A DNA stretch of 64,000 nucleotides. Origin: Salinicola socius. GTDB lineage: Bacteria; Pseudomonadota; Gammaproteobacteria; Pseudomonadales; Halomonadaceae. Below are positions 1-64,000 of the stretch, piece after piece. The notes under the pieces were generated by a model. The model was given only the letters and a program-made list of their open reading frames with translations, ran no database searches and had not been told where the DNA came from. Position 1 is the stretch's first letter; the number at the start of each line of letters is the position of its first letter. The stretch covers positions 186,001 to 250,000 of the forward strand of contig NZ_MSDO01000001.1 in the NCBI RefSeq assembly GCF_001937195.1, written 5' to 3'. The translations under genes and the position numbers were made by a program.

Positions 1-32
1 TCAAGCTGACTCGAGGGGTTTCGCGCCGGCGA

Positions 33-782
33 TCAGCTATCGCCGTCCGCATCGATGCCGAGCATCGTCGCCAGGCGCTTCGCCGGCAGATAGCCCGGCA
101 CCATCTTGCCATCGGGGAAGATGATCGCGGGCGTGCCCTGAATGCCCGATTCGACCCCCAGCCGATACTGCGAGTCGATGGGTGCCTTGCAGCTGCCGGA
201 CGCCTCCACGCTGTCACCGCGGAAGGCCGCGCTCATCGCTTCGGAACGGTTGTCGGCGCACCACACCTGGGCGAGCTGTCTCGCCGCATCCGAATTCGGC
301 CCCATGCGCGGGAAGGCCAGATAGTCGACTTCGATACCCAACTCATTCAGCTGGGGCATCTCCTCATGCAACTTGTGGCAGTAAGGGCAGGTGGGATCGG
401 TAAACACGGTGAGCCTGGCCTTGACCTCGCCAGCCGGTCTGTAGACCACGCGCTGCGCTTCGGGGATCGCATCGACCAGCGCCTTGCGCCGCTGGTTGGC
501 AGCCTGCTCGGTCAGGTTGACCATGCCGTCGTCGGCATTCTGATAGAGGTCCCCGACGATCAGGTACTGCCCGTCGGCATCCGAATAGAGCGTATTGCCA
601 CCACGTAGCCGAACTTCGTAAAGCCCCGGCACCGGCGAATCGTCGATGGCCTCTATCGGCAGAGGCTGTCCGCTATGCGCATTGAGCTTGTCGGCGAGAT
701 CGGCCGGGGGGGCGGCAAAGACCGCCGGCGCCAGAACGGTCCCCAACAGCGCGATAGTGGACAACAGTAGACGACTTCTCAT
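33..782 (-). CDS. dsbC: Thiol:disulfide interchange protein DsbC
   Basis: Periplasmic disulfide isomerase, 249 residues. A signal peptide covers about residues 1-23 (ending VFA), followed by the N-terminal dimerisation domain and a thioredoxin fold. The redox motif is CPYC at residues 132-135; classical DsbC has CGYC, and CPYC is the form found in DsbG. A second cysteine pair (175 and 198) matches the structural disulfide of DsbC, and the cis-proline is in GTP near residue 218. I chose the ATG at 782 over a TTG six bases upstream because AAGAGG sits at proper distance from the ATG. The gene begins 2 bases after the xerD stop, so the two are cotranscribed and probably translationally linked, a common arrangement in gammaproteobacteria. 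Confidence 0.93.
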   Translation of the reverse strand: MRSRLLLSTIALLGTVLAPAVFAAPPADLADKLNAHSGQPLPIEAIDDSPVPGLYEVRLRGGNTLYSDADGQYLIVGDLYQNADDGMVNLTEQAANQRRKALVDAIPEAQRVVYRPAGEVKARLTVFTDPTCPYCHKLHEEMPQLNELGIEVDYLAFPRMGPNSDAARQLAQVWCADNRSEAMSAAFRGDSVEASGSCKAPIDSQYRLGVESGIQGTPAIIFPDGKMVPGYLPAKRLATMLGIDADGDS

Positions 783-784
783 GT

Positions 785-1672
785 TCAACCTCTTGGATGG
801 TGTTGAGCGTGTAGCGCTTCCAGACGCGCCTGGGCCACGTGGGTGTAGATCTGCGTGGTCGACAGATCGCTGTGACCGAGCAGCAACTGTACGACACGCA
901 AATTGGCTCCATGATTCAATAAATGCGTCGCAAAGGCGTGACGGAGGGTATGCGGCGACAGCGGCTTGTCGATGGCGGCGAGCTGGGCATAGTGCTTGAG
1001 TCGATACCAGAAGGTCTGGCGGGTCATGAAACCATCATGGCGCCCAGGAAACAGCGGCGGCTGGCGGATATCCTGCATCAGTTCGCTGCGCCCTTGGCGG
1101 AGATAGCGCTCGACCCAGGCCATCGCCTCTTCGCCCAGCGGCACGAGCCGCTCCTTGTCGCCCTTGCCGCGGATCAGCACGACACCCTGGCGCAGGTTGA
1201 CCGCGGCCACCGTCAACCCCACCAGCTCTGAGACGCGCAGCCCGCAGGCGTAGAGCACCTCCAGCATGGCCCGGTCGCGCAGGCCCAGCGCCGTCTCCAC
1301 GTCCGGTGCCATCAGCAGCCGGTCGACATCGTGCTCCTCGAGCGTCGACGGCAAACCCGGCTGTACCCGCGGCGCCTGAATCTCGACCAGCGGGTCGTAG
1401 CTCATCAGGCTCTCCGCCAACGCCCACCGGTAGAACCGTCGCAGGCAGGAGAGCTGTCGCGCGATGGAACGTGGGTGGTAGCGTTCGCGACACGTCTCGA
1501 CGAAGTCGATCAGGGTGGCGTCGCCGGGCGCCAGCAGACGCTCGTCCTGCGCCTCGAGATAGACGATCCACGCCGTCAGGTCCCGGCGATAGGCGCTCAA
1601 CGTGTGCTCGCTGACACCCCGCTCCAGCCACAGCGCATCGAGAAAGGCATCGCGTCGATCGTGATCGTTCAT
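785..1672 (-). CDS. xerD: Site-specific tyrosine recombinase XerD
   Basis: Cytoplasmic recombinase that, with XerC, resolves chromosome dimers at dif. It has 295 residues, the usual length. The N-terminal SAM-like core-binding domain covers about residues 1-85 and the catalytic domain about 110-290. The tyrosine-recombinase residues are all visible: Arg146, Lys170, His241 and Arg244 in HTLR, His267 in LLGHSD, and the nucleophile Tyr276 in QIYTHV. The frame stays open about 100 codons further upstream, but that stretch crosses the rplS terminator and has no family similarity, so I start at MNDHDRRD. It is upstream of dsbC in the same transcript. Confidence 0.96.
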   Translation of the reverse strand: MNDHDRRDAFLDALWLERGVSEHTLSAYRRDLTAWIVYLEAQDERLLAPGDATLIDFVETCRERYHPRSIARQLSCLRRFYRWALAESLMSYDPLVEIQAPRVQPGLPSTLEEHDVDRLLMAPDVETALGLRDRAMLEVLYACGLRVSELVGLTVAAVNLRQGVVLIRGKGDKERLVPLGEEAMAWVERYLRQGRSELMQDIRQPPLFPGRHDGFMTRQTFWYRLKHYAQLAAIDKPLSPHTLRHAFATHLLNHGANLRVVQLLLGHSDLSTTQIYTHVAQARLEALHAQHHPRG

Positions 1673-1724
1673 GCGGCTCCGAAGCGGAAATTGGCAGGTG
1701 AAACAAGGAGCCCCATCATAACGC

Positions 1725-1760
1725 GGAAACCCCGCGAGCCGAATGACTCGCGGGGTTTCC
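1725..1760 (-). terminator. Hairpin ending the rpsP-rimM-trmD-rplS operon
   Basis: A perfect 14-bp stem (arms 1725-1738 and 1747-1760, read GGAAACCCCGCGAG) with an 8-base loop lies between the rplS stop and xerD. The T residues sit in the stem rather than in a free tail, so it can fold on both strands. Position makes it the rplS terminator; xerD needs its own start of transcription downstream of it or read-through. Confidence 0.8.
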
Positions 1761-1826
1761 GTAGCTCCTGCCGGGCACGCTCCAGAGCGATGAACGGGAG
1801 CGCGTGAATCAGCGGCGTGCGCTGAA

Positions 1827-2183
1827 TCAGCCCAGCTTTTCCTTGATACGAGCAGACTTGCCGCTGCGCTCGCGAAGGTAGTAGAGCTTGGCCTGACGCA
1901 CGTCACCGCGACGCTTGACCTCGATACCGGCCACCAGCGGGCTGTAAGTCTGGAAGGTACGCTCGACGCCGACACCGTGAGAGATCTTGCGCACGGTGAA
2001 AGCGGAGTTCAGACCGCGGTTACGCTTGCCGATGACAACGCCTTCGAAAGCCTGGAGACGTTCACGGCTACCTTCCACGACCTTGACCTGGACGATGATG
2101 GTATCGCCAGGCGCGAACGCCGGGATTTCCTTGCCCATCTGCTCGTCTTCGAGCGCCTGGATCACTTTGCTCTTGCTACTCAT
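1827..2183 (-). CDS. rplS: 50S ribosomal protein L19
   Basis: Large-subunit ribosomal protein at the 30S-50S interface. The 118-residue product has the family hallmarks: [32 protein letters not shown] and [18 protein letters not shown]. Start chosen at MSSKSK, preceded by AGGAG. It is last in the rpsP-rimM-trmD-rplS operon, the canonical gammaproteobacterial order, and is followed by a strong hairpin at 1725-1760. The 149 bases between it and trmD contain no gene. Confidence 0.97.
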
Positions 2184-2332
2184 GTCTTGCTCCTGATTGA
2201 AGAAACATCCCTGGGGGACATTTCGTGATCCCGGCGCCCGTCCGACAGACGGTCGGGGCGGAATCGGACTCGTGGATGACGCATGTCGACGATTCATCCG
2301 TTCGAAATTCACGCATTCGAAGATCGATCGCC

Positions 2333-3112
2333 TCATGCACCGCCGTCACGAAAAACCGCTTCCTTCGCGACGTGTTCATCGATGAATTCGTCGAGCAGCT
2401 TGCGCTGTTCACGATCCAACGTTCGGCTCTGCAACAGATCCGGACGCCTGAGCCAGGTGCGCCCGAGAGATTGCTTCAGTCGCCAGCGACGAATCAGCTC
2501 GTGATTGCCGCTGAGCAGGACGTCCGGCACCCGGTGGCCGTCGATGACCTCGGGCCGCGTATAGTGCGGACAATCCAGCAGGCCGTCGGCAAACGAGTCT
2601 TCGCTGGCCGAAGACTGATGACCCAACACGCCCGGCACTTCTCGCGCCAGTGCATCGATCAACACCATGGCCGGTAGCTCGCCACCGCTGAGCACGTAAT
2701 CGCCGATCGACCACTCTTCATCGATATCGGCCTCGACCACGCGCTCGTCGATACCTTCGTAACGCCCCGCCACGACGATCAGGCCATCCCGCGATGCCAG
2801 CTCGCGAGCCCCGGCCTGATCCAGCCTGCGTCCCTGGGGCGAGAGATAGATCACGCTGGGCCGATGCCCGGCGGCTTCCGCGCCGGCCCGCGCTTCGACC
2901 AGGGCTCCACGCAGGGTGTCGACTTTCATCAACATGCCGGGGCCACCGCCGTAAGGTCGATCATCGACCGTACGATGTCTGTCCGTGGCATAGTCCCGGG
3001 GATTCCAGAACGCCACTTCCAGTAGTCCACGCTCCACGGCGCGACCGGTGACGCCATGCCGGGTAATGGCCTCGAACATCTCCGGAAACAGGGAGACGAC
3101 ACCAATCCACAC
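2333..3112 (-). CDS. trmD: tRNA (guanine-N1)-methyltransferase TrmD
   Basis: SAM-dependent SPOUT methyltransferase that makes m1G37 in tRNAs reading CNN and some other codons, preventing frameshifts. The trefoil-knot region is clear: [24 protein letters not shown] and [21 protein letters not shown] start at a GTG at 3112 because [13 protein letters not shown] aligns residue for residue with the usual TrmD N-terminus and an AGGAG lies 9 bases upstream. This gives 259 residues. An ATG at 3172 would add 20 unmatched residues. Third gene of the rpsP operon. Confidence 0.96.
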
Positions 3113-3194
3113 GGTACGCTTCTCCTGTCCGTCGCCGACGATCGCTCTCTCGCTGAGCTCTGCTACCGGCATCCACCCGCCAGCGTACAGAGTG

Positions 3195-3794
3195 TCAGAA
3201 GGCAGGATCCCAATCGACGATCATGGATTGCCCGACCAGATCGACCTGAACGATGACATCGTCAGGCAGGAACGGCAGCAACCGTTCGCGATCATCGAGA
3301 CTGCCCTCGGCGGGCTTGATCACCAGCACATCGTTGGCACCGGTCTCGAACAGATGATCGACTCGCCCCAGCTTGACGCCGTCGCGGGTCTCGACCTGCA
3401 AGCCTTCCAACTGATACCAGTAGTACTCGCCGCTATCCAGTTCGGGCAGCGCCGTCTTTTCCATCAACACGTCAGCGCCGGCCCACTGCTCGGCCAGCTC
3501 TCGCGTATCGATACCTTCCAGTCGGACCACCAGACCTTTGCCTTGCGGCCGCGCCTCGAGCAGACGCCGCGACTCGCGCTGCCCCTGCCTCGAAAGCACC
3601 CATACCGGATAGTCGAAGATGCCTTCGCTCGGACTGGTATAGGAGTAGACCTTGAGCCAACCCTTCACGCCGTGCGGGCTAGTCAAACGCCCCAGCACCA
3701 GGTGCTGCGTCTCTTCACGCTGGATCGGTTCGTCCTTGCCGGATTCATTCGGCAAGGGTTCACCCGGCAGCGTTTCGTGAGCCGACTGCGGCAT
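3195..3794 (-). CDS. rimM: Ribosome maturation factor RimM
   Basis: Assembly factor for the 30S head that binds S19. The product has 199 residues, about 17 more than in E. coli because of an acidic N-terminal extension of roughly 30 residues before [18 protein letters not shown]. The RimM N-domain is followed by a PRC-barrel beginning near YYWYQLEGL. The C-terminus IVDWDPAF is typical. It starts 11 bases after the rpsP stop and ends just before trmD, so it is in the middle of the ribosomal operon. An internal start that removes part of the extension is possible. Confidence 0.94.
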
Positions 3795-3805
3795 GATGAT
3801 CGAAC

Positions 3806-4057
3806 TCAGGCCTGGGCCTTGCGCGCTTCTTTGACCAGCTCGGCCACGCGCTCGGAAACCTGTGCACCCTGGGACTGCCAGTGGGTGACGCGTTCCAGAT
3901 CGACACGCAGGCGCTCTTCCTGGCCGCGGGCGACCGGGTTGAAGAAGCCGACGCGCTCGATGAAGCGGCCATCGCGAGAAACGCGAGAATCGCTAACGGT
4001 CAGGTGATAGAAGGGACGCTTCTTGGCGCCACCACGTGCCAGACGAATGGTTACCAT
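3806..4057 (-). CDS. rpsP: 30S ribosomal protein S16
   Basis: Small-subunit protein of 83 residues, a normal length. It begins [18 protein letters not shown], the family signature, followed by [19 protein letters not shown]. First gene of the operon with rimM, trmD and rplS. The 138 bases upstream, back to the ffh stop, must hold the operon promoter. A TAGAAT on the minus strand at 4142-4147 could be its -10 box, but its -35 match is poor. Confidence 0.97.
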
Positions 4058-4195
4058 TGCGTTGATAATCCTTCGGTTAAGTTAATCGTTACGCCACGAA
4101 ATCAAGTCTTCTCGAACACTTGCCCGAGACGAAGACGCAGCATTCTACGGAAAAGGCCGTGCCTTGGGAACCTTTTGTTGCGGTCAGCGAACGAA

Positions 4196-5620
4196 TCAAC
4201 GTCGGGGGAAACCGCCGCCGCCCATCCCGCCCATTCCGCCCATGCCACCGGGGCCGCCAGGACCACCCGGGCCTCCGCCACCCATCATGCCGGACATGCC
4301 GCGCATCATTTTCTGCATACCGCCCTTCTGGCCGGCCTTCTTCATCATCTTCTGCATCTGCTTGTGCTGCTTGAGCAGACGATTGAGATCCGGCACCTGC
4401 AAGCCCGCGCCCATGGCGATGCGGCGCTTGCGCGACCCGTTGATGATCTCGGGTTTGCGGCGCTCCTGCGGGGTCATCGAATTGATCAGCGACTCGAGCT
4501 TGCCGAACTCCTGCTCGGCGCCCTTGTTCTGGGCCATCTCCGCCATTTGCCCCATACCCGGCATCTTGGACATCAGCCCGCCCATACCGCCCATCTTCTT
4601 GAGCTGCTGGAGCTGATCGCGAAAATCCTCGAGATCGAAGCCCTGCCCCTTCTTGACCTTCTTGGCGAGTCGCTCGGCCTTGCCCTTGTCGACGTTGCGC
4701 TCGGCTTCCTCGATCAGCGACAGCATGTCGCCCATGCCGAGAATACGCGAGGCCACGCGATCGGGATGGAAAGGTTCCAGGGCGTCGACCTTCTCGCCCA
4801 TCCCCATGAACTTGATCGGCTTGCCGGTAATGTGGCGTACCGAGAGCGCAGCACCACCGCGCGCATCACCATCGGCCTTGGTCAGGATCACCCCGGTCAG
4901 CGGCAACGCGTCATGGAAGGCCTTGGCGGTATTGGCAGCGTCCTGGCCGGTCATGGCATCGACGACGAACAGTGTCTCCTGCGGCTGAATCGCCTGATTC
5001 AGCGCCTGGATTTCCGCCATCATCGCCTCGTCCACCGCCAGCCGCCCGGCGGTATCGACGATCACCACGTCGTGGAACTGAATCCTGGCGTGCTTGATCG
5101 CGGCTTCGGCGATCGCCACCGGCTGCTGGGCACTGTTCGACGGAAAGAAGTCGACCTCGACCTCCTTCGCCAGCGTCTCGAGCTGATCGATCGCCGCCGG
5201 ACGATAGACGTCGGCAGAAACCACCAGTACCTTCTTGTTTTCCCGCTCGCGCAGATACTTGGCCAACTTGGCGACGGACGTGGTCTTGCCCGCGCCCTGC
5301 AGACCGGCCATCAGCACCACGGCGGGTGACCCTCGAAGCGTCAGCGCCTCGTTGGCCTGACCCATGATCGCTTCCAGCTCCTGCTGGACGATCTTGACGA
5401 ACTGCTGACCCGGGGAGAGGCTTTTGGAAACCTCCTGCCCCACGGCGCGTTCACGCACCCGCTCGACGAAATCCTTGACCACCGGCAGGGCAACGTCGGC
5501 CTCGAGCAAGGCCTTGCGCACCTCGCGCAGGGTATCCTTGATATTGTCTTCGGTCAGACGTGCCTGGCCGGTAATCGACTTGAGCGTCTGCGACAGGCGA
5601 TTGGAGAGACTTTCGAACAT
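4196..5620 (-). CDS. ffh: Signal recognition particle GTPase Ffh
   Basis: Protein subunit of the signal recognition particle; it binds 4.5S RNA and hydrophobic signal sequences and docks on FtsY. It has 474 residues. An N-domain is followed by the GTPase domain with GLQGAGKTT at 106-114, DTAGR at 189-193 and TKADGDARGG from 247. The methionine-rich M-domain begins near 330. The C-terminal tail is an unusually long run of glycine, proline and methionine before the final FPRR. Start at MFESLSNRL; earlier in-frame codons show no similarity. It diverges from ypjD. Confidence 0.97.
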   Translation of the reverse strand: MFESLSNRLSQTLKSITGQARLTEDNIKDTLREVRKALLEADVALPVVKDFVERVRERAVGQEVSKSLSPGQQFVKIVQQELEAIMGQANEALTLRGSPAVVLMAGLQGAGKTTSVAKLAKYLRERENKKVLVVSADVYRPAAIDQLETLAKEVEVDFFPSNSAQQPVAIAEAAIKHARIQFHDVVIVDTAGRLAVDEAMMAEIQALNQAIQPQETLFVVDAMTGQDAANTAKAFHDALPLTGVILTKADGDARGGAALSVRHITGKPIKFMGMGEKVDALEPFHPDRVASRILGMGDMLSLIEEAERNVDKGKAERLAKKVKKGQGFDLEDFRDQLQQLKKMGGMGGLMSKMPGMGQMAEMAQNKGAEQEFGKLESLINSMTPQERRKPEIINGSRKRRIAMGAGLQVPDLNRLLKQHKQMQKMMKKAGQKGGMQKMMRGMSGMMGGGGPGGPGGPGGMGGMGGMGGGGFPRR

Positions 5621-5702
5621 GGAACGCTCCGGGCAACGATGCCTGGCGCCACCGATGCTCGAACTCAAGCTCGCGGCGCCGCTAGAAGGAATGTGGCCGG
5701 TA

Positions 5703-5708
5703 TTATAC
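5703..5708 (-). promoter_or_regulatory. Candidate -10 box of ffh
   Basis: A perfect TATAAT on the minus strand lies 80-90 bases before the ffh start. No good -35 hexamer stands at the right distance, so the call rests on the -10 and its position. On the plus strand the same 294-base divergent gap has a TATAGT at 5808-5813 that could serve ypjD. Confidence 0.4.
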
Positions 5709-5914
5709 GCATGGAAGCGGCCTGGCTCCATGCGGCCGGTCGCATCCCGTTACTTCGCCGTGCTTGGCCGCTGGAAGCCATGGCTGGGCGAGGTGGCAGC
5801 GATTGGGTATAGTAGCCGCGAAACGCGATTGCCTATCATCCAGCACATCTGCTTCTCGAACTCTTTTCATCGTCACGGCGGCCACCAGAAACCGCTAACG
5901 AGGCCAAACCACCG

Positions 5915-6718
5915 ATGCCGGCGCTTCCTTTCGCCCTTGTCGCTATTGTCTGTTATCTCGCCGCCGGGCTATGGCAAAGCCTGAGCCTCGCCCGGCGCGT
6001 GACCGAACGCCCGAACTGGGTGCGCGGCGCCGGGCTGATCGCACTGCTCTGTCACACCCTCATCGTCGGGGTGGCGATCATCGGCCCGTACGGCCTGCAC
6101 CTGGGCCTGACCCAGAGCGCGGCGCTGGTCGGCTGGCTGGTGGTGGCACTGCTGCTGCTGGCCAGCCTGTTCAAACCGGTCCTCAACGCGGGCGTCTGCG
6201 TCTTTCCGCTGGCCGCCGTCACCATCGTCGGCGTCGTCGGCATGCCCAGCCGAATGATCGAATCCGGCGTTTCGCCCGGACTCTATTTCCATATCCTGAG
6301 CTCGATCGCCGCGTTCTCCTTTCTCGCCATCGCCGCCGTTCAGGCAGCGCTGCTGGGTTTTCAGCATCATGCCCTCAAACGCCGCCACACCGGCGGCATC
6401 GTCCAGGTGCTGCCACCGCTGACCCGGATGGAACAGCTGCTGTTCGAACTGATCTGGTGCGGCATGCTGTTGCTGACCGTCGCTATCATCAGCGGCTTCG
6501 TGTTTCTGGATAATCTGTTCGCCCAGCACCTGGCCCACAAGACCATTCTGTCGCTATTGGCGTGGTTGATCTTTGCCGGACTGCTGGCGGGACACCATTA
6601 TCTGGGCTGGCGCGGCCAGAAGGCGGTACGCTGGACGCTGGCCGGCGCCGGCGTGCTGGTACTGGCCTTCTTCGGCACCAAGTTCGTGCTCGAGTACATT
6701 TTCCACTACAACGCCTGA
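5915..6718 (+). CDS. ypjD: CcsA-type inner membrane protein YpjD
   Basis: Polytopic membrane protein of 267 residues with about eight hydrophobic segments; it belongs to the cytochrome c assembly (CcsA/CcmC) superfamily. The loop SPGLYFHILSSIAAFSFLAIAA and conserved histidines in the segment QHLAHKTILSLLAW fit the family. No periplasmic thioredoxin partner is nearby, so a role in cytochrome maturation is not shown. The order ffh, ypjD, yfjD is the same as in E. coli, which supports the name. The function of YpjD remains uncertain even there. Confidence 0.87.
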   Translation: MPALPFALVAIVCYLAAGLWQSLSLARRVTERPNWVRGAGLIALLCHTLIVGVAIIGPYGLHLGLTQSAALVGWLVVALLLLASLFKPVLNAGVCVFPLAAVTIVGVVGMPSRMIESGVSPGLYFHILSSIAAFSFLAIAAVQAALLGFQHHALKRRHTGGIVQVLPPLTRMEQLLFELIWCGMLLLTVAIISGFVFLDNLFAQHLAHKTILSLLAWLIFAGLLAGHHYLGWRGQKAVRWTLAGAGVLVLAFFGTKFVLEYIFHYNA

Positions 6719-6821
6719 CTCCTGTCAGCCGACAGCCGCGACGGATGCGGCTATCGGCGGCGTTGACAGGATTCGGTTAACGCCCTAAAACAACCTGACC
6801 ACCCCTGAGGAATTCCCCGCC

Positions 6822-8105
6822 TTGAGCGATGACATACCCTTGGGCCTGATGCTGGGCCTGCTGTTCATTCTGGTCTGCCTGTCAGCATTCTTCTCAAGCT
6901 CCGAAACCGGCATGATGTCGATCAATCGCTACCGATTGAATCATCAGGCCAATGCCGGATCTCGCTCGGCCAGGCGTGTCGTCGAACTACTCAAGCGTCC
7001 CGACCGATTGCTGGGCGTGATACTGATCGGCAACAATCTGGTCAATAACCTCGCGGCTTCGATCGCCACCATCCTCGCCATCCATTTCTTCGGCGATGTC
7101 TCGGGGCCGGCGATCGCGACGCTGGTGCTGACGATCGTGGTGCTGATTTTCGGTGAAGTGACACCCAAGACCTACGCGGCCATCAAGCCCGATCGGATCG
7201 CGCTGCCGGCGTCGCTGGTCCTGGCGCCGTTGCTGAAGCTATTCTACCCCCTGGTCTGGCTGGTCAACGCCATCTCCAACAACCTGCTGCGGCTCATCGG
7301 CGTTCGCCACCTCAACGCGGGCGCCGACAGTCTGACCCGAGACGAGCTGCGCAGCGTGGTCCACGAAGCCGGATCGCTGATCCCCGGCCGTCACCAGGCG
7401 ATGCTGCTGTCGATCCTCGATCTGGAAAACGTCACCGTCAACGACATCATGGTGCCGCGCCACGAAATCGTCGGCCTCGATCTCGACGACGACCTTGAGA
7501 CGCTGCTCGCGCAGATTCGCCAGAGTCAGCACACCCGTCTGCCGATCTTCAAGGGCGACGTCAACAACATCATCGGCATCCTGCATCTACGCAACGCCTC
7601 GCGTTTTCTCTCCAAGCCGGATCTGCAGAAGGCGGCGATCGTGCAGGAAGCGCGCGAGCCCTACTTCATTCCGGAGTCGACGCCGCTGCATACGCAACTG
7701 CTCAACTTTCAGCAGCAGAAGCGCCGCATCGGCGTGGTCGTCGACGAGTACGGCGACGTGCAGGGGCTGGCGACGCTGGAAGACATTCTGGAAGAGATCG
7801 TGGGCGAGTTCACCACCGATGTCGCCGGCACCTACCGGGACATTCACCCGCAGACCGATGGCAGCTACGTGATCGAAGGCACGGCCAACATTCGCGAAGT
7901 CAACAAGGCGCTCGGCTGGCAACTGCCGACGGACGGCCCCAAGACCCTGAACGGCCTGATTCTCGAGGAGCTGGAGTCCTTTCCCGACGCCCAGGCCTGC
8001 CTGCAGATCGGCGCCAATCGGCTGGAGATTCTCGAGATCGGGGATAACCTGATCACCTCGGCACGCTGCTGGCAACAAGGCGTTCGACGCCGCAGCAGCG
8101 AGTAG
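6822..8105 (+). CDS. yfjD: CNNM/CorC-type transporter YfjD
   Basis: Membrane protein of the HlyC/CorC (CNNM) family, 427 residues. A DUF21 transmembrane domain covers about residues 1-190 (SSSETGMMSINRYRL and GNNLVNNLAASIATILA are typical), followed by two CBS domains (about 200-330) and a CorC/HlyC C-terminal domain. Members are implicated in magnesium or cobalt export; the substrate here is inferred only from family. The start is a TTG at 6822 with GAGG 11 bases upstream; the next ATG would remove part of the first membrane helix. Same strand as ypjD, about 100 bases downstream. Confidence 0.9.
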   Translation: MSDDIPLGLMLGLLFILVCLSAFFSSSETGMMSINRYRLNHQANAGSRSARRVVELLKRPDRLLGVILIGNNLVNNLAASIATILAIHFFGDVSGPAIATLVLTIVVLIFGEVTPKTYAAIKPDRIALPASLVLAPLLKLFYPLVWLVNAISNNLLRLIGVRHLNAGADSLTRDELRSVVHEAGSLIPGRHQAMLLSILDLENVTVNDIMVPRHEIVGLDLDDDLETLLAQIRQSQHTRLPIFKGDVNNIIGILHLRNASRFLSKPDLQKAAIVQEAREPYFIPESTPLHTQLLNFQQQKRRIGVVVDEYGDVQGLATLEDILEEIVGEFTTDVAGTYRDIHPQTDGSYVIEGTANIREVNKALGWQLPTDGPKTLNGLILEELESFPDAQACLQIGANRLEILEIGDNLITSARCWQQGVRRRSSE

Positions 8106-8128
8106 ACCGGCCGGTCTTCGAGACGACG

Positions 8129-8154
8129 GCCAGTCGCCGGCGCTGGCGACTGGC
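8129..8154. terminator. Hairpin between convergent yfjD and the MFS/PlsC gene
   Basis: A perfect 10-bp stem GCCAGTCGCC / GGCGACTGGC with a 6-base loop lies in the short gap between two convergent genes. No T-run follows on either strand, so termination is likely but weaker than for an intrinsic terminator with a tail. Confidence 0.45.
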
Positions 8155-8186
8155 TGATCCGGAAAGTCGGCCGCGATGTCCGGCGG

Positions 8187-10088
8187 CTAGATCGGACCAC
8201 CCAGCCTCGAGGCCAGACTCTGGTCCGCCGCCCGCTTGAGACCACGGACCCGCCGCTCCAGCGTCCGGCGCGGCGAGTGCCCTGCCGGGATCGGTTCACC
8301 GAAGACCAGCAGTACCCGAGCTCTCAATCGCCGCGGCCATTTGGTCAACGCCTTGCCGTCCTTGTTCGATGTCCACGATCCCCACAATCCCGACAGCGCC
8401 GCCGGCACTACCGGCACCGGATCGCGCGCCAGCACCAGATCGAGACCGCGACGGAAGGCCTGCACGTCGCCGTCCGGCGTCAACCGGCCTTCCGGGAAGA
8501 TCATCACCACCTCACCATTGCGCAGGGCTCGGCTGACTTCCTCCAGGGCTCGCCGCACGCCGCCCGGGTCGCGCCGGTCGGAATCCACGGGAATCGCGCC
8601 GGCGATGCGGAAGAACCAGTTGACCCAAGGATTTTCGTAGATCGGCCGATCCATCATGAAGCGCAGCGGACGAGGACAGGCGCCGCCCAGCACCAGCGCA
8701 TCCATGAAACTGACGTGATTGCAGACCACCAGTGCCGGGCCGGTCGCCGGCACATGCTGTCGACCGCGGCAGCGAAGCCGATAGAGCACTTGGATCAAGG
8801 CGAAGATCAACAGCCGCAGCGCCGGTCTCGGGTTGCGCATCAGCAGGGCGATGCCCACCAGCAGCGCCGACCACCCGAGGCAGGCGAACAGTACGAATAG
8901 CGACAGCTTCATCACGCTCAGCACCACGATCCCGAACACGGCGGACAGGATCATGAACAACGCGTTGAGGATATTGTTGGCAGCGACCATGCGGGCGCGC
9001 CGCTCATCGCGACTGGCCACTTGCATCAAGGTATAGAGCGGCACGCTGTAGAGACCGCCACCGAGCCCCACCAGCGCCAGCAGCGTGCTCATCTGCCAGA
9101 AACCGGTCATCGTCAGCAGTTCGCCAAGCGCCAGCTGTTCGCCGGCAAGGCCCGATTGCGAGGCCAGCTCGAGACCTGACACGCCGATCACCAGCGCCCC
9201 GATCGGCACCAGTCCGAGCTCCAGACGCCCTGCCGACAACCGCGAGCAGAGCAGCGCCCCAAGTCCGACGCCAACCGCGAAGGCCCCCAGCAGAAAGCTG
9301 ACCGCGCCTTCGCTGCCGTGAACCACGTCACGTACCCAGGCGGGCAATTGGGTCAGGTAACAGGCCCCCAGAAACCAGAAGAAGCTGATCCCGATCAGAG
9401 CCGGCCGCACCCGCTTTTCGCCGAGACCGTCGCGCATCACGCGCCAGGTCCCGGAAAACGGTCGCCATGCCACGCGCCCGGCCACACTCGGCGGCGCGGC
9501 GGGAATCTTGAGGCTGACGACGACGCCGATCAGCGCAATGATGATCAGGCTCGCCGCAATCGTCGCTCGGCCCAGGGCGCCATCCAGCGATGCCAGCACG
9601 CCGGCCAGCAGCGTGCCCAGGAGTATCGAGACGAACGTGCCCAGATTGACCCAGGCGTTGCCCTTGACCAGCTCGGTGGCGGCCAGATGCTGGGGGAGAA
9701 TGGCGTACTTAACCGGCCCGAACAGCGCCGACTGAGTCCCCATCATGAACAGCAATGCCAGCAGCAGGCCGAACAGTTCGAACCAGACCGCCACCGCCGC
9801 CGCGATCATCGTCACCAGCTCCAGCAACTTGAGCCGACGTACCAGACGCTGCTTGTCGAGATGGTCGGCGAGCGTACCGCCCCAGGCGGAAAACAGGAAG
9901 AAAGGCAGGATGAAAAGGCCCGCTGCCAGATTGTTGAGCAGTCCCGTGTCCCAGCCATATCGAGGCACGGCAACGAATGTCAGCAGCAGCAGCAGGATGT
10001 TCTTGAACAGATTGTCGTTGAACGCGCCCAGCGCCTGAGTCCAGAAGAACGGCGCAAAGCGGCGCTGGGTCAGAAACCCCGAGATCAC
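8187..10088 (-). CDS. LplT-like MFS transporter fused to PlsC acyltransferase
   Basis: A 633-residue two-part protein. Residues 1 to about 410 form a 12-helix MFS domain that begins like lysophospholipid flippases (FWTQALGAFNDNLFKN). Residues from about 430 form a glycerophosphate acyltransferase domain with NHVSFMD (the HX4D catalytic motif) and FPEGRLT. In E. coli the comparable LplT and Aas are separate and Aas also has an acyl-ACP synthetase domain, which is absent here. Likely job: flip lysophospholipid inward and re-acylate it. The start is a GTG whose first bases overlap the TGA of the upstream TetR gene, so translation is coupled. Confidence 0.88.
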   Translation of the reverse strand: MISGFLTQRRFAPFFWTQALGAFNDNLFKNILLLLLTFVAVPRYGWDTGLLNNLAAGLFILPFFLFSAWGGTLADHLDKQRLVRRLKLLELVTMIAAAVAVWFELFGLLLALLFMMGTQSALFGPVKYAILPQHLAATELVKGNAWVNLGTFVSILLGTLLAGVLASLDGALGRATIAASLIIIALIGVVVSLKIPAAPPSVAGRVAWRPFSGTWRVMRDGLGEKRVRPALIGISFFWFLGACYLTQLPAWVRDVVHGSEGAVSFLLGAFAVGVGLGALLCSRLSAGRLELGLVPIGALVIGVSGLELASQSGLAGEQLALGELLTMTGFWQMSTLLALVGLGGGLYSVPLYTLMQVASRDERRARMVAANNILNALFMILSAVFGIVVLSVMKLSLFVLFACLGWSALLVGIALLMRNPRPALRLLIFALIQVLYRLRCRGRQHVPATGPALVVCNHVSFMDALVLGGACPRPLRFMMDRPIYENPWVNWFFRIAGAIPVDSDRRDPGGVRRALEEVSRALRNGEVVMIFPEGRLTPDGDVQAFRRGLDLVLARDPVPVVPAALSGLWGSWTSNKDGKALTKWPRRLRARVLLVFGEPIPAGHSPRRTLERRVRGLKRAADQSLASRLGGPI

Positions 10089-10699
10089 GAGGCATCCGGT
10101 CGGTAGCTCAGCCCGTTCAGGGTCATCGTCAGCAATTGATCGAGCAATTCACCGACTTCCATCGGCTGCCCCTGCCAATAACCGAGACGATCGTTGAGCC
10201 CCAGTTGGACCAGACCGTGGACACTGCCCCATAGCGTTCTCGCCATGCGTCGAGCGCCGAGGTCGTCGAGGGCCGGCTGATGCGCCTTGAGGGCGCTCTC
10301 GACCCGCAGAAACAGGGCTTCGATGATATGACTCTGGCGCTCGTCCAGCTCACCTTCGTCGGCAAGCGGATATTCGAACAGCATCTGCCAACGGTGGGGT
10401 TCATGCTGGGCAAATTGCCAGTACGCCGTCGCCAGCGCCTTGAGCTGCGGCTCCGGATCGGCATCCTCGAGCCAGGAGACAGCAGCGCCCATACGATCGA
10501 GCGTCTCGATATTGACGTACTGCAGCAGGTTGCTGAAGCTGCCGTACAGCTTGAGCAGCGTGCTCGGTGCACAGCCCACATCGCGAGCCAGCGAGCGCAG
10601 CGACAGCGTGTGCACGGGATTGTCTCTCAGCCAGGCATTGCAGGCCGCCATGACCTGAGCATGGAGCGCCTCGGGGGCGTGCTGTCGCGGTCGAGCCAT
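10085..10699 (-). CDS. TetR-family regulator with WHG C-terminal domain
   Basis: A 204-residue regulator. The N-terminal helix-turn-helix covers about residues 10-60 (LSLRSLARDVGCAPSTLLKLYG), and the ligand domain carries LWGSVHGLVQLGL, the WHG-type signature. Start at MARPRQHAP. It overlaps the next gene (MFS/PlsC) by 4 bases, so it very probably controls that fused phospholipid-recycling gene and itself. Two short palindromes near 10815-10845, upstream of it, are possible operators. The ligand is not predictable; a lipid-related signal would suit the context. Confidence 0.87.
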   Translation of the reverse strand: MARPRQHAPEALHAQVMAACNAWLRDNPVHTLSLRSLARDVGCAPSTLLKLYGSFSNLLQYVNIETLDRMGAAVSWLEDADPEPQLKALATAYWQFAQHEPHRWQMLFEYPLADEGELDERQSHIIEALFLRVESALKAHQPALDDLGARRMARTLWGSVHGLVQLGLNDRLGYWQGQPMEVGELLDQLLTMTLNGLSYRPDAS

Positions 10700-10814
10700 G
10701 AAATTCCTCGCTCGGAATAGTGTCGAATCGCTGCCGATGGTCCGGAGGCCGGAAAAATGTTGTTGTCGACTTAAAATCGAACAGCGTTTCCCAGCATATC
10801 GCCATACCGCATAA

Positions 10815-10845
10815 ACGCAAGCGTCATGCGCATTAACGCTACGTT
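10815..10845. promoter_or_regulatory. Two palindromes, possible TetR operators
   Basis: ACGCAAGCGT (10815-10824) and AACGCTACGTT (10835-10845) are both near-perfect palindromes, with centres about 20 bp apart, that is two helical turns. They lie in the divergent region between the TetR gene and the SRAP-like gene. The link to the regulator is inferred from place and symmetry only. Confidence 0.3.
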
Positions 10846-10986
10846 TTCGCGAGAGTTTTACGCCTGATGACCGTAGCTGGCCCAGGCGGAAGCTGGCTGG
10901 GCCATCCGCGCGATAACGCCTTGGCCCCGAGCCCACGGTGGCATAGGCTGTGACTCCTGCAGCCCGCACACCCACGAGGAGAAATC

Positions 10987-11661
10987 ATGGCTGGTCGACT
11001 GCATGTCGACGACTGGACGCGCCATCCGCAACGTCCCGCATTTCGTGGCATCGATCCACCGGTGCTCGGCCCCAACCTGGCGCCTCGCCGATGGTTGTCG
11101 ATGCTGCGCCGGGAGGCGAATGTCACCGTGCTGCGCGACGCGTTCTGGGGCCTCACCCCCACCTGGCTGAAAGTCCTCGATCAGGCGCCTCACTGCGCGC
11201 GCGCCGAGTCCCTCGACGAGCGCCCGATGTTCCGTGAAGCGATGGCGCAACGGCGCTGCCTGATTCCCGTGACCGGCATTTACGTCTGGCAGCCCGGGCT
11301 ACGCGGCAAGCAGCCCTTCATGGTCACTCACACCGACCGTTCGCCGCTGTTGCTGGCCGGCATCTGGAGTCGCTACGCACCGGATACCGGCGAGTCACGC
11401 GACTCGTTTGCGCTGATCACGGTGCCCACCACGGAGGTCATCTCGCCGATGAGCGATCGCCTGCCCGCGGTCATCGCTTCGTCCCAGGCCGAAGAGTGGC
11501 TCTCTCAGGAGACCTCGCTGGCCTCGGCGCGCAACCTGATCGGCGTGGCGGATAGGGAACTGTTGGGCGCTTTTCCGGTATCAAGGCAGGTGAACGACCC
11601 GGCAAATCAGGCGTGGGCTTGCGGTTATCCGACCGGCCCCATGCGGGTGTGGAGTGCCTGA
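10987..11661 (+). CDS. SRAP-family protein lacking the catalytic residues
   Basis: A 224-residue homologue of YedK/HMCES, which shields abasic sites in single-stranded DNA through a covalent bond to Cys2. The fold markers are present: MAGR at the start, GPNLAP (28-33), FWGLTP, RRCLIP, and a late VSRQVN. By hand alignment to YedK all four active-site residues are changed: Cys2 is Ala, Asn75 is Cys70, Glu105 is Val100, and His160 is Ser156. The start codon is well supported, since MAGR aligns with MCGR and AGGAG stands just upstream. It cannot form the usual thiazolidine crosslink, so it is either a binding-only paralogue or decaying. Confidence 0.85.
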   Translation: MAGRLHVDDWTRHPQRPAFRGIDPPVLGPNLAPRRWLSMLRREANVTVLRDAFWGLTPTWLKVLDQAPHCARAESLDERPMFREAMAQRRCLIPVTGIYVWQPGLRGKQPFMVTHTDRSPLLLAGIWSRYAPDTGESRDSFALITVPTTEVISPMSDRLPAVIASSQAEEWLSQETSLASARNLIGVADRELLGAFPVSRQVNDPANQAWACGYPTGPMRVWSA

Positions 11662-11779
11662 AAGGCCACCTCGCCACCTGCTTCGCTGTTGACGACCGGG
11701 TAGAGAGTTCACCGCCTGACCCTTGTTCATCGCCTGGCGTTGTCAGCCAATGAGTCGATCCATTACTGAGAGAGTCTGT

Positions 11780-14719
11780 ATGCAGCAATTCCATCACCGA
11801 GCGTCATCGCACCGTGCGCGGCTCCCCGGCACCTCGGTAGCGCAGCGTTTTGGACTTCGCACCTGGTTCGCTGCCGGTTATCTGGCCCTAGGGCTTGCGC
11901 TGGTCGGCATCACGATGCCTGCAACCACCCTCGCCGCTGCCGATGCCGCCTCGGTGGATCGTGTTCAGCCGACCCAGAGTTCCGCAGCCCAGAGCGCTCT
12001 GGTTCAAAACGCCCTGATCCAGAGCCCTAATGACGACCGCCAGTATCGGGCCATCACGCTCGACAATGGTCTGCAGGCACTGCTGGTCAGCGATCCCGAT
12101 GCCGACAAGGCCGCGGCGGCGATGGATGTCTCGGTGGGCAGCGACAACGATCCGGCCGACATGCCCGGGCTTGCACACTTTCTCGAGCACATGCTGTTTC
12201 TGGGAACCGAGGGATATCCCGATCCGGACGGTTATCAGCGCTTCATCAGCCAGAATGGCGGGTCCCACAACGCCTTTACCGCGGACCAGGACACCAATTT
12301 CTACTTCGATGTCGATCCCGGCGCCTTTCCCGACGCGCTCGATCGCTTCTCGCAGTTCTTCATCTCCCCCCAATTCAATCCCGATTACGTCGATCGCGAA
12401 CGACATGCGGTCAACTCCGAGTATCAGGCGCGTCGTGACGACGACGGCCGTCGCATCAACGAAGCGCTGGGCAAGGCGCTCAACCCCGATCATCCGATCA
12501 ATCATTTTTCCGTCGGCAGCCTGGAGACGCTCAATAGCGACAAACGTCCGCTGCGTCAGGCCTTGCTCGATTTCTATCACCAGCATTACGGTGCCAACGT
12601 GATGCACCTGGCCGTGTTGGCTCCGGAGCCGCTGGACACGATCGAACAGCAGGTGCGTCAGCGCTTCGATGCGGTGCCGGATCGCGACCTGAAAAAGCCG
12701 GTCGTCGATCAGCCGCTGGCGAGAGACGGTGACCTGCCGGCATCGCTGCGCATCAAGACCAACGAAGCCCGGCGCCAGCTGGAGTTCCTGTTCCCCGTCG
12801 ACGACCCGATCCTCGAGTACGCCGACAAGCCCGACGATTATCTTGCCAACCTGCTGGGCCACGAAGGCGAAGGCAGCCTGCTGGCCGCCTTGCGCAAGGC
12901 CGGCTGGGCCGATGGCCTGTCCGCCGGCACGAGCCAGGGCGACGGTCAGCATGCGCTGTTCGATATCTCGATCAGTCTGACGCCGAAGGGCGAAAATCAC
13001 CTCGACGACATCCAGGCAAGCCTGTTCGACCAGATTCGGCGCATCCGCGATCACGGCGTCGACGCCTGGCGCTACGACGAACAAGCCAAGCTGGCCGAAC
13101 AGAGCTTCCGTTTCCAGCAGCGCAGCGAGCCGATCGATACCGTCAGCGGCATGGCAATGAGCCTGGCGCACTATCCGCTCAAGGACGTGCAGTACGCGCC
13201 CTACCGCATGGATCAATTCGACAAGGCGGCGATCGACGACATTCTCGACCGGCTGACACCGGGCAACCTGCTGCGGGTCTATAGCGGGCCGGATGTCTCG
13301 GGAGACGAAACCACACAGTACTTTGCGACGCCCTACACCTTGACGCGTCGCGACGACTGGCCCCGCGGAACGTCACTCGACGGACTGGCGCTTCCCGAGC
13401 CCAACCCCTACATCGCCGAGGACCTCAGCGTCCAGCCGTTCAATAGCGCCGAACCCGCGCGCCTCGTCGATTCACCCAGCGTCGAGATCTGGCACCAGGC
13501 CGACAGCGAATTCGGCGCCCCGCGCGTCGAGTGGCGCTTCAGCCTGCAGAACCCCGATGCCACGCAGGATGCCCGCCATGCGGTGCTGACACGACTGCTG
13601 GCCGGCTGGTTGAACGACGGCCTCAACGAGCGCTTCTATCCCGCTTCGCTGGCCGGCCAGGAGTTTGCGGCCTATGCCCACGGTCGCGGCATCACGCTCG
13701 CCTTTTCCGGATGGCGTGACCATCAGGACCGCTTGATGCAGACGGTCATCGAACAGTTGCAGCAAGGCGATATCACCGATGGCAGCATCGAGCGGGTCAA
13801 GCAGGGATTGGAGCGCAATTGGGAAAACGCGCCCCAGGATGCACTCTACCGGCAGATGCAGCGAACACTGGGCGAGGCCTTGATGCGCCCTCAGATCAGC
13901 ACGCCCAATATGCTGGCAGCGATCGACGAGATCAGCGCCCAGGATGTGCGCGACTACCGCCGGCAGTTTCTCGGCAAGCTCTACGTACAAGCGATGGCGG
14001 TGGGCAACCTCGATGCCACGCTTGCCAAGCGCGAGGGGCTGTTGGTGGCCAACGCGCTGGCGCCCCAACTTCGCGCCGACGACATCCCGCCTTTGACCGT
14101 GCTCGACGTACCGCCGGACGCGCCGGCTCTGCATCCGGCGACGGCGCGAAACGACGCAGCCGTGCTGCGCTACCTTCAGGGGCCCGACCGCGCGCTGCAA
14201 AGCCAGGCCAGCCTGGCCGTGATCGGGCAACTGATCGGACCACCTTTCTTCGCCAAGCTGCGCACCGACGAGCAGCTGGGCTACATCGTCAGCGCCGGCT
14301 ACGCACCGTTCATGGATGCCCCGGGGCTGATGATGCTGGTGCAGTCGCCAAGCGTCGCAAGCGACACCATCGAACAGCGCATGGACGCCTTCCTGAAGAC
14401 CTTCGATCAGCGCATCGAGGCGTTGAGCGATGATGATCTGGCGCCCTATCGCCAGGCCGTGCGTCAGCAGCTGCTGCAGCGCGATCAGTCATTGTCGGCG
14501 CGGGCCGATCGACTGTGGCAGACGCTTGCCTACCCCGAGGCGGATTTCGATCGTCGCCAGCAGTTGGCCGCGCAGGTCGACAAGCTGACCGCCTCGGATA
14601 TCCGCAGCGCCTGGCAGACCCTGCGCCACAGCCCGGCGCTCGACATCACCGCCGACCCGCGCGATCAACCCAGTGACGTCGATGCGCTGACCAGCGACTT
14701 CGAGCCTTTGACACAATAG
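11780..14719 (+). CDS. Periplasmic M16 (insulinase/pitrilysin-like) zinc protease
   Basis: A 979-residue four-domain M16 peptidase resembling protease III (pitrilysin). The inverted zinc motif HFLEH is at 133-137 and the third metal ligand is Glu213 in VNSEY, the expected 76 residues on. A signal peptide follows a basic N-terminus (hydrophobic core near residues 30-55, ending TLAAADA), so export to the periplasm is likely. An Ala/Gln/Ser-rich linker precedes the first domain. Start chosen at MQQFHHR with GAGAG upstream; two earlier in-frame starts would only lengthen the leader. A strong hairpin at 14751 ends the gene. Confidence 0.92.
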   Translation: MQQFHHRASSHRARLPGTSVAQRFGLRTWFAAGYLALGLALVGITMPATTLAAADAASVDRVQPTQSSAAQSALVQNALIQSPNDDRQYRAITLDNGLQALLVSDPDADKAAAAMDVSVGSDNDPADMPGLAHFLEHMLFLGTEGYPDPDGYQRFISQNGGSHNAFTADQDTNFYFDVDPGAFPDALDRFSQFFISPQFNPDYVDRERHAVNSEYQARRDDDGRRINEALGKALNPDHPINHFSVGSLETLNSDKRPLRQALLDFYHQHYGANVMHLAVLAPEPLDTIEQQVRQRFDAVPDRDLKKPVVDQPLARDGDLPASLRIKTNEARRQLEFLFPVDDPILEYADKPDDYLANLLGHEGEGSLLAALRKAGWADGLSAGTSQGDGQHALFDISISLTPKGENHLDDIQASLFDQIRRIRDHGVDAWRYDEQAKLAEQSFRFQQRSEPIDTVSGMAMSLAHYPLKDVQYAPYRMDQFDKAAIDDILDRLTPGNLLRVYSGPDVSGDETTQYFATPYTLTRRDDWPRGTSLDGLALPEPNPYIAEDLSVQPFNSAEPARLVDSPSVEIWHQADSEFGAPRVEWRFSLQNPDATQDARHAVLTRLLAGWLNDGLNERFYPASLAGQEFAAYAHGRGITLAFSGWRDHQDRLMQTVIEQLQQGDITDGSIERVKQGLERNWENAPQDALYRQMQRTLGEALMRPQISTPNMLAAIDEISAQDVRDYRRQFLGKLYVQAMAVGNLDATLAKREGLLVANALAPQLRADDIPPLTVLDVPPDAPALHPATARNDAAVLRYLQGPDRALQSQASLAVIGQLIGPPFFAKLRTDEQLGYIVSAGYAPFMDAPGLMMLVQSPSVASDTIEQRMDAFLKTFDQRIEALSDDDLAPYRQAVRQQLLQRDQSLSARADRLWQTLAYPEADFDRRQQLAAQVDKLTASDIRSAWQTLRHSPALDITADPRDQPSDVDALTSDFEPLTQ

Positions 14720-14750
14720 GGCCCCGCATCGTCGCGGATCCGTCAACGCA

Positions 14751-14776
14751 AAACCCCAGCCGTCTGGCTGGGGTTT
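14751..14776. terminator. Hairpin terminator after the M16 protease gene
   Basis: Perfect 11-bp stem AAACCCCAGCC / GGCTGGGGTTT with a 4-base loop. The arrangement with A-run before and T-run after makes it usable from both sides, between the plus-strand protease and the minus-strand autotransporter. Confidence 0.85.
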
Positions 14777-14819
14777 CGTCGTTAGCGCAGGCTCGGCGCG
14801 GTCGATTATCGGATAGTGC

Positions 14820-17800
14820 CTAGAAACGTATCTTCAGATTGGCGTCGACACTCTGGTCCCGTGCGTCGCTGGCCAGTCTGCCCGTATAGCCTACCCCCAC
14901 CGAGGTTGCCGGCGAGATCGCCATGTCGATCCCGGTTTCGAGCGTGATGGCGTCCTCGCCCACCGGAACGGCATCGACCGAAAAGGTGTCCCCGACCCGG
15001 AATGCCTGGTCCGCCGTCGGTGTCCGCTCGCCAAAAGCGTGCTGCCAACCCACCGCCGCCTGCCAACCGGCGTTTACACTGCCGATCTCGAATGGCGTCG
15101 TCGACCGCAGCCCCAGCGTCGAAAAGGTAACGTCGGCGTCCCCATCCTGGCCATGCAGGCCCGCCTTTCCGCTCTCCTGATAGCCGTCGCTGTGCAGATC
15201 GACATAGGCGAGTCCGGCGTAGGGCTCCAGCCGAGTCCGGCCCGCCGTCAGAGAGATGCCGATCTCGCCGAACACTTGAGCGGTGCGAGCATCGTAGGAA
15301 GCCTTGGCCGTCTCGAAGTCCGCGACGTCGATCGAGCGGCGCGTGTCGACATCGTGCCAGGATTGCGCCGCACCCAGACGCAGACCCAACGGCCCGAAGG
15401 ATCGGCCGGCGTAGGCGACCAGAGTGTAGCTGTCGATATCAGCGGACGAATCGCGACGGTCGACATCGTAGTCCGAGCGACCATAACCCGCGGCCATACC
15501 GAGTCGCCACGCATCACTTTCGCTGGCGCCCATCATCGTATCGACCCCCACGAAAAGCCCGTGTATCGAGCGCTCCAGCCCGGCAGCATTGTCATCGCCG
15601 TCACTCTCACCCCAGCCGCCAAACCCTTGCAGCCAGAACCCCGACCGGTCGCTGGACAGCCCTTCCATGGCCAATGAGGTGGCAATGGCGACATGAGGAG
15701 ACTCCGCGTCGGCACGACGGATCCGCTCGAACACCGCCTCGCGCACGAACCGGCTCTCCTCGATCAGCCCGGTGCGCGTGCTGGCATGAATCTCGCCGGA
15801 AAGCGCGTCGTAATCGTGGCCAAGCTTCGCGGTATCGGTCGTGCTGATGATCAGGTCGTAGAGACCGTTGCCCGCGCCCAGACTCTCGATCCCGGCGGCC
15901 GCCGCACGCTGATTATCGCTCGCGGCAAGATCGGCGAAGCGGGTGTCGTTGCGCGTGACGTCGAGCACGACGGCATTGTTCCGATAATCCAGATCGAGAT
16001 CGAAAAACGGTGAGTATGCTTCGGGATCGGTGTAGACGCCGCTGACGCCCTCGGTCGCGGTGACCAGGGTGTAGCTCGAGGCCGCATAAGCGGCATCCGA
16101 TAGCGGCGTCACGACGAGCTCGCCAGCCAGCGCCGCCATGCCATCGACGCGGATTCGATCGGCGCGCCCGGCGCCATCGATCTCCGCCTGATAGGTCGAA
16201 CCGGCGGTCTGCCGGTAATCGCCGGTCACGTTCAGCTGGCCGACGGAGTGGCCGGGCGAGATGGTGCCATTCACGGTCACCTCCCCCAGCGTGCCATTGC
16301 CTTCGAGCAGGCCCTCGGCCGCAACCGTCAGCGGGCCATCCAGCGTGCCGTCCAGATCGAGACGACTGCCGCTGGTGACGTCGATCCCATCCGCATAGCG
16401 CTGAATGCCGGTGATCCGCCAGTCACCGTTGATCGAGAGCGACTCGAAATCGTCGCCACCGGCAAATTTACCGTCACCGTCGAGCAGGACGCTATCGACG
16501 CCATCTCCACCATCGATACGACCATCGAACGCCCCGCCAGTCTCGACGACCAGCGTATCGTCACCATCACCCAGATCCAGCGCCAATCCGTTACCGCCGG
16601 CAATCCGCCCCGAGTTGACGACGGTGTCGTCGTAGTCGCCGACCAGCGAAATCCCGTAGCCATCGATGCCTTCGATGGTGCCGCGGTTGACGATCGTGGT
16701 CTCGCCATAGGCACCACCGCTGCTGCCATCGTCGATCAGAATGCCGTTGTCGGCGCCGCTGATCAGCGCACTCTCGCTGGCATTGACGATGGAGCCGCCG
16801 CCCATGGCGATACCTTCGCTCTGACTGGGCGTATCGCCCGGCTTCTGGCCCTTGGCTCCGGTTCCCCGGATCGTGCCGCGGTTGGTGATATCGCCAATGA
16901 AGTCGATATCCACGCCGTCGCCATCGCCCAGTTCGGAGTCGCTATCGATGTCGCCGCTGATCAAGCCCTCGTTGACGACCGTCCCATTGCCATCGGAACC
17001 GATACCCGAGCCGTTGCGACCCCGGATCGTCGCCCCGACCGCGTTGTAGACGGTCACGTCGACATCGGTCGTGATACCGTGGCGTGCGCCGGAGATCGTG
17101 CCACCGGCCAGATTGTTGACTGCCGCGGCATGGGCTTGAAGATCGACCGCGTCGTTGGAGGCATCGGGTTCGCTGCTGTTGGAGACGATGGTGCCGGTAT
17201 TGTTGACCGTGGCGCCCTCTCCCGGGCGCAGGGCATCGGCATCTTCGGCCCGGATTTCGCCGCCGACGTAGTTATTGATCGTGACGGCGGTCTGCCCGGA
17301 CTCGATGTGATCGAAATCGATCGCCTGACCGGCATCGTCGCCGGTGCCGGAAGAGAGAATCAGGCCGTGGTTGTCGACCGTGACGACGCCGTTGGCGCCC
17401 CGCTGGTCGTCATCGCCATCGATTCGCACGGCGTCGTCGATGGACTCGATGATCCCGGTACGATCGTTGGTCAGATGAAATTCGGAAAGGTTGGCGACAT
17501 CGTCGACATTGATCGCCCGGTTGGCGGAGGCCGTCGACAGAATCCGGCCCGCGTTATCGATGGTGATCTTGCCGGCGCCCGGGCGAATCGCATCGTTGTC
17601 GTCGGCCTCGATCACGCCACTTTCGGCATTGGTGATCGTGACGACGGCCGTCGGCGATTCGATCGAGTCGAAATCCAGAACCTGACCGCCGATCGAGTGC
17701 AGGGTGCCTGCGTTATCGACGCTGATCTCGCCATCGGTGACGTCGGTGTCGTCCCGGAAGGCGTCGTCACCCGTTTCGATAACCGCGCCGGCGGCGTTGT

Positions 17801-18131
17801 ACAGCGTCAGCGAGCGCTCGCTCTCGTCGCCATCGGTATCGATGCCCCGGCCCCGACTGAGAATCGAGCCGGCGTTGATGATGGTCACGCCGGGCGCGGG
17901 CGACGCCCCGGTCCACTCGACCGCGGTGTCCCCGGTTTCGAGCACGGCCCCGGCCTCGACGCTCAACGTATCCGTACCGGTCACGCTGCGAGGTGTCGCT
18001 TCGCTGTCACCACCAGCGATGGTATAGACGTCGGCAATGCTCAGCACCGGCACCAGTGCCGAGAACGCCGCCGCAGAAAACGACACCGCCATCAGCGCCA
18101 CGCCGCGACGCCGTCTGATCTCGATCCCCAT
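14820..18131 (-). CDS. Type Va autotransporter, large acidic passenger
   Basis: A 1103-residue outer-membrane autotransporter. After a basic N-terminus and hydrophobic signal (RRRRGVALMAVSFSAAAFSA) comes a passenger of about 750 residues made of degenerate beta-helix repeats with the theme TINNAGxI. It is very rich in Asp and Gly, and I see no cysteine. A stretch with GDGDDTLVV and GGDGVDSVLL resembles calcium-binding RTX nonapeptides. A linker helix leads to a C-terminal beta-barrel of about 270 residues starting near FWLQGFGGWGES and ending IRF, the sorting phenylalanine. Start MGIEI has GGGAG upstream. Function of the passenger (adhesion, biofilm) is a guess. Confidence 0.9.
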   Translation of the reverse strand: MGIEIRRRRGVALMAVSFSAAAFSALVPVLSIADVYTIAGGDSEATPRSVTGTDTLSVEAGAVLETGDTAVEWTGASPAPGVTIINAGSILSRGRGIDTDGDESERSLTLYNAAGAVIETGDDAFRDDTDVTDGEISVDNAGTLHSIGGQVLDFDSIESPTAVVTITNAESGVIEADDNDAIRPGAGKITIDNAGRILSTASANRAINVDDVANLSEFHLTNDRTGIIESIDDAVRIDGDDDQRGANGVVTVDNHGLILSSGTGDDAGQAIDFDHIESGQTAVTINNYVGGEIRAEDADALRPGEGATVNNTGTIVSNSSEPDASNDAVDLQAHAAAVNNLAGGTISGARHGITTDVDVTVYNAVGATIRGRNGSGIGSDGNGTVVNEGLISGDIDSDSELGDGDGVDIDFIGDITNRGTIRGTGAKGQKPGDTPSQSEGIAMGGGSIVNASESALISGADNGILIDDGSSGGAYGETTIVNRGTIEGIDGYGISLVGDYDDTVVNSGRIAGGNGLALDLGDGDDTLVVETGGAFDGRIDGGDGVDSVLLDGDGKFAGGDDFESLSINGDWRITGIQRYADGIDVTSGSRLDLDGTLDGPLTVAAEGLLEGNGTLGEVTVNGTISPGHSVGQLNVTGDYRQTAGSTYQAEIDGAGRADRIRVDGMAALAGELVVTPLSDAAYAASSYTLVTATEGVSGVYTDPEAYSPFFDLDLDYRNNAVVLDVTRNDTRFADLAASDNQRAAAAGIESLGAGNGLYDLIISTTDTAKLGHDYDALSGEIHASTRTGLIEESRFVREAVFERIRRADAESPHVAIATSLAMEGLSSDRSGFWLQGFGGWGESDGDDNAAGLERSIHGLFVGVDTMMGASESDAWRLGMAAGYGRSDYDVDRRDSSADIDSYTLVAYAGRSFGPLGLRLGAAQSWHDVDTRRSIDVADFETAKASYDARTAQVFGEIGISLTAGRTRLEPYAGLAYVDLHSDGYQESGKAGLHGQDGDADVTFSTLGLRSTTPFEIGSVNAGWQAAVGWQHAFGERTPTADQAFRVGDTFSVDAVPVGEDAITLETGIDMAISPATSVGVGYTGRLASDARDQSVDANLKIRF

Positions 18132-18247
18132 GAAGCTCCCCTGATCCATGCTTGTTGTTTGTCATCAAGGGAATGCAGGCTAGGCAGTGTGTGTGACAGC
18201 GCGATGACGCGCGACGATTGCACCCTGAATGTCGGGCACGAGACATC

Positions 18248-19741
18248 TCAGTAGGCGTCGAAGGCCTGCTCCGGCATGATCGATTCGACGTACATCACCA
18301 GTTCCTCGAGCACCTGGCGTTCACGATCCTCCAGCGGGGTCTGATTGAGGCGTTCGATCTCGCGGGCGAAATCCTTGAGCGTCATTCCGCCACTGTGGGC
18401 GTCGTTCATGCGCGTCCAGCGGAAGGCATCCCACTGCGCTTTCTCGTCGCTGCTGAGGGTATCGGGGTAGCTACGCGCCCGCATCCGGAACAGCATCTCC
18501 TCGAGCCGAGGATCCTGAAACGCGAAGCCGGTTTCGCCCAGATCATCCGGCGAGGTGGCATGCACGCGCTCCATCGCCTGGCGGTCGTGCGGCGAGAAAA
18601 AGCCGCCGGAGTAGAGCATCAGATCGGGATCCTGCGGCGGATCGGCGGGCGCATCGGCGAAGGCCAGAGCTGCCTTGCTGGCGGATTCCGGATTCTGCAC
18701 CAGCGCTTGCCAGTGGCGCTCGCACAGCGGCCGGTCGAGCCCCAGGCGCTTGGCCACGGTCTCGTCTGCCGTGGCGATCGGCAGCAGCACCGGGCTACGA
18801 TTGAGATGGACCACTTTCAACGGAATTCGCGTCTCGCCTTCGGCCAGCTCGCTGTCGCTGACGAAGATGCGCGCGCGAATCTCCTCGGGCGTCAGCGAGA
18901 ACAGCGGCGCCGGGTCGACGGCGAGATCATAGACGATGATCCCGTTGGGATTCGAAGGGTGTGCGGCCAGCGGCACGACCAGCGCGCTGCAGCCCCGACT
19001 GGCGGGATAGCGCCGCGAGATGTGAAGCATCGGCTTGCGGGCCTCGACATCGAGCAGCCCGGCCACCCGGCGCTTCTGACGCAACGACAGCAGATAATCG
19101 AAGAACTTGGGGTTCTGCGCCCGCAGCAGCCGAGCCAGGCCGATCGTGGCACGCACGTCCGCCAGCGCATCGTGAGCGCCCTCGTGCTCGATACCATTGG
19201 CTGCGGTGAGATGCTCGAGCTTGAAGCTCGGCGCGCCATCCTCGCGCTTCGGCCATTCGATGCCCTCGGGACGCACGGCATAGAACGCGCGCACGGCATC
19301 GATCAGATCCCAGCGTGAATTGCCGTTCTGCCACTCTCTGGCGTAAGGATCGAAGAGATTGCGATAGAACAGGTGGCGGCTGACTTCGTCATCGAAGCGC
19401 AGGCTGTTGTAGCCCAGAGAACAGGTGCCGGGAACGCTCATTTCCGCCTGAATCCGCGCGGCGAATTCCACCTCGGGCACGCCACGGCGTAGCGCCGCCT
19501 GCGGCGTGATACCGGTGATCAGACAGGCTTGGGGGTTGGGCAGGTCGTCATCGGCCGGACGCGCGTATAGCGTCAGCGGCTCGCCGATTTCGTTGAAATC
19601 GGCATCGGTGCGAATCGCCGCGAACTGGGAGGCTCGGTGCCGTCGCGGATCGGCGCCGAAGGTTTCATAGTCGTGCCAGAGGAACGTCAGTTCTGCCTGG
19701 GGCTGGGCTTTTTTGCCATGGACCATTCCACTCTTGGCCAT
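18248..19741 (-). CDS. sbcB: Exodeoxyribonuclease I
   Basis: Cytoplasmic 3'-to-5' single-strand exonuclease used in recombination and mismatch repair. It has 497 residues against 475 in E. coli, with a longer N-terminus. DEDDh motifs are visible: FLWHDYETFGADPRRHRASQ near residue 20 and HDALADVRATIGLARLL near 190. The family-specific SH3-like and C-terminal helical regions follow. GGAG precedes the ATG at 19741; an internal start at MVHGKK is possible. It stands alone between the autotransporter and minE, both on the same strand. Confidence 0.95.
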   Translation of the reverse strand: MAKSGMVHGKKAQPQAELTFLWHDYETFGADPRRHRASQFAAIRTDADFNEIGEPLTLYARPADDDLPNPQACLITGITPQAALRRGVPEVEFAARIQAEMSVPGTCSLGYNSLRFDDEVSRHLFYRNLFDPYAREWQNGNSRWDLIDAVRAFYAVRPEGIEWPKREDGAPSFKLEHLTAANGIEHEGAHDALADVRATIGLARLLRAQNPKFFDYLLSLRQKRRVAGLLDVEARKPMLHISRRYPASRGCSALVVPLAAHPSNPNGIIVYDLAVDPAPLFSLTPEEIRARIFVSDSELAEGETRIPLKVVHLNRSPVLLPIATADETVAKRLGLDRPLCERHWQALVQNPESASKAALAFADAPADPPQDPDLMLYSGGFFSPHDRQAMERVHATSPDDLGETGFAFQDPRLEEMLFRMRARSYPDTLSSDEKAQWDAFRWTRMNDAHSGGMTLKDFAREIERLNQTPLEDRERQVLEELVMYVESIMPEQAFDAY

Positions 19742-19873
19742 TCCGCTCTCCGCCTGCGCAAAAGGCCAAGCCTAGCATAGCCGGCAACACGACTCATGTG
19801 CCGCTGAGCGACTGACCGACCATCGACTCGCGAAGCATCTGTTCGCGAGCCCTGATCCGAGTCGTCGGCGACA

Positions 19874-20143
19874 CTAACCCTTGACCGTTTCGCCTTCGTT
19901 GGGCAGCGTCACGTTGAGTTCGAGCACCGAGCAGTCGTTGTCGCTGTCCAGGCTGATATTGATAGCATCTTGGTCGACCTTGACGTAACGCCGAATGACC
20001 GCGAGCAACTCCTGCTCCAGCATTGGCATGTAGTCGGGCTGACCCCGATGTCCGCGTTGATGGGCAACGATGATCTGCAGCCGTTCCTTGGCAACGGATG
20101 CCGATTTCTTGCGTTCGCCCTTGAGAAAATCAAGTAGCCTCAC
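19874..20143 (-). CDS. minE: Cell division topological specificity factor MinE
   Basis: Stimulates the MinD ATPase and displaces MinC, so that the division inhibitor oscillates between poles. The 89-residue product begins MRLLDFLKGERKKSASVAKE, with the membrane-targeting N-terminus and anti-MinCD helix, followed by the dimerisation domain from about residue 35. It overlaps minD by 4 bases and is last in minC-minD-minE. Confidence 0.97.
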   Translation of the reverse strand: MRLLDFLKGERKKSASVAKERLQIIVAHQRGHRGQPDYMPMLEQELLAVIRRYVKVDQDAINISLDSDNDCSVLELNVTLPNEGETVKG

Positions 20144-20961
20144 CGGCGGCCTCCTCCTCCGAACATGCGTGCGATCAACCCGCGTTTCTGCACCGACTGG
20201 AAACGTAGCGGTACGTCCTCGCCCATCAGGCGTGACACGGTATCGGCGTAAGCCTGCCCGGCATCGCTCTTGTCGTCATGGATGACCGGCACCCCCTGGT
20301 TGGAGGCGCGCAGGACGGCTTCCGATTCGGGAATCAGGCCGACCAGATCGATCGCCAGAATCTCGCGAATGTCGTCCAGATTGAGCATGTCGCCGTCGTC
20401 GACCCGGTTCGGATTGTAGCGGGTGACCAGCAGATGCTCCTTGATCGGTTCGCGGTTCTGCTCGGCGCGGCGCGACTTGGAAGACAACAGCCCGAGAATG
20501 CGATCGGAATCTCGCACCGACGACACTTCCGGGTTGGTGACGACGACGGCCTCGTCCGCGAAGTAGAGCGCCAACTGGGCGCCGCGCTCGATACCGGCAG
20601 GAGAGTCGCAGATGATGTAGTCGAACTCTTCCGACAGATCCATCAGCACCTTCTCGACCCCTTCCAGCGTCAGCGCATCCTTGTCGCGGGTCTGGGAAGC
20701 CGGAAGGATGTGCAGATTCTCGGAGCGCTTGTCGCGAATCATGGCCTGCTTGAGCCCGGCCTCGCCCTGAATGACGTTGACCAGATCGTAGACGACCCGG
20801 CGTTCGCAACCCATGATCAGATCCAGGTTCCGCAGCCCCACATCGAAGTCGATGACCACGGTCTTGTTTCCGCGCAGCGCCAGCCCCGTGGCAATAGCCG
20901 CTGCGCTGGTCGTTTTACCGACGCCACCTTTACCGGATGTTACAACGATGATCTTGGCCAA
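20140..20961 (-). CDS. minD: Septum site-determining ATPase MinD
   Basis: Membrane-associated ATPase of the Min oscillator, 273 residues. The deviant Walker A KGGVGKTTSAA is at residues 10-20, FDVGLRNLDLIMG follows, and the C-terminal amphipathic membrane helix is in RGLIARMFGG. Middle gene of minCDE: 46 bases after minC, overlapping minE by ATGA-type coupling. Confidence 0.98.
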   Translation of the reverse strand: MAKIIVVTSGKGGVGKTTSAAAIATGLALRGNKTVVIDFDVGLRNLDLIMGCERRVVYDLVNVIQGEAGLKQAMIRDKRSENLHILPASQTRDKDALTLEGVEKVLMDLSEEFDYIICDSPAGIERGAQLALYFADEAVVVTNPEVSSVRDSDRILGLLSSKSRRAEQNREPIKEHLLVTRYNPNRVDDGDMLNLDDIREILAIDLVGLIPESEAVLRASNQGVPVIHDDKSDAGQAYADTVSRLMGEDVPLRFQSVQKRGLIARMFGGGGRR

Positions 20962-21007
20962 GATGAACTTCCTGTTACCCGATAAATGTTGATCATTCTC
21001 GCGCCAT

Positions 21008-21748
21008 TCAGTTCAGCGCCGAGATCCTTAGCTGGTCTTCCTTGAGCTGCACTTGTACCGAACAACCCAGAATCTTGGGGTCGATATCTTCCAGCCGCTT
21101 GTACGTTCCGGCCACGGAGAGCAGCTCGGCATGCAGGTCATGGCAGAAGATGCCGGCTTCACGGTCGCCGTGAATGCCGGCCAGCGCCCGCCCCCGCAAC
21201 GACCCGTAGACGTGCACGCTACCCGCCGCCAGCACTTCGGCGCCGGGGTTGACGGCTCCGATGACGACCAGGTCGCCTTCCGAGGCGGAGATCTGCTGGC
21301 CAGAGCGCACCGTGCCACGATGAATACGCCCCCCGGCGTGGACCGACACCTCCGGCGGCGGTACCGGCAGCTCCGCTTCGACCGGCGCTTCGACGGGGCG
21401 GGGCTCGACCGCCCGCGGACGACTCTCCTGCGGCGGGAACCATCCCAGTCCCAGCGCCCACGCCGACTGCTTGACCGGATCCGAACCGCCGCGCACGGCC
21501 ACCGGCAACAGCTTGTGCGCACGGCAGACAGCACAGATGCGCTCGAGCGCGAGATGTGGCTCATCGAGCTGTTCGACGCTCAACACCACCGGGGTATGCT
21601 GAAAGAAGGCTGGTGCCTGACTCACCTTGCCAGCCAACTGCGCGCGGATACGCTCGGGGTCGCCACTGGACAACTCCATGACTGTCATCGGCAGCATGCC
21701 GCCTTTGAATGTAAAGGCAGTATCTGCCCGATCCCTGTTGAGACTCAT
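21008..21748 (-). CDS. minC: Septum site-determining protein MinC
   Basis: Inhibitor of FtsZ ring assembly, 246 residues. The N-terminal FtsZ-binding domain covers about residues 15-110. A proline-rich linker (about 120-145) leads to the C-terminal beta-helix with HAGGRIHRGTVRSGQQI and VHVYGSLRGRALAG, which dimerises and binds MinD. First gene of the operon. The N-terminal 20 residues before MTVMELSSG are not well conserved, so a slightly later start is possible. Confidence 0.95.
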   Translation of the reverse strand: MSLNRDRADTAFTFKGGMLPMTVMELSSGDPERIRAQLAGKVSQAPAFFQHTPVVLSVEQLDEPHLALERICAVCRAHKLLPVAVRGGSDPVKQSAWALGLGWFPPQESRPRAVEPRPVEAPVEAELPVPPPEVSVHAGGRIHRGTVRSGQQISASEGDLVVIGAVNPGAEVLAAGSVHVYGSLRGRALAGIHGDREAGIFCHDLHAELLSVAGTYKRLEDIDPKILGCSVQVQLKEDQLRISALN

Positions 21749-22060
21749 GACCGAACTCCGCAGCGGGGGAATGGGGTTACGCTAAGCGAGGGAGGGCGTC
21801 GCTGCAACCGATCATAAGGCTCCTCAGACCTTTTGTCAGGTGTCTCCACAGACCGACGCAGCTGACGATCCCGGACCGATGCATTCATTGGTCGCAGACC
21901 GCCGCATCCATCAATACCAGACTTCATCGCAGACCGACGTCCATCAATCGGGCTTTTACCGCCGGCCGTCAGATGGTTAGATAGACAGTTGCCGTCGGCG
22001 CCGCCAAGTTGCGAGGTCGACCTTTGCCAGCCTCGTCGTTTTCAGGATGCCACACCGGCC
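21749..22060. other. Divergent gap between minC and the DUF349 gene
   Basis: No gene seen in these 312 bases. They contain an imperfect direct repeat: CGCAGACCGCCGCATCCATC at 21893 and CGCAGACCGACGTCCATC at 21928, with a weaker copy CACAGACCGACG at 21847. The repeats could be regulator sites or a small local duplication. Promoters of minCDE and of the DUF349 gene must lie here, but I cannot place them with confidence. Confidence 0.4.
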
Positions 22061-24829
22061 ATGCCAGGACTCTTTCAACGTTTTTTCTCTCCCCGCTGGC
22101 GGCACAAGGATCCCGCTGTCCGCGCCCAAGCCGCCTCTCAGCTGAGCCCGGACGACCTCGACACGCTTCGACAGCTCGCCCAGGATGATTCGCCCGCGGT
22201 TCGTCAGGCAGCACTCGCTCGGGTGCAGGCGCTCGATCCGCTGTTTCAGTGGCACCGCCAGTCGCCCAGCGAAGAGTCGTTCCAGCGCCTCGTCGATCTC
22301 CTCGGCGGTCGCGTCTCGCCCAGTCCCGACCTCAATACCCGTCTCGCGAAGGTCGAGCAGCTCGAGGACATGGCGCTGGTCGATGCGCTGATCGTGCTCA
22401 GTGACAATCAATCCCTGCGTCTCGCCGCGCTGGCGCGCATCGACGATGAAAGTCGCCTGATTCATCACGCCAGTGAAAACGGCATTACCGCCGTGCGCCA
22501 CGCCGCCGCGGAGCGAGTCGTCTCCGCCGAGGGGCTCGCGCTGTTGTCCAAGCAGGCGCGACGCGACAAGCAGGTGGCTCGCCTCGCCCGCGAACGTCTG
22601 GCACGGCTGCGCGCCGATGCCGAACAGCAGAGTCGTGAGGAGGGTGAGCGAGAGCAGCTTCTGGAGACGCTGGAGGCACAGGCCAACCGCCCCTGGGAAC
22701 CGACGTTCGAGGCGCGCTTGAAGCACTGGATCAAGCGCTGGGACGCTCTCACCAGTAGCGTCGACGAGAGCCAGCATGCCCGCTTCGAGACCGCAGTGAC
22801 ACGCTGTCGCCAGCGCATCGCCGAGCACGACCATCAACACCGCGAACTCGAGCGCGTCAAGCGCGAGAAGTCCGAGGCACAAGCAACCCGCGACGGGATT
22901 CTCGAGGCGCTGGGTCAGGCACTGGCGATCGTCGGCGAATCCGAACGGCTGACGCCGGAAGTCATGCAGGCGCTGCAAGGCAAATGGCGGCTGCAGGAGG
23001 AGCGCTGGCAGGATGTCTCGGACCGTTACGGCGTCAGCGAGCCTTACCAGCAACGCTACGTCGCGCTCGATCAGCAGGCCCAATCCATCTGGCAGGCCTG
23101 GGAGCGGCTGCAGGCCGAAGCCCCCGCCCTGCGCGCGGGTCTGGAGAAGGGCGAACCGCTGCAGCCCGCTCTCGATCGGCTGGCCTGGCCAGACACGTTG
23201 CCGCCGACCGAGCTGGTACTCGACGCGCAGCGCCAGGCGACGGCCAGCCAGCGATATCTCGATGCCCAGGGCGCAGCCAAGGCCGAGAGTCAGTGGTCGC
23301 AAGAGGAGATCGGCGAACACCTCGACGCGCTGTCTCAGGAACTCGACCAGGGCCGCTATCGCCCCGCCTCGCAGCTACATCGCCGATTGCGTCAACATCT
23401 GGAGTCCAGCGGGCAGCCCCTCTCCTCGACTCACGAGCAGACCTACAAGCAGCAGTCCGCCCGACTGGCCGAACTGAAGGACTGGCGCGGCTTCGCTGCG
23501 GCGCCGAAGCGTGAAGCCCTGCTGGCGAACATCGAAGCGCTGGCCGAAGCCCGAGAGCAGCCGGATGCGGAGCGTCATCGCCGACATCAGCAGCTGATCC
23601 GCGACTGGCGCCAGCTCGGCGACGCCGCCGCGACCCGTGATCTGGCCCAGCGCTTTCGCACCGCCTCGGATGCCCTGCATGCACAGCTGGCGGAGTGGGA
23701 GGCCGAGCTCGAGTCGCGGGAACAGGATAACCTCGCGGTCCGCCAGGCGCTCTGCGAGCAGCTCGAGACGCTGCTGGCCCACCCTTCCGACGCAGCCGAT
23801 CCGGACGGCCTGCGCAAGGTTCGCGATGCCGCCCAGGAGCAGTGGGATCAGCACTGGCCGGTGCCGCGGCGCCAGGCCGCCTCGACCGGCCGGCACTACG
23901 CGCGCCTGCGCCGCCAGCTGCAGTCGCTGATCGACGAGCGCGCCGGTGATGTCGCCAGCCGCAAACGCGACCTGGTCGAGCAGGCACGACAGCTGGCAGA
24001 AGATGCGGCGCCGGCCGGGCAGCGAGCCGAGCAGGCCAAAGCGTTGCAGCAACGCTGGCGAGAACTGGGTCGAGCGCCCAAGGGCATCGAACAGACTTTG
24101 TGGCGCCAGTTCCGCAGCCACTGCGACACCATTTTTGCCTCCCGCGACAGTGTCCGCGACGAGCAGCAGGCGAAACAGCAGCAGCGCTTCGACGATATGC
24201 AGGCGCTGATCGACCGACTGGACGCTTGGCAGCCCGAATCCGCCAGAGAGCGACATGTCCTCGACTCGGCGCTGGCAGAAGCGCAGCGTCTGGTGCCGCT
24301 GCCGCGCAGCCGACGCAGCGAAGGCATGGAGAAGCGCTGGCAAGGCATCGTCCACGCGCGGGAAGTCACGCTGGACCGGCTCTCCCTGATGGAAGAGGCG
24401 CGACAGTGGCCCGAATATCGCGAGTGGATGCGACCGGAAACAGCAGAGGCCGCAGAGACGACCCAGCTCGACAGCGAAATCCGCCAGGCGCTGGAAGCCC
24501 GCCACACCCAGCGCCAGACGCAGTCTCCGGAGCAGGCCGAGGAGCACCTCCAGCGCTGCCTGGTCCAGCTCGTGCTGCTCGCCGGCGACGCCATTCCTAC
24601 GGCGCTGGAGCCGCTGCGCCTGGAAGTTCAGGTGGCACGACTCAACGATGGCCTGGGCCGCCCGCCCACGCCCCCGGAAGAATTGCATCAGACGCTGCTG
24701 CGCTTGTTGTCGATCGCTCCGGTCTCGGGCGAGTTGTGGGAGCGCTATGAATCCGCGTTCGATAACGTGATGGCACACCTGGGCCGCCCAGGACATCGTC
24801 ATGAAGATGACGGTGTTGACATCGTCTAA
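22061..24829 (+). CDS. Very large DUF349 domain protein
   Basis: A 922-residue cytoplasmic protein of unknown function with no signal peptide and no membrane segment. After MPGLFQRFFSPRWRHKD comes a HEAT-like helical stretch (about residues 20-200, with repeated motifs such as AVRQAALARV and AVRHAAAERV). The rest is mostly alpha-helical, very rich in Gln, Arg and Glu, and carries several DUF349 repeats recognised by WRELGRAPKGIEQTLWRQFR near 670 and similar W...F segments. Coiled-coil or rod-like architecture is likely. Start chosen at MPGLFQRF; an earlier in-frame ATG at 21989 has no matching sequence. The 3' end overlaps the -35 box of the tRNA-fMet promoter. Confidence 0.87.
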   Translation: MPGLFQRFFSPRWRHKDPAVRAQAASQLSPDDLDTLRQLAQDDSPAVRQAALARVQALDPLFQWHRQSPSEESFQRLVDLLGGRVSPSPDLNTRLAKVEQLEDMALVDALIVLSDNQSLRLAALARIDDESRLIHHASENGITAVRHAAAERVVSAEGLALLSKQARRDKQVARLARERLARLRADAEQQSREEGEREQLLETLEAQANRPWEPTFEARLKHWIKRWDALTSSVDESQHARFETAVTRCRQRIAEHDHQHRELERVKREKSEAQATRDGILEALGQALAIVGESERLTPEVMQALQGKWRLQEERWQDVSDRYGVSEPYQQRYVALDQQAQSIWQAWERLQAEAPALRAGLEKGEPLQPALDRLAWPDTLPPTELVLDAQRQATASQRYLDAQGAAKAESQWSQEEIGEHLDALSQELDQGRYRPASQLHRRLRQHLESSGQPLSSTHEQTYKQQSARLAELKDWRGFAAAPKREALLANIEALAEAREQPDAERHRRHQQLIRDWRQLGDAAATRDLAQRFRTASDALHAQLAEWEAELESREQDNLAVRQALCEQLETLLAHPSDAADPDGLRKVRDAAQEQWDQHWPVPRRQAASTGRHYARLRRQLQSLIDERAGDVASRKRDLVEQARQLAEDAAPAGQRAEQAKALQQRWRELGRAPKGIEQTLWRQFRSHCDTIFASRDSVRDEQQAKQQQRFDDMQALIDRLDAWQPESARERHVLDSALAEAQRLVPLPRSRRSEGMEKRWQGIVHAREVTLDRLSLMEEARQWPEYREWMRPETAEAAETTQLDSEIRQALEARHTQRQTQSPEQAEEHLQRCLVQLVLLAGDAIPTALEPLRLEVQVARLNDGLGRPPTPPEELHQTLLRLLSIAPVSGELWERYESAFDNVMAHLGRPGHRHEDDGVDIV

Positions 24830-24843
24830 TCCATACGTATAAT
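24816..24843 (+). promoter_or_regulatory. Sigma70 promoter of tRNA-fMet
   Basis: Consensus -35 TTGACA (24816-24821) and consensus -10 TATAAT (24838-24843) separated by 16 bases. The -35 box lies inside the last codons of the DUF349 gene. Transcription should start near 24850, a few bases before the tRNA. Confidence 0.9.
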
Positions 24844-24857
24844 ACGCCACAAGTTGA

Positions 24858-24934
<77 letters not shown>

Positions 24935-24943
24935 AATTATTTA

Positions 24944-24975
24944 ACCGGTGCCTTCCTCAGGCGCCGGTTTTTTTT
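24944..24975 (+). terminator. Intrinsic terminator of tRNA-fMet
   Basis: Stem ACCGGTGCC / GGCGCCGGT (9 bp, one G-T pair) with a 7-base loop, followed by at least seven T residues. It starts 9 bases after the tRNA CCA end. The 246 bases that follow, to the DUF3750 stop, are somewhat AT-richer than the surroundings and hold nothing I can identify. Confidence 0.95.
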
Positions 24976-25221
24976 GTTGCTACTTTTTGGTTTGGCAAAT
25001 CTTTCTGCGATGCCCGACCGTCTCTACGAGCATCGCGCCGAGGCTTTGCCTCACCCACCTTTGCGCTGTCGTTCTATCGAATTTCTTCTCGAAGTCCTTC
25101 CTTCAAGACCTGTCATTCAACGCACTTGATGCGACGAGCCACCTCCAACGGGATTGTTCCGGACCGCCCGGCTATCCATCCGTCTGATGCCGGTTCATGA
25201 TTGGAAGCGGAGAGTCACCGC

Positions 25222-26028
25222 CTAAGGCATGTCCTGCTCCACTGCCTTTTGTGACTGGCTGCCGGTCGGCTGCGCCATGCCGACCCGGCCGATACCGGGC
25301 AACTTGAGCGCCGGCGACTGCCAGTCGAACCCGACCGTCAGACCAAGCACATCGAGTTCGAAGCCCTCGTCCCAAGCCAGCATGACGCCGAACAGTCCAC
25401 CGAGCGAAAGTTGATAGCCGGTCTGCGTCGGCGTCTGCGCCATGATCCGGCCCGGCAGATAATCCTTGCCGATGGCATTGGGCGGAAAATCGACCGACAG
25501 CTCCGGCACCTGTCGCACTACCCAGGCAACGAAGGTATTGCTGTTGGGGCCGGGCCAGATACGGTATCGATCGGGATCCGGGTAATCGGGCACGACACGC
25601 TCGATCTCGCGGATCGCCCGCGCCGCCTTGTCACCTCGGATCTCTGCCAGCAACGTCGGCGGGTTGCCGTACCATTGACGATCCGGCAACGCATAGCCGG
25701 TTTCCACCGTGGGCCGACGCCAGCTCAGCACCTGATAGACGCGGTAGCGACTGGCGCCCTCGGCCTTGGTCGCTATCCAGGTATGGACGCCGAATGCCCC
25801 GCGCCACTCGAAAGTGCGCGCCGCGTAGACCTGGACCACGGCCTCGCGCATCTCATCCGGGTCCGGCGCCAGGCCACTGGAAGAGCGGTCGGCACCCTGC
25901 CAGTTGGCATGCAGCGGCACCTGCTGCGAAGCCAGCATGTAGGCAGGCCCCAGCAATAGCGCGATGACCAGAACGGCGAACGCCAGCACGAGGGCCAGCG
26001 TGCGCCTGAGTATGCGAGACAATGGCAT
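25222..26028 (-). CDS. DUF3750 family protein, membrane-anchored
   Basis: A 268-residue protein of unknown function. One N-terminal hydrophobic segment (about residues 8-30, LALVLAFAVLVIALLLGPAY) is an anchor or uncleaved signal, so the body is probably periplasmic. Conserved-looking motifs are GVHTWIATK near 80 and PGPNSNTFVAWVVRQ near 160, which I associate with DUF3750; His, Asn and Ser in these could be active-site residues. It diverges from cnoX, about 100 bases away. No clear ribosome binding site precedes the ATG. Confidence 0.75.
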   Translation of the reverse strand: MPLSRILRRTLALVLAFAVLVIALLLGPAYMLASQQVPLHANWQGADRSSSGLAPDPDEMREAVVQVYAARTFEWRGAFGVHTWIATKAEGASRYRVYQVLSWRRPTVETGYALPDRQWYGNPPTLLAEIRGDKAARAIREIERVVPDYPDPDRYRIWPGPNSNTFVAWVVRQVPELSVDFPPNAIGKDYLPGRIMAQTPTQTGYQLSLGGLFGVMLAWDEGFELDVLGLTVGFDWQSPALKLPGIGRVGMAQPTGSQSQKAVEQDMP

Positions 26029-26132
26029 GAAATGGCGGATTCCAGAGCGTGAGTCGAACGCCGGGGTTGAATAGACGCACCGTTACCCGCATAACACTCA
26101 GCAATCTCGAATCGAACATCAAGGGTTTTTAC

Positions 26133-27068
26133 ATGGCTATCGTCGATCCCCGTACCGGACAGCCGCTGACCGGCCCGGAACAGAGCAATCCGAACGGCAC
26201 CGGCAGTAGCGTTGCCCCGGAGGACGTCATTGTCGACGTCACGCTGGAAAACTTTCAGCAGGTCGTGCTCGAAGGCTCGATGCAGTACCCGGTGGTGTTG
26301 CAGAGCTGGGCCAACTCGAGCGAGTCGTGCAGGGGCCTGAAGCCGGTGCTGGAAAAACTCGCTCAGGAGTACGCCGGCGCGTTCGTGCTGGCCCGGCTCG
26401 ATATCGAAGCCTTCCCGCAGATCGCGTCACAGCTTGGTGTGCGCTCGGTGCCGGACGTCAAGCTGATCTCTCAGGGTCAGCTCTATGATCATTTCCAGGG
26501 CGCGCTACCGGAGAAGCAGGTGCGCGAATGGCTGGGCAAGTACATCGAGGCGCCGGCCGATGCGTCCCAGAGCCCGGAGGAGATGGCCGAGTCGGCCTTG
26601 GCCGCCGGTGACACCGAAACTGCCGAGGCGATCTATCGGGAGCTGATCCAGCAGTACCCGGAACATCACGACTACCAGATCGATCTGGCCAGCGTGCGAG
26701 TGGCCGCCGGCCGCACCGACGACGCCAAGCAGATTCTCGACAACCTGCCGCCGGAACAGCGCGATGCCGCGAAGGCGCGCGGCGTACGTGCCCGCATCGA
26801 ATTCGGCGAGGAAGCCTTGAGTCAGGCCGACATCGACGCCCTGGGCGAGCGCGACGATAGCGAAGCGCAGTATCAGCGCGCCATGCGCCAGATTGCCGAC
26901 GGTCACTACGAAACCGGCCTCGAGGCGCTGCTGGCGGTGATGAAGCGTGATCGCGCCTACGGGGAAGACGCCGCACGCAAGACGCTGCTGCGCGTTTTCG
27001 ACGCGCTGGGTGCCGAGCATCCGCTGACCGTGGTCTACCGCCGGCGTCTGTTTGCCCTGCTCTACTGA
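26133..27068 (+). CDS. cnoX: Chaperedoxin CnoX (YbbN family)
   Basis: Cytoplasmic thioredoxin-fold holdase with a TPR tail, 311 residues. CnoX in E. coli is activated by chlorination and hands clients to GroEL. The thioredoxin domain covers about residues 35-140. The redox motif is SESC at 63-66, one cysteine only, like the SQHC of E. coli CnoX, so it is not an oxidoreductase of the WCGPC type. From about 150 come TPR-like repeats (AAGDTETAEAIYRELIQQYP). Start chosen at MAIVDPRTG. A strong terminator follows. Confidence 0.9.
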   Translation: MAIVDPRTGQPLTGPEQSNPNGTGSSVAPEDVIVDVTLENFQQVVLEGSMQYPVVLQSWANSSESCRGLKPVLEKLAQEYAGAFVLARLDIEAFPQIASQLGVRSVPDVKLISQGQLYDHFQGALPEKQVREWLGKYIEAPADASQSPEEMAESALAAGDTETAEAIYRELIQQYPEHHDYQIDLASVRVAAGRTDDAKQILDNLPPEQRDAAKARGVRARIEFGEEALSQADIDALGERDDSEAQYQRAMRQIADGHYETGLEALLAVMKRDRAYGEDAARKTLLRVFDALGAEHPLTVVYRRRLFALLY

Positions 27069-27095
27069 TCGGCGCCGATTCGGGGGGAGTCAGGA

Positions 27096-27134
27096 ACGCC
27101 CGGTCCGAGTGGAGTCTCGGGCCGGGCGTTTTTG
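27096..27134 (+). terminator. Intrinsic terminator after cnoX
   Basis: A 14-bp stem (arms 27096-27109 and 27116-27129, with one T-G pair), a 6-base loop and a run of five T. It lies between cnoX and the convergent MalY/PatB-like gene. Confidence 0.93.
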
Positions 27135-28292
27135 TCAGGCCGGTTCCGCCAGCAGCCTGTCCAGCCTCATCAGCGCCTCTTCCAGCCAGCTTCGCGGCAT
27201 CCCGAAGTTGAGCCTGACGAATCCCGGAGAGCCGAAGTCGGCGCCATCGGAAAGCGCCACGCGGGCTTCCTCCAGCAAGCGCTGCTGCGGCGATTCGGCC
27301 AACGCGCTATGGCGAAAATCCAGCCACGCCAGATAGGTCGCTTCCGGCGTCGCCATGGTCACGCCCGGCCAGCGCGAGACATGGGCCTCCACCATGGCCA
27401 GGTTGTCCCGCAGCTCGCTCAGCAGCGCCTGCCGCCAATCTTCGCACTCGGCGTAGGCGGCCAGCGATGCGCTCAGCCCGAGCACGTTGACGCCGGGCAG
27501 CAAGCCGGCGGCCGCTGCCTGGAATCGCTGGCGCAGGTCGTCGTCGGCAATGATCGCGCAGGCCGAAGAGAGCCCTGCGATGTTGAACGTCTTTGACGGC
27601 GCCCACAGCGTGACCAGGCGATCCGCCAGCGCCGGGCACAGCTGGCCCAGCGGGCGATGGGGGAGCGCCGGATCGAGAATCAGATCGCAGTGCAGTTCAT
27701 CGGAGACGACGATCAGGTCGTGCCGTACCGCCAGCTCGGCCAGCCCCTCGAGCTCATCGGGATTCCACACCCGGCCGGTGGGGTTGTGCGGATGACACCA
27801 CAGCAGGACGCGGGTGTTGGGCCGGATCGCCGCCTCCAGCGCCTCGAGATCGAGCCGCCAGGGCCCGCCGGCTGCCACGGGTTCGGCCAGTTCGAACGTC
27901 TGCGCCTCGCGTCCGGTGTTACTGGCCACGCTCAGGAACGGCGGATAGATCGGGGTCGCGGTGAGCACGCCCTGGCCGGGGTCACTGAATGCCATCGCGG
28001 CCAGGTTGAGCGCCGGTACCACACCGGGCACCCAGTGTTGCCACCGCGCGTCTATCGCCCAGTCATAGTGATGGCGGCTCCATTCGCACAGCGTCTGCTT
28101 TAGACTCTCGGAGACCCCGCCGTAACCGAACACACCATGTTCGACGCGCGTCGCCAGCGCCTCGAGTATCGCCGGCGGCGAGCGGAAGTCCATGTCGGCA
28201 ACCCACAGCGGCAGGACGTCTTCGTCGTACTGCTGCCATTTCTTGGTGGGGTGCTGGCGGCGATCGATACGCGTGGCAAAATCGAAGTTCAC
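27135..28292 (-). CDS. MalY/PatB-like cystathionine beta-lyase (PLP)
   Basis: Fold-type I PLP enzyme of the MalY/PatB family, 385 residues, the usual length. These enzymes cleave the C-S bond of cystathionine or cysteine conjugates; MalY also modulates MalT in E. coli. The PLP lysine is in APSKTFNIAGLSSA near residue 235, with NPTGRVW and SDELHCDLI before it. The frame is open 170 codons further upstream, but the family begins at NFDFATRIDRR, so I use the GTG at 28292. The start is 36 bases from a divergent gene, leaving little room for two separate promoters. Confidence 0.88.
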   Translation of the reverse strand: MNFDFATRIDRRQHPTKKWQQYDEDVLPLWVADMDFRSPPAILEALATRVEHGVFGYGGVSESLKQTLCEWSRHHYDWAIDARWQHWVPGVVPALNLAAMAFSDPGQGVLTATPIYPPFLSVASNTGREAQTFELAEPVAAGGPWRLDLEALEAAIRPNTRVLLWCHPHNPTGRVWNPDELEGLAELAVRHDLIVVSDELHCDLILDPALPHRPLGQLCPALADRLVTLWAPSKTFNIAGLSSACAIIADDDLRQRFQAAAAGLLPGVNVLGLSASLAAYAECEDWRQALLSELRDNLAMVEAHVSRWPGVTMATPEATYLAWLDFRHSALAESPQQRLLEEARVALSDGADFGSPGFVRLNFGMPRSWLEEALMRLDRLLAEPA

Positions 28293-28328
28293 GATAGTGT
28301 TCTCATCATCGGAAATGGATGGACGAAT

Positions 28329-28784
28329 ATGTGCAAGCGGCCTGACGCGCCCGACAACGTTTCCTCCCGACCTTTCTACGCTCGGGTGCTGGCCGGCAAC
28401 TCGAAACTGGTCGGCCACTGGCTGATGCTGGGGCAGGCCGATCCCGACCGGCTGGCCATGATTCTGGCCGATACCGCGCGCATCGCCAAACTGGGAGAGC
28501 CCGAGTCGACACCGGACGGCGCCACCCTGACCCACTGGAGCGGCGACGCCAGGCCGCCGCGCTGGGCCGCCAGAACGGCGCTTTTCCTGCTGGTGCAGAT
28601 GCCCGCCAAGCCCCTGCCCCGTGACGAAGACGAGGCCTGTGCCTGGGCTTATTGCTGGCTGCACAACCGTGATTTCGAAGCCTTCGAGACGGCACGTGAC
28701 AGCCTGCCCGAACATTTGCGTGACCGCCTCTCGGCACCGCTCGCGGAGGCGTGGCAGGATTTTCGCGGCCTGCGCCTGGTCTGA
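28329..28784 (+). CDS. Hypothetical protein, divergent from the MalY/PatB gene
   Basis: I do not recognise this 151-residue product. It is soluble, with no signal or membrane segment. A Trp/Cys-rich stretch DEACAWAYCWLHNRDFEAFE sits near residue 105 and a helical C-terminus follows. Two short HWL/HWS stretches are near residues 30 and 75. It is on the opposite strand to MalY/PatB and nearly back to back with it, and 11 bases from the convergent HNH gene. Codon use looks like the neighbours. The start at MCKRPDAPD is uncertain because its ribosome binding site is weak. Confidence 0.6.
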   Translation: MCKRPDAPDNVSSRPFYARVLAGNSKLVGHWLMLGQADPDRLAMILADTARIAKLGEPESTPDGATLTHWSGDARPPRWAARTALFLLVQMPAKPLPRDEDEACAWAYCWLHNRDFEAFETARDSLPEHLRDRLSAPLAEAWQDFRGLRLV

Positions 28785-28795
28785 TATCCATGAGG

Positions 28796-29143
28796 TCACG
28801 ATCCGCGGCGCCTAGCCTGACGCTTGGGCACGAAGCCATCCGGCTTGGTCGACAGCCATGCGGCGAAGGCGCGAATGTCGGGATGCGACAGCAGCGCCTC
28901 GCGGCTTGCATAATGATCGGCGAGTTCGCGTTCGCTCAGGGTACGGTGCAGATGGGAATGGCACGGCCGACAGACCCACAGCACCGCCATCTGCATCCGA
29001 TCGCGACCATGACGCTTGCGATAGCGCGGCTTGCGGTGCAACGATCTGGGAATCAGATGATGACGCGTCAACGGCGCGGCACGCTCGCAAAGCGCGCAGC
29101 ACCCGGTCGGCTCGCAGTCGGTCAGTTCGCAGTCAGTCGCCAT
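28796..29143 (-). CDS. Small HNH endonuclease-like protein
   Basis: A 115-residue protein with a zinc-bound beta-beta-alpha nuclease motif: CALCER near residue 16, TRHHLIPRSLH near 26, and CRPCHSHLH near 58. The two CxxC pairs and the HH / HxxLH residues are what is expected for an HNH fold. It does not carry a DNA-binding domain, and no restriction or phage genes are nearby. Such stand-alone HNH proteins are common in proteobacteria and their role is not known. Tail-to-tail with the preceding hypothetical gene. Confidence 0.82.
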   Translation of the reverse strand: MATDCELTDCEPTGCCALCERAAPLTRHHLIPRSLHRKPRYRKRHGRDRMQMAVLWVCRPCHSHLHRTLSERELADHYASREALLSHPDIRAFAAWLSTKPDGFVPKRQARRRGS

Positions 29144-29228
29144 CGGCAGGGAGTCTCCATAGCATGATCAGCGTAGAAACGTCCCCGGGTACTCCGCAAC
29201 CCGGTACGAGCGAGAGGCGGGCAACCTC

Positions 29229-29711
29229 GTGACGCCGGCCGTCCGGCTGCTCGAGTCGCGCAAGATTCCTCATCAGGTCACCAGCTACGAACTGAATGGC
29301 GAGTCCGACTCCCAGGGTTCCTATGGCCTCGATGCCGCACAGGCGCTCTCGCTTCCACCCGCCAGCGTGTTCAAGACACTGCTTGCGCAACTCGACGATG
29401 GCCGTCTGGTCGTCGCTCTCGTTCCCGTCGATGCCACGCTGGATCTCAAGGCATTGGCCAAGGCCGCCGGCGGGCGCAGGGGCCGCATGGCTGAAGCCGC
29501 GACGGCCGAACGCACCACCGGCTATCTGGTCGGCGGCATCAGCCCGCTGGGCCAGAAGAAGCGGCTGCCGACCTTCATCGACGAGAGCGCCATGACCCTG
29601 GCGACGATACACGTCAGCGGCGGCCGGCGCGGCCTGGAGCTATCGCTGGCGCCCAACGACCTGATCGCCCTGACCGCAGCTCGTACTGCGGATCTGGCGC
29701 GACGCGGATAA
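29229..29711 (+). CDS. ybaK: Cys-tRNA(Pro) deacylase YbaK
   Basis: Trans-editing enzyme that removes cysteine wrongly charged on tRNA-Pro, 160 residues. It matches E. coli YbaK closely: N-terminus MTPAVRLLESRKIP, active-site Lys in SVFKTLLAQ near residue 49, and GYLVGGISPLGQKKRLPTFID near 100-120. The start is a GTG at 29229 with GAGAGG upstream. It diverges from the HNH gene and is followed 7 bases later by a small gene on the same strand, so the two are probably cotranscribed. Confidence 0.94.
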   Translation: MTPAVRLLESRKIPHQVTSYELNGESDSQGSYGLDAAQALSLPPASVFKTLLAQLDDGRLVVALVPVDATLDLKALAKAAGGRRGRMAEAATAERTTGYLVGGISPLGQKKRLPTFIDESAMTLATIHVSGGRRGLELSLAPNDLIALTAARTADLARRG

Positions 29712-29718
29712 TCCCCGC

Positions 29719-30012
29719 ATGTCGATAGACTTCGACCTGTGGATCGATCCTGACGATCTCGATCGTCATCGCGCGGTCGAGCGTGTGCTGGAGCACTACT
29801 TCATGGAACGCCTGGCCGACTATCCACATCTGCGTTTGCCGGGCCCCGATCCCTACGACTATGATGCGCCGTTCAATCGACTGCACGCGGTGTTGGTCGA
29901 GCGCGCCCGCGATTACCTGCTGCGCGACTATCTCTACTCGCCCACCCCGATGCAGCTGAGCCAGGCCTTCTATCGCGCCGTGGCGCGCTCCAACAAGGTC
30001 ATACTGGACTGA
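29719..30012 (+). CDS. Hypothetical 97-residue protein downstream of ybaK
   Basis: Not recognised. A small soluble protein rich in Asp, Tyr and Arg (DLWIDPDDLDRHRAVERVLE, then DPYDYDAPFNRLHAVLVERA), predicted mostly helical. No signal peptide, no cysteine. It begins 7 bases after ybaK, and the DUF501 gene follows 48 bases later, so it may be part of a ybaK operon. A 13-bp sequence AGGTCATACTGGA occurs at its 3' end (29996-30008) and again at 30041-30053. Confidence 0.65.
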   Translation: MSIDFDLWIDPDDLDRHRAVERVLEHYFMERLADYPHLRLPGPDPYDYDAPFNRLHAVLVERARDYLLRDYLYSPTPMQLSQAFYRAVARSNKVILD

Positions 30013-30053
30013 GTCGTGGCAGGCTGAGTCGCAACGGACTAGGTCATACTGGA
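29996..30053. repeat. 13-bp direct repeat flanking the end of a small gene
   Basis: AGGTCATACTGGA at 29996-30008, covering the stop region of the 97-residue gene, and again at 30041-30053 just before the DUF501 start. Between them GAGTCG occurs twice. It looks like a small slipped duplication; no function is evident. Confidence 0.6.
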
Positions 30054-30060
30054 TTTCGCT

Positions 30061-30582
30061 ATGGTGATACACCCCAATCAGGCCCCCACCGACGAGCAGC
30101 TATCGATCATCGCCGAACAGCTGGGCCGCCCGCCCCGAGGCCTGGAGGCGGTTGCCGCCACCGATAGCCACGGCCGCCCGCTGGTGCTGCGAATGGCCCC
30201 GATCATCGACGAGGCACCGTTTCCGACGCTCTACTGGCTCTCCTGCGAGCGTCTCAAGGTCGTGCTGTCCCGCCTCGAGGCCAGCGGTGTGATCAAGGAG
30301 CTGGAGGCCCGGTTACAGCAGGATTCCGAATGGCTCGCCAGCTATCATCAAAGCCACGCCGACTATGTCCGCCAGCGCTGGGACTTCATGAGTGACGAAC
30401 AGCGCCAGGCGGTCGAGCAGCGCGGCTACTCGCAGTTGATGCGCGAGCGCGGCGTCGGCGGCATCACCAACTGGGATCAGGTGCGCTGCCTGCACACGCA
30501 GTACGCCCACCATCTCTGCGGCGACAACGCCATCGGTCGCTGGCTTGACGCAGAGCATGACGTCGCGGCCAGCATTCCCTGA
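30061..30582 (+). CDS. DUF501 family protein
   Basis: A 173-residue cytoplasmic protein of unknown function. Family markers are PFPTLYWLSCERL (about 55-67), RLEASGVIKELEARL, and the C-terminal GVGGITNWDQVRCLHTQYAHHL, with clustered His and Cys residues. In other proteobacteria and actinobacteria DUF501 genes sit near ppx or enolase; that is not seen here. It may be the third gene of a ybaK unit. No SD of quality precedes the ATG. Confidence 0.8.
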   Translation: MVIHPNQAPTDEQLSIIAEQLGRPPRGLEAVAATDSHGRPLVLRMAPIIDEAPFPTLYWLSCERLKVVLSRLEASGVIKELEARLQQDSEWLASYHQSHADYVRQRWDFMSDEQRQAVEQRGYSQLMRERGVGGITNWDQVRCLHTQYAHHLCGDNAIGRWLDAEHDVAASIP

Positions 30583-30635
30583 TCGTATGCGAGGTCCCGG
30601 CCACTCCCTTTCATTCATTTTCCAGGAGCGATAGC

Positions 30636-31178
30636 GTGAAAATCTGTGTTTATCTGGGCTCGCGCGAAGGCAACGATCCGCGGTTCGCCGAGGCGACGGA
30701 AGCGCTGGGTGCGGCGATTGCCAGACGCGGCTGGGGTCTGGTCTACGGTGGTGCCCGTAACGGTCTGATGGGCAGACTGGCCAACGCCTGCCTTGCCGAA
30801 GGCGGTGACGTGATCGGCGTGATGCCCGAACATCTGGTACAGCGCGAAGTCTCGCATCACGGCCTGAGCCGGCTGATCCGGGTCGACAACATGCACGAGC
30901 GCAAGGCGGCCATGGCCGCACATGCCGATGCGTTCATCGCCCTGCCCGGCGGTATCGGCACCCTGGAGGAGCTGTTCGAGATCTGGACCTGGCGCTATCT
31001 GGACCTGCACGGCAAGCCGATCGGCGTGCTCAATGTCGCCGACTTCTACTCGCCACTGCTGACCTTCCTCGACACCACCGTCGAGCACGGTTTCCTGGAT
31101 GTCGAAACCCGTCGCACGCTGTTTTCCGAGAGCGATATCGAGGCCTTGCTGGACCGTCTGGCCGACAGTGCAGCATGA
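30636..31178 (+). CDS. LOG-family (Rossmann) nucleotide 5'-monophosphate phosphoribohydrolase-like
   Basis: A 180-residue protein of the LOG family, of the short bacterial type (TIGR00730). The motifs GGARNGLMG (about residues 42-50) and PGGIGTLEELFE (about 103-114) form the nucleotide-binding and catalytic site that, in plant LOG proteins, releases free cytokinin from its ribotide. In bacteria many members hydrolyse AMP-like substrates, so a specific activity is not claimed. AGGAG precedes the start. It stands between a DUF501 gene and a quinone reductase on the same strand. Confidence 0.88.
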   Translation: MKICVYLGSREGNDPRFAEATEALGAAIARRGWGLVYGGARNGLMGRLANACLAEGGDVIGVMPEHLVQREVSHHGLSRLIRVDNMHERKAAMAAHADAFIALPGGIGTLEELFEIWTWRYLDLHGKPIGVLNVADFYSPLLTFLDTTVEHGFLDVETRRTLFSESDIEALLDRLADSAA

Positions 31179-31264
31179 ACGAGACCGGGCTGGAAAACGA
31201 CCGGGCTTGAGTGAAGCGATTCGAAGCTCGGTAACGCACGCCGTACCATCAAGGAGGATTACGA

Positions 31265-32236
31265 ATGCATGCCATCGCTATCGAAGCCAATCAGATGATC
31301 TGGCGCGAGCACGACGCCCCCGGCGCCTTGGGTGCCAGCGACGTGCGAATCAACGTCGCCTGGGCGGGAATGAATCGCGCCGACTTGATGCAGCGTGGCG
31401 GCAACTACCCGCCGCCGCCGGGAGAGTCCGAAATACCGGGGCTGGAAGTCAGTGGCACGATCAGCGAAGTCGGCCACGGCGTCGAGCGTTTCCGGAAAGG
31501 CGACCGGGTCTGTGCCCTGCTTGCCGGTGGCGGCTATGCCGAACAGGTCGTCGTCAATGAAGCGCAGGTGCTGCCCATTCCCCAGGGCCTGGGGCTGCGT
31601 GAGGCCGCCGCGCTGCCGGAAGTCTTCGCCACTGCCTGGCTCAACCTCTACATGGAAGGCGCCGTTCAGACCGGCCAGCGCGTCCTGCTGCATGCCGCCG
31701 CCAGCGGCGTGGGCACCGCGGCGATTCAGCTCTGCCGAGTGTTCGGCAACCCCTGCTTCGTCACCGCCGGCAGCGCCGACAAGCTGGAGACCTGCTATCG
31801 ACTGGGCGCCGACGCCGGCTGGAACCGGCATGACGGCAGCTTCGTCGAGGCGGTCAAGAACTGGGGCGGCGCCGACATGATTCTCGATCCGGTAGGTGGC
31901 GACTACATCGCCCAGGATCTGGTCGTACTGAACGCGGATGGCCGCCTGGTGCTCATCGGTCTGATGGGCGGGCTGGAAGCGCAGATCAACCTGGGCCGCA
32001 TGCTGATGAAGCGCCAGCGGGTGATCGGCTCGACCCTGCGCTCACGCTCGGCGAAGGCCAAGGGGGCGATTCTCGATGCGCTGTACGCCCACGTCTGGCC
32101 CAAGCTGGTCAGCGGCGACATCAAACCGCTGATCGCCGGGGCCTGGCCCATTCAGGAAGCGGAGACGGCGATGCAGCATCTGTCCGACAATCGCAATACC
32201 GGCAAGATCCTGCTGAGCGTCAGCGGAGAAGGTTGA
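31265..32236 (+). CDS. NAD(P)H quinone oxidoreductase, MDR family (PIG3 type)
   Basis: Zinc-independent medium-chain dehydrogenase/reductase, 323 residues. Features: GroES-like N-terminus with GMNRADLMQRGGNYPPPPG (about 36-55), EIPGLEVSG, and the nucleotide-binding LLHAAASGVGTAAIQLCR near 145. MKRQRVIGSTLRSRSA is characteristic of the TIGR02824 quinone oxidoreductases. It probably reduces quinones with NADPH. GGAGG-like site upstream. Followed after 46 bases by a convergent exonuclease gene. Confidence 0.9.
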   Translation: MHAIAIEANQMIWREHDAPGALGASDVRINVAWAGMNRADLMQRGGNYPPPPGESEIPGLEVSGTISEVGHGVERFRKGDRVCALLAGGGYAEQVVVNEAQVLPIPQGLGLREAAALPEVFATAWLNLYMEGAVQTGQRVLLHAAASGVGTAAIQLCRVFGNPCFVTAGSADKLETCYRLGADAGWNRHDGSFVEAVKNWGGADMILDPVGGDYIAQDLVVLNADGRLVLIGLMGGLEAQINLGRMLMKRQRVIGSTLRSRSAKAKGAILDALYAHVWPKLVSGDIKPLIAGAWPIQEAETAMQHLSDNRNTGKILLSVSGEG

Positions 32237-32282
32237 GGCGCCGCCGGGCCGTCGTCCACGATCAGCAGGCGATGGTGGCGAA

Positions 32283-32774
32283 CTAGTCGAGATTCAGCGT
32301 GGCTTTATAGGTCAGCTGCAACAGGCGGGCGTCGTCACCGGCACGATGACGGCGTATGTCGTGCTGCTCGGCGATCCGCTCCTTGGTCGCAGCCCAGCAC
32401 TCGGTCTGCGCCTCGCTCAGCAGTCGTCGCAGTGCTTCCAGCCGAAACCGCGGCAGCATGCCGGCCTGATCGAACAGCAGCGACAGCCAGGTATTGTCGT
32501 AGCCCCAGCTGTCGCTGTAGGCGATACCGCTCGCCGCCAGCTCGTCGTTGAGCCAGCGCGCGACTTCGATCGGTGGGTGACCTTCACGCAGCAGACGCGA
32601 TCGGGAGATGCCGTGCAGCAGTTCTGCCTTGGGATCCCAGTGCGTCCACGCCTGGATCGGCTGGATCAGGAACGCACAGCGACTGCCATCGCCACGGGCC
32701 AGGCCGATCTCGATGGGATAACTGCCACGGCCAAAGCCGGAAGCTTCGATGTCTAGCAGGGTGGGCAGCAACAC
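32283..32774 (-). CDS. DEDD-type 3'-5' exonuclease domain protein
   Basis: A small 163-residue exonuclease-like protein of the RNase T/DnaQ superfamily. Exo I is DIEASGFG at about residue 8, carrying the catalytic Asp and Glu. Exo II is in IAYSDSWGYDNTWL near residue 95, and Exo III is H..AGDDARLL near 150. The length is short for a polymerase proofreader, so a stand-alone nuclease is likely. I use a GTG at 32774, which has GAGAGGGAG 8 bases upstream; an ATG at 32806 would add 11 residues. Confidence 0.82.
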   Translation of the reverse strand: MLLPTLLDIEASGFGRGSYPIEIGLARGDGSRCAFLIQPIQAWTHWDPKAELLHGISRSRLLREGHPPIEVARWLNDELAASGIAYSDSWGYDNTWLSLLFDQAGMLPRFRLEALRRLLSEAQTECWAATKERIAEQHDIRRHRAGDDARLLQLTYKATLNLD

Positions 32775-32913
32775 GTTGCGGGCTCCCTCTCCATGATGCC
32801 GTCTCATCTTGCGACGCCGATGAGGCATCATCATGACAGCGTTGGGGCGTGACTTCATCCCGCCACCGGAGGGTGACGGGGTTCACGCGGAGTGCTCCGA
32901 CGGTTGCGGGCGG

Positions 32914-33429
32914 TCAGTGCGTGGCGAGCGCGGCAGGCGTCTCGCCGTTGGGTCCGTCTGCAGCGAGATTGTGCGCCCAGCGCTGCCATTCGTCCGCACG
33001 CACGGGATCATGAGGCAAGCCCAGCTCACCGCGGCGATACGCATCGGCCAGCCGCTGCGCCGCCTGGAGATGTCCATTCTCGCCGGATCGCGCGTACCAG
33101 GTCACCGCGTGATGCACGTTGGGCTGATACTGCGAGCAGCCCAGCTCGTAGATGCGTCCGGCCTGATACTGAGCGTGGCTGTCGCCCTGCTGGGCCGCCT
33201 GCAGCACATAGCGCGCACCGGTCGACTTGTCCCGCGGCGAGATTCCGCGATGCATCAGCACGCGACCGTAGAGCGAGCGCGCCGGTACGTGGCCGGCGTC
33301 GGCGCAACGCTTGAACCAGCGCAGCATGAAGCGCTGCTTGCCCGGCGACCCCGTCATCCAGCGCGTGTGGCTGAGCTGCGTGGCCAGCTGAAACTCGAAG
33401 CGCGTAAAGAAAGAAAACGTCTGTGGCAT
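32914..33429 (-). CDS. SEL1-like repeat protein
   Basis: A 171-residue protein with three or four Sel1/TPR-like repeats. Clear ones are ARSLYGRVLMHRGI and GARYVLQAAQQGDSHAQYQA, then AVTWYARSGENGHLQAAQRL and the following segment to about residue 145. No signal peptide is seen. Sel1 repeats bind partner proteins; no partner is suggested by the neighbours. It diverges from tas across a 344-base gap and is 139 bases from the exonuclease gene on the same strand. Confidence 0.82.
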   Translation of the reverse strand: MPQTFSFFTRFEFQLATQLSHTRWMTGSPGKQRFMLRWFKRCADAGHVPARSLYGRVLMHRGISPRDKSTGARYVLQAAQQGDSHAQYQAGRIYELGCSQYQPNVHHAVTWYARSGENGHLQAAQRLADAYRRGELGLPHDPVRADEWQRWAHNLAADGPNGETPAALATH

Positions 33430-33773
33430 AACTGACAGTGACCCTGGAGACTGGGATCCGTTGACGGTCCGAACTACCGTGTCGATCTGGACGCCTCTTG
33501 TTCTCTATGGCCGCACGCTGTCTGGACAGCAGGACAGCGTGCCGCTTTTTTACAATCCATGGCGCGTCGGAATCGACTCTACACAGGCGCGCTCGACCGG
33601 GGCCGAGCGGCGAAAGGCCGCAAGAATACGCCTGCCCGGGCAGCGACTCAACCCCTGACGCCCAGCCCTGGTTTGCCGCCTCACAGCGACGCCAGTAACA
33701 TACGATTTTCACCGCCTTTTTCGTCTCGGTCCGGTTCCTTTCGACCCGGCTTTTTTACACTCTGGAGCGCAAC
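33430..33773. other. Divergent gap between the SEL1 gene and tas
   Basis: No gene. A palindrome GCTGTCTGGACAGC (33517-33530, 6-bp arms) is followed directly by AGGACAGC, which repeats its right arm, and could be a regulator site. A TACAAT at 33551-33556 and T-rich stretches near 33710-33757 are present. I cannot assign a promoter for tas with confidence. Confidence 0.35.
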
Positions 33774-34811
33774 ATGCAGCGACGCCCCCTAGGCAATACC
33801 GACATGCAGGTCTCGCGTCTGTGCCTCGGCACGATGACATTCGGTGAACAGAACACCGAAGTCGAAGCGCACCAACAGCTCGACCGGGCCATCGCCGCCG
33901 ACATCAACTTCATCGACGCTGCCGAGATGTACCCGGTGCCGCCGAAGCCCGAGACTCAGGGGCGCACCGAAGCCTATATCGGCAGCTGGCTGCAGAAACG
34001 TGGCAAGCGCGACGATCTGATCATCGCCAGCAAGGCAGCGGGCGCCGGCCGGGGCATGGAGCACCTGCGTGGCGGCCCGCGCCATACCCGCGAGCAGATC
34101 CATCAGGCGCTGGACGCGAGTCTGAAGCGCCTGCAGACCGACTATCTCGATCTCTACCAGCTTCACTGGCCGGACCGGCACGTCAACTGCTTCGGTCAGC
34201 TGGGCTACCTGCCCGGCGACGACAGCGATGCCACACCGCTGGAAGAGACCCTCGGCGCGCTGAAAGAGGCCATGGAGGCAGGCAAGATCCGCGCCGTGGG
34301 ACTCTCCAACGACACCCCCTGGGGCGTCATGCGCTGCCTGCACCTGGCCGAGACTCAGGGCCTGCCGCGGGTCGCCAGCGTGCAGAACCCCTACAATCTG
34401 CTCAACCGCAGCTTCGAGATCGGCCTGTCCGAAATCGCTCATCGCGAGTCCGTCGGCCTGCTGGCCTACTCGCCGCTGGCGTTCGGTGTGCTTTCGGGCA
34501 AGTATCTCGACGGCCAGAAGCCAGCCAAAGGTCGGCTGACGCTGTTCGAGCGTTTCTCCCGCTACACCTCCGAACTGGCGAACGAGGCAGCGCAGGCGTA
34601 CGTCGACATCGCCCGCGAGCACGGCCTGGATCCGGCCCAGATGGCACTGGCCTACGTCACCTCGCGGCCGTTCGTCACCAGCAACATCATCGGCGCAACC
34701 ACCCTCGAACAGCTCGATGCCAACATCGACAGCGACTCGCTCACGCTTTCCGACGAGGTACTCGACGCCATCGAGAGGGTTCATCAGCGGATTTCCAATC
34801 CCTGCCCTTGA
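33774..34811 (+). CDS. tas: NADP(H)-dependent aldo-keto reductase Tas
   Basis: TIM-barrel aldo-keto reductase of the Tas type, 345 residues, close to E. coli Tas (346). It begins MQRRPLGNTDMQVSRLCLGT and has INFIDAAEMYPVPPK (catalytic Asp/Tyr region, about 50-65), the lysine in IIASKAAG near 88, and LYQLHWPDRHVNCFG near 130. Tas complements tyrosine auxotrophy in starving E. coli; the physiological substrate is unclear. GGAG stands upstream. yaaA follows about 95 bases later. Confidence 0.93.
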   Translation: MQRRPLGNTDMQVSRLCLGTMTFGEQNTEVEAHQQLDRAIAADINFIDAAEMYPVPPKPETQGRTEAYIGSWLQKRGKRDDLIIASKAAGAGRGMEHLRGGPRHTREQIHQALDASLKRLQTDYLDLYQLHWPDRHVNCFGQLGYLPGDDSDATPLEETLGALKEAMEAGKIRAVGLSNDTPWGVMRCLHLAETQGLPRVASVQNPYNLLNRSFEIGLSEIAHRESVGLLAYSPLAFGVLSGKYLDGQKPAKGRLTLFERFSRYTSELANEAAQAYVDIAREHGLDPAQMALAYVTSRPFVTSNIIGATTLEQLDANIDSDSLTLSDEVLDAIERVHQRISNPCP

Positions 34812-34906
34812 AGCTCGGCCCCGGGGCGCGTTGTTGAAACGCGATCCTGACGCTCGCCGACAGCAGCGCACCATAACGAATCGTTCACGAAACGGATAAG
34901 CACGCC

Positions 34907-35689
34907 ATGCTCAGCATCCTCTCTCCGGCCAAGACGCTGGACTTCGAGACGCCCCCGACGACCCGGGACGTCACCCGCCCCGACTATCTCGATCTGAGCC
35001 GGGAGTTGATCGACATCCTGCGCGGCTATTCGCCCCAGCAGCTATCGAAGCTGATGGGTATCAGCGACAAGCTGGCCGGACTCAACGCCGCCCGTTATGC
35101 CGACTGGAAGACGCCGTTCTCGCTCGACAATGCCAAGCCGGCAGCGCAGGCGTTCCAGGGCGACGTTTATATCGGACTGGAAGCCGCCAGCTTCAGCGCT
35201 GCCGACAACGCCTTCGCTCAGGACCACCTGCGGATTCTATCCGGGCTCTACGGCATGCTGCGCCCGCTGGACCTGATCCAGCCCTATCGACTGGAGATGG
35301 GTATCCGTCTGGAGAACGCCGCCGGCAAGGACCTGTATGCTTACTGGCAGGATCGCTTGACCCCGGATCTGGACAAGGCGGTCGCCGCCAGCGGCAGTTC
35401 GACGCTGGTCAATCTCGCCTCCAACGAGTACAGCAAGGCGATCGACTTCAAGCGGCTCGAGGCCGATGTCGTCTCGCCGGTCTTTAAAGACGAAAAGAAT
35501 GGCCAGTTCAAGATCATCAGCTTCTACGCCAAGAAGGCCCGCGGGTTGATGGCAGCCTGGCTGATTCGGGAACGGATCGAGAAGCCGGCGACGCTGACCG
35601 AGTTCGACGTCGCCGGCTATCGCCATTCGCCGGAAGAGTCGAAACCGGGCAAGCCCGTCTTCTGCCGACGCGAGCGGGATCGCGAGTAG
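34907..35689 (+). CDS. yaaA: Peroxide stress protein YaaA
   Basis: A 260-residue protein of the YaaA/DUF328 family, which lowers free intracellular iron during hydrogen peroxide stress in E. coli. Family motifs are [13 protein letters not shown] at the start, [23 protein letters not shown] (the longest conserved block) near 110-135, [13 protein letters not shown], and [14 protein letters not shown] near 210. The product resembles a DNA-binding helix-hairpin-helix fold in structure. It follows tas on the same strand. Confidence 0.95.
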
Positions 35690-35904
35690 ATCGCGACCAA
35701 AGAATCAGGCCGGAAGCCGGTACGTTCAGCTTCCATTCATGCCCGTCTGCGACAATGCTCGCAGCAACGAGTGCGCTCGATCGAGACTCGTTTCGAAACC
35801 CGCATCGGTTCGAAACCCCTGTTCGGTCGCAATCCGCATCCATCCGGCCTCTTGTCGGTTCGGGCTCGGTACTCGTCCAGGACAACGATTTTCAGGAGAA
35901 CGCC

Positions 35905-36747
35905 ATGCGCCATCTGCTCGTCATGTTAATGGTCGGCCTGCTCGGCTTCAGCGCCGCCGTCGACCACGCCGAGGCCCGCCGGCTGGGCGGTGGCAAGAGC
36001 TTCGGTTCCTATTCGCGTTCGGCCCAGCAGCCGACCCCGACCACCACGCGCAGCAACGCCGCCGCGCCGCCGCGTCAGCCAAGCGCGGGGCTGTCCCGTT
36101 TCGCCGGTCCGCTGGCCGGCATGCTGGCGGGCGGCCTGCTGGCATCGCTGTTCTTCGGCGGCGCCTTCGACGGTTTCCGAATGCTGGACATGCTGCTGAT
36201 CGCGCTGGTGGCGTTCATCGCCTTCCGGTTCATTGCGGGACGTCGACGCCATGCGCCGGCCGGCCATCGCGACGGCGGTCAGCCGCGCGACGCGGCGCAC
36301 CACGATGCCAGCTCGCAGCCGGCACCGTTCATGGGCGGCAACGCCACCGGAACGAGCGCCGGCGGTATCGCCACCGAGCCGCAGTGGTTCGATCGCGAGC
36401 GTTTCCTGACCGGAGCCAAGGAGCACTTCACCACCCTGCAGCGCGCCTGGGACAACAACGATCTGAGCCAGATCCAGGAGTACGTGACGCCGGAGCTCTA
36501 CAACCTGCTCAAAGCGGAACGCATGGCGCAGCCGGCCAACAACCGCACCGAGATCGTGCGTCTGTTTGCCGAACTGGGCAGTGTGCAGGAACTCAAGGAT
36601 GAAGCCGAAGCGACCGTATTGTTCCATGGCGTGCTCGATGAGAACGGCGAAGAGACCGAATTCAACGAGACCTGGCACTTGAAGCGGGCCCTGCGCGATG
36701 GCTCTCCCTGGTACGTTCAGGGCATCGAGCAGAATCCCGGCGTCTAA
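35905..36747 (+). CDS. Tim44-like domain membrane protein
   Basis: A 280-residue protein. A signal peptide (MRHLLVMLMVGLLGFSAAVDHAEA) leads to a low-complexity Gly/Ser/Pro-rich stretch, then two hydrophobic segments (about 67-85 and 92-110), and a Tim44/TIM44-like C-terminal domain from about 165 (WFDRERFLTGAKEHFTTLQRAWDNNDL), which folds as a cone resembling NTF2. The family has unknown function in bacteria; it is seen in many Halomonadaceae and pseudomonads. CAGGAGAA precedes the ATG. A strong terminator follows. Confidence 0.85.
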   Translation: MRHLLVMLMVGLLGFSAAVDHAEARRLGGGKSFGSYSRSAQQPTPTTTRSNAAAPPRQPSAGLSRFAGPLAGMLAGGLLASLFFGGAFDGFRMLDMLLIALVAFIAFRFIAGRRRHAPAGHRDGGQPRDAAHHDASSQPAPFMGGNATGTSAGGIATEPQWFDRERFLTGAKEHFTTLQRAWDNNDLSQIQEYVTPELYNLLKAERMAQPANNRTEIVRLFAELGSVQELKDEAEATVLFHGVLDENGEETEFNETWHLKRALRDGSPWYVQGIEQNPGV

Positions 36748-36807
36748 CCATAAAGCTCAAGCATTCCAGCAAGCTCTGACGCAAGGCCAATAAGAAAGAC
36801 CAACGAG

Positions 36808-36845
36808 AAAGGCCCGAGCCCTGTCAACCACAGGCTCGGGCCTTT
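36808..36845 (+). terminator. Intrinsic terminator after the Tim44-like gene
   Basis: Stem AAAGGCCCGAGCC / GGCTCGGGCCTTT with an interior loop, and a T-run at the 3' end (TTTT). Placed between the plus-strand Tim44-like gene and the convergent short-chain dehydrogenase. Confidence 0.9.
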
Positions 36846-36895
36846 TGCGTATATCCTCTCGCCGGCCCGTTATCGCGCCGGCTTCCGAACCGCCA

Positions 36896-38501
<1,606 letters not shown>

Positions 38502-38552
38502 CGATGAGATCACGCTGAGGGGTACTTCCCTGATAGATCGGCCTTGATCCAC

Positions 38553-38855
38553 CGAGCATGGGTTGCCTGCCGATATCGCTCATTCCAGATATCGCTCATT
38601 CCAGATATCGATCGGCTACAGATATCGTTGGGTGCCATGAGGTCCGCTCGGTGCCGAGCGAGAACCATACCCAGCGGCTCGAAGCCCGGGTAGGGCCAGT
38701 TTGGCGTCCAGCTCGGGACATCCGGCTACGCTGTCACGACCTCTGCCGAATTCTGGCTCTACGCGTTTCGATCGCAGCGTCCTAGTCTTTGAACATCCGG
38801 CTCCAACCTCCGCAAGCCCGGCCAGGAATCAAACCCGAACAACAGGAAGCTCGCC
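38553..38855. other. Gap between the TauE-like and aminotransferase genes
   Basis: No gene seen. It carries the phased GATATCG repeats at 38572-38627 and, upstream of the aminotransferase, a Shine-Dalgarno GGAAG before the ATG at 38856. No clear sigma70 boxes. Confidence 0.4.
38572..38627. repeat. Phased GATATCG repeats
   Basis: Sixteen-base unit GATATCGCTCATTCCA at 38572-38587 and 38588-38603, then GATATCG at 38604-38610 and again at 38621-38627. The GATATC palindrome therefore recurs at 16, 16 and 17 bases, close to 1.5 helical turns. It lies about 235-285 bases upstream of the aminotransferase. Its function is unknown; binding sites or a local slippage array are both possible. Confidence 0.7.
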
Positions 38856-40184
38856 ATGACCGACACCATCATCAACGAAGACGTGTCCAATGAGTACGTC
38901 CACCAGCTCGACCGCCAGCACGTGTTCCACTCCTGGTCGACGCAGGGCAATCTCTCGCCGATGGTGATCGCCGGTGGCAAGGGTTGCCGGCTGTGGGACT
39001 ACGCTGGCAAGGAGTATCTGGATTTCAGCAGCCAGCTGGTCAATACCAACATCGGCCACCAGCATCCCAGGGTCGTTGCTGCCATTCAGGCCCAGGCCGA
39101 GACCTTGACCACCGTCGCGCCAGCGCATGCCAATCTTGCCCGGGGGGAAGCGGCCAGGCGCATTCTCGAACGCGCGCCGTCCGGCTTCGGCAAGGTGTTC
39201 TTCACCAACGCCGGCGCCGATGCCAACGAGAATGCCATGCGCATGGCCCGCAGCGTCACTGGCCGCGACAAGATTCTGTCGGCCTACCGCTCCTATCATG
39301 GCAATACCGGTGCGGCGATCGTCGCAACCGGTGACCCCCGCCGGGTCCCCAACGAATTCGCCCGCGGTCATGCCCACTTCTTCAACCCGTTCCTCTACCG
39401 CAGCGACTTCTGGGCCGGCAACGAGGAAGAGGAGTGCCAGCGCGCGCTGCAACATCTCAAGCGAGTGATCGAGTGCGAAGGCCCCAGCGCCATCGCGGCG
39501 ATTCTGCTGGAGTCGATTCCCGGCACCGCTGGCGTGCTGATTCCTCCCAGGGGCTATCTGGAAGGTGTCCGCCAACTGGCCGACCAGTACGGCATCCTGG
39601 TGATCTTCGATGAGGTCATGGCCGGCTTCGGCCGCACCGGACGCTGGTTCGCCCTCGAGCATTTCGGCGCCAGGCCGGATCTTATCGTGTTCGCCAAGGG
39701 CGTCAATTCTGGCTATGTGCCGGCCGGCGGGGTAATCATTTCGGATGAGATCTGCCGCCATTTCGACGATCACATGTTCTTCGGCGGCCTGACCTATTCG
39801 GGCCATCCGCTGGCGATGGCTTCGATCGTCGCCACGCTGGATGCGATGCGCGACGAAGGCATCGTGGAAAACGCCGACCGTGTCGGCAACGGCCCGCTGG
39901 CCGCCGGGCTCCAGCAGCTCGCGAAGGATCATGCCATCGTCGGCGAAACCCGAGGCCTCGGCGTCTTCCATGCACTCGAGCTGGTCAGCGATCGCAATAC
40001 CCGTACCCCATTACCGGCTGCTCGAATGGGCGCCATCAAGAACGCGCTGATCGCCAAGGGACTGCTACCGTTCGTGGTCGAGAATCGCATTCACGTGGTG
40101 CCACCGTGCATCGTCAGCGAAGCGGAAGTCACCGAGGGGTTGACGATCCTCGACGCCGTGCTGGGCGAGTTTGCGGCTGGCTGA
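38856..40184 (+). CDS. Class III aminotransferase (PLP)
   Basis: A 442-residue fold-type I class III aminotransferase, of the broad 'aspartate aminotransferase family' group (omega-amino acid type). The PLP-binding signature is present: Asp252-Glu253 in FDEVMAGFGRTGRW, and Lys281 in FAKGVNSGYVPAGG. The amino donor cannot be assigned. Taurine- and beta-alanine-pyruvate aminotransferases are related, which may matter given the TauE-family gene upstream and the MocR regulator downstream, but this is inference. Convergent with the MocR gene across a 16-bp hairpin. Confidence 0.88.
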   Translation: MTDTIINEDVSNEYVHQLDRQHVFHSWSTQGNLSPMVIAGGKGCRLWDYAGKEYLDFSSQLVNTNIGHQHPRVVAAIQAQAETLTTVAPAHANLARGEAARRILERAPSGFGKVFFTNAGADANENAMRMARSVTGRDKILSAYRSYHGNTGAAIVATGDPRRVPNEFARGHAHFFNPFLYRSDFWAGNEEEECQRALQHLKRVIECEGPSAIAAILLESIPGTAGVLIPPRGYLEGVRQLADQYGILVIFDEVMAGFGRTGRWFALEHFGARPDLIVFAKGVNSGYVPAGGVIISDEICRHFDDHMFFGGLTYSGHPLAMASIVATLDAMRDEGIVENADRVGNGPLAAGLQQLAKDHAIVGETRGLGVFHALELVSDRNTRTPLPAARMGAIKNALIAKGLLPFVVENRIHVVPPCIVSEAEVTEGLTILDAVLGEFAAG

Positions 40185-40201
40185 TTGGTTTCCTAAGACC
40201 A

Positions 40202-40238
40202 GACAGCGGCGACCGGCGACATGCCGGTCGCCGCTGTC
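40202..40238. terminator. Long perfect hairpin between convergent genes
   Basis: A perfect 16-bp stem (arms 40202-40217 and 40223-40238; GACAGCGGCGACCGGC) and 5-base loop, between the class III aminotransferase and the MocR gene, which converge. No T-run follows, but its position and stability suit a bidirectional terminator. Confidence 0.65.
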
Positions 40239-40278
40239 CGGCTGAACGCAGGCGTTTGAATGCGCACAGGATATCCGC

Positions 40279-41739
40279 CTAACCGAAGGCCCGAGCCAAT
40301 CGGGTGATTCCCGGCGCAATGCGCTCGGCATCGATGGCCCCGAATCCCAGTCGCATGTAGTTGCGCGGTGGTGCCTGATCGAAGAAGTGCTGAAAGCCTG
40401 GCTCGATCAGCACGCCGTACTGCGCGGCCTGCCACGCCAGACGTTGGGTGTCGACCGACTGGGGGGCTTCCAGCCAGAACACGCTGGCATGGTCGCCACC
40501 GACTCGACGACAGGCGGGGAGATCCCGACCGATGGCAGCGTCCATGATCTCCCAGCGATGACGCATTTCGTCGGCGAACAGCCTGAGATAACGGTCGTAA
40601 TGCCCCTGGGAGAGAAACTGCGCCAGTTGCTGCTGCAGTCCGGAAGGCGGGTGTCGATACATCAGCCGGCGCAATGCGCGAAGCTCCTCGATCAGCTCGG
40701 CATCGGCCACCACGTAGCCTAGTCGCAGTCCCGGCGACAGCGGCTTCGACAGACTGCTCATGTAGATCACGCGGGAGCCTGCCCGGCTCGCCTTCAATGC
40801 CGGCTGAGCATGACGATCGAAATTGACCTCGGCGTCGTAATCGTCTTCCAGCACGATCTGATCGCGGCGCTGGATCTGCTCGATCAAGGCTTCCCGTCGA
40901 CGGCGGCTCATGGTCACCCCGGTCGGCCCCTGATGGCTCGGCGTCACGTAGAGGTAGTCGCTCCCGGCCGCTGCCGCATCCAGACAAATGCCTTCAGCGT
41001 CGATCCGCTGGTAGCTCAGCTGAGCGCCCTGGCGCAAAAAGACGTTGGCGGCTTCCCGGTAGCCGGGATTCTCCATTGCCACCCGCGTCCGCGCATCGAA
41101 CAGCAGTTGGGCGATCAGAAACAGGGCATTCTGCGATCCCAGCGTGATCAGGATCTCGTCGCTGCGAGCATGAATTCCGCGCTTGGGTAGCACCCGGGTT
41201 CGCAGTTGCTCGACCAGCATGGGATCGTCCTGATCGTAGCGATCGCTCAGCCAGTGGCGTTCGCGCCGTCCGCCCAGTAACCGGCGCGACGTCTCTCGCC
41301 ACTGCTCCAGCGGAAACAACCGGGTATCGAGCTGACCGTAGACGAAAGGAAATTCGTAGCTCATCCAGTTGCCGGGACGCAGGACGCCCTGCAGATGGCT
41401 GGGCCGATGGGTGAAACGACTGCCCCACACGGGTGCATCCACGATCTCGTCGCGCATCCCCCGGCCCGTTTCCAGTGCATCGGGCTCGTGGTAGGCATCG
41501 TGCAGGTAGTAACCGCTGCGCGGCCGGCTGACCAGATAACCGTCCTCCACCAGCCCCTCGTAGACCAGCGCGACCGTATTGCGCGAGATGCCGAGCTGCA
41601 GCGACAGCTTGCGACACGAGGGCAGCGCCTCCTCGGTCGGGATCGTGCCGGTGTGAATGGCATCCAGCAGCGCTTCGCGCAGCTGCTCCTGCAGGCCGCG
41701 CCGGGTATCGAAGTCGAGGTGAAAATAATGATCGAGCAT
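40279..41739 (-). CDS. MocR-type regulator (GntR HTH fused to aminotransferase)
   Basis: A 486-residue PLP-dependent regulator. The GntR winged helix covers about residues 15-75 (LPSCRKLSLQLGISRNTVALVY), a linker follows, and a fold-type I aminotransferase domain runs from about 115, with the PLP lysine in MSSLSKPLSPGLRLGY near 320. MocR proteins sense PLP-bound amino compounds, for example PdxR, TauR and GabR. It diverges from the GltS-fold symporter, with GGGAG at the start, and converges on the aminotransferase. It therefore probably controls one or both. A CCTGTTCGACAGG palindrome (41796-41808) lies just upstream. Confidence 0.9.
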   Translation of the reverse strand: MLDHYFHLDFDTRRGLQEQLREALLDAIHTGTIPTEEALPSCRKLSLQLGISRNTVALVYEGLVEDGYLVSRPRSGYYLHDAYHEPDALETGRGMRDEIVDAPVWGSRFTHRPSHLQGVLRPGNWMSYEFPFVYGQLDTRLFPLEQWRETSRRLLGGRRERHWLSDRYDQDDPMLVEQLRTRVLPKRGIHARSDEILITLGSQNALFLIAQLLFDARTRVAMENPGYREAANVFLRQGAQLSYQRIDAEGICLDAAAAGSDYLYVTPSHQGPTGVTMSRRRREALIEQIQRRDQIVLEDDYDAEVNFDRHAQPALKASRAGSRVIYMSSLSKPLSPGLRLGYVVADAELIEELRALRRLMYRHPPSGLQQQLAQFLSQGHYDRYLRLFADEMRHRWEIMDAAIGRDLPACRRVGGDHASVFWLEAPQSVDTQRLAWQAAQYGVLIEPGFQHFFDQAPPRNYMRLGFGAIDAERIAPGITRLARAFG

Positions 41740-42063
41740 GCCGAGCTCCCGCCCCGTGGCTGAGCTCTAAACGCTGCAAGATTCGCGCCAGTCGACCTGT
41801 TCGACAGGCGGCCGGGGTTCGGAACTGTCCCGAGCATGACGAGAATCTGGCCTGTAGTGCCGTGCAGCGCGAACTTTAAACTCTGTCTGAAAAATCGGCG
41901 AGCGATGGCCAGACAAGGCAAAAATTGACGAAAAAGCGGAGTTTACGAGGCGTAAATGAGCATTTTGAGTCAATTTTTAACGCCGTATGGGCGAGCGCAG
42001 GCATTTTTCAGACAGAGCGTAGTATGAGCCAACCACAACAACGTCAATCACAAGGACTACATC
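41740..42063. other. Divergent MocR/GltS gap holding a palindromic repeat
   Basis: No gene. MocR-proximal side: CCTGTTCGACAGG palindrome at 41796-41808, possible operator. Central: the 137-bp palindromic element. GltS-proximal side: AAGGA before the ATG at 42064. Promoters are not clear; for the symporter they must be either upstream of the element or inside it. Confidence 0.5.
41881..42017. repeat. 137-bp palindromic element, copy A
   Basis: The whole element is symmetric about 41949. Its ends are the perfect 15-bp inverted repeat CTCTGTCTGAAAAAT. Inside, AAAAATTGAC (41920-41929) pairs with GTCAATTTTT (41969-41978), and the centre is TTTACGAGGCGTAAA (41942-41956). It lies in a promoter gap, 46 bases before the GltS-fold start codon. 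A diverged copy is at 61401-61551. This looks like a MITE-like or REP-like non-autonomous element; no transposase gene and no clear target duplication are visible. Confidence 0.85.
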
Positions 42064-43467
42064 ATGGGCAGCACCTTCCCTGGCGTCATTGCCTTCGCGC
42101 TGATCGCCGCCCTGCTGGTCGCCGGCAGTCTGCTGCGCAGTCGTCTTTCCTGGCTGCGTGCCAGCCTGATCCCCGGCAGCATCGTCGCGGGGATCATCGG
42201 CTTCGTCGGACTCTCCGCGGGGCTGATTCCCGGCTATGGCCCTTCGGATTTTACCGCGCTGGCCTTCCACTTCTTCACCCTGAGCTTCATGTCGCTGTGT
42301 CTGACCGGCAGCCCCAAACCGGCCGCGGGCGAACAGCGTCAGGGTATCGTCGGTGGCGGGCTGTGGTTGACGCTGATCTGGACCGCCAGCCTCGGCGCTC
42401 AGGCGGTGATCGGTTATGGCCTGATGGCGGGCTACGACCTGATCACCGACAGCGATCTCAGCCCGCTGCTCGGCGCCATCGTCACTCATGGATTTACCCA
42501 GGGGCCGGGCCAGGCGCTGACCTACGGCACGATCTGGGAGAACGATTACGGCATTGCCAACGCCGCGCAAGTGGGCGTGATCTTCGCCTCGCTGGGCTTC
42601 GTGGCCGCCTTCCTCGTCGGTGTACCGGCCGCACGCCATTTCCTCAAGCGAGGGCTCAACGCCAATCGCCATTCGACGCTCGATGACGACTTCGTGCGCG
42701 GCTTTCACACGCCCGAGACTCAGCCTTCGGCCGGCAGACAGGTGTCGCACGCCGGCACCGTCGACTCGCTGGCCTGGCATCTGGGCCTGCTGGGCGTGGC
42801 CTATGTCATTACCTATGCATGGCTGAGTGCGATGCAACCGCTGGTGGCAGGCAATCAAGTGCTGTCGGTGTTCTTCAGCTATAACCTGTTCTTCATCCAC
42901 GGGCTGACGGTCTGCGTGCTGATGCGAATGGCGATCGACCGCTTCGGCTGGGCCGCCAAGGTCGACGACGACACGCTCAAGCGCATCACCAGCGGCTCGG
43001 TGGACTTCATGGTCGTCGCCACGCTGATGAGCATCCAGATCGCCGTGCTGTCGGCCTTGCTGGTGCCGATCCTGCTTATCGCGGTCGCGGTGACGACGGT
43101 CACCTTCTTCGGCGCGATGGCGATCGGCAAGCTCAGCGGACGACTCGGTCCCGAACGCGCCGTCACCGCCTTCGGCTGCTGCTGTGGCTCCACCGGCACC
43201 GGCCTTTTGTTGCTGCGCATGCTGGATGCCGACTTCAGCACCTCGGTACCCAAGGAGCTGGCGTTCTTCAACATCGCGATCATCGTGGTCAACATTCCCA
43301 CGCTGTTCTTCGTCGCCCCGATCGCCCCCTCCCTCGGCGCCTGGAGCTACCTGGCGATCTTCGGCGGCTACGTGATACTGATGTTGATCTGCATCCCGCT
43401 GCTGCTGAAATGGCAGCGCAGCCGGGGCAACCGCACCGCCCCGATTCAGGAGCCCAATCCCTCATGA
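42064..43467 (+). CDS. GltS-fold (ESS family) sodium symporter
   Basis: A 467-residue inner-membrane protein with about 10 hydrophobic segments. It aligns to GltS in the first half: GAIVTHGFTQGPGQALTYG matches the first re-entrant loop (GSITLSGGHGTGAAWS in GltS), and ANAAQVGVIFASLGFVAAFL follows. Both re-entrant loops differ from GltS; the second is AFGCCCGSTGTGLLLLRML instead of GATPTAIANM. Substrate is therefore probably an organic anion other than glutamate. AAGGA precedes the ATG. Its stop overlaps the amidohydrolase ATG (ATGA), so the pair is coupled. Confidence 0.85.
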   Translation: MGSTFPGVIAFALIAALLVAGSLLRSRLSWLRASLIPGSIVAGIIGFVGLSAGLIPGYGPSDFTALAFHFFTLSFMSLCLTGSPKPAAGEQRQGIVGGGLWLTLIWTASLGAQAVIGYGLMAGYDLITDSDLSPLLGAIVTHGFTQGPGQALTYGTIWENDYGIANAAQVGVIFASLGFVAAFLVGVPAARHFLKRGLNANRHSTLDDDFVRGFHTPETQPSAGRQVSHAGTVDSLAWHLGLLGVAYVITYAWLSAMQPLVAGNQVLSVFFSYNLFFIHGLTVCVLMRMAIDRFGWAAKVDDDTLKRITSGSVDFMVVATLMSIQIAVLSALLVPILLIAVAVTTVTFFGAMAIGKLSGRLGPERAVTAFGCCCGSTGTGLLLLRMLDADFSTSVPKELAFFNIAIIVVNIPTLFFVAPIAPSLGAWSYLAIFGGYVILMLICIPLLLKWQRSRGNRTAPIQEPNPS

Positions 43468-45092
43468 GCCATCGCATCTTCTCCGCCCGGCGCATCCTGA
43501 CCATGAACCCTTCGCAGCCGGAGGCCACGCACATCGCGGTACGCGATGGCCGGGTTCTCGGCGTCGGCTCGCTGGAAACGCTGTCGGATCTGGGAGACTT
43601 CGAGCTCGAAGAGCGCTTCGCCGACAAGGTGATTCTGCCCGGCTTCGTCGAGGGCCACAGCCACGCGCTGGAAGGCGTGCTATGGGAGTATCCCTACGCC
43701 GGCTTCTTTCCCCGACAGGACCCCGACGGCCATACCTGGCCGGGGCTGACCGACATCGCTTCACTGCAGCACCATCTTGGCGAGCAGGTAGCCAAGCTCG
43801 ACGCCGAGACGCCACTGATCGCCTGGGGCTTCGATCCCATCTACTTCCCGGATCGTCGCCTGGATCGCAACGACCTCGATGCCGTCGACGCCGAGCGGCC
43901 GATCGTGGTCATTCATGCCAACCTGCACATGATGACCGTCAACAGCGCCATGCTGCGCGCCTCGGGACTCGAATCGCAGGCCGACATCGAGGGCGTGGTG
44001 ACCTTCGAAGACGGCCGTCCCAACGGCGAGCTGCGCGAGATGGCAGCGATGTTCGCGATCTTCGACTCGCTCGACCTCGATCTCTTCGACCGCGGCAGCG
44101 AGGAAGCGACACTCGAGCGCTACGCGCGCATCGGCCAGCGCCACGGGGTGACCACGCTGACCGACCTCTACAATCCGCTGAGCGAGGCCGGCGTCGAGAG
44201 CATGCAGCGCACCTGCAACCGGGACGACGTGCCGATGCGGCTGGCGCCGGCGATGAGCGCGCTGACCTACACGCCCGAAGACGGTATCGAGCGGGTGCTG
44301 GGCTGCCGCGACAAGAGCAGCGACAAGCTCCATTTCGGACTGGTCAAGCTGATGACCGACGGCTCCATCCAGGGCTATACCGCACGCCTCATGTGGCCGG
44401 GCTACCACGACGGCTCGCCCAACGGCATGTGGAACGCCGAGCCGGAACGCCTGACCGAGATCGTGCAGCGCTATCATCAGGCCGGGCTGCAGCTGCATAT
44501 CCACACCAACGGCGACGAGGCCGTCGAGCTGATGCTGGACGCCATCGAATCGGCGCTGGAACTGTGGCCGCGGGCCGATCATCGCCACACCCTGCAGCAC
44601 TGCCAGATCATCAGCCACGCCCAGTTGAAACGCGCGGCACGACTGGGGGTGTGCCTCAACATGTTCGCCAACCACCTCTACTACTGGGGCGACATCCACC
44701 GCTCGCGCACGCTGGGTTTCGAGCGCTGCCAGCGCCTCGAACCGCTGGCCTCGGCGGATCGCCTGGGCATCCCCATCGCGGCGCATTGCGATGCCCCGGT
44801 CACCCCGCTGGCGCCGCTGTTCACGGCGTGGTGCGCCGTCGCCCGTCAGACCGCCAGCGGCGAGGTGCTGGGGCCCAACGAGGCGCTGAGCGTGGAACGC
44901 GCGCTGCGCCTGATCACGCTGGACGCGGCCTACACCCTCAAGCTGGACGACCGCGTCGGCAGCCTGGAGGTGGGCAAGTTCGCCGACATGGCGGTGCTCG
45001 ACGAGGACCCGCGCGAGGTGCCGCTGGCGCGGCTGGCCTCGATCGGCGTCGCCGCGACGGTCGTCGGTGGTCGCGTCTTCGACAATGGCTGA
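43464..45092 (+). CDS. YtcJ-type metal-dependent amidohydrolase
   Basis: A 542-residue cytoplasmic amidohydrolase-superfamily enzyme (Amidohydro_3/YtcJ). Metal ligands visible are HSH in PGFVEGHSHALEG (about 60-70), Lys in LVKLMTDGSIQGY near 295, His in LHIHTNGDEA near 350, His in HTLQHCQ near 375, and Asp in AHCDAPVTPL near 440. YtcJ relatives include N-substituted formamide deformylase; the substrate here is unknown. It starts inside the stop of the GltS-fold gene and ends 8 bases inside the COG0523 GTPase gene, so three genes form one tight unit. Confidence 0.88.
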   Translation: MSHRIFSARRILTMNPSQPEATHIAVRDGRVLGVGSLETLSDLGDFELEERFADKVILPGFVEGHSHALEGVLWEYPYAGFFPRQDPDGHTWPGLTDIASLQHHLGEQVAKLDAETPLIAWGFDPIYFPDRRLDRNDLDAVDAERPIVVIHANLHMMTVNSAMLRASGLESQADIEGVVTFEDGRPNGELREMAAMFAIFDSLDLDLFDRGSEEATLERYARIGQRHGVTTLTDLYNPLSEAGVESMQRTCNRDDVPMRLAPAMSALTYTPEDGIERVLGCRDKSSDKLHFGLVKLMTDGSIQGYTARLMWPGYHDGSPNGMWNAEPERLTEIVQRYHQAGLQLHIHTNGDEAVELMLDAIESALELWPRADHRHTLQHCQIISHAQLKRAARLGVCLNMFANHLYYWGDIHRSRTLGFERCQRLEPLASADRLGIPIAAHCDAPVTPLAPLFTAWCAVARQTASGEVLGPNEALSVERALRLITLDAAYTLKLDDRVGSLEVGKFADMAVLDEDPREVPLARLASIGVAATVVGGRVFDNG

Positions 45093-45987
45093 GCCCGACG
45101 CCGATCCGATCCCGGTGATACTGATTGCCGGCTATCTCGGCGCCGGCAAGACGACCTGGCTCAACGCCCATCTGCGAGACGGCGTGGCGCCGGATACGCT
45201 GGTGCTGGTCAACGACTTCGGCACCATCAATGTCGATGCCGAGCTGATCGACTACGCCGGGGAGCGCCTGCTCAAGCTCAGCAGCGGCTGCCTGTGCTGC
45301 TCGCTGAGCGACGAGCTGGGAACCCAGCTGTCGCGTATCGGCCGTTGGCCGGCGCCGCCGGCGGCGCTGATCATCGAGACCAGCGGCGTGGCCCGGCCGC
45401 GCCGGATCGCCGACCTGATCCGGGTGGCGCGCCGCTTCCGGCTGGCACGCATCGTCACCCTGGTCGATCTGGCGAGCCTGGCACAGCGGCTGATTGACAG
45501 CCGCGTCGGCGAGCTGGTGGCCGATCAGATTGCCAGCGCCGACACCCTCTCGCTCAATCGCGGCGACGATCTCGACGATGCCGAGCGCGAACGATTGATG
45601 CGTCGGCTGCATTCGCTCAATCCCCATGCCCAGGTCGCTCACGCCGGTTTCAGGACCGGACGACGGGAGCGAGCGGCACCGAAGCGACCGCTGACATTGC
45701 GCCGTACCGACGAGCGCGACCCCGACTGGCAACGCTTCGCGATCGCGCTTCCCTCCTCGCTGTCACGGCAAACGCTGGAAGCGTTGCTGACCGAGCATGC
45801 CGACGGCCTGGCGCGAGCCAAGGGGTTCCTTCAGGCCGACGGCCGGCACTACGTGTTCCAGTGGAGCGGCGGACAGGCCGAATGGACGCCCACTGCGCCA
45901 CGCCCGGGGGCCAGACAGCTGGTGGGAATCGGCTTTGCCGGGGCACCCTTGGATGCGCTGATCGCGGCACTGAGGGCCCTCGCCTGA
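45085..45987 (+). CDS. COG0523 (CobW-type) metallochaperone GTPase
   Basis: A 300-residue G3E GTPase. Walker A GYLGAGKTT is at 16-24, and the CxCC metal-binding motif is GCLCC at 68-72. Switch IIETSGVARP follows. The usual NKxD guanine-specificity motif is NRGD at 159-162, a mild change. A short CobW C-domain is present (LSRQTLEALL onward). Members deliver zinc or other metals to client enzymes. It starts within the end of the amidohydrolase gene, so it may metallate that enzyme. The name is by family; client is inferred. Confidence 0.88.
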   Translation: MAEPDADPIPVILIAGYLGAGKTTWLNAHLRDGVAPDTLVLVNDFGTINVDAELIDYAGERLLKLSSGCLCCSLSDELGTQLSRIGRWPAPPAALIIETSGVARPRRIADLIRVARRFRLARIVTLVDLASLAQRLIDSRVGELVADQIASADTLSLNRGDDLDDAERERLMRRLHSLNPHAQVAHAGFRTGRRERAAPKRPLTLRRTDERDPDWQRFAIALPSSLSRQTLEALLTEHADGLARAKGFLQADGRHYVFQWSGGQAEWTPTAPRPGARQLVGIGFAGAPLDALIAALRALA

Positions 45988-46133
45988 TTTGCCGGCGGCA
46001 ACGCCGATCTGGCCAGCCGATGTTCATCAACTGGCTCTACAGCAACCGCTCCCGGATTCTTTAGGGTGGGATCACCGGTACGCAATCGTCACGACCCATC
46101 ACCGACACCAACAACAATGAGAGGGTGTACTTC

Positions 46134-47042
46134 ATGATGCGCTTCCCGAACCGCAAATCCACCGTCAGGTTCCCACTGTCCCGTCTCGCCGCCAAGACCA
46201 TGGCCGGTACGCTGATGGCACTTTCCCTGTCGACTGTGTCGCCGGCGACGTTCGCCGCCGACCTGCCGGAGATCGAAAGCCGCGGCTATCTGAGCGTGGC
46301 GACGGAGGACAACTACGCCCCGTTCAACTTCATCGAGGATGGCAACGCCAAGGGCTTCAACACCGACATGCTCGAGGAGCTGCGTAACTACGCCGACTTC
46401 GAGATCCGCCAGGACATCCTGCCCTGGACCGGCCTGCTGGCGGCCGTCTCTACCGGCCAGTACGACATGGCGCTGACCGGCGCCTCGGTCTCCGACGAGC
46501 GCCTGCGGGTGTTCAACTACACCCCGCCCTACGCCTCCGCCCAACACTTCGCGATCAAGCGCGCCGACGACGACAGCATCAACGACGTCGACGACCTCAG
46601 CGGCAAGAAAGTGGGCGTTCAGGCGGGCAGCGTGCTGCTGTCGCGGCTGCCGGAGCTGAAGAAGATGCTCGAGGACGACGGCGGCGAGCTGGGTGAGGTA
46701 GTGCAGTACGAATCCTACCCCGAAGCCTTCGCCGACCTGGCCAACGGCCGCCTCGATTTCGTCATTGACTCGGCCGTGCCGGTCAACACGCTGGTGACTT
46801 CCAAGCCGGACGTCTTTGCCAAGGGCCCGGCGGTCTCCGGCGCCGGCTACGTCTCCTGGCCGATCCCCAAGTCGAGCCCGGAACTGCTCGCCTACATGAC
46901 CACATTCCTCGATCACATGAAGGAAACCGGCCGTCTGGCCGAGCTGCAGGAGAAGTGGTTCGGCGAGAGCTTCCCCGACCTGCCCGACGAGCCGTTGGAA
47001 AGCGTCGAGCAGTTCCACGAGCTGGCGGGCCTGGACGACTGA
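46134..47042 (+). CDS. Polar amino acid ABC transporter, substrate-binding protein
   Basis: A 302-residue periplasmic binding protein of the SBP_bac_3 fold. A signal peptide occupies about residues 1-40 (basic MMRFPNRKSTVRF, then MAGTLMALSLSTVSPATFAA). The motifs RGYLSVATEDNYAPFNFIEDGNAKGF and DMALTGASVSDERLRVFNY are typical of amino acid binding proteins. The exact ligand is not predictable. GAGAGG precedes the two ATGs. It heads a transporter operon with two permeases and an ATPase. Confidence 0.93.
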   Translation: MMRFPNRKSTVRFPLSRLAAKTMAGTLMALSLSTVSPATFAADLPEIESRGYLSVATEDNYAPFNFIEDGNAKGFNTDMLEELRNYADFEIRQDILPWTGLLAAVSTGQYDMALTGASVSDERLRVFNYTPPYASAQHFAIKRADDDSINDVDDLSGKKVGVQAGSVLLSRLPELKKMLEDDGGELGEVVQYESYPEAFADLANGRLDFVIDSAVPVNTLVTSKPDVFAKGPAVSGAGYVSWPIPKSSPELLAYMTTFLDHMKETGRLAELQEKWFGESFPDLPDEPLESVEQFHELAGLDD

Positions 47043-47082
47043 TCCTGGTGGCCCGATCGTCGAGTCGCACGACACACCTCAT

Positions 47083-47111
47083 CGCCTGACACGTCACAGC
47101 GCCTGACACGT
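47083..47111. repeat. Tandem 17-base repeat before the permease gene
   Basis: CGCCTGACACGT occurs at 47083-47094 and at 47100-47111 (period 17), with the next few bases also similar. It lies in the gap between the binding-protein and permease genes, just before the hairpin at 47121. Confidence 0.7.
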
Positions 47112-47120
47112 AACATCCTT

Positions 47121-47144
47121 GGCGCCGCAGGTTTGCGCGGCGCC
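47121..47144 (+). terminator. Intercistronic hairpin in the ABC operon
   Basis: Perfect 8-bp stem GGCGCCGC / GCGGCGCC with an 8-base loop between the binding-protein and permease genes. Such hairpins in amino-acid ABC operons commonly lower permease expression or protect the binding-protein mRNA; there is no T-run, so it is probably a partial terminator or stabiliser. Confidence 0.55.
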
Positions 47145-47175
47145 TTCCCCGTTCTCAAGTCTTCGGGAGCCGCCC

Positions 47176-47817
47176 ATGAACGCCAGTGCCTGGCAGATGC
47201 TGCTCGAGGGCGCCTGGACGACCGTCTGGATTTCCGGCGTATCGATCGCCATGGGGGTCACGGCCGGCCTGATGCTGGCCCTGATCCGCCTCGCCCGCAT
47301 TCCCGTCATCGATCAGATTCTGGTGCTGTATATCAGCCTGGCGCGTGCCACGCCGCTGGTCACGCTGGCGCTGTTCATTTTCCTCAGCGCCCCGACCTTC
47401 GGCATCAATCTCGATCGCAACGTCGCCGGCATCCTGGCGCTGACGCTCAACACCACGGCGTTCAACGCCGAAATCTGGCGCAGCGCCTTTCGCAACTTCT
47501 CCCGCGATCAGCGCGAGGCGGCCATGGCCGCCGGCATGACACCGTGGGTCACTTTCCGGCGCATCATGCTGCCGCAGATGATGATCACCAGCCTGCCCGG
47601 ATTGATCAACGAGATGTCGTTTCTGATCAAGGGCAGCCCGGCGATCGCGGTGATCGGGATCGTCGACCTGACCCGGGTCACCAATCGCATCTCGGCCGTC
47701 ACCTACGAACCCCTGCCACCGATTCTGGTCGCCTGCGCGCTCTACATGGCCGCGATCGGCTGCCTGGTCTGGCTGCAGCGAATCGCCGAACGTCGCGCCA
47801 ATCGGCTGGCGGTGTGA
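47176..47817 (+). CDS. Amino acid ABC permease (HisM/HisQ type) 1
   Basis: A 213-residue inner-membrane permease with about five helices. The cytoplasmic EAA loop is seen in QREAAMAAGMTPWVTFRRIMLPQ near 120-140. Start chosen at MNASAWQML, with GGGAG upstream. Second gene of the transporter, before the second permease (48 bases). Confidence 0.92.
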   Translation: MNASAWQMLLEGAWTTVWISGVSIAMGVTAGLMLALIRLARIPVIDQILVLYISLARATPLVTLALFIFLSAPTFGINLDRNVAGILALTLNTTAFNAEIWRSAFRNFSRDQREAAMAAGMTPWVTFRRIMLPQMMITSLPGLINEMSFLIKGSPAIAVIGIVDLTRVTNRISAVTYEPLPPILVACALYMAAIGCLVWLQRIAERRANRLAV

Positions 47818-47865
47818 TGGGCCAACAACGACAGGGCGGCAGTCCCCAAACGCCGAGGAGGCGCC

Positions 47866-48531
47866 ATGAGTAACTGGGAGATTCTGTGGAGCGCCCGTGA
47901 CCAGTTCTGGAGCGGATTCTTCAGCACGATGGAGATCTTCGGCCTGTCGATCAGCGCTGCATTCCTGATCGGCTGCGGCATGCTCTATCTGCTGGAGGGA
48001 AGCCGGCCACGCCTGACCGTGCCGCTGCGGGTAGTCATCGACGGCATGCGGATGCTGCCGTTTCTGATCCTGGCCTATCTGCTCTACTACGGTCTGCCGG
48101 CGTTCGACATTCGTCTCGATGCGTGGTGGTCCGGCGTCGGGGCACTCGCGGTCTACCACGGCTGCTATTTCGCCGAGATATTCCGCGGCACCCGGCTGAC
48201 CTTCCCGCCCGGCCAGGTCGAAGCCGCCAAGGCGCATGGATTCACCAAGGGCAAGATGTTCTTCCGCCTGATCCTGCCCCAGATCGTGATGCAGACCCGG
48301 CCGCTATTGGGCAACCAGCTGATCTACGCGCTCAAGGACACCGCCTTCCTGGTAATCATCACCGTGCAGGAACTCACCGCCGCCGCCAATAGCCTGTCGG
48401 GAACCTATTTCATCCCTACCGAGGCCTTCATCGTGGTCATCGGCTTCTACTGGGCGGTCAGCGTGGTCATGGAGATCATCATCAAGCAGTGTGGCCGCTT
48501 CAGCGCCAAACGGGGGTTCGACAATGTTTGA
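47866..48531 (+). CDS. Amino acid ABC permease (HisM/HisQ type) 2
   Basis: A 221-residue partner permease. It has the EAA-type loop in GQVEAAKAHGFTKGKMFFRLILPQ near 120-143. It forms the heterodimeric channel with the preceding gene. The last codons overlap the ATPase start by 8 bases, a sign of coupled translation. Confidence 0.92.
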   Translation: MSNWEILWSARDQFWSGFFSTMEIFGLSISAAFLIGCGMLYLLEGSRPRLTVPLRVVIDGMRMLPFLILAYLLYYGLPAFDIRLDAWWSGVGALAVYHGCYFAEIFRGTRLTFPPGQVEAAKAHGFTKGKMFFRLILPQIVMQTRPLLGNQLIYALKDTAFLVIITVQELTAAANSLSGTYFIPTEAFIVVIGFYWAVSVVMEIIIKQCGRFSAKRGFDNV

Positions 48532-49345
48532 GAAGAACACGTCTGAAAGGGTCGGGGCTGAACAAACCGTGCCTGACGCAGCCCGCAGCGAGCAGGCCGC
48601 GGTCTCGATCCGCCATCTGTCGAAGAGTTTCGACGGCGTCGAGGTCCTGCGCGACGTGGATCTGGAGGTGCGCGAAGGCGACGTGGTGACGATTCTGGGC
48701 TCCTCCGGCTCCGGCAAGTCGACGCTGTTACGCTGCATCAACTGGCTGGAGCAGCCCGACCGCGGCAGCATTCATATCGGCGGCCAGCGCATCGGGGTCA
48801 ACGACGCCGGCCGGCCCATGCCGGTGCGCGAGCTGGCCAGGGTTCGCGCCCGTACCGGCATGGTCTTCCAGAGCTTCAACCTGTGGCCGCATCTCAACGT
48901 GCTGCACAACGTCACCGAGGCGCCGATCCACGTACTGGGCAAATCGAAGACCCAGGCCGAGGCCCACGCTCGCGAACTGCTGGAGAAGGTCGGCATGTCG
49001 CCCAAGGCCGACGCCTACCCCAGCACCCTCTCCGGCGGCCAGAAGCAGCGCGTGGCGATCGCTCGCGCCCTGGCGATGCAGCCGGAGGTGATGCTGTTCG
49101 ACGAGCCGACGTCGGCGCTCGACCCGGAGCTGGTCGGCGAGGTGCTGTCGGTGATCAGGGATCTCTCCGCCGAGGGCTACACCATGGTCATCGTCACCCA
49201 CGAGATGGCCTTCTCCCGGGCGGTGTCCGACAAGGTCGTGTTCCTGGACAAGGGGCTGATCATCGAACAGGCGGACCCGGAGACGTTCTTCACCAACCCC
49301 AGTACCGAGCGGGTACGCAAGTTCCTGGAGCGCGAAGAGAGTTGA
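48524..49345 (+). CDS. Polar amino acid ABC transporter ATP-binding protein
   Basis: A 273-residue ATPase. Walker A GSSGSGKSTLL is near residue 65, the signature LSGGQKQRVAIARAL near 168, Walker B VMLFDEPTSALDPELV near 188, and the switch His in THEMAFSR. An extra N-terminal stretch of about 25 residues precedes the nucleotide-binding domain. Last of the four transporter genes; followed by a 2-hydroxyacid dehydrogenase 96 bases later. Confidence 0.95.
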   Translation: MFEKNTSERVGAEQTVPDAARSEQAAVSIRHLSKSFDGVEVLRDVDLEVREGDVVTILGSSGSGKSTLLRCINWLEQPDRGSIHIGGQRIGVNDAGRPMPVRELARVRARTGMVFQSFNLWPHLNVLHNVTEAPIHVLGKSKTQAEAHARELLEKVGMSPKADAYPSTLSGGQKQRVAIARALAMQPEVMLFDEPTSALDPELVGEVLSVIRDLSAEGYTMVIVTHEMAFSRAVSDKVVFLDKGLIIEQADPETFFTNPSTERVRKFLEREES

Positions 49346-49441
49346 AACGAAGACCGGCCATCGAAGACGGTGAAAGCGACTCGACAGCCGATGGCGAAAG
49401 TGCCAACAATGCGCAAACGCCATCATTTCGAGGGAGCAGTC

Positions 49442-50398
49442 ATGTCGATAACGGTCACGGTCTTGGACGACTATCAGGGATGCTGTGCCTTTCTCGATGC
49501 CGCCCACGAACTCGACGGCAGCGATGTGCGCCTGGACATCGAACATCGACATCTCGACGACCAGGCGCTGCCCGCCCGCCTGGCGGACAGCGACGCCATC
49601 ATCCTGATCCGCGAACGCACCTCGTTGACCCGCGAACTGCTTGAGCAGCTGCCGAATCTCAAGCTGGTGGTCCAGACCGGGCGACTCTCCTCGGCCATCG
49701 ATGTCGAGGCCTGCCAGGAACTGGATATCGCCGTACGCGACGGTGGCGGCTCGCCAATCGCGCCGGCGGAGCTCACCTGGCTGCTGATCATGGCGGGCTG
49801 TCGGCGTCTGGGCGGCTATCTCGCCCGACAGGCCGAGGGTGACTGGCAGCGCACCAACCAGCTCCTGGAGGCGGAGTCGCTGGGCCACGCCGTCCACGGG
49901 CGTACGCTGGGCATCTGGGGTCTGGGCAAGATCGGCAATCTGGTTGCCGGTTACGCCCAGGCCTTCGGCATGAACGTCGTCGCACACGGTCGGGAAAGCA
50001 GCGCCGGACGTGCCTTCGAAATGGGCATCGAATTCGAGCCCGATCGTCACGCCTTCCTTGCCCGCTGCGACGTGATCAGCCTGCATCTCAAGCTCAATGG
50101 CGATACCCGAGGCATGATCACGCCGGCGGACCTTGCCGCGATGCGCGCCGATGCGCTCTTGGTCAACACCAGCCGTGCCGAGCTGATCCGCGCCGGTGCG
50201 CTGCTCGACGCCCTCGATGCCGGGCGTCCCGGGGCGGCCGCGCTGGACGTATTCGAGAACGAGCCCGCCGGTGCCAACGCTTACCAGGCCCATCCCCGGG
50301 TGCTGGCGACCCCGCATATCGGCTTCGTCGAGAAGGACACCTACGAGCTCTATTTCTCGACCGCGTTTCGCCAGGTCCGGGAGTTCTTTGCCGGCTAG
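49442..50398 (+). CDS. D-2-hydroxyacid dehydrogenase family protein
   Basis: NAD-dependent oxidoreductase of the D-2-hydroxyacid dehydrogenase / phosphoglycerate dehydrogenase fold, 318 residues. The Rossmann motif GIWGLGKIGN begins near 157. Catalytic Arg is in VNTSRAELIR, and the His in ATPHIGF near 292. It may reduce a 2-oxo acid made from the imported amino compound; substrate is not known. Start at MSITVTVLDDY with GGGAG upstream. A strong hairpin follows, so the transporter unit ends here. Confidence 0.88.
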   Translation: MSITVTVLDDYQGCCAFLDAAHELDGSDVRLDIEHRHLDDQALPARLADSDAIILIRERTSLTRELLEQLPNLKLVVQTGRLSSAIDVEACQELDIAVRDGGGSPIAPAELTWLLIMAGCRRLGGYLARQAEGDWQRTNQLLEAESLGHAVHGRTLGIWGLGKIGNLVAGYAQAFGMNVVAHGRESSAGRAFEMGIEFEPDRHAFLARCDVISLHLKLNGDTRGMITPADLAAMRADALLVNTSRAELIRAGALLDALDAGRPGAAALDVFENEPAGANAYQAHPRVLATPHIGFVEKDTYELYFSTAFRQVREFFAG

Positions 50399-50406
50399 AG
50401 CGCAAA

Positions 50407-50438
50407 ACGACAACCCCGGCCGAGGCCGGGGTTGTCGT
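50407..50438. terminator. Hairpin between the dehydrogenase and GST genes
   Basis: A perfect 14-bp stem ACGACAACCCCGGC / GCCGGGGTTGTCGT with a 4-base loop. On the minus strand a TTTT tail follows, so it should act as a terminator for the GST gene and, without a tail, for the dehydrogenase unit. Confidence 0.8.
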
Positions 50439-50472
50439 GGATATCGCCAAGTCTGGCGTCGTGGCGCAGGCG

Positions 50473-51159
50473 CTACTGCCCGAACAGGTGCTTGCGCGCC
50501 TCGTCGGTCATTTCCACGTTGTTCTGCGGATTGATCTCTTCCGCCCTGGCGTAGGCGACCCTGACCGCCTCGCGCTGGCCGATCTGCTCGAACCAGCGCT
50601 GCAGGCTGGGATAGTCTTCCAGGTCCATGCCCTGCTTCTCGTAGGGCTTGATCCACGGCCAGATCGCCATATCGGCAATGGAGTAATCATCGCCGGCGAC
50701 GAAATCGTTATCGTCGAGCTGCTTGTCCAGCACGCGGTAAAGCCGCGAGGTCTCGTTCATGTAGCGTTCGACGGCGTAATCGATCTTCTTCGGCGCGTAG
50801 TTGCGAAAGTGATGGTTCTGGCCCGCCATCGGCCCCAACCCGCCCATCTGCCAGTTGAGCCACTGCAGCACGCGATAGCGCTGGCGCCCGCTCTTGGGCA
50901 GGAACTTGCCACTCTTGTCGGCCAGATATTCGAGGATCGCGCCGGATTCGAACAGCGACAGCGGCTGACCGCCATCGGCCGGCGCACGATCAACGATCGC
51001 GGGAATACGGTTGTTGGGGGCGATCTCGAGAAACTCAGGCGTGAACTGCTCGCCCTTGCCGATATTGACCGGATGAATACGATAATCGAGACCCGCTTCC
51101 TCGAGAAAAAGCGTGATCTTGTGACCGTTGGGGGTCGTCCAGTAGTAGAGATCGATCAT
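50473..51159 (-). CDS. Glutathione transferase, YfcG/YghU-like
   Basis: A 228-residue GST of the bacterial Nu class, related to YfcG, which acts as a GSH-dependent disulfide-bond reductase. N-terminal thioredoxin fold begins DLYYWTTPNGHKITLFLEEA with the Thr/Asn active-site region (about 8-10), and RIPAIVDRA and SLFESGAILEYLA bind glutathione. The helical C-domain has LQWLNWQMGGLGPMAGQNHHF. Start ATG at 51159 has AGGAG six bases upstream; a GTG just before is less likely. Confidence 0.9.
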   Translation of the reverse strand: MIDLYYWTTPNGHKITLFLEEAGLDYRIHPVNIGKGEQFTPEFLEIAPNNRIPAIVDRAPADGGQPLSLFESGAILEYLADKSGKFLPKSGRQRYRVLQWLNWQMGGLGPMAGQNHHFRNYAPKKIDYAVERYMNETSRLYRVLDKQLDDNDFVAGDDYSIADMAIWPWIKPYEKQGMDLEDYPSLQRWFEQIGQREAVRVAYARAEEINPQNNVEMTDEARKHLFGQ

Positions 51160-51287
51160 CACAGGCTCCTGTCGTGACGCCCGGCGGTAAGCCGGATGCT
51201 GTCAGGATAGGCTTTGCGCGAGGCGGCGTCTTCCGACATCGCCCCGCGCCGTTCAAAAGCGCCTGCTCGATCGGCTAAAGCTCGCGA

Positions 51288-51998
51288 TCAGTTGGCATAG
51301 CCGCCGTCGATATCGACGATCCGTGTGGCATTGCGGCCGACGCCGCCATGCAGATCCAGCATTCGCTGGAACCAGGCGTAGACCGGGTCGGCGTTGGAGA
51401 TCAGATCGGCCGCGGAGGTGACCCGCGCCCACATGAACGCGCCCACCACCAGATAGTCCGATGCGCCCGCTTCGTCGCCTTCCAGAAACGGCGATTCTTC
51501 CAGTCGACCGCGCATCGGCTCCAGTGCCTTGTCGAGCATCGATAGCCCCTGGCTCGGCGAGTGCATCTCCTCCAGCGTGCGGCCGAACGCCTTTTCGCGC
51601 GTGGTACGGAAATAGTCACGGTCGTCGGGATGCACGGCGTTGAATACGTCCATCAGGATGGTGCGCATGACGCCCGGCGCCAGCGAACGCTCAGCGTAGA
51701 ACTTGAAGAATCTTGCCCGAGCCTCGGCCGTCTCGCCTCCCAGCAGCGGCTTGTCCGGATAGACGCGATCGAGATAGCGGAAGATTTCGTAGCTGTCGAC
51801 GACCGTCTGGTCACCATCGACGAATACCGGCACCTTCGTCTGATCGGAGAAGGCGATCGCCTCCTTGTCGGTGAACTTCCACGGCACGAATTCGCAATCG
51901 AGCCCTTTATGCGCCAGCGCATACTTGACCCGCCAGCAGTAGGGAGAGAATCGCAGACGCTCGTCGCGCCCACACAGATCGAACATCTTACGGCCCAT
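51288..51998 (-). CDS. Glutathione transferase, beta-etherase/LigE-like
   Basis: A 236-residue GST. The N-terminal fold carries RFSPYCWRVKYALAHKGL (SPYC at the N-terminal helix), VPVFVDGDQTVVDSYEIFRYL, and a C-terminal helical domain (SDYLVVGAFMWARVTSAADL). The layout resembles LigE/LigF-type etherases and related uncharacterised GSTs. Whether it breaks ethers or conjugates is not shown. GGAG precedes the ATG at 51998. Possibly cotranscribed with the next GST on the same strand, 128 bases apart. Confidence 0.85.
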   Translation of the reverse strand: MGRKMFDLCGRDERLRFSPYCWRVKYALAHKGLDCEFVPWKFTDKEAIAFSDQTKVPVFVDGDQTVVDSYEIFRYLDRVYPDKPLLGGETAEARARFFKFYAERSLAPGVMRTILMDVFNAVHPDDRDYFRTTREKAFGRTLEEMHSPSQGLSMLDKALEPMRGRLEESPFLEGDEAGASDYLVVGAFMWARVTSAADLISNADPVYAWFQRMLDLHGGVGRNATRIVDIDGGYAN

Positions 51999-52246
51999 GT
52001 CACACTCCTCGTCAGATACGGCTGTCACGCTGCAGTGGTCGCAGCATGTCCAAGGGAGCGTGAGTCGTCAAACCCTGAACGCGCACGCTGACGATTCACA
52101 TCGCGTCGGCGAAAATCGGAAATCGTTGCCATACTGTTACGGATAGCAGTCATACCGTGAGCCTGCGAGCCACCTTTTCGGGCAGGACTTTTCAGACAGG
52201 ATCGCGGCGGGTTTACCACCTCGGATCGGTCACGAAGGAGTAGATC

Positions 52247-54598
52247 ATGGTACGCCGACTCAAGGATGACGAGTTGCATGGCAAGCAGGGCAAACACGAT
52301 GCGCCGGGCGGCGGCTGGCAGTCGATTAAGGCCACCGAGTCGCATTTCCTGCGCGAGAAGGTGCCGTTCAAGGGCAACGGCCTGATGTTCAAGATCAATC
52401 ACCCGAACGGCGGGTTCGAGTGTCCGAGCTGTGCCTGGCCCAATCCGGAAAAGCCTGGCCCGGCAGAGTTCTGCGAAAACGGCGCCAAGGCGGTCGCCTG
52501 GGAGGCAACGGCCGCGCGGACCACGCCGGAATTCTTCGCCAGGCACACCGTCTCCGAGCTGCACGGCTGGTCGGATCACGCCCTCGAGAAGCAAGGGCGG
52601 CTGACGCACCCGATGCGCTACAACCCGGCGACCGACAAGTACGATCCGATCGACTGGGAGACTGCCTTCCGCGAGATCGGCGAGCGCGTCGCCGCCTTCG
52701 ACCCGAAGCGAGTCGAGCTCTACACCTCGGGGCGCACCTCCAACGAGGCGGCATTCCTGTGGCAGCTCTACGGTCGCATGCTCGGCACGCACAATTTTCC
52801 CGACTGCTCCAACATGTGCCACGAGACCACCACCGTGGCCCTGCCCCAAAGTATCGGCGTGGGCAAGGCAACCACGGTGCTGGAGGATTTCGAACATACC
52901 GATTGCGTCTTCCTGTTCGGCCAGAACGCCGGCACCAACAGCCCGCGGATGATGGGGCTGCTGCACGAGGCGCGCCTGCGCGGCGCCGAGGTGATCACCT
53001 TCAACCCGCTGCGCGAACGGGCGCTGGTCAAGTTCGCCAATCCGCAGACGCCCAGGGACATGCTCACCAACCACGGCGTGCCGATCAGCTCGCAATATCA
53101 CCAGGTCCGCATCGGCGGCGATATCGCCGCGATTCAGGGCATCTGCAAGCACATTCTCGATGTCGACGACGAGGCTCGTGCCAGCGGCGCCAAGGGTGTC
53201 ATCGACCACGATTTCATTGCGATGCACACCGATGGCTTCAGCGCGTTCGCGGATCACTGCCGCAACCTGAGCTGGGCGCGTATCGAGCGCCACAGCGGGC
53301 TCGAACGTGCGGCGATAGAGGAAGCCGCCCGGGCCTGGATGCGATCCGAGCGCGTGATCTGCTGCTGGGGCATGGGTATCACCCAGCACATCCGCGGCGG
53401 CGACAACGTCCATCAGATTCTCAACCTGCTGCTGATGGGCGGTCATATCGGCCGGCGCGGCGCCGGCGCCTGCCCGGTTCGTGGCCACTCCAACGTCCAG
53501 GGCGATCGCACCGTGGGGATCTTTCACAAGTCCGGCGAGGCGTTCCTGGCGAAGATGGACGAGGTGTTCGGGATCGAATGTCTGCGCGAGCACGGTCACG
53601 ACGTGTCGCTCTGCTGCGAGGCGATCCTGCGTGACGAGGTCGATGCGTTTCTCGGCATGGGCGGCAACTTCTTCCGCGCCATCGCAGACCAGGCCCGTGT
53701 CGCCGCCCACGTGGGCGACATCCCGCTCACCGTCCAGATTGCCACCAAGCTCAATCGCAGCCATCTGATACACGGCAAGGCGGCCTACCTGCTGCCGGCG
53801 CTGGCGCGCACCGAGAAGGACATCCAGGCCGGCGTCGAGCAGACCATTACCATCGAAGACGGCATGTGCAACGTTCAGGGCTCCAAGGGTGCCCTGGAGC
53901 CGGCGTCGGAGCATCTGCGCTCCGAGATCGCCATCGTTGCCGGCCTCGGCAAGGCGACGTTCGCCCCCAACCCGAAGGTCGACTGGGAGTGGCTCGCCGA
54001 GGATTACGCCCGCATCCGCGACAGGATCGAAGCGACGCAGCCGGATACCTTCTACGACTTCAATCAGCGCCTGGGGGAGAAAGGCGTCTTCCATCTCGAT
54101 ATCGCCGCCCGCGACCGGATCTGGAAGACCGACTCCGGCAAGGCCCACTTCCTGTTCCCCGACGACCATCTCACCGAAGATGCCTCCGAACCGGGCGACG
54201 CCCACTTCCAGCTGCTGTCGATCCGCGGGCACGATCAGTTCAATACCACGGTCTACTCCCTGGATGACCGTTATCGGGATATCTACGGCACCCGCATGGT
54301 ACTGATGATGAATCCTGCCGACATCGAGAAGCACGGTTTCCAAGCCGGCAACCGGGTCACGTTGAGGGCGGTGAGCGACGATGGTATCGAACGTCGCGTG
54401 TCGGGCTTCAAGATCATCGCCTACGACCTGCCGGAGAACTGTCTCGGCGCCTACTACCCGGAGGTCAACGATCTGATTCCGCTGGCCAATCGGGATCGGC
54501 AGAGCAACACCATCGCCGGCAAGTCGATCCCCGTGACCCTCGAGCTGATGTCCACCGAGCAGGTCGAAGCCGAGACGGGTGTGCTCGCCACCGGCTGA
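52247..54598 (+). CDS. FdhF/YdeP-family molybdopterin oxidoreductase
   Basis: A 783-residue molybdenum enzyme of the YdeP family, formate-dehydrogenase-like. An N-terminal FeS stretch has ECPSCAWPN and FCENG near residues 60-80. The molybdopterin domains follow, with TSGRTSNEAAFLWQLYGRM, SNMCHETTTVAL, CCWGMGITQH and RGHSNVQGDRTVGI, and the C-terminal MopB region (FQLLSIRGHDQFNTTVYS) near 660. YdeP in E. coli is linked to acid resistance; its electron partner is unclear. It is not near fdh-cofactor genes here. AAGGAG lies before the ATG. Confidence 0.88.
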   Translation: MVRRLKDDELHGKQGKHDAPGGGWQSIKATESHFLREKVPFKGNGLMFKINHPNGGFECPSCAWPNPEKPGPAEFCENGAKAVAWEATAARTTPEFFARHTVSELHGWSDHALEKQGRLTHPMRYNPATDKYDPIDWETAFREIGERVAAFDPKRVELYTSGRTSNEAAFLWQLYGRMLGTHNFPDCSNMCHETTTVALPQSIGVGKATTVLEDFEHTDCVFLFGQNAGTNSPRMMGLLHEARLRGAEVITFNPLRERALVKFANPQTPRDMLTNHGVPISSQYHQVRIGGDIAAIQGICKHILDVDDEARASGAKGVIDHDFIAMHTDGFSAFADHCRNLSWARIERHSGLERAAIEEAARAWMRSERVICCWGMGITQHIRGGDNVHQILNLLLMGGHIGRRGAGACPVRGHSNVQGDRTVGIFHKSGEAFLAKMDEVFGIECLREHGHDVSLCCEAILRDEVDAFLGMGGNFFRAIADQARVAAHVGDIPLTVQIATKLNRSHLIHGKAAYLLPALARTEKDIQAGVEQTITIEDGMCNVQGSKGALEPASEHLRSEIAIVAGLGKATFAPNPKVDWEWLAEDYARIRDRIEATQPDTFYDFNQRLGEKGVFHLDIAARDRIWKTDSGKAHFLFPDDHLTEDASEPGDAHFQLLSIRGHDQFNTTVYSLDDRYRDIYGTRMVLMMNPADIEKHGFQAGNRVTLRAVSDDGIERRVSGFKIIAYDLPENCLGAYYPEVNDLIPLANRDRQSNTIAGKSIPVTLELMSTEQVEAETGVLATG

Positions 54599-54661
54599 CG
54601 GTTCTGTCGCCGGGCCATTTCACCGCAACCCGTGGCCGGGCCCTCTCTTGCCTCGACACCG

Positions 54662-54692
54662 TCGCCGCCTCGCCGTTCCGGTGAGGCGGCGA
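54662..54692 (+). terminator. Hairpin after the YdeP-like gene
   Basis: 13-bp stem (one G-T pair) with 5-base loop GTTCC; arms start TCGCCGCCTCG. It lies 64 bases after the YdeP-like stop, with no T-run. A rho-aided terminator is possible. Confidence 0.5.
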
Positions 54693-54804
54693 TGTCCATT
54701 AGTCGCAGCGCCACCGCCAACCGCCCCCGTTTCCACCCCCGCCAATAGGCTCCTAACTCTTTTCCGTTCAAGTACTTGGAAAGCGATCCCATGTCCCGCC
54801 CCAT

Positions 54805-54820
54805 AAAGGTCTGACCAATT
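54805..54820. promoter_or_regulatory. GntR-type operator upstream of the permease gene
   Basis: AAAGGTCTGACCAATT contains the symmetric core GGTCTGACC (TGGTCTGACCA in the glcD copy). On the other strand it reads AATTGGTCAGACC, which resembles the PdhR/LldR/GlcC class consensus AATTGGTnnnACCAATT. It stands about 170 bases upstream of the permease start. Confidence 0.65.
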
Positions 54821-54991
54821 AACCACGATTGGCAGTGACCCGTTCTGTGGTTATCTTCCGAGTCAATCGCCACGCCTGAGTATCGAGCGGAAGAATATCG
54901 ACATCGGCCGGCGATCCGGCAAGCGCCATCGTCAGGTCGCGATGGCTACCGGCGACCTCCCACTGATAACAACGACACAGGGGCTCTCGAT

Positions 54992-56689
54992 ATGGATCAC
55001 ACGCTTCTCTCTCTGCTTGCCTTCCTGCCGCTGGTGCTGGCCGGTATCCTGCTGATCGGTTTCCGCATGGCGGCACGGACGGCGATGCCGATCGTATTCG
55101 TCGTTGCAGTGCTGATCGCGCTGCTGGCCTGGGACATGACCGGCACCCGGGTGCTGGCCTCGACGCTGCAGGGGCTGATCATGACGGTCTCGCTGTTGTG
55201 GATCATCTTCGGCGCCATCCTGCTGCTCAACACGCTGAAGCACTCGGGTGGCATCATGGCGATCCGCAACGGCTTCTCCGGCATCAGTCCGGACCGTCGT
55301 GTGCAGGCTCTGATCGTGGCCTGGCTGTTTGGCTGTTTCATCGAGGGTGCCTCCGGTTTCGGCACGCCGGCCGCCGTGGCCGCCCCGCTGATGGTGGCAC
55401 TGGGCTTCCCGGCGCTGGCTGCCGTGGTGGTCGGCATGATGCTGCAGTCGACGCCGGTTTCGTTCGGCGCCGTCGGCACCCCGATCGTGGTGGGTGTCAC
55501 CGGTGGCGTGAATCAGGTAGCGATCGCCGATCAGCTCACCACCAACGGCTCGACCTGGGAGACCTATTTCCGCCTGATCACTTCGGAGGTGGTCGTCACC
55601 CACGGGATCATCGGTGTCTTCATGCCGCTGATCCTGGTCATCGTGATGGTGCGTTTCTTCGGCGAAAACCGATCCTGGACCGAAGGCTTGTCGATCACAC
55701 CGTTCGCGCTGTTCGTCGGCGTCAGCTTCGTGGTCCCCTCGATGCTGGTCGGCGTCTTCCTGGGACCTGAATTCCCGTCGCTGCTGGGCGGCCTGATAGG
55801 GCTGGCGATCGTGGTCCCGGCGGCGCGCAAGGGCTTCCTGCTGCCCAAGGATACCTGGGACTTCCCGGAGCGCTCGAAATGGCCGGCAGAATGGATCGGC
55901 ACCATCGAGATCAAGGTCGACGATGTCGCCGGCCGTGCGCCGATGTCGACGCTGCGGGGCTGGATGCCCTACGTCATCGTCGCCATCCTGCTGGTGATCT
56001 CGCGCACCATCCCCTCGGTCAAGGCGGGCCTGTCATCGATCAGTACCGGCTGGAGCAACATCCTCGGCGAACAAGGCGTCTCCGGTAGCGTCGAATGGCT
56101 GTATCTGCCCGGCGGCATCATCCTGATCGCCGTCATCTGCACGATCTTCCTGCATCGCATGCGCGCCCCCCAGGTCAAGGCCGCTTTTGCCGAGTCCTCC
56201 AAGACCATCTTCGGCGCCGGTTTCGTGCTGCTGTTCACGATTCCGATGGTGCGGATCCTGATCAACTCGGGCGTCAACGAGTCCGACCTGGTCTCGATGC
56301 CTGTCGCCATGGCCCAGCTGGTCGCCGATGGCGTGGGTCAGATCTATCCACTGTTCGCCCCGGCGGTGGGTGCGCTCGGTGCGTTCATTGCCGGCTCCAA
56401 CACCGTCTCCAATCTGATGCTGGCGGCGTTCCAGTTCAATGTCGCCGAAGTGCTGGGCGTCTCCACCGCGATGATGATCTCGCTGCAGGCCGTGGGCGCC
56501 GCTGCAGGCAACATGATCGCGATTCACAACGTGGTTGCGGCTTCCGCCACCGTCGGACTGCTCGGTCGGGAAGGCACGACGCTGCGCAAGACGATCCTGC
56601 CGACGATCTACTACTGCCTGTTCGCGGGGATCATAGGGCTGCTCGCGTTCTATGTGTTCGGCTTCAACGACCCGCTCATGGGCGGATGA
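54992..56689 (+). CDS. L-lactate/glycolate permease (LctP family)
   Basis: A 565-residue polytopic permease of the LctP/LldP/GlcA family. Family motifs: [21 protein letters not shown] near 110, [22 protein letters not shown] near 465, and [19 protein letters not shown] near 490. In E. coli both LldP and GlcA belong here and transport lactate and glycolate. Because glcDEFG follows and shares the operator, GlcA-like glycolate or lactate uptake is the best guess. It is probably its own transcription unit, since a hairpin and a second operator separate it from glcD. Confidence 0.92.
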
Positions 56690-56728
56690 CCAGACAGCGC
56701 CGATCGACGTCAGGCGTTAACGCTCGAG

Positions 56729-56752
56729 GACTCCCGGCCACGGTCGGGAGTC
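56729..56752 (+). terminator. Hairpin after the permease gene
   Basis: 8-bp stem GACTCCCG / CGGGAGTC with an 8-base loop, 40 bases after the permease stop. A terminator or attenuator between the permease gene and glcD; no T-run directly behind. Confidence 0.5.
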
Positions 56753-56769
56753 GCGCCGTTGCCACCCTT

Positions 56770-56783
56770 TTGGTCTGACCACT
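56770..56783. promoter_or_regulatory. GntR-type operator upstream of glcD
   Basis: Contains the perfect palindrome TGGTCTGACCA (56771-56781) with T-rich flanks, about 145 bases before the glcD start. It shares the core GGTCTGACC with the site upstream of the permease gene. It is probably the binding site of a GlcC/LldR-class regulator not in this window. Confidence 0.7.
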
Positions 56784-56923
56784 TTTCCTTTCGTTGGGCT
56801 TTTGGCTAATAGCCGCTGCCGAAGACCTTCCACAGAATGGTCGGATCACCGATGTGGAAAGCGCTTCCACAAAATCGTTTTCCCGAGCCGCACCCGATGC
56901 AAGATCAGCACCCAGGAGAGGCC

Positions 56924-58423
56924 ATGGAACTGCTTTATGACGAGCGCATCGATGGCGATATCGCCGACGTCGACAAATCGGCGCTGATGGCGGCGATCCT
57001 GGCGGTCGCTCCCCAACTGACGGTGCTCGATCGCGAGGAGGACCTGCGACCGTTCGAGTGCGACGGCCTGTCGGCCTATCGCGTGGTGCCGATGCTGGTG
57101 GCCATGCCCACGACGCTGGCCGAGGTCGAGGCGCTGGTGCGGGTCTGCTACGAGCATCATGTACCGGTAGTGACACGCGGCGCCGGCACCGGGCTTTCCG
57201 GCGGTGCGCTTCCGCTGGAAAAAGGCGTGCTGCTGGTGATGTCCCGCTTCAACAAGATCCTCAGCGTCGATGCCGATGCCCGCATCGCCCGCGTTCAGCC
57301 CGGCGTGCGTAACCTGGCGATCAGCGAGGCGGCGGCGCCTTTCGGTCTCTACTATGCCCCCGATCCGTCGTCGCAGATCGCCTGTTCGATCGGCGGCAAC
57401 GTCGCCGAGAACGCCGGTGGCGTGCACTGCCTGAAGTACGGCCTCACCGTCCATAACGTGCTGAGCGTGGAGATCGTCACCATCGAGGGCGAGCGCATGA
57501 CCCTCGGCGGCGAGTCGCTGGATACTCCCGGCTACGACCTGCTGGCGCTGTTCATGGGCTCGGAGGGGATGCTCGGGGTGATCACCGAGGTCACGGTGCG
57601 GCTGCTGCCCAAGCCGGAAGTGGCCAAGGTGCTGATGGCCTGCTTCGACGACGTCGAGCTGGCCGCCAGAGCAGTCGGGGACATCATCGCCGCTGGCTGC
57701 ATTCCCGGCGGACTCGAGATGATGGATAACCTGGCGATTCGCGCCGCCGAGGATTTCGTTCACGCCGGCTATCCGGTCGAGGCTCAGGCGATCCTGCTAT
57801 GCGAACTGGACGGCGTCGAGGTCGACGTGCAGGCCGACTGCGAGCGCGTTCGCGAGCTGCTCAATGCCGCTGGCGCGACTAAGATCCAGCTCGCGCGCGA
57901 CGATGCCGAACGACAGCTGTTCTGGGCCGGCCGCAAGGCCGCCTTCCCCGCCGTGGGCCGGATGTCGCCGGACTATTACTGCATCGACGGCACCATTCCG
58001 CGGCGTGAACTGCCGCGCGTGCTCAAGGGCATCAACGAACTGTCCGCGCATTACGGACTGCGGGTCGCCAACGTCTTCCACGCCGGCGATGGCAATCTTC
58101 ACCCGCTGATCCTGTTCGACGCCAACCAGCCGGGCGAGCTCGAGACCACGGAGGCATTCGGCGGCAAGATTCTCGAGCTGTGCGTCGAGGCGGGCGGCAC
58201 CATTACCGGCGAGCACGGCGTCGGCCGCGAGAAGCTCAACCAGATGTGCACGCAATTCGCCGACGACGAGATCACCCTGTTTCATGCGGTGAAGTCAGCC
58301 TTCGACGAGCGTCGCCTGCTCAATCCCGGCAAGAACATCCCGACGCTGGCCCGCTGCGCCGAATTCGGTGCCATGCACGTGCATCACGGTGAGCTGCCGC
58401 ATCCCGAGCTGCCCAGATTTTGA
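56924..58423 (+). CDS. glcD: Glycolate oxidase, FAD subunit GlcD
   Basis: Flavoprotein subunit that oxidises glycolate (or lactate) to glyoxylate, with GlcE and GlcF, at the inner membrane. The product has 499 residues, identical in length to E. coli GlcD, and begins MELLYDERIDGD. The FAD-binding PCMH-type domain has VVTRGAGTGLSGGALPLEKG near 90, and PDPSSQIACSIGGNVAENAGG near 145. C-terminal NVFHAGDGNLHPLILFD and GEHGVGREKLNQM are also present. AGGAGAGG stands upstream. First gene of glcDEFG. Confidence 0.97.
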   Translation: MELLYDERIDGDIADVDKSALMAAILAVAPQLTVLDREEDLRPFECDGLSAYRVVPMLVAMPTTLAEVEALVRVCYEHHVPVVTRGAGTGLSGGALPLEKGVLLVMSRFNKILSVDADARIARVQPGVRNLAISEAAAPFGLYYAPDPSSQIACSIGGNVAENAGGVHCLKYGLTVHNVLSVEIVTIEGERMTLGGESLDTPGYDLLALFMGSEGMLGVITEVTVRLLPKPEVAKVLMACFDDVELAARAVGDIIAAGCIPGGLEMMDNLAIRAAEDFVHAGYPVEAQAILLCELDGVEVDVQADCERVRELLNAAGATKIQLARDDAERQLFWAGRKAAFPAVGRMSPDYYCIDGTIPRRELPRVLKGINELSAHYGLRVANVFHAGDGNLHPLILFDANQPGELETTEAFGGKILELCVEAGGTITGEHGVGREKLNQMCTQFADDEITLFHAVKSAFDERRLLNPGKNIPTLARCAEFGAMHVHHGELPHPELPRF

Positions 58424-58475
58424 GCTCTGATACGAGGCATAGCGCCACGCCGCTTCAGAAACAGGAATCACGCCC

Positions 58476-59639
58476 ATGACTCATCTGCAGGATCAGCGGC
58501 CGGAATACACCTCGGCGGACGAACCCGGGCCGGATGCGCTGGCGGGCAACGACGATAGCGAGGCGCTCTGCGAGCAGGTCGCGCGCGCCCAGGCCGAGCG
58601 AGCCACGCTGCGAATCGTCGGCGGCGACACCAAGGCGTTCTACGGTCGCCAGGTCGATGCCGCGCAGTCGCTCTCCACCACCGGCCACCACGGCATCGTG
58701 CATTACGATCCGGTGGAGCTGGTAGCGACCGTGCGCGCCGGCACTCGGCTTCGCGATCTCGAACGGGTGCTCGCCGACAACGGCCAGCGCCTCGCCTTCG
58801 AACCACCGCACTTCGGTGACAACGCCACGGTGGGCGGCATGGTCGCCGCCGGACTTTCCGGCCCCCGCCGCCCGTGGGTTGGCGCCGTGCGCGATTTCGT
58901 GCTCGGCGTTCGCGTCATTACCGCTGAGGGCAAGCTGCTGCGATTCGGCGGCGAGGTGATGAAGAACGTTGCCGGCTACGATCTCTCGCGGTTGATGGTC
59001 GGCGCCCAGGGCACGCTCGGGGTGCTGACCGAGATCTCGTTCAAGGTGTTGCCGCTGCCCCAGGCACGCGCCTGCCTGCGCTTCGAACTGCCGCTGGCCG
59101 AAGCGCTCGATCGGTTGACGGCCTGGGGTCGAGAACCCTTGCCGATCACCGGTGCCGCTCATGATGGCCAGACGCTGCACCTGAGACTCGAGGGCGGCGA
59201 AGGCTCGGTGACGGCCACGCGTCAGCGCCTTGGCGGTGAAGCGGAAGAGCCGCTGTTCTGGGAACAACTTCGCGAGCAGCGACTGCCCTTCTTCGCTGAC
59301 GCGCTCGAGACTTCTGCCACCCTGTGGCGTCTGTCGCTGCCGGCGCTGGCCCGCATGCCGGCGCTCGAGGGCGACTGGCTCGTCGATTGGGCCGGTGCCC
59401 AACGCTGGCTGAAAGGTTCCGAGGGACGCGGTGTCGAGGGCGACCCGCAGGCCGACGCCCACATTCACGAGGCCGCCATCGCGGTCGGCGGTCACGCCAC
59501 ACGCTTCACGCCCGATGCCAGCGGCGCGTCACCGTTCACGCCGTTGGCGCCGGTGCTGGCCAAGTATCACCGCCAGCTCAAGAACCGACTCGATCCTCAG
59601 TCGATTTTCAATCCCGGCCGGCTCTACGCCGAGTGGTGA
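58476..59639 (+). CDS. glcE: Glycolate oxidase subunit GlcE
   Basis: Second FAD-binding subunit of glycolate oxidase, 387 residues. The N-terminal about 35 residues are not typical, then RIVGGDTKAFYG, YDPVELVATVRAGTRLRDLERVL and FGGEVMKNVAGYDLSRLMVG mark the FAD-binding domain. The end KYHRQLKNRLDPQSIFNPGRL is conserved. 52 bases after glcD and 15 before glcF. The start is not certain within the first 40 codons. Confidence 0.95.
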   Translation: MTHLQDQRPEYTSADEPGPDALAGNDDSEALCEQVARAQAERATLRIVGGDTKAFYGRQVDAAQSLSTTGHHGIVHYDPVELVATVRAGTRLRDLERVLADNGQRLAFEPPHFGDNATVGGMVAAGLSGPRRPWVGAVRDFVLGVRVITAEGKLLRFGGEVMKNVAGYDLSRLMVGAQGTLGVLTEISFKVLPLPQARACLRFELPLAEALDRLTAWGREPLPITGAAHDGQTLHLRLEGGEGSVTATRQRLGGEAEEPLFWEQLREQRLPFFADALETSATLWRLSLPALARMPALEGDWLVDWAGAQRWLKGSEGRGVEGDPQADAHIHEAAIAVGGHATRFTPDASGASPFTPLAPVLAKYHRQLKNRLDPQSIFNPGRLYAEW

Positions 59640-59654
59640 GGAGACTTCCATCCC

Positions 59655-60929
59655 ATGCAGACCCATTTCTCCGAAGCCGCCCGCACGAAGCCTCATATTG
59701 TCGAGGCCGATCGCATTCTGCGCACCTGCGTGCACTGCGGCTTCTGCAATGCCACCTGCCCAACCTACCAACTGCTGGGTGACGAGCGCGACGGTCCCCG
59801 CGGGCGCATCTACCTGATCAAGGAGCTGCTGGAGAGCGATGACGGCGATGCCCGGATCACCGAGGAAACTCAGCTGCATCTGGATCGCTGCCTGAGCTGT
59901 CGCAGCTGCGAGACGACCTGCCCTTCAGGCGTCGAATACCACAAACTGCTGGATATCGGGCGTGCCGAGATCGACCGCCGAGTCGGTCGCCGGCCCGGCG
60001 AGCGCGTGATGCGACTGGGCCTGCGCACGGCGCTGGTCGAACCCAAGCGCTTTCAGGCCCTGCTGGCCCTGGGCCAGACGTTTCGACCTTTGGCGCCACA
60101 GGATCTGCGCGACAAGATTCCGGCCCGCCAGCCGCAACGGCAACCCTATCGCCAACAACGCCCCGACCCTGCCCGCCACGACCGCCAGATGCTGATCCTG
60201 GAAGGCTGCGTGCAGCCAGGGCTGGCGCCGAACACCAACGACGCCACGGCACGGGTGCTCGACCGGCTGGGTATCGGTGTCAAGCCGGCCCGGGAAGCCG
60301 GCTGCTGTGGCGCCATCGACTTTCACCTCAATGCCCAGGCCGCTGGGCGCGAACGCATGCGTGCCAATATCGATGCGTGGTGGCCGCTGATCGAAAACGG
60401 AGGAGCCCCCGGGGAAACCGGCGTGGAAGCGATCGTCCAGACCGCCAGCGGCTGTGGCGCCTTCGTCAAGGAGTATGGCGAAATGCTGGCCGACGACCCC
60501 GAGTATGCCACCAAGGCCAGGCGCGTCAGCGAGCTGGCCAAGGACCTGGTCGAGATCCTGCGGGAGGAGGATCTGGAAGCGCTGGGCACGCGCCATCCGG
60601 CAGCACGGCTGGCGTTTCACTGCCCGTGCACTTTACAGCATGCGCAGAAACTGGGGGGAGCCGTCGAAGGCGTGCTCATGCGGCTGGGGTTCACGCTCGC
60701 CCCGGTGCAGGACTCGCACCTCTGCTGCGGCTCCGCCGGTACCTATTCGATCACCCAGCCGACGCTGGCCAAGCGGCTGCGCGACAACAAGCTGGACGCG
60801 CTGGAAGCGCAAGCGCCGGATACCATCGTCACCGCCAATATCGGCTGCCAGAGTCATCTCAATGGCGCCGGACGCACGCCGGTACGCCACTGGATCGAAC
60901 TGGTGGATGAATGCCTGGACACCGCCTGA
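59655..60929 (+). CDS. glcF: Glycolate oxidase iron-sulfur subunit GlcF
   Basis: Electron-transfer subunit, 424 residues. Two ferredoxin-type [4Fe-4S] motifs: CVHCGFCNATCPTY near 25 and CLSCRSCETTCPSG near 78. Two CCG domains follow: CCGAIDFHLN near 217 and CCGSAGTYSIT near 355. Together these are the standard GlcF layout. It is probably attached to the inner membrane and passes electrons to quinone. Confidence 0.97.
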   Translation: MQTHFSEAARTKPHIVEADRILRTCVHCGFCNATCPTYQLLGDERDGPRGRIYLIKELLESDDGDARITEETQLHLDRCLSCRSCETTCPSGVEYHKLLDIGRAEIDRRVGRRPGERVMRLGLRTALVEPKRFQALLALGQTFRPLAPQDLRDKIPARQPQRQPYRQQRPDPARHDRQMLILEGCVQPGLAPNTNDATARVLDRLGIGVKPAREAGCCGAIDFHLNAQAAGRERMRANIDAWWPLIENGGAPGETGVEAIVQTASGCGAFVKEYGEMLADDPEYATKARRVSELAKDLVEILREEDLEALGTRHPAARLAFHCPCTLQHAQKLGGAVEGVLMRLGFTLAPVQDSHLCCGSAGTYSITQPTLAKRLRDNKLDALEAQAPDTIVTANIGCQSHLNGAGRTPVRHWIELVDECLDTA

Positions 60930-61002
60930 CACCAGGCGCCAGTCCTCCCATAACGCTTGATCGTTGACCATAACCCAACGGATTCCTCACAGGAGAACCC
61001 CG

Positions 61003-61404
61003 ATGTTTACCCAAGCCGCACTCGAACTCACCGACGTCAACACCATCCTGGATGCCGCGCAGACCGAAGCCGAAGCGCAAGGCTGGGCGGTCACCATCGC
61101 CGTCGCCGATAACGGCGGCCATCTGCTCGGCCTGCGTCGCATGAATGGCGCCGCGCCTTTCAGCGCTGGCGTGGCCACCGAAAAGGCGCGCAACGCGGCG
61201 ATCGGGCGCAAGGAGACCCAAGTCTTCGAGGATATGATCAACAATGGCCGCACCGCCTTCGTGACCGCCCCGATGACGGCGCTGCTGGCCGGCGGGGTGC
61301 CGGTCATTCACGATGGCCACGTGATCGGCAGTGTCGGCGTATCGGGAGTGAAACCGGACCAGGACGTCCAGGTTGCCAAGGCCGGTGTCGAAGCTGTCGG
61401 CTAG
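61003..61404 (+). CDS. glcG: GlcG-family protein
   Basis: A 133-residue protein of the GlcG/HbpS (DUF336) family, often encoded with glycolate oxidase; its role is not established. Motifs: VTIAVADNGGHLLGLRRM near 30 and GVPVIHDGHVIGSVGVSG near 105. Its TAG stop (61402-61404) lies within the left end of the palindromic element copy B, so the last codons adjoin it. AGGAG precedes the ATG at 61003. Last gene of glcDEFG. There is no glcB or glcC in the window. Confidence 0.92.
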   Translation: MFTQAALELTDVNTILDAAQTEAEAQGWAVTIAVADNGGHLLGLRRMNGAAPFSAGVATEKARNAAIGRKETQVFEDMINNGRTAFVTAPMTALLAGGVPVIHDGHVIGSVGVSGVKPDQDVQVAKAGVEAVG

Positions 61405-61551
61405 GCTTTGTCTGAAAAGTCGACGAGCGAAGGCAAGACCGGGCTGGCGTACCAGTTTACGGGGTGTCAATGAGCATCTTGATCGGACTGGCGCACCATC
61501 CGATTTTTAACGCCGTATGAGTAAGCGCAGTACTTTTCAGACATAGCCTAG
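61401..61551. repeat. Palindromic element, diverged copy B (151 bp)
   Basis: Ends are inverted: CTAGGCTTTGTCTGAAAAGT on the left and, read on the other strand, CTAGGCTATGTCTGAAAAGT on the right. It shares with copy A (41881) the terminal TGTCTGAAAA, the TTTAC centre, ATGAGCAT.TTGA, and TTTTTAACGCCGTATG. The left arm is shorter, about 62 versus 88 bases. CTAG at both ends may be a target duplication or part of the repeat. Its first bases provide the glcG stop codon. Confidence 0.82.
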
Positions 61552-61664
61552 GTCCGGTCGCCACGGCGGATAAGCCGGGCCGTTCTCCTTGCACCACTGT
61601 CAGGATCGTCACGACTCACAGAAGCGCCGCGACTGACCTTTTCATTTTTCCGATTCTCCCCTCC

Positions 61665-61690
61665 AGCGGCCGCGTTCGGCCGCTTTTTTT
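61665..61690 (+). terminator. Intrinsic terminator (glc operon or downstream transcript)
   Basis: Perfect 8-bp stem AGCGGCCG / CGGCCGCT with a 4-base loop and a seven-T run. It lies 260 bases downstream of glcG and beyond copy B, so the glcDEFG transcript would include the palindromic element. Confidence 0.93.
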
Positions 61691-61746
61691 CGTCTCGATG
61701 CTGGCCGGTTGCAGCGGCCCTAACGCTAACGCGCTTCGGCTATCGC

Positions 61747-61777
61747 TTGAATCGACCTCTTTGTATGCTGTATACAA
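61747..61777 (+). promoter_or_regulatory. Promoter and palindromic operator of the NhaC gene
   Basis: TTGTAT-N5-ATACAA (61761-61777) has perfect 6-bp half-sites. A -35 candidate TTGAAT (61747-61752) and -10 candidate TATACA (61771-61776), spacer 18, put the operator over the -10 box, which suits repression. The palindrome resembles sites of GntR (FadR/VanR subgroup) regulators, by pattern only. Confidence 0.6.
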
Positions 61778-61826
61778 TCTTGGGCAGCACGACACATAAC
61801 AAGCTCAAGAACGCTAGAGGTGCGAA

Positions 61827-63233
61827 ATGACTTCACGGAATGCCCGACCACCGGGGCCTGGTGCCCTCTGTCTGATCCTTGCCAGTTTCGCCGTCATCAT
61901 GTCGACGGTGCTGATCCTCAAGATTCCGGTGGCGCTGGCGCTCTTTGCCGCCTGGTTCGCCATGTTCGCGATCGGCAAAGGGTTGGGGCACGCCTACGAC
62001 TCGCTACAGCAGGGTGCGCTCGACGGGATCCGCAGCGGGCTCGAAGGCGTTCTGATCATCGTGACCGTCGGTGCCCTGATCGGCGGCTGGATCGCCGGTG
62101 GCATTGTTCCCAGCGTCATCTATTACGGCGTGTCGCTGATCGACCCCGCATGGTTCCTGCCGGCGGCGTTTCTGATCTGCGCCCTCACCGGCCTGGTCAC
62201 GGGTACGTCCTTCGGCGCGGTCGGCACCATCGGGATCGCCATGATGGGCATCGGCCACGGTTTCGAACTGCCGCTGCCGGTCGTTGCCGGCGCGGTCATC
62301 TCCGGCGCATACGTGGGCGACAAGCTCTCGCCGCTTTCCGATACCACCGTGCTGACGGCCTCCATCTGTGAAGTGCCGCTGATCGAGCACGTGCGCTCCA
62401 TGCTCTACACCGGCGTCCCTTGCGTGAGCCTGGCAACCGTCGGTTTCGCCATCGCCGGCAATCACTTCTCCAGCGCCGACTACGACATGCAGCAGGCCGA
62501 TGCGGTCATGAATCAGCTCGACGCGCACTTCTCGATCTCGCTCTGGCTGCTGCTGCCCATCCTCGCCACACTGGTGCTGCTGGCCCTGCGCAAGCCGGCG
62601 CTGCCGGTCATCGCCATCGGTGCGGTACTCGGCGTCACCTGCGCCTGGGCAATCCAGGGCAGTACGCCGCTGCAGGCCGTCACTGCACTCTATGCAGGCA
62701 ATCAGGGCGACTACGGCGACGGCTACCTCGCCAGCATCCTCAACCGCGGCGGCATGGTGTCGATGCTACCGGTGATCGCCATCGTCATCTTCGCGCTGGG
62801 CCTCGGCGGACTGATGGAACGTCTGGGCGTGCTGGAAACCATCGCCAACGCGCTGACGAAGATGGTGCACCGCAGCACTGGCAGGCTGACGCTCGCCACC
62901 ATGGCCTGCGGTTTCTTCGGCACGATCTTCGGCGGCGCGGCGTATGTCGCCATCTTCACGGCCGCGTCGATGACCCGAAACATCTACGACCGGCTGGGGC
63001 TTGCGCGGGTGGTGCTGTCACGCAACGTCGAGGCCGGCGGCACGCTCTCCACGCCGATGATTCCATGGACCAGCGGCGCCGTCTTCATGGCGACCACCAC
63101 CGGTGTCGCTACCGCCGACTACCTGCCCTTCCTCTGGTACCACTGGCTGGTGATGGCGTTCTCGCTGCTCTACGGCTTCACCGGTTTCGCCATGTGGCAA
63201 CGCCCGCAGACCGATGTCGAACCCGCCCATTGA
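61827..63233 (+). CDS. NhaC-family Na+/H+ antiporter
   Basis: A 468-residue membrane antiporter of the NhaC family with about 11-12 helices. Signature stretches: GTSFGAVGTIGIAMMGIG near 133 and GAVISGAYVGDKLSPLSDTT near 155-174. NhaC members exchange sodium for protons, and some exchange malate for lactate. The regulated promoter and the following aminotransferase suggest a metabolic role rather than plain salt stress, but this is inference. The start ATG at 61827 has an AGAGG site. Confidence 0.9.
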   Translation: MTSRNARPPGPGALCLILASFAVIMSTVLILKIPVALALFAAWFAMFAIGKGLGHAYDSLQQGALDGIRSGLEGVLIIVTVGALIGGWIAGGIVPSVIYYGVSLIDPAWFLPAAFLICALTGLVTGTSFGAVGTIGIAMMGIGHGFELPLPVVAGAVISGAYVGDKLSPLSDTTVLTASICEVPLIEHVRSMLYTGVPCVSLATVGFAIAGNHFSSADYDMQQADAVMNQLDAHFSISLWLLLPILATLVLLALRKPALPVIAIGAVLGVTCAWAIQGSTPLQAVTALYAGNQGDYGDGYLASILNRGGMVSMLPVIAIVIFALGLGGLMERLGVLETIANALTKMVHRSTGRLTLATMACGFFGTIFGGAAYVAIFTAASMTRNIYDRLGLARVVLSRNVEAGGTLSTPMIPWTSGAVFMATTTGVATADYLPFLWYHWLVMAFSLLYGFTGFAMWQRPQTDVEPAH

Positions 63234-63257
63234 TTTTCGTTTTCTGGAGACACCCGA

Positions 63258-64000
63258 ATGACCCATACCAACGGCAGCTCGCAATCCTACGTCGCCGACG
63301 CGCGCAACGAGGACGTCATCGTCTACGTCGACGGCGAATTCAAACCCAAGAGCCAGGCGACGGTGTCGATCTTCGACAGCGGTTTCGTGCTGGGTGATGG
63401 CGTGTGGGAAGGTATTCGCCTGGTGAACGGCAAGCTGGTCGCACTCGACCAGCACATGAAGCGCCTCTATCAGGGGGCGGCGTCGATCTCACTGGATATC
63501 GGTGTCGACCGCGACGAACTGGTCGGCCTGATCCACGAGACGCTGGCGAAGAACGACATGACCGACGGCGTGCATATCCGTTTGATGGTCACCCGCGGCC
63601 TCAAGAGCACGCCCAACCAGGACCCGCGATTCCTGCTCGGCGAGGCGACCATCGTCATCGTTGCCGAGCACAAGGTGATCGACAAGGCGGCCAAGGCGAA
63701 GGGGCTGACGCTGTTCACGTCGACGTTTCGCTGCAGCTCGCCGGACGTGTTCGATCTCAGGCTCAACTCCCACAGCCGACTCAACTTCATTCAGGCCCTG
63801 ATCCAGGCGATCAACGCCGGGGCCAACGAGGCGCTGATGCTCGACCCTCACGGTTTCGTCGCCAGCTGCAACTCCACCAACTTCTTCATCGTTCGCGATG
63901 GCGAGCTGTGGACCTCAACCGGCCGTTACAACTTCAACGGCATCACCCACAAGACAGTCATGCGTCTGGCCCGCGACAACGGTATCGTCGTTCGCGAGAC
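63258..64000 (+). CDS. Class IV aminotransferase, 3' end cut by window
   Basis: The first 247 residues of a PLP class IV (D-amino acid / branched-chain) aminotransferase. N-terminus: IVYVDGEFKPKSQATVSIFDSGFVLGDGVWEG. It runs off the window at 64000. In hand alignment with D-amino acid aminotransferase the catalytic lysine position falls on Asn170 (LRLNSHSRLNF) and the conserved Glu on Ser203 (VASCNSTNF). So either it works by a different residue or is not a transaminase. It lies 24 bases after the NhaC gene, so they are likely cotranscribed. Confidence 0.87.
   Translation, partial: MTHTNGSSQSYVADARNEDVIVYVDGEFKPKSQATVSIFDSGFVLGDGVWEGIRLVNGKLVALDQHMKRLYQGAASISLDIGVDRDELVGLIHETLAKNDMTDGVHIRLMVTRGLKSTPNQDPRFLLGEATIVIVAEHKVIDKAAKAKGLTLFTSTFRCSSPDVFDLRLNSHSRLNFIQALIQAINAGANEALMLDPHGFVASCNSTNFFIVRDGELWTSTGRYNFNGITHKTVMRLARDNGIVVRE

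Follow-up and report, generated by a model that had tools for sequence, protein, structure and literature searches.

A Family-Wide SRAP-Fold Protein of Halomonadaceae That Has Lost the Catalytic Residues of SRAPs

The pSRAP Locus

The window, that is, the whole stretch of 64,000 nucleotides analysed here, comes from a genome of Salinicola (Halomonadaceae). Its forward strand carries a coding sequence (10987..11661) for a 224-amino-acid SRAP-fold protein without the four catalytic residues of SRAPs, opened by an ATG at 10987–10989 and closed by a stop codon at 11659–11661, with the coordinates and frame given in an earlier note on this DNA. The label pSRAP is used here for this catalytic-residue-less protein of Halomonadaceae. 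The initiator, considered secure in the same note, is well placed: a Shine–Dalgarno-like GAGGAG precedes it on the forward strand (10976..10981), and 107 of 123 pSRAP orthologues have a Shine–Dalgarno-like core at most 20 nt 5´ of this start. Upstream of the ATG, the frame continues for only 11 codons before a stop, and no M–C start occurs among them; together with the Shine–Dalgarno-like sequence, this rules out an alternative start yielding Cys2.

Downstream, on the same strand, lies a gene for a pitrilysin-like M16 metallopeptidase (11780..14719, from the ATG chosen at 11780; another in-frame ATG is found at 11750). Its product has a signal-like N-terminus, as read from the sequence, and three M16 domains plus one PqqF-like domain above the Pfam cut-offs, while its score against the NCBI pitrilysin equivalog (551 bits) is below the cut-off of 765. 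A divergent gene for a TetR-type regulator is located upstream on the reverse strand (10085..10702, with a chosen start). Beyond the M16 gene, the reverse strand carries an autotransporter gene (14820–18149) and then an exonuclease I-type gene (18251..19771, a stop-to-stop frame whose domains were shown on the copy of a relative). In another genome of the genus, at locus L092, the M16 gene is directly followed by the exonuclease I-type gene, unlike the window, where the autotransporter gene stands between them.

SRAP Family Membership and Predicted Fold

The SRAP model PF02586 matches pSRAP with 136.6 bits against a cut-off of 27.1, over profile positions 34–213, and is its sole Pfam match at E up to 0.001. 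The closest solved structures by sequence are BT_1218 (2f20), YedK and HMCES. An AlphaFold2 model of pSRAP has a mean pLDDT of 88.4 and a TM score of about 0.8 to YedK–DNA complexes. Its PDB matches with E no higher than 0.001 number 21, and each is YedK, HMCES or a structure that the accessible part of PMC3765255 names as an SRAP. The 41 input rows comprised the window protein, nine Salinicola orthologues and 31 canonical viral SRAPs, so that the fold similarity is partly built in. pSRAP is thus a SRAP by descent (PF02586) and by predicted fold.

The predicted model shares its fold with E. coli YedK (TM 0.72–0.81 by query length) and with the SRAP domain of human HMCES (TM 0.81–0.84 by query length). 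The YedK framework residues R4, N37, P40, W61, P65, W67, E79, R95, G102, W106, R162, P164 and W175 are kept. In contrast, C2, N75, E105 and H160 of YedK are replaced, identity in the structural alignments is 24–25%, and the C-terminal part is unlike that of YedK. HMCES likewise differs from pSRAP, since its chemistry relies on an invariant Cys2, according to the available portion of PMC9436759, whereas pSRAP is devoid of Cys2 and of the acid–base residues.

Loss of the Catalytic Residues

The SRAP domain is found in all domains of life, and its catalytic residues, with an invariant Cys2, are described as absolutely or highly conserved in the accessible sections of two papers (PMC3765255, PMC9436759). 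As far as the available text of published YedK biochemistry goes, the cross-link requires Cys2 and Glu105 is next in importance, while His160 acts in ring opening and the effect of N75A is modest.

When pSRAP is aligned with YedK, the forward-strand codons at these positions encode Ala in place of the Cys2 nucleophile (codon 2, 10990..10992), Cys in place of Asn75 (codon 70, TGC, 11194..11196), Val in place of Glu105 (codon 100, GTC, 11284..11286) and Ser in place of His160 (codon 156, AGC, 11452..11454). The four substitutions listed in the earlier note are therefore confirmed as Ala2, Cys70, Val100 and Ser156.

The catalytic columns were read from an alignment of 136 distinct proteins: 123 orthologues from 123 genomes (22 genera) and 13 canonical SRAPs, including E. 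coli YedK. These proteins were kept from 171 matched loci (141 distinct proteins). Left out were L021, L071, L080 and L081 (no start motif, frameshifted or cut), L083 (the same protein as L080) and L129, a 625-residue run-on. The last of these, from an 80% complete draft (G212), joins pSRAP and part of the M16 gene in one frame, possibly through an assembly error.

The canonical residues C–N–E–H are all kept in the 13 canonical rows, and the 123 orthologues have almost entirely lost them, retaining Cys2 in none, Asn75 in three, Glu105 in six and His160 in one. Position 2 is Ala in 75, Thr in 34, Ser in eight and Pro in six. At position 75, Cys is found in 101 sequences, Asn in three (of genera g10 and g23) and another residue in 19; within the genus of the window, two genomes lack Cys75, as do g6, g14, g16 and g22. 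Position 105 is occupied by Val (73), Ile (19), Ala (15), Leu (9), Gln (1) or Glu (6), all six cases of Glu105 belonging to g16, a genus placed in the sister clade of the rest. Position 160 holds Ser (58), Thr (57), Ala (3), Gly (3), Asn (1) or His (1). Judged from these columns, what is conserved at positions 105 (V/I/A/L) and 160 (S/T) is the loss and not a new motif, with Cys at position 75 as the only widely fixed replacement.

Orthologues and canonical SRAPs were separated by a script according to residue 2, and the zero count of Cys2 was therefore cross-checked by score. Against the window protein, canonical rows score 58–88 bits and orthologues 135–512 bits, with no kept row in between and no Cys2 row above 100 bits. 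The grouping by residue 2 agrees with this gap and with the tree.

Two cysteines, Cys70 and Cys212 (11620–11622), are not present in the canonical rows and occur together in 100 of the 123 orthologues; both are gone in g6, g14, g16, g22 and the same two Salinicola genomes. On the tree, this link is not significant with three independent pairs, and a Cys70–Cys212 disulfide or metal site was set aside for this reason.

It is conceivable, though unlikely, that the chemistry has been relocated rather than lost, abasic sites being attacked by Cys75, which is new, and by the free α-amine of whichever residue (Ala, Thr, Ser or Pro) occupies position 2, via a Schiff base, a lyase reaction or another thiol adduct. 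Residue 2 is one of these four in 123 of 123 orthologues, and Met is normally removed before Ala, Thr, Ser or Pro at this position. Furthermore, residue 75 of YedK contacts residue 2 in the available portion of PMC9436759, and YedK C2A still forms the Schiff base and retains lyase activity, as stated in the accessible text of the biochemical work. However, YedK depends on Glu105 for those steps, and 117 of 123 orthologues carry another residue at this position; according to the same text, C2A/E105Q shows a 25-fold slower lyase reaction and a 10-fold slower Schiff-base formation than C2A alone. The genera and genomes without Cys75, the three sequences with Asn75 and the non-significant cysteine pair also argue against relocation.

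Extent of the Loss beyond the Active Site

The earlier note had described a loss of active-site residues only. This claim was examined with two yardsticks. For the broad one, those YedK positions were taken at which 63 non-redundant outside SRAPs (192 before reduction) reach at least 90% conservation, with no filter on catalytic residues, and a position was counted as kept when retained in at least 80% of 64 non-redundant pSRAP orthologues. The outside SRAPs are a convenience set made up of the canonical SRAPs of the family, YedK, five loci of the order, 27 loci of the class and viral contigs. Among them, L279, L318, L323, L349 and L353 have a frame without the N-terminus, and L228 has no residue at the column of position 160. 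Four others, L172, L173, L283 and L342, have their N-terminus and depart from C–N–E–H, and were still included in the broad set.

By the broad yardstick, 21 of 25 positions are kept in pSRAP and the four lost are C2, N75, E105 and H160, so that all 21 non-catalytic positions are retained. The chance of losing exactly the catalytic four is 1 in 12,650 if any four of the 25 are taken as equally likely and phylogeny is ignored. Filtering the outsiders for C–N–E–H gives 23 kept positions and, again, the loss of these four. The narrow yardstick, consisting of YedK and the family's 12 canonical SRAPs, gives a different picture: of its 42 invariant positions, 25 are kept and 17 are changed, including the catalytic four and R35, Y36, G41, T42, Y63, W103 and R138. 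The cradle of pSRAP may be reshaped, since 17 of 42 narrowly invariant positions have changed. The description in the note therefore holds against SRAPs at large (four of 25, all catalytic) and fails against the close canonical relatives.

Altered active sites are also seen in the four outsiders mentioned above. L172 and L173 (same order, family f8) carry C–N–D–T, i.e., half-altered active sites. L283 (G655, same class, another family) is a Cys2-less SRAP beyond the pSRAP clade, with L–N–T–C, Arg162 kept and a long branch. In L342, from a viral contig, the SRAP frame begins M–F–G–R, with Phe at position 2, and Asn75, Glu105 and His160 are kept.

Distribution, Phylogeny and Selection

A match to the window protein (P0001) is found in 18 of 18 genomes of the genus (E up to 1e-15) and in 271 of 275 genomes of Halomonadaceae, covering 22 of 24 genera (E up to 1e-30). 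pSRAP is a family-wide core gene and not a feature of one strain. In a class sample of 369 genomes, the pSRAP profile scores 341–352 bits in the three genomes that belong to the family, and scores elsewhere do not exceed 174.7 bits. Among 390 genomes sampled from the order, P0001 has matches in four that are not of the family, none above 97.1 bits. Hence, no pSRAP orthologue was seen outside the family in these two samples.

In a tree of 81 rows, the 40 orthologues included (of 123) are separated from all other rows by a branch with 100/100 support. The pSRAP pseudoenzyme would have become fixed no later than in the family's common ancestor. The median dN/dS is 0.20 among 14 sequences of the genus (91 pairs) and 0.13 among seven sequences of genus g5 (21 pairs), both values being approximate because synonymous sites are well diverged. 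The clade is under purifying selection. Moreover, the pSRAP orthologues are basic, with a median pI of 8.91 (n = 123), compared with 6.01 for the canonical SRAPs of the family (n = 12) and 6.96 for SRAPs of the class (n = 27).

These data bear on whether pSRAP is a SRAP copy that has lost its function and is slowly drifting, which we consider extremely improbable. Frameshifted or cut copies do exist at L021, L071, L080 and L081, at least three of them in drafts of less than 95% completeness. Nevertheless, the near-universal presence, the dN/dS of about 0.13–0.20 and the 21 of 25 broadly conserved positions kept lead to the rejection of slow decay for the clade as a whole, and near-universality, dN/dS and the kept framework likewise rule out the recent decay of a single gene. 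The preference of the earlier note for a function "rather than decay" is borne out by the 271 of 275 genomes, both dN/dS values and the 100/100 clade.

Coexistence with Canonical SRAPs

The genome that contains the window has two further SRAP genes (L001 and L002), both with C–N–E–H, so that the canonical copies for which the earlier note asked to look elsewhere in the genome are present. The canonical SRAPs of the family belong to the same Pfam family as pSRAP and have a similar length; they differ in that 12 of 12 keep C–N–E–H, in being mostly acidic (median pI 6.0) and in branching apart. In the family, the SRAP Pfam model finds matches in 272 of 275 genomes, with more than one in 119 and exactly one in 153 (counted by eye). 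A second SRAP match is therefore limited to 119 of 272 genomes, compared with pSRAP in 271 of 275. Because 153 of 272 genomes have a single match and pSRAP is present in 271 of 275, pSRAP is the sole SRAP seen in more than half of the genomes. In four genomes of genus g8 (G062, G071, G083 and G085), six to eight SRAP matches are found in each, and the pSRAP match stays single.

A role as a decoy or modulator, in which pSRAP competes for the same DNA as a canonical SRAP or pairs with it, would be compatible with the two canonical genes of the window genome and the 119 genomes with more than one match. Yet we regard it as very unlikely, as the single match is pSRAP in 153 of 272 genomes and nine of 18 genomes of the genus have no second SRAP match. 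The picture in the earlier note of a paralogue beside a canonical SRAP hence suits the window genome and not the family. Judged by these sequence matches, pSRAP would be a core pseudoenzyme and not merely a partner of canonical SRAPs.

Genomic Context and Regulation

Of 41 loci, 40, representing 22 genera, have the M16 gene 3´ of pSRAP and in the same orientation; L124 is the exception. An in-frame M16 ATG overlaps the pSRAP stop codon in 17 of the 40. The exonuclease I-type gene is convergent to M16 in 38 of 40 loci, and tetR is near pSRAP in 36 of 40, not being detected beside it in g14, g16 and g22. The outer genes, corB-, lplT-aas-, tetR-, minD- and minC-like (the min names read from sequences), are conserved in 35–37 of 40 loci.

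In other families of the order, no SRAP gene was found beside M16 in 27 M16 loci (about 1.5 kb on each side, shorter in some), and three of these loci, from two families (L370, L375 and L379), have M16 and the exonuclease I-type gene adjacent. This suggests that pSRAP was placed before M16 in the ancestor of the family. The adjacency of pSRAP and M16 is weak evidence of joint function, since genes further out are also conserved in 35–37 of 40 loci.

This arrangement raises the possibility, which we consider doubtful, that the scaffold has been repurposed to bind RNA, a small molecule or another protein. Such a role might be connected with making or controlling the M16 protein, to which pSRAP is translationally coupled in many genera. 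The constancy of the pair within the family, the start/stop overlaps and the absence of SRAP from the 27 outside loci speak for it, as do residues conserved specifically in the clade, e.g., L5, R34, F53, L64, D65, M81 and G217. On the other hand, the wider gene block is conserved too, so the adjacency may be inherited gene order; the M16 protein looks exported and pSRAP does not; and the broadly conserved SRAP framework is retained.

With respect to regulation, no LexA-like box (CTGT-N8-ACAG, at most one mismatch) was found between 10700 and 10990 of the window, although the family's own LexA box may differ. Across the 171 loci, LexA-like sites, all with one mismatch, occur in 19 by raw count, seven of which represent one shared site of g5. 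SOS control of the window gene through a LexA box consequently finds no support with this consensus, which is possibly not the family's own, and a damage-induced role of pSRAP is without support because no such box precedes the gene.

Possible Role of pSRAP

The nucleophile, the positioning Asn and both acid–base residues are missing from pSRAP, which should therefore not form the thiazolidine cross-link of YedK and HMCES. On the basis of the residues that define YedK/HMCES-type cross-linkers, which were looked for and found replaced, pSRAP would not be classed with them. As all four residues needed in published YedK biochemistry, in the portion available, are replaced, pSRAP should hold DNA at best. 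It keeps, in YedK numbering, residues such as Arg4, Asn37, Pro40, Trp61, Pro65, Trp67, Arg77, Trp106, Lys113 and Arg162. According to the accessible part of PMC9436759, mutations in the YedK active site reduce cross-linking and leave DNA binding intact. The same text places the strongest conservation of HMCES and YedK in the DNA-binding channel and the active site.

The best explanation, to which we give even chances, is that pSRAP is a retired SRAP enzyme that acts as a reversible holder of single-stranded or gapped DNA without covalent chemistry. Its cradle would still bind such DNA reversibly; abasic sites may be the targets, with pSRAP serving there as a non-covalent cap or sensor. The protein would be made together with the downstream M16 protease. 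The binding-only or regulatory role suggested in the earlier note likewise stays an inference. Consistent with DNA holding, the catalytic four are the sole losses among 25 positions, YedK mutants keep DNA binding in the available account, and the pI is basic (8.9 versus 6.0). Near-universal presence in the family, the 100/100 clade, purifying selection and the predicted fold (TM of about 0.8) point in the same direction. However, a basic protein of SRAP fold could bind another ligand, and the signal-like N-terminus of the M16 partner is hard to reconcile with a cytosolic DNA role.

A fuller version of DNA holding is put forward tentatively: beside or instead of a covalent SRAP, the family may keep a fixed, often translationally coupled pseudo-SRAP, the sole SRAP in over half of the genomes, that would shield abasic or gapped single-stranded DNA reversibly or via a relocated Cys75 thiol. 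If so, we know of no earlier example of a natural SRAP that is binding-only or re-plumbed.

In the accessible part of PMC3765255, ImuB, an inactive-looking polymerase paralogue of the SOS response, offers a parallel as a pseudoenzyme in a DNA-damage context, although its fold is different and the likeness to pSRAP is one of analogy only. In the available text of PMC11078745, deletion of yedK leaves Brig1 immunity unaffected. Among the literature matches listed, in a search whose scope lay outside preprints and most subscription journals, none dealt, in the text available, with a Cys-less SRAP or clade of SRAPs, or with SRAPs of Halomonadaceae.

A match to PF02586 alone should not lead to annotation as an abasic-site cross-linker or peptidase. 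By combining the loss of the four catalytic residues with a broadly kept framework, the Halomonadaceae clade separates the DNA-holding and cross-linking roles of the SRAP fold. The clade suggests that this fold, present in humans as well, has another function here. It lends itself as a natural experiment on whether an SRAP remains useful once its chemistry is gone, a question that bears on HMCES in human cells.
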